A program made the translations under genes and the position numbers. From Deltaproteobacteria bacterium (GTDB lineage: Bacteria; Desulfobacterota; Desulfarculia; Desulfarculales; Desulfarculaceae): 10,067 nucleotides of DNA. The number at the start of each line of letters is the position of its first letter. The stretch's first letter is position 1. The stretch covers positions 1 to 10,067 of the forward strand of contig JAKAGJ010000029.1 of the NCBI GenBank assembly GCA_021815655.1. The letters run 5' to 3'. Shown here piece after piece: positions 1 through 10,067 of this stretch. The notes beneath the pieces are model-generated. The model saw only the letters and a list, made by a program, of their open reading frames with translations, made no database searches and was not told the DNA's origin.

Positions 1-1
1 C

Positions 2-1120
2 TTGACCGGCTCCAGCCTGCACCTGGGCATGGTGGGCTTCGCTGGGCAGGTGCCCGTTTTTCTCCTGGCCCTCTTGGGCGGCTCCCTGGCCGACCGGTCC
101 GACCGGCGCAGGGTGCTTTTGGGCACCCAGGTCACGGCCATGCTGCTGGCCTTCATCCTGGCCGCCCTGACCATGTCGGGCCTGGTGCGGGAGTGGCATG
201 TCATCGGCTTGGCCTTCCTGCTGGGGATGGTCAACGCCGTGGACATGCCCACCCGCCAATCCTTCTTGCCCGAGATGGTGGACCGCGACCAGCTGCACAA
301 GGCCATTGGCCTGAACTCCTCCATGTTCAACGGCGCGCGCATGGCCGGCCCGGCCCTGGCCGGCTGGCTGGTGGCCACGGTCGGCGAGGGGTGGTGTTTC
401 ATCATCAACGGCCTGAGCTTTCTGGCCGTGATCGTGGGATTGTCGTTGATGCGCCTGCCTCCCAGATCGGCGCCCGCCCCCGGCCCCAGGGCCTCGACGC
501 TGCGGCAAGCCAGCGAAGGGCTCCGGTATGCCTGGGACCAGCGCACCATCCGCCGCCCCCTGCTGATGCTGGGCCTGAGCAGCCTGCTGGGGGCGCCATA
601 TCTGGTGTTGATGCCCGTCTTCGCCAACCGGGTTTTGGGGGGAGGCCCTGGCACCTTGGGGCTGCTCATGGGCGCTTCCGGCCTGGGAGCCCTGGCCGCG
701 GCCCTGTTCCTGGCCTCCCGCCGTCAAAGCGGCGGCCTGGACCGCTGGCCCTACCATGCCGCCGCCGGATTTGGCCTCTGCCTGGGGCTTTTCAGCCAGT
801 CCACCAGCCTGGCGTTTTCATTGGGCCTGCTGGTGCCCACCGGCTTCTGCATGATGCTACAGGCCGCCACCACCAATACCCTGTTGCAACAGGTTGTCCC
901 CGATCACCTGCGGGGGCGGGTCATGGCCGTGTACGTGATGATGTTCATGGGAACCATGCCCTTCGGCTCCATGGCCGCCGGCGCCCTGGCCAGCAAAATT
1001 GGCGTGCAGTTCACTCTCTTGGCGGGCGCCGTCGTCTGTCTGCTGGCCGCCCTGGCCTTGATTGCCAACCTGGTCAAGAAGCCTGGCCTTGACGGGCGGC
1101 CTGACGGTCAATCCCGTTGA
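2..1120 (+). CDS. MFS exporter of the EntS-like (MFS_3) family, 5' end outside window
   Basis: This is the C-terminal 372 residues or so of a major facilitator superfamily permease; the frame is open to the window edge, so the TTG at position 2 is not a true start. The visible part opens in a helix that fits TM2, followed directly by the family's loop 2-3 motif (GGSLADRSDRRR, residues 26-37). About 45 residues including TM1 are therefore missing. A segment around residues 79-120 (NAVDMPTRQSFLPEMV, then NSSMFNGARMAGPALAGW) is typical of the EntS/MFS_3 branch, whose members export siderophores or other small molecules by proton antiport in the inner membrane. The second half contains HLRGRVMAVY, the repeat counterpart of the loop motif. 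It ends in TGA and runs convergent to the regulator at 1194-3281, so it is probably unrelated to the ABC locus. The substrate is unknown. Confidence 0.9.
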   Translation: MTGSSLHLGMVGFAGQVPVFLLALLGGSLADRSDRRRVLLGTQVTAMLLAFILAALTMSGLVREWHVIGLAFLLGMVNAVDMPTRQSFLPEMVDRDQLHKAIGLNSSMFNGARMAGPALAGWLVATVGEGWCFIINGLSFLAVIVGLSLMRLPPRSAPAPGPRASTLRQASEGLRYAWDQRTIRRPLLMLGLSSLLGAPYLVLMPVFANRVLGGGPGTLGLLMGASGLGALAAALFLASRRQSGGLDRWPYHAAAGFGLCLGLFSQSTSLAFSLGLLVPTGFCMMLQAATTNTLLQQVVPDHLRGRVMAVYVMMFMGTMPFGSMAAGALASKIGVQFTLLAGAVVCLLAALALIANLVKKPGLDGRPDGQSR

Positions 1121-1153
1121 CCCAATGTGATTTCTCAAGGGCTTGGCCATGGG

Positions 1154-1166
1154 CCGGGAATCCCGG
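1154..1166. terminator. Weak inverted repeat between convergent genes
   Basis: The 73 bases between the two convergent stop codons hold a short dyad, CCGGG-AAT-CCCGG, in a GC-rich stretch. No T-run follows it on either strand, so it does not meet the usual criteria for an intrinsic terminator. It is recorded as the only candidate for ending either transcript. Factor-dependent termination is equally possible. Confidence 0.25.
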
Positions 1167-1193
1167 GCGCGGGCGCGAAAGATCTGCCCTGGA

Positions 1194-3281
<2,088 letters not shown>

Positions 3282-3290
3282 GTGCCGGAC
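3282..3290 (-). promoter_or_regulatory. Spacer leading from the ribosome binding site to the regulator's TTG start
   Basis: On the minus strand GGGGAGG (complement of about 3291-3297) lies 9 bases before TTG at 3281. This strong Shine-Dalgarno match decides the start. No ATG or GTG in frame lies near the CBS boundary, and a GTC codon at 3288-3290 cannot initiate. Confidence 0.6.
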
Positions 3291-3316
3291 CCTCCCCGGA
3301 ATCGATAGGCAACCCC

Positions 3317-3335
3317 TGGCGGCCAGGCGCCGCCA
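3317..3335. repeat. 7-bp inverted repeat upstream of the regulator gene
   Basis: TGGCGGC (3317-3323) and GCCGCCA (3329-3335) are perfect complements around a 5-base loop. On the minus strand the element lies between the TauE stop codon and the regulator start, in the regulator's 5' leader. No U-run follows on that strand. It could be a weak terminator or attenuator for the transporter transcript, or an operator. Confidence 0.4.
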
Positions 3336-3351
3336 ATATAGTTTTATTGTA
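3335..3351 (-). promoter_or_regulatory. AT-rich patch with -10-like boxes, possible promoter of the regulator
   Basis: The 112-base gap upstream of the regulator contains an AT-rich island in otherwise GC-rich DNA. It holds two hexamers close to the -10 consensus on the minus strand: TACAAT (3351-3346) and TATATT (3340-3335). No good -35 box lies at 16-18 bases from either one. A weak constitutive promoter for the regulator is plausible, since such activators are usually expressed independently of their targets, but the sequence alone does not settle it. Confidence 0.3.
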
Positions 3352-3393
3352 CTATCTTCAGGGTGGGGAACGCGCTCAAGGGCGGGCTCGCGC

Positions 3394-4116
3394 TCACCAG
3401 AGCAGGACCGCCGTGAGCACCAGGAGGCCGTTGACCGCCAGCCTGAAAGCCCGGTTTCCCACCCGGCGAAATGCCCAGCCCCCAGCCACTCCCCCCAGAA
3501 CGACCACCGGCGAATACCAGGCACTGGCCAACAGGCCATCAAGGGTGAACATCCCCGCCGCGCCGTAGATGAAGATCATCAGCACGAACTGGCCGGTGAA
3601 ATACCAGGCCATCAACCCCTTGGCCTGAGCGGGGTCCTCGGTGCGCGCCAGGATATAGACCGCCGCCGGTGGTCCGCCGATGGTGTAGGCCCCCAGAAAC
3701 CAGCCGCTGAGGAAACCGGCCGCGGCGCCCCACCAACGGTTATCCTTGTAGCGTTGGCCCAGCTCGCGTCCCCAGGCCGTCAGGGTGAGCAAGACCGCCC
3801 CCAGGATCAAGACGGCCAGCGCGCGCTTGAGCATCATTTCCGGCAGGTAGTAGAGCAGGAAGGCCCCCAGGGGCAAACCCACGGCGGTGCCATAGAGGAG
3901 ATCGCGCATGTCCGCCCAGCGCACCAAGCTCCGGTATCGCCAGGCCTGGATGCTGAACATGACCAGGCAATAGGGGAACTGGAGCGCCACCGCCGTCTTG
4001 ATGGGCATGAACAGGGCCAGCAGGGGCACCGACACCAGAGCGAAGCCGAAACCGGTGAAGCTCATGGTGAGGGCGCTGAGCAGCAGGATGAGGGCGGTGG
4101 CTAGCTCGTGCGGCAT
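3394..4116 (-). CDS. TauE/SafE-family membrane permease
   Basis: A 240-residue integral membrane protein with about eight hydrophobic segments. It opens with a helix and a glycine/phenylalanine-rich turn ([16 protein letters not shown], residues 18-33) and has a matching second-half segment ([20 protein letters not shown], 133-152). The two-repeat layout and the IGGPP segment fit the TauE/SafE (DUF81) family. Members are proposed to move sulfite, sulfoacetate or other small anions across the inner membrane, often exporting end products of sulfonate breakdown. The ATG at 4116 lies 16 bases inside the end of the DUF1638 gene and has no clear ribosome binding site, so translational coupling is likely. 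Its position downstream of a sulfonate-type ABC importer suggests anion export or counter-transport, which is inference. The family is confident; the substrate is not. Confidence 0.85.
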
Positions 4117-4820
4117 GGACAGACCGGATCGGACGCCGAGGTCCGGCCCGCGACGGCGGTGAACATGTCCTGGCGCAGGGGCTGCCCGGCCTCGACCACC
4201 ATCACGCGGTCATCCTCCTGGCGGGACAGAACCTTCTCCAGCCAGCCCAGGCCGCCTGGCGTCTCCCGGTAGGCCAGGCCGAACAACCTGGCCATGGCCT
4301 GGCCCTGCTCCCGGTGGTGGGGCCGGAACAGGGTCCCCTGGCGGATCAGCGCCACCTCGGTATAGGCCTTGAGCATCTGCCGGCCGCACCACAGGGCGGT
4401 TTCCTCGTCGAAGCGGGCGGCGGTTTCGAAGTATTCGGTGTAGGGAGTCTTGCCGAAGTCCACCCACCCCGGGCTCAGGTAGAAGGTCCCGCCCACATCC
4501 ACGCCGGCGCCCTGGGGCAAGCGTCCCAGCAACAACGGAATGCAGTCGTGCGCCCGGGGCGCCACCAGGCGCACTCGCCGGCTGGCCAGTCCCTCCAGGC
4601 CGCCGCCGCAATAGCCGTAGCCCAGGATCACGGTGCGCGCCTGGGGGTCCTGCTCCAGCTTTTCCAGTTCCTCGCCCACCCGCTGGCGCAGATCATCGGG
4701 GTAGCGGTGCAGGCCCTGGTCGAGGTAGACGGCCTGCCGGTCCTCCACGCCCAGGTGCCGCAGCTCGTGGGCCAGGACCTTGCAGGCCAAGACTCTACAG
4801 TGGGACGGCAGTCTCACCAC
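4101..4820 (-). CDS. DUF1638 family protein
   Basis: A soluble protein of about 239 residues with the signature blocks of DUF1638: GYGYCGGGL (67-75), PRAHDCIPLLLG (88-99) and GTFYLSPGW (111-119). The conserved Cys71 and the His91-Asp92-Cys93 triplet could form a metal or cofactor site, but no activity is established for the family to my knowledge. Members are often reported near corrinoid-dependent methyltransferase genes of the MttB type in methanogens and anaerobic bacteria. No such gene lies in this window. Two in-frame GTG codons (4818-4820 and 4815-4817) follow an AAGGGGGG stretch (complement of 4823-4830); the second has the more usual spacing. It lies 104 bases after ATPase 2, separated by a long inverted repeat, and overlaps TauE by 16 bases, so the two are likely coupled. 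Confidence 0.85.
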   Translation of the reverse strand: MVRLPSHCRVLACKVLAHELRHLGVEDRQAVYLDQGLHRYPDDLRQRVGEELEKLEQDPQARTVILGYGYCGGGLEGLASRRVRLVAPRAHDCIPLLLGRLPQGAGVDVGGTFYLSPGWVDFGKTPYTEYFETAARFDEETALWCGRQMLKAYTEVALIRQGTLFRPHHREQGQAMARLFGLAYRETPGGLGWLEKVLSRQEDDRVMVVEAGQPLRQDMFTAVAGRTSASDPVCPCRTS

Positions 4821-4844
4821 CGCCCCCCTTGCCCAAGTCCGCTG

Positions 4845-4889
4845 GGCAGGCCCCGGCCGGCCGCGCGCGCCGGGAGGGCGGGGCCTGCC
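4845..4889. repeat. 11-bp GC-rich inverted repeat between ATPase 2 and DUF1638 genes
   Basis: GGCAGGCCCCG (4845-4855) and CGGGGCCTGCC (4879-4889) are perfect complements around a 23-base GC-rich centre that can itself pair. In the minus-strand transcript this stem-loop falls between the transporter genes and the DUF1638 start. No U-run follows. It could stabilise the upstream mRNA end, cause partial termination, or mark a processing point. Confidence 0.6.
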
Positions 4890-4924
4890 GGGCCGGCGAC
4901 CGCGGACCCAAAATAGGCCTAGGT

Positions 4925-5803
4925 CTATTGCCCATGGCCGGCGGGCTCGCTATCGGTCTGGCAACTACCCAGGAGGTTGAAGGCGTTCTTGAGCTTGCCG
5001 AAGGTCTTGGCCCCTTCTTCATAAAGGGCCTCCATGACCTCGCCCTTGATTTGCAGATAACGCGGGCTCGACAGCACGCTCAAGTCCCGGGGCCGCGGCA
5101 GGTCCACCGTCAAGACCTTCTTTATGGTGCCAGGCAGGTTGGTCATGACCAGGATGCGGTCGGCCAGGAACAAGGCCTCCTCGATCTCGGCGGTGATGAA
5201 AAGCATGGTCATGCCCGATTCCTCGTAAAGCCTGACCAGATATTCCTGCATCAGCTCGCGGGTCATGACGTCCAGACCGCGGAAGGGCTCGTCCAGGATC
5301 ATGATCTGGGGCTCGTTGACCAGGGCCCGGCACAGCTCGGCCCGGCGCTGCATGCCGCCGGAAAGCTGGGCGGGATACTTGTCCCTGAAGTCCTTGAGCC
5401 CCACCTTCTCCAAAAGTCCCAGGGCATGTTCCTCGGCCCGCCGGCGGTCCAGAGCCCCGCTCACCTTGGGTCCGAAAACGGCGTTTTGCATCACGGTCAT
5501 CCAGGGCCACAGGGCCGTCTCCTGGAAGACCATCAGACGGTCGCGGCCCGGCCCCTTGATGGGGTGGCCGTTGATGAGGCAGGAGCCGGCGGTGGGCGTG
5601 TCGTAGCCGGCCAGGATGCTGGCCAGGGTGCTCTTGCCGCAGCCGCTGGGGCCAACCAGCACGGTCAGCTTGCCCTCCTCCACCACCAGTGAACAATCCT
5701 TGAGGGCGGCCACCGGAGGTTGGCCGGGCACGCGGTAGACGCGCTCCAGCCCGCTCACCTCGATGCGGCCAGCCTGCTTGATCCCCTTGCCGTTGTCGCC
5801 CAT
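4925..5803 (-). CDS. ABC transporter ATPase 2 (nitrate/sulfonate type) with H-loop His replaced by Ala
   Basis: A 292-residue nucleotide-binding subunit of the NrtCD/SsuB/TauB class that powers import from the cytoplasmic face. Visible motifs: Walker A GPSGCGKST (51-59), Q-loop Gln94 (VFQETALWPW), signature LSGGM (147-151), Walker B IMILDE (167-172) with the catalytic Glu, and D-loop RGLD. The H-loop, normally ITHD, reads ITAE, so the switch histidine is Ala205. It is a paralogue of ATPase 1; both end in a shared VDLPRPRD block and a similar helical tail. The ATG at 5803 follows AAGGGAAAG and lies 33 bases after the permease 2 stop. The missing His would weaken hydrolysis at its own ATP site, so it probably works as a heterodimer with ATPase 1. 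Confidence 0.95.
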   Translation of the reverse strand: MGDNGKGIKQAGRIEVSGLERVYRVPGQPPVAALKDCSLVVEEGKLTVLVGPSGCGKSTLASILAGYDTPTAGSCLINGHPIKGPGRDRLMVFQETALWPWMTVMQNAVFGPKVSGALDRRRAEEHALGLLEKVGLKDFRDKYPAQLSGGMQRRAELCRALVNEPQIMILDEPFRGLDVMTRELMQEYLVRLYEESGMTMLFITAEIEEALFLADRILVMTNLPGTIKKVLTVDLPRPRDLSVLSSPRYLQIKGEVMEALYEEGAKTFGKLKNAFNLLGSCQTDSEPAGHGQ

Positions 5804-5836
5804 CGTCTGTCTTTCCCTTGGTCCGACCAGGGCCGG

Positions 5837-6652
5837 CTAGATTATTTTGCGCCAGGGCATCAGCTTGATGCTGATGAGCTTGACCAGGGCGCTGGAGACG
5901 TAGCCGGCCAAGCCAATGCTTATCATGCCCACGATGACGCCGGGGGTGTGCCCGGCCAGGTAGGCCTCCCAGGTGAGGCGGCCCAGGCCGGCGTTGCCTG
6001 CGATCATCTCGGCGGCGATGACCACGTTCCAGGTGATGCCGATGCCCACCATCATGCCGGTGGCTATGCTGGGGATGGTGGCCGGCAGCACGATGCGCCA
6101 AAAGACCTGGGCCGGCGAGGCCCCGAAGGACACCGCCGAGTAGACCAGCTCCTTGGGGATGGAGGACACTCCGCCCAACACGTTGAGCACGATGGTGAAG
6201 AAGGCGCCGATGAAGGTGATGAAGGCGATGGACAGCTCGTTGGTGGGCCAAAAGAGAATCGACACCGGCACCCACGCCAGGGGCGGAATGGGCCTTAAGA
6301 GCTCGAACAAGGGATAGCTCAGCTCCTTGAAGCTGCGGCTCCAACCCATTCCCAGGCCCAGGGGTATGCCCAACACCTGGGCCGTGGCGAAGCCCCAGAA
6401 CACCCGCTGCGCGCTTTCCGCCCAGCTCTGCCAGTACTTTGGCATCGCCAGGAAGACCCAGAAGGCCTTGGCCACCTCCACGGGGGTGGGGATGACGGTC
6501 ATGAAGGGCAGCGCGCCCATGGAGCTGATCTGCCAGACCAGGAAGAAGCCGGCCACGGCCAGCACCCCGCGCCACAGGCGGGGGTTGGCCAGTGTCCTGC
6601 GCCAGCGCAGGGCCAGGGAGGGCGCGGCCATCGGTGGGGCAGCGGTAGTCAT
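5837..6652 (-). CDS. ABC transporter permease 2 (nitrate/sulfonate/taurine type)
   Basis: A 271-residue inner-membrane permease of the SsuC/TauC/NrtB class (BPD_transp_1 fold) with about six membrane segments. The first lies near residues 28-42 after a short cytoplasmic tail. Family blocks are clear: GIPLGLGMGW (95-104), FELLRPIPPLAWVP (116-129), and the EAA loop that contacts the ATPase (about 173-199, with the invariant Gly177 in SFGAS). The ATG at 6652 has a GAGG ribosome binding site about 7 bases upstream, and the gap to ATPase 1 is 29 bases. It is a clear paralogue of permease 1, sharing RPIPPLAWVP, a MIA(G/A) block and a C-terminal PWRK/AWRQ ending. This points to tandem duplication of a permease-ATPase unit. 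It likely pairs with permease 1 in one transporter. Confidence 0.93.
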   Translation of the reverse strand: MTTAAPPMAAPSLALRWRRTLANPRLWRGVLAVAGFFLVWQISSMGALPFMTVIPTPVEVAKAFWVFLAMPKYWQSWAESAQRVFWGFATAQVLGIPLGLGMGWSRSFKELSYPLFELLRPIPPLAWVPVSILFWPTNELSIAFITFIGAFFTIVLNVLGGVSSIPKELVYSAVSFGASPAQVFWRIVLPATIPSIATGMMVGIGITWNVVIAAEMIAGNAGLGRLTWEAYLAGHTPGVIVGMISIGLAGYVSSALVKLISIKLMPWRKII

Positions 6653-6681
6653 GGATTTTCCTCTTTCATCGTTTCCACGGT

Positions 6682-7566
6682 CTAGGCCATCTCGCGTTCA
6701 CCGGCCTGGAAGGCCTTGACCGCCTCCTCGTGCACCGCCTCCACGGCCTGGGCCTTTAGCCGCATGAACTGCGGCGAGGCCAGCAGGCGGTAGTCGCGGG
6801 GCCGCGGCAGGTCCACCTCTATGGTCATCTTGATATGGCCGGGCCGGGTGGTCATCACCGCCACCTTGTCGGCCAGGAAGATGGACTCCTCCAGGTCGTG
6901 GGTTATGAAGAAGATGGTCTTGCCGGTGGCGTCGTAAAGCTCCAGGAGATACTCGTGGCTGGCGCTCTTGGTGACCGTGTCCATGGCCCGGAAGGGCTCG
7001 TCCAGCAACAGCACCCTGGGGTCGTTGATCAGCGCCCGGATGATCTCCACCCGTCTCTGCATGCCCGAGCTGAGATGGCCCGGATAGCAGGATTCGATGC
7101 CCGACAAGCCCACCCGCGCCATCATCTGGCGGGCACGTTCCTGGGCCTCCTGCTTGCCCAGGGCCTTTTGCACCACCGGTCCGTAGATGACGTTCTCCAG
7201 GACCGTCTTCCAGGGGAACAAGGCCCCCTGCTGGAACACCACCACGCGGTCCGAGCCCGGCCGGGGCTTCACCTCCGTGGTGGCCAGGGGCTGGCCGTCC
7301 AGGAGTATCTGCCCCGTACTCAGGTGGTCAAAGCCCGCCATGATGTTGAGCAGGGTCGACTTGCCGCAGCCGCTAGGCCCCACCACCGCCACGAATTCGC
7401 CGGCGGCTATCTCCAGCGAGCAGCGGTCCAGGGCCACCACGTGCACGCCCTCGGGGTCATATATCTTGCTGACCTCGCGGATGCTCAGGGCCCCGTCCGG
7501 GGCCCGGCAGACCGGCGCCGCCAGGGAAGATTCCATATCCTCTCGTACCGGTTGACTCATGCCCAT
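6682..7566 (-). CDS. ABC transporter ATPase 1 (nitrate/sulfonate type) with altered signature motif
   Basis: A 294-residue nucleotide-binding subunit of the NrtCD/SsuB/TauB class. Motifs: Walker A GPSGCGKST (63-71), Q-loop Gln112 (VFQQGALFPW), signature LSSGM (165-169, where LSGGM or LSGGQ is usual), Walker B VLLLDE (185-190), D-loop RAMD, and an intact H-loop His223 (ITHDLEES). A tail of about 25 residues before the ABC core is longer than usual. The first ATG (7566) and a third-codon ATG (7560) are both possible starts; GGAAAG lies 6 bases before the first. It is 34 bases downstream of permease 1. Apart from the Gly-to-Ser change in the signature it looks fully competent, and it is probably the main hydrolysing partner of ATPase 2. 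Confidence 0.95.
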   Translation of the reverse strand: MGMSQPVREDMESSLAAPVCRAPDGALSIREVSKIYDPEGVHVVALDRCSLEIAAGEFVAVVGPSGCGKSTLLNIMAGFDHLSTGQILLDGQPLATTEVKPRPGSDRVVVFQQGALFPWKTVLENVIYGPVVQKALGKQEAQERARQMMARVGLSGIESCYPGHLSSGMQRRVEIIRALINDPRVLLLDEPFRAMDTVTKSASHEYLLELYDATGKTIFFITHDLEESIFLADKVAVMTTRPGHIKMTIEVDLPRPRDYRLLASPQFMRLKAQAVEAVHEEAVKAFQAGEREMA

Positions 7567-7600
7567 AAGCTGCTTTCCGTTTCCTTGAAGCGGCGCGTGT

Positions 7601-8530
7601 TCAAATCCCCGCCTGCCCGCCGCCGCTCAGTTCGGACTGGCGCCAGGCCATGAGTTTGCGCCCCACCATACGGACCCCGGCGCTACTGGCCCAGCCGATG
7701 ATCCCCAGAGTGACCATGCCGATGATGATGACCGGATAGGCGATAACCGAGTAGCTGTCCCAGATCAGAAAGCCCAGGCCATATTGGGCGGCGATCATCT
7801 CGCCCGCCACCAGCGAGAACCAGGCCGCGCCCATGGATATCTGCAGGCCGGTGAAGATAAAAGGCAAGGCGCCTGGGATCACTACATCGAAGAGGATTTC
7901 CCTGTTGCTGGCTCCCAGGCACCTTGCCGCGCGAAAATAGTTGTCGTCGATGGACTCCACCCCCAAAAGGGTGTTGAGGCTGGTGACGAAGAAAGCCACC
8001 AGGAAGGTGACGAAGATGACCGCGGGCTCGTTGCCGGGCAGGACGAGGATGGCCAGGGGCACCCAAGCCAGGGGCGGGATGGGACGGATCAACTCCACCA
8101 GGGGAAGGGCGTAGTCGTAGAACTTGCGGTTCCAGCCCATCAGGAGCCCCAGGGGGATGCCCAGCACGGTGGCCAGCACGAAGGCGGTGGTGGCGCGGTA
8201 GGTGCTGTAGAGGATGTGGATATAGTAATCGCGGGTATAGATGGAAATGCCGTAGGCCGGGTTGGGGCTGAGCCACTCGCGCAGCACCTCCAGGGGACCT
8301 GGCAGCCGGTTGAACCAGGGCAGCCTGAACACGCTGACCGTCAGGTGCCATAGCCCCAGGAAAATTACGAAGCCCGCCACCGTGCGCAAAAAGGACTTGC
8401 CCGTGACCGTCTTGACCACCTGGGCCGACCAGGAGATTTCGTAAAGCTGAGCCTTCTTCTTTTGTTGCCAGGCCCCCAGGCCCAGCGCCACGGCGGCGAT
8501 AAGCGATACAATAAGGGCTGTTTCCATCAT
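7601..8530 (-). CDS. ABC transporter permease 1 (nitrate/sulfonate/taurine type) with extra N-terminal helix
   Basis: A 309-residue BPD_transp_1 permease. The common core has GIPLGLLMGW (124-133), VELIRPIPPLAWVP (145-158) and an EAA loop (about 200-228, LGAS with invariant Gly206). It is 38 residues longer than permease 2, mainly because of an additional N-terminal hydrophobic segment (about 4-20) followed by a positive KKK stretch before the usual first helix (about 48-66). Two consecutive ATG codons start the frame; GGTGGA lies directly before them. A 128-base gap with a long inverted repeat separates it from the binding-protein gene, while ATPase 1 follows after 34 bases. It likely forms a hetero-oligomeric membrane core with permease 2. 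Confidence 0.93.
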   Translation of the reverse strand: MMETALIVSLIAAVALGLGAWQQKKKAQLYEISWSAQVVKTVTGKSFLRTVAGFVIFLGLWHLTVSVFRLPWFNRLPGPLEVLREWLSPNPAYGISIYTRDYYIHILYSTYRATTAFVLATVLGIPLGLLMGWNRKFYDYALPLVELIRPIPPLAWVPLAILVLPGNEPAVIFVTFLVAFFVTSLNTLLGVESIDDNYFRAARCLGASNREILFDVVIPGALPFIFTGLQISMGAAWFSLVAGEMIAAQYGLGFLIWDSYSVIAYPVIIIGMVTLGIIGWASSAGVRMVGRKLMAWRQSELSGGGQAGI

Positions 8531-8579
8531 TCCACCATCTCGGTCTGGGGGCCGGCCTCCACCGTTGCCGCCTCAGGGA

Positions 8580-8629
8580 CGCCCCGCGTCCCTCCCGGCC
8601 GGGGGGATGCCGATCTGGGACGCGGGGCG
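8580..8629. repeat. 13-bp GC-rich inverted repeat between binding-protein and permease genes
   Basis: CGCCCCGCGTCCC (8580-8592) and GGGACGCGGGGCG (8617-8629) are perfect complements with a 24-base centre. It lies in the 128-base gap after the substrate-binding protein gene. In the minus-strand mRNA it would be a very stable stem-loop, without a U-run. Stem-loops at this place are known from other ABC operons, where they protect the mRNA of the abundant binding protein or limit read-through to the membrane genes. That role here is inference. GGGAC and GTCCC within 8576-8592 also allow a smaller alternative hairpin. Confidence 0.7.
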
Positions 8630-8658
8630 GGGGCAGGCGGGTTGGAGGCCACGTTGAG

Positions 8659-9774
8659 CTACTTTCCGGTGTAGGCGCTCATGGGCCGCGCCTGTATCTC
8701 GGCCACGGGAGCGCTAAGACCCATCTCGGCCAGGGCGGCCTTTACCGGCCCTTCGTTGATGGCGTCCTTGGGCATCTCGCCGGAGTCGATAACCTTGAGC
8801 TTGTGCAGGAACTCGTAGCCGACCCTCATGATGTCCAGCACCCGGGGCGTGAAGGACATTTCACCGATGTACTTGACCTGCTCGCCGCCGATGCCAGCCG
8901 GCATCTTCTCGTAGAGGGCCTTCCACAAGGTCTTCTCGGTGTAGCCCTGGGTCTCCTTCAGCACCATCTCGGCCACGGCCTCGGGCTCCTTCTGCATGAT
9001 CTGCAAGGCCTCGATCTCAGCCTTGATCCAGCCCTTGGCCGCTTCGGGGTGGGCCTGGATGAAGTCTTGGCGCATGATGGTGAAGTTGGCGTCCCACTCG
9101 CCCCAGGGGGCGCCGGTGGCGACGTACTTGCCGTAGCCCTGATCCACCACCTTCTGGGCGTGGGGCTCCCACATGGGGGCGGCGTCGATCTTGCCGGCCT
9201 CGAAGGAGCTGGCGATGACCTCGATGGTCATGTTCAGCCGCTCCTTGGGCTTGATGCCGTTCTTGTCCAAGATCGAATCAATGAAACGATTGGAGCAGGT
9301 GCCCCGGTGGGCGGCCACGATCTTGCCGTTGAGCCACTGCAAGGCCTCCTGAGGGCTCTTGAAGTCTGGCGCGTCCTTGCGCACCACCAAGAGGTTGCAG
9401 TTCTGCCCCAGGCTTATCATGTTGGCGGCCACCAGGCGGATGTCGCCCTGGGCCTTCTTGGTGGTGGCCACCAGTGAGGGCATGTCCCCCATGCAGCCTA
9501 TCTGCATCTTGTCCGCCAGCATGGCGTTGACCATGGGCGGCCCGGTCAGGTGAGCCTCGAACCTGACCGTGCTGCCGGCGGGCAGATACTTCTTCCATAG
9601 CTCGCGCTGCTTGATGACCACGCCGGTCCAGCCGCCCGTCCAATAGGGATGATAACCATAAGTGATATGCGCGGGTCCTTCGCCTTCGGCCAGGGCCGGG
9701 ACCGCTTGGCCCACCAGCAGAGCGGCGGCCAACAGACTCAGCACGGCAATTACACCGCGGAGAGCTTTGGGCAT
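8659..9774 (-). CDS. Periplasmic substrate-binding protein of a nitrate/sulfonate/taurine-type ABC importer
   Basis: A 371-residue solute-binding protein of the NMT1/SsuA/TauA-like class (type II periplasmic binding fold). It has a Sec signal peptide: PKALR n-region, a hydrophobic core at 8-25, and a likely cleavage after ALA at residue 29. No lipobox Cys is seen, so it should be soluble in the periplasm. The mature protein begins ITYGYHPYW and contains segments common in this class: a DMPSLVA block after CMG, a GTCSNRF stretch in the ligand region, and a MWEPHAQ motif. The start at 9774 is chosen for AAAGGAG at 7 bases spacing and for the signal peptide. A longer frame to 9897 would run into the sigma-54 promoter and is rejected. 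It is the only binding protein for two permease-ATPase pairs. The ligand cannot be deduced; sulfonates, taurine-like compounds or other small organic anions are candidates. Confidence 0.92.
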   Translation of the reverse strand: MPKALRGVIAVLSLLAAALLVGQAVPALAEGEGPAHITYGYHPYWTGGWTGVVIKQRELWKKYLPAGSTVRFEAHLTGPPMVNAMLADKMQIGCMGDMPSLVATTKKAQGDIRLVAANMISLGQNCNLLVVRKDAPDFKSPQEALQWLNGKIVAAHRGTCSNRFIDSILDKNGIKPKERLNMTIEVIASSFEAGKIDAAPMWEPHAQKVVDQGYGKYVATGAPWGEWDANFTIMRQDFIQAHPEAAKGWIKAEIEALQIMQKEPEAVAEMVLKETQGYTEKTLWKALYEKMPAGIGGEQVKYIGEMSFTPRVLDIMRVGYEFLHKLKVIDSGEMPKDAINEGPVKAALAEMGLSAPVAEIQARPMSAYTGK

Positions 9775-9781
9775 CTGTTGT

Positions 9782-9788
9782 CTCCTTT
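9782..9788 (-). promoter_or_regulatory. Ribosome binding site of the binding-protein gene
   Basis: AAAGGAG on the minus strand, 7 bases before the ATG at 9774. It is the best Shine-Dalgarno match in the locus and decides the start. Its strength fits the high level of translation expected for a periplasmic binding protein. Confidence 0.8.
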
Positions 9789-9853
9789 TTTGTCTTGGGC
9801 TTGGGGCGCGCCCATGCCGGTGGCAACCGAGGCCCATCCAAATTTTTAGGAAA

Positions 9854-9877
9854 GGCCGACTTCCCTTGCTGTCGGCC
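9854..9877. repeat. 7-bp inverted repeat at the predicted 5' end of the operon mRNA
   Basis: GGCCGAC (9854-9860) and GTCGGCC (9871-9877) are perfect complements around a 10-base loop. The transcription start predicted from the sigma-54 promoter is near 9875-9877, so the hairpin would form the very 5' end of the mRNA, where a stem-loop can protect against decay. It could also be an operator overlapping the start site. Confidence 0.5.
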
Positions 9878-9885
9878 GTATGTTG

Positions 9886-9902
9886 TGCAGCGATCATGCC
9901 AA
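9886..9902 (-). promoter_or_regulatory. Sigma-54 (-24/-12) promoter of the ABC transporter locus
   Basis: The minus strand reads TTGGCATGATCGCTGCA. Against the consensus (Y)TGGCACGNNNNTTGCW it keeps the essential GG (9900-9899) and GC (9888-9887) with exactly 10 bases between them, and differs at two positions. Transcription would start near 9875, giving a leader of about 100 bases before the binding-protein ATG. The sigma-54 activator gene at the far end of the same locus supports the call. Confidence 0.75.
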
Positions 9903-9938
9903 GCCCCGCACGGGTGGCCAGCCAGGCCGACGCACCGG

Positions 9939-9965
9939 GTTTATTTTTAATATAGATCGTAATAT
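9939..9965. promoter_or_regulatory. AT-rich tract between promoter and upstream dyads
   Basis: A run of about 27 bases made largely of A and T stands out in GC-rich surroundings, midway between the sigma-54 promoter and the upstream dyads. At sigma-54 promoters such a place is commonly occupied by IHF or bent DNA that helps the looped activator reach the polymerase. I could not fit a good IHF consensus, so only the AT-rich character is claimed. Confidence 0.35.
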
Positions 9966-9984
9966 CGTGGTGTTGTAATACATA

Positions 9985-9998
9985 GCCCAGAACTGGGC
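9985..9998. promoter_or_regulatory. Dyad GCCCAG-N2-CTGGGC, candidate activator site
   Basis: A perfect 6+6 palindrome with a 2-base centre (AA on the plus strand). Its midpoint lies about 117 bases upstream of the predicted start site, within the usual range for sigma-54 enhancer sites. It may bind the regulator encoded at 1194-3281; this is inference. Confidence 0.4.
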
Positions 9999-10010
9999 AA
10001 AATGGATGAT

Positions 10011-10030
10011 CTTGCGTTCAAAGGCGCAAG
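10011..10030. promoter_or_regulatory. Dyad CTTGCG-N8-CGCAAG, candidate activator site
   Basis: Perfect 6-base arms around an 8-base spacer, midpoint about 146 bases upstream of the predicted start. The wide spacer and symmetric arms resemble operators bound by dimers with Fis-type HTH domains. It adjoins another short dyad (10030-10042). A role as upstream activating sequence is inferred from position. Confidence 0.45.
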
Positions 10031-10042
10031 CCAATATTTGGC
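10030..10042. promoter_or_regulatory. Short dyad GCCAA-N3-TTGGC
   Basis: Perfect 5-base arms with a 3-base AT centre, immediately adjacent to the CTTGCG dyad and sharing its last base. It may be a further regulator site or belong to a divergent gene beyond the window. No coding region is seen from 9903 to the window end. Confidence 0.3.
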
Positions 10043-10067
10043 CTAAAGACCGGTGCAGAGATCGGAA

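Follow-up and report, generated by a model that had tools for sequence, protein, structure and literature searches.

A Desulfarculaceae ABC importer cassette that appears to combine one normal and one altered ATP site

Asymmetric ATP sites have been studied mainly in exporters and CFTR, and unequal ATP sites are also known among peptide importers and ECF transporters. The window (the whole stretch of DNA analyzed, 10,067 nucleotides) raises the question of whether an importer related to the nitrate and sulfonate systems could be built in the same way, since it encodes two ATPases (here A1 and A2) that each depart from the consensus at a different ATP-site motif. A first-pass annotation had read the motifs as LSSGM with His223 in A1 and LSGGM with Ala205 in A2, and both the codons and an alignment, in which A1 His223 lines up with A2 Ala205, confirm that reading.

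The cassette (Table 1) includes a single gene for a substrate-binding protein (SBP), alongside two permeases (P1 and P2) and the two ATPases. The combination of PF13379 with two PF00528 permeases identifies it as an SBP-dependent type I importer. The SBP itself scored 107.6 bits against TIGR01728, under the cut-off of 163.5. Both ATPases match PF00005 with its Walker A, signature, and Walker B motifs, and SBP, P1/P2, and A1/A2 are predicted to form one SBP-dependent type I ABC importer. Pseudogenes were ruled out, as the A1 and A2 reading frames are open and A2 models well (AlphaFold2, mean pLDDT of 87.4). Assignment of A1 and A2 to TauB, SsuB, or NtrC/D was rejected as well, because neither scores high enough for the NCBIfam families of nitrate, sulfonate, or taurine ATPases: A2 reached 211 and A1 201.2 bits against the nitrate ATPase TIGR01184 (cut-off 291.8), and A1 reached 204.2 and A2 203.4 bits against the taurine ATPase NF008421 (cut-off 357).

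Table 1. Features of the window, with the motifs of both ATPases and their predicted ATP sites.
Feature	Position	Strand	Remarks
SBP, NMT1/SsuA-like	8659..9897	-	PF13379, 45.6 bits (cut-off 24.7)
Permease 1 (P1), BPD_transp_1	7601..8530	-	PF00528, 91.5 bits
ATPase 1 (A1)	6682..7566	-	PF00005, 118.8 bits (cut-off 25); LSSGM, His223, Glu190
A1 signature, 165-LSSGM-169	7060..7074	-	Ser167 is TCG, 7066-7068; part of predicted site 2
A1 catalytic Glu190 codon	6997..6999	-	Predicted site 1; Glu in 62/62 readable pairs; from alignment
A1 H-loop His223, codon CAC	6898..6900	-	Predicted site 1; His in 63/63 pairs
Permease 2 (P2), BPD_transp_1	5837..6652	-	PF00528, 94.7 bits
ATPase 2 (A2)	4925..5803	-	PF00005, 115.4 bits (cut-off 25); LSGGM, Ala205, Glu172
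A2 signature, 147-LSGGM-151	5351..5365	-	Part of predicted site 1; LSGGM in 63/63 pairs
A2 catalytic Glu172 codon	5288..5290	-	Predicted site 2; kept, Glu in 63/63 pairs
A2 H-loop position Ala205, codon GCC	5189..5191	-	Predicted site 2; Ser in 36, Thr in 12, Ala in nine, and His in six of 63 pairs
DUF1638 protein	4101..4820	-	PF07796, 118.5 bits; 3' of cassette; associated but not a transporter component
TauE/SafE-type anion exporter	3394..4116	-	PF01925, 99.8 bits; associated
Sigma-54-dependent regulator, CBS and PAS domains	1194..3542	-	PF00158, 226.8 bits; PF00571; PF00989; associated

The closest solved relatives of A1 and A2 belong to NrtBCD and CmpBCD, the cyanobacterial nitrate and bicarbonate importers (PDB 8wm7, 8wm8, 8w9m, 9u9z, 9ua0, and 9ua1), which have a NitT/TauT-type fold and two different ATPase chains; the best PDB match of the A2 model in Foldseek was NrtD (8w9m_D). 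NrtC and CmpC are chains of 665-690 residues, whereas A1 and A2 are single-domain proteins. Unlike A1 and A2, the ATPases NrtC, NrtD, and CmpD each combine an SGG signature core with the H-loop His, and this His aligns with A2 Ala205.

Among the 120 best homologues of A2 (its own protein included), the H-loop residue was other than His in 117 (Ser in 92, Ala in 13, and Thr in 12, P0010 being of the Thr type) and His in three. The signature was Ser-Ser-Gly in 116 of the 120 best homologues of A1 (own protein again included; LSSGM in 87, ISSGM in 26, and LSSGV in three) and LSGGM in the other four (P0207, P0210, P0213, and P0214), which are known as proteins only, with their partners unseen. As a control, 51 other NitT/TauT-like ATPases in our tree (245 tips minus 94 for A1 and 100 for A2) were compared; these were drawn mostly from A2 matches and represent near relatives rather than a random sample. 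All 51 had the H-loop His and none had SSG, with STG in one. Because no control ATPase lacked the His or carried SSG, the motifs of A1 and A2 are not the product of chance. A sequencing error at these codons, which the first-pass annotation had offered as grounds for refutation, or a local accident is very unlikely in view of the homologues and of the 63 gene pairs described below. In the window's genome, the H-loop His was found in 19 of the 19 other ABC ATPases that were aligned, and one further ATPase domain (locus L053) reads STAYL and is also without it; loss of this His is rare in the genome but not unique.

We compiled 63 A1/A2 gene pairs from several bacterial lineages, mostly in the order SBP-P1-A1-P2-A2: 51 from a first set, four from L188-L191, and eight from L196, L197, L199-L201, and L208-L210. 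Carriers include Stutzerimonas azotifigens DSM 17556 (L008), Hansschlegelia zhihuaiae S 113 (L012), and Xanthobacter tagetidis ATCC 700314 (L006). Left out were L005, its repeat L192, and L099, whose contigs stop before A1; L013, with A2 and no A1; L193-L195, without an A1/A2 pair; and duplicates of loci already in the set (L107-L110, L198, which is the L170 locus, L202-L207, and similar ones). Loci were gathered by similarity to A2, with matches under the A2-type score only partly taken in, and in most genomes the genome searches scored the best 8-24 candidates, so the counts from these searches are lower bounds.

In a heterodimer, one composite site (site 1) would consist of the Walker A/B motifs, Q-loop, and H-loop His of A1 with the LSGGM of A2, and the other (site 2) of the Walker A/B motifs and Ala/Ser/Thr H-loop of A2 with the SSG signature of A1. 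The first-pass annotation had proposed that the good signature and the His would fall at one site and both defects at the other. Assuming a heterodimer, 55 of the 63 pairs bear this out, with A1 SSG and a non-His A2 together, and all 63 place their defects on the same site. Site 1 was canonical in every pair (Table 1), with a lesion at readable positions in 0/63, and site 2 had at least one defect in 63/63: Ser-Ser-Gly on the A1 side in 61 and an H-loop Ser, Thr, or Ala on the A2 side in 57. The exceptions were six pairs in which A2 keeps its His, alongside A1 SSG and an A2 Walker A of GKTV, and two pairs in which A1 has LSGGQ and A2 an H-loop Ser; therefore, none of the lesions is required on its own. 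In none of the pairs were the His and the signature both normal, which is the homologous arrangement that would have spoken against the proposal. The His-to-Ala change that had been suggested to co-occur with Gly-to-Ser is more broadly a replacement of the His by Ser, Thr, or Ala, mostly by Ser, and the association is not strict. Strict co-evolution is ruled out by a large subgroup of His-bearing A2, whose readable A1 partners are SSG in six of six.

Absence of the catalytic Walker B Glu is called a hallmark of a degenerate ATP site in the abstract of PMC7544095, and by that measure neither site is degenerate (Table 1). When judged by signature and Walker/H-loop changes on one composite site, all 63 pairs have a degenerate site, if A1 and A2 form a heterodimer. 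The term degenerate, as first applied to this locus, holds in that the lesions segregate and overstates the case in that the catalytic Glu is kept in both subunits, a milder condition than in most exporters.

We consider it likely, from the motifs and their distribution, that the cassette encodes a heterodimeric type I importer in which site 1 hydrolyzes ATP and site 2 is slow or non-hydrolyzing. The sister paralogues A1 and A2 would act as an obligate heterodimer, and the canonical site 1 would hydrolyze ATP in every cycle. Site 2 would bind ATP and probably act as a slow or non-hydrolyzing clamp, such that the ATPases stay partly engaged and one hydrolysis event resets the transporter. Because both ATPases, unlike textbook degenerate sites, retain the catalytic Glu, impaired hydrolysis at site 2 is something that we infer; as A2 also keeps its Walker A Lys and its Q-loop Gln, site 2 could still hydrolyze slowly.

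Such retention leaves room for a reading that we regard as unlikely, namely that both sites hydrolyze ATP. With the catalytic Glu and the remaining contacts still in place, a Ser at the first signature Gly and an H-loop Ser/Thr/Ala would be tolerated, and the asymmetry would amount to mild kinetic tuning. The catalytic Glu in 62/62 readable A1 and 63/63 A2, the Walker A Lys and Q-loop Gln of A2 (each 63/63), the second signature Gly of A1 (63/63), and the A2 His of six pairs all accord with this reading. However, the lesions seen across the 63 pairs gather at a single composite site and spare its counterpart, which argues against it, as do two studies in their excerpted text: NsrF with an H-loop Ala no longer hydrolyzed NTP (PMC7494861), and the consensus His543 of PatAB was essential (PMC9541285).

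Variability was concentrated at site 2. Summed across 28 motif positions in 51 pairs (A-loop left out), column entropy came to ~1.8 bits at site 1 against ~12.2 bits at site 2; part of this gap arises because A2 is more variable overall. In these pairs, the signature and D-loop of A2 were nonetheless invariant, even though its overall entropy exceeds that of A1 (mean 1.45 vs. 1.17 bits). Parsimony indicates about nine changes among S, T, A, and H at the A2 H-loop position. All six His-bearing A2 among the pairs have Val as the last Walker A residue; among the 120 best matches of the His-bearing A2 P0100 (itself included), 106 have the His and 86 of those 106 have GKTV. The six of 63 pairs may therefore understate a subgroup that is large in protein databases. 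Lesions that differ by lineage (S, T, or A in the H-loop; V, A, or C in Walker A) are what lifted constraint would produce, and site 2 might have lost its hydrolysis demand through relaxed selection alone, as drift after duplication with no function of its own. We find this improbable, since drift would also erode the A1 Ser, which is kept in 61 of 63 pairs, and three residues that are invariant in A2 (the catalytic Glu, the Walker A Lys, and the Q-loop Gln); selection thus seems to maintain ATP binding at site 2.

The likely asymmetric importer would depend on A1 and A2 working together. In the tree, A1 (94 tips, support of 1.0) and A2 (100 tips, 0.964) form sister clades (0.996), and their pairwise distances are correlated (Mantel r = 0.870, a value reached in 0 of 2,000 permutations; 49 of the 51 pairs used), a correlation that also reflects species relatedness. 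Of 54 A2-type genes, 51 had a same-strand A1 within the DNA retrieved around them, and two of the other three sit on short contigs (3.1-3.6 kb). In L173, L185, and L186 the two genes adjoin without a permease gene between them, remaining together in other gene orders. The A2 gene of L013 has no A1 nearby. A1 without A2 was seen in none of the loci, all of which were collected by similarity to A2, making this count uninformative on lone A1 genes. Collectively, gene order, shared ancestry, and co-divergence lead us to infer an A1/A2 heterodimer. Separate homodimers, whether split between two complexes or joined to alternative permeases, with two identical half-impaired sites in each complex, are very improbable: two permeases and two ATPases per operon formally leave room for them, as does the A2 gene of L013, but an A2 homodimer would be without any H-loop His and an A1 homodimer without a normal signature, and the co-diverging distances, the adjoining genes, the single SBP gene of the window, and the shared solved entries of the related NrtC/NrtD and CmpC/CmpD chains all argue against them.

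The unequal ATP sites that the cassette appears to give an importer, one normal and the other altered, form an arrangement familiar chiefly from exporters, and it appears to recur in related importers of several bacterial groups. The comparisons that follow are limited to excerpts of the cited papers. Asymmetric ATP sites in exporters are reviewed in PMC7756269. In PatAB (PMC9541285), the PatA H-loop Gln521 and the PatB SAGQ, with its changed first signature Gly, meet at one site and the other is canonical, as proposed for A1/A2; however, PatAB is an exporter and PatA has Asp for the catalytic Glu, which A2 keeps. TAP (PMC12422388) is likewise a heterodimeric exporter with a degenerate site, whereas A1 and A2 belong to a predicted importer. 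In ABCG5/G8 (PMC7756269), a signature change goes together with one in Walker A, a combination that the GKTV subgroup also shows; ABCG5/G8, however, is a human exporter in which the Walker A Lys is Arg, and the GKTV subgroup keeps the Lys and changes the last Thr to Val. The siderophore importer IrtAB (PMC10246721) is an ABC importer whose two ATPase sites open unequally, yet it has an exporter-type fold and is set against degenerate-site transporters. The two ATPases of Escherichia coli DppABCDF have been compared with consensus and degenerate sites (PMC12136057). Among the open-licence papers listed in literature searches, none describes an asymmetric NitT/TauT-type importer in its title or the start of its abstract.

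The H-loop His and the catalytic Glu often change together. If the likely mechanism is correct, this importer would separate their roles, with the GKTV group (His kept, Walker A altered) as a comparison subgroup. It would also provide a conserved natural example among SBP-dependent importers and a direct test of how many ATP molecules need to be hydrolyzed per substrate; such a test would be possible because sites 1 and 2 differ in natural residues and have key parts on different genes. More tentatively, the pairs could represent a widespread type I importer subfamily that hydrolyzes one ATP per transport cycle, a generalization to which we give somewhat less than even credence. In it, site 2 would keep its Glu and be non-hydrolytic through interchangeable lesions (mostly an H-loop Ser, Thr, or Ala, or a Walker A Thr-to-Val change with the His present), nearly always with a partner SSG, and the subfamily would represent a class of importers with ATP asymmetry built in.

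The sulfonate importers TauABC and SsuABC have a single ATPase gene and have the SBP, permease, and ATPase superfamilies, as well as sulfur-related neighbors, in common with the cassette, whose cargo is perhaps organosulfonates. The sigma-54-dependent regulator scored 440 bits against NF041552, under its cut-off of 795. Relatives of the TauE/SafE-type exporter adjoin the cassette in loci L087-L095, and the DUF1638 gene also adjoins it in L087-L089 and L091-L095.

The two ATPases of the importer cassette, A1 and A2, read GPSGCGKST, FQQ, LSSGM, LLLDEPFRAMD, and FITHD, and GPSGCGKST, FQE, LSGGM, MILDEPFRGLD, and FITAE, respectively, with the catalytic Glu kept in both. Motif reading and alignment thus bear out the first-pass annotation, which had assigned LSSGM with His223 to A1 and LSGGM with Ala205 to A2. 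Ala205 is the alignment partner of His223 of A1 and is also aligned with the H-loop His of NrtC, NrtD, and CmpD. An AlphaFold2 model of A2 (mean pLDDT 87.4) places residue 205 between a strand (199-204) and a helix (207-213), and the closest solved structures to this model are NrtD and CmpD chains (Foldseek). One ATPase is described as supplying an ATP site with its Walker A/B motifs and its A-, Q-, and H-loops, and the partner as supplying the signature (PMC7756269). In a heterodimer, site 1 would therefore pair the A1 Walker motifs and H-loop with the A2 signature, and site 2 the A2 Walker motifs and H-loop with the A1 signature.

Importer cassette of the window and the D-loop Arg of its ATPases
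Feature	Position	Strand	Remark
Substrate-binding protein (SBP)	9897-8659	minus	
Permease P1	8530-7601	minus	
ATPase A1	7566-6682	minus	
Permease P2	6652-5837	minus	
ATPase A2	5803-4925	minus	
D-loop Arg	A1 residues 193-196, A2 residues 175-178		also in tabulated A1/A2 pairs

Among the best 120 A2 homologues the H-loop His is missing in 117, and an SSG signature is present in 116 of the best 120 A1 homologues (the window's own proteins included in each case). An A1-type gene was found on the same strand for 51 of the 54 A2-type genes examined; two of the three A2 genes lacking one are on short contigs, and the third is in locus L013. This A2-type gene (L013:5593-6831) has no A1 in the 12.8 kb stretch covered, and the same genome has two complete cassettes (L188, L189). 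Gene order was SBP-P1-A1-P2-A2 in 45 of 63 A1/A2 pairs, 12 more fit as far as the stretch or contig reaches, and six have another or incomplete order (L009, L173, L181, L185, L186, L191).

Across the 63 pairs, A1 invariably carried the His and in 61 cases SSG, while A2 invariably carried LSGGM, with Ser (36), Thr (12), Ala (9), or His (6) at the H-loop. The catalytic Glu was present in all 63 A2 and in 62 of 62 readable A1 proteins. No lesion was detected in site 1 in any of the 63 pairs at the positions read (cut genes left the A1 Walker A Lys unread in 10 and the A1 Glu in one), and site 2 carried at least one lesion in all 63. The proposal that both defects fall on one composite site, with the other intact, describes 55 of the 63 pairs, and no pair combined a normal His with a normal signature in the same gene order, which had been named as counter-evidence. 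Co-occurrence of A2 H-loop His loss and the A1 Gly-to-Ser change, suggested there as a check, holds for the same 55 and fails for eight: A1 SSG accompanies A2 His in six pairs, all with Val as the last Walker A residue, and A1 LSGGQ accompanies an H-loop Ser in two (L006, L188). The latter are natural single-lesion variants, in which LSGGQ may represent a reversal.

An A2 with His is no rarity. A search with one such protein (P0100) recovered His in 106 of the best 120 matches, itself included, and 86 of these 106 had a GKTV Walker A. This subgroup rules out a strict co-occurrence of lesions. The His-bearing proteins form one group in the A2 tree (107 tips, support only 0.35), and parsimony gives a tentative direction of change, with non-His ancestral within A2 and His regained twice; several deep nodes have supports of just 0.60-0.85. 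A fair statement is that the A1/A2 family holds one site canonical and leaves the other free to carry any of several lesions.

Phylogenetic reconstruction (245 tips) recovered the A1 (94 tips, support 1.0) and A2 (100 tips, 0.964) clades as sisters (0.996), with 51 other NitT/TauT-like ATPases outside them. These controls, which are near relatives found mostly as A2 matches, have His in 51 of 51 and SSG in none of 51 (one has STG). A D-loop Arg (FR or YR), common to the A1 and A2 clades where controls have mainly Gly or Ala, may mark the dimer interface of the family. His is likewise present in all 19 of the other ABC ATPases aligned from the window's genome. A further ATPase domain in that genome (L053, C495) reads STAYL at the H-loop and is also without His; a neighbouring domain has kept it.

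Entropy summed over 28 motif positions in 51 pairs was ~1.8 bits for site 1 versus ~12.2 bits for site 2, the A-loop being left out because of gaps in its alignment; A2 is the more variable protein overall (1.45 versus 1.17 bits per column), and this general difference contributes to the gap. The signature and D-loop reverse the overall trend, being invariant in A2 and variable in A1. A Mantel test of A1 against A2 distances, conducted without two pairs having a cut A1, gave r = 0.870 (n = 49; 0 of 2000 permutations as high), a correlation that also arises from shared species history.

Unequal ATP sites are already known from other ABC transporters. Replacement of the H-loop His by Ala is reported to abolish hydrolysis in NsrF (PMC7494861); the degenerate site of PatAB is described as combining an altered H-loop (Gln521) and an altered Walker B (Asp490) with the partner signature SAGQ, with His543 essential at the consensus site (PMC9541285); and in TAP, turnover is reported at the consensus site, with ATP staying at the degenerate one (PMC12422388). 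By analogy, site 2 of A1/A2 should bind ATP, with hydrolysis slow or absent. What chiefly sets A1/A2 apart from these exporters, and chiefly calls for caution on the predicted hydrolysis, is that the Glu is retained. Its absence is given as a hallmark of degenerate sites (PMC7544095), and one review states that Glu changes frequently go with H-loop deviations (PMC7756269), a link that is broken in A1/A2, where the A2 H-loop is altered and the Glu retained. At the level of sequence, the unequal-site finding is real, conserved, and interpretable; what is new is an importer, a retained Glu, and interchangeable lesions.

Going by the titles of named records, family loci occur in Nitrospirota (L001-L004), Alphaproteobacteria, a betaproteobacterium (L009), Gallionella (L007), and Stutzerimonas (L008). 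The collection by relatedness comprised 26 loci, some outside the family. Genome searches, in which A2-type calls relied on profile score plus motifs where the sequence was fetched and counts are lower bounds, gave matches in at least 4 of 245 Nitrospirota genomes, at least 7 of 249 genomes of the order of one alphaproteobacterial genome, at least 3 of 274 of the Gallionella locus's class, and at least 8 of 297 of the window's own phylum (G000 included). For one class, reached from a Nitrospirota centre, the His-type query P0100 had matches in at least 13 of the 230 genomes searched. Several A1 homologues of ~416 residues (P0203, P0204, P0206, P0209, and others) have PF00027 as an additional, cyclic-nucleotide-binding domain, which implies that a ligand controls the ATPase. 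One alphaproteobacterial genome (G108) has four diverged cassette copies (L011, L171, L172, L173), which suggests different substrates.

Neighbouring genes, of which 16 chosen ones were scanned (sets of 10 and 8, two in common), point to organosulfur compounds as cargo. The window comes from an assembly that is 71% complete (3.16 Mb in 641 contigs); after A2 it encodes a DUF1638 protein, then a TauE/SafE exporter, then a sigma-54 regulator with CBS and PAS domains, all on the minus strand. TauE relatives adjoin the cassette in the window and in L087-L095 and L168. HpsG, (2S)-3-sulfopropanediol dehydratase, is encoded just downstream of A2 at L183:6848-9349 (1499 bits versus a cut-off of 1000), which suggests 2,3-dihydroxypropane-1-sulfonate as the cargo of some members. 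In L011, A2 is followed by an SBP56-family protein that resembles methanethiol oxidase but scores below the cut-off for that enzyme. Unlike these organosulfur neighbours, nitrilase-like genes lie upstream of the SBP in L007, L008, and L014. DUF1638 is predicted in PMC12478193 to assist cobalamin recharging during glycine betaine demethylation, which makes a methylated compound an alternative candidate cargo for the window. The DUF1638 gene (4101-4820) separates the importer cassette from the TauE gene, as it does in several relatives. At L180:9888-10628, a small Rieske and cyclic-nucleotide-binding protein is encoded immediately upstream of the SBP gene.
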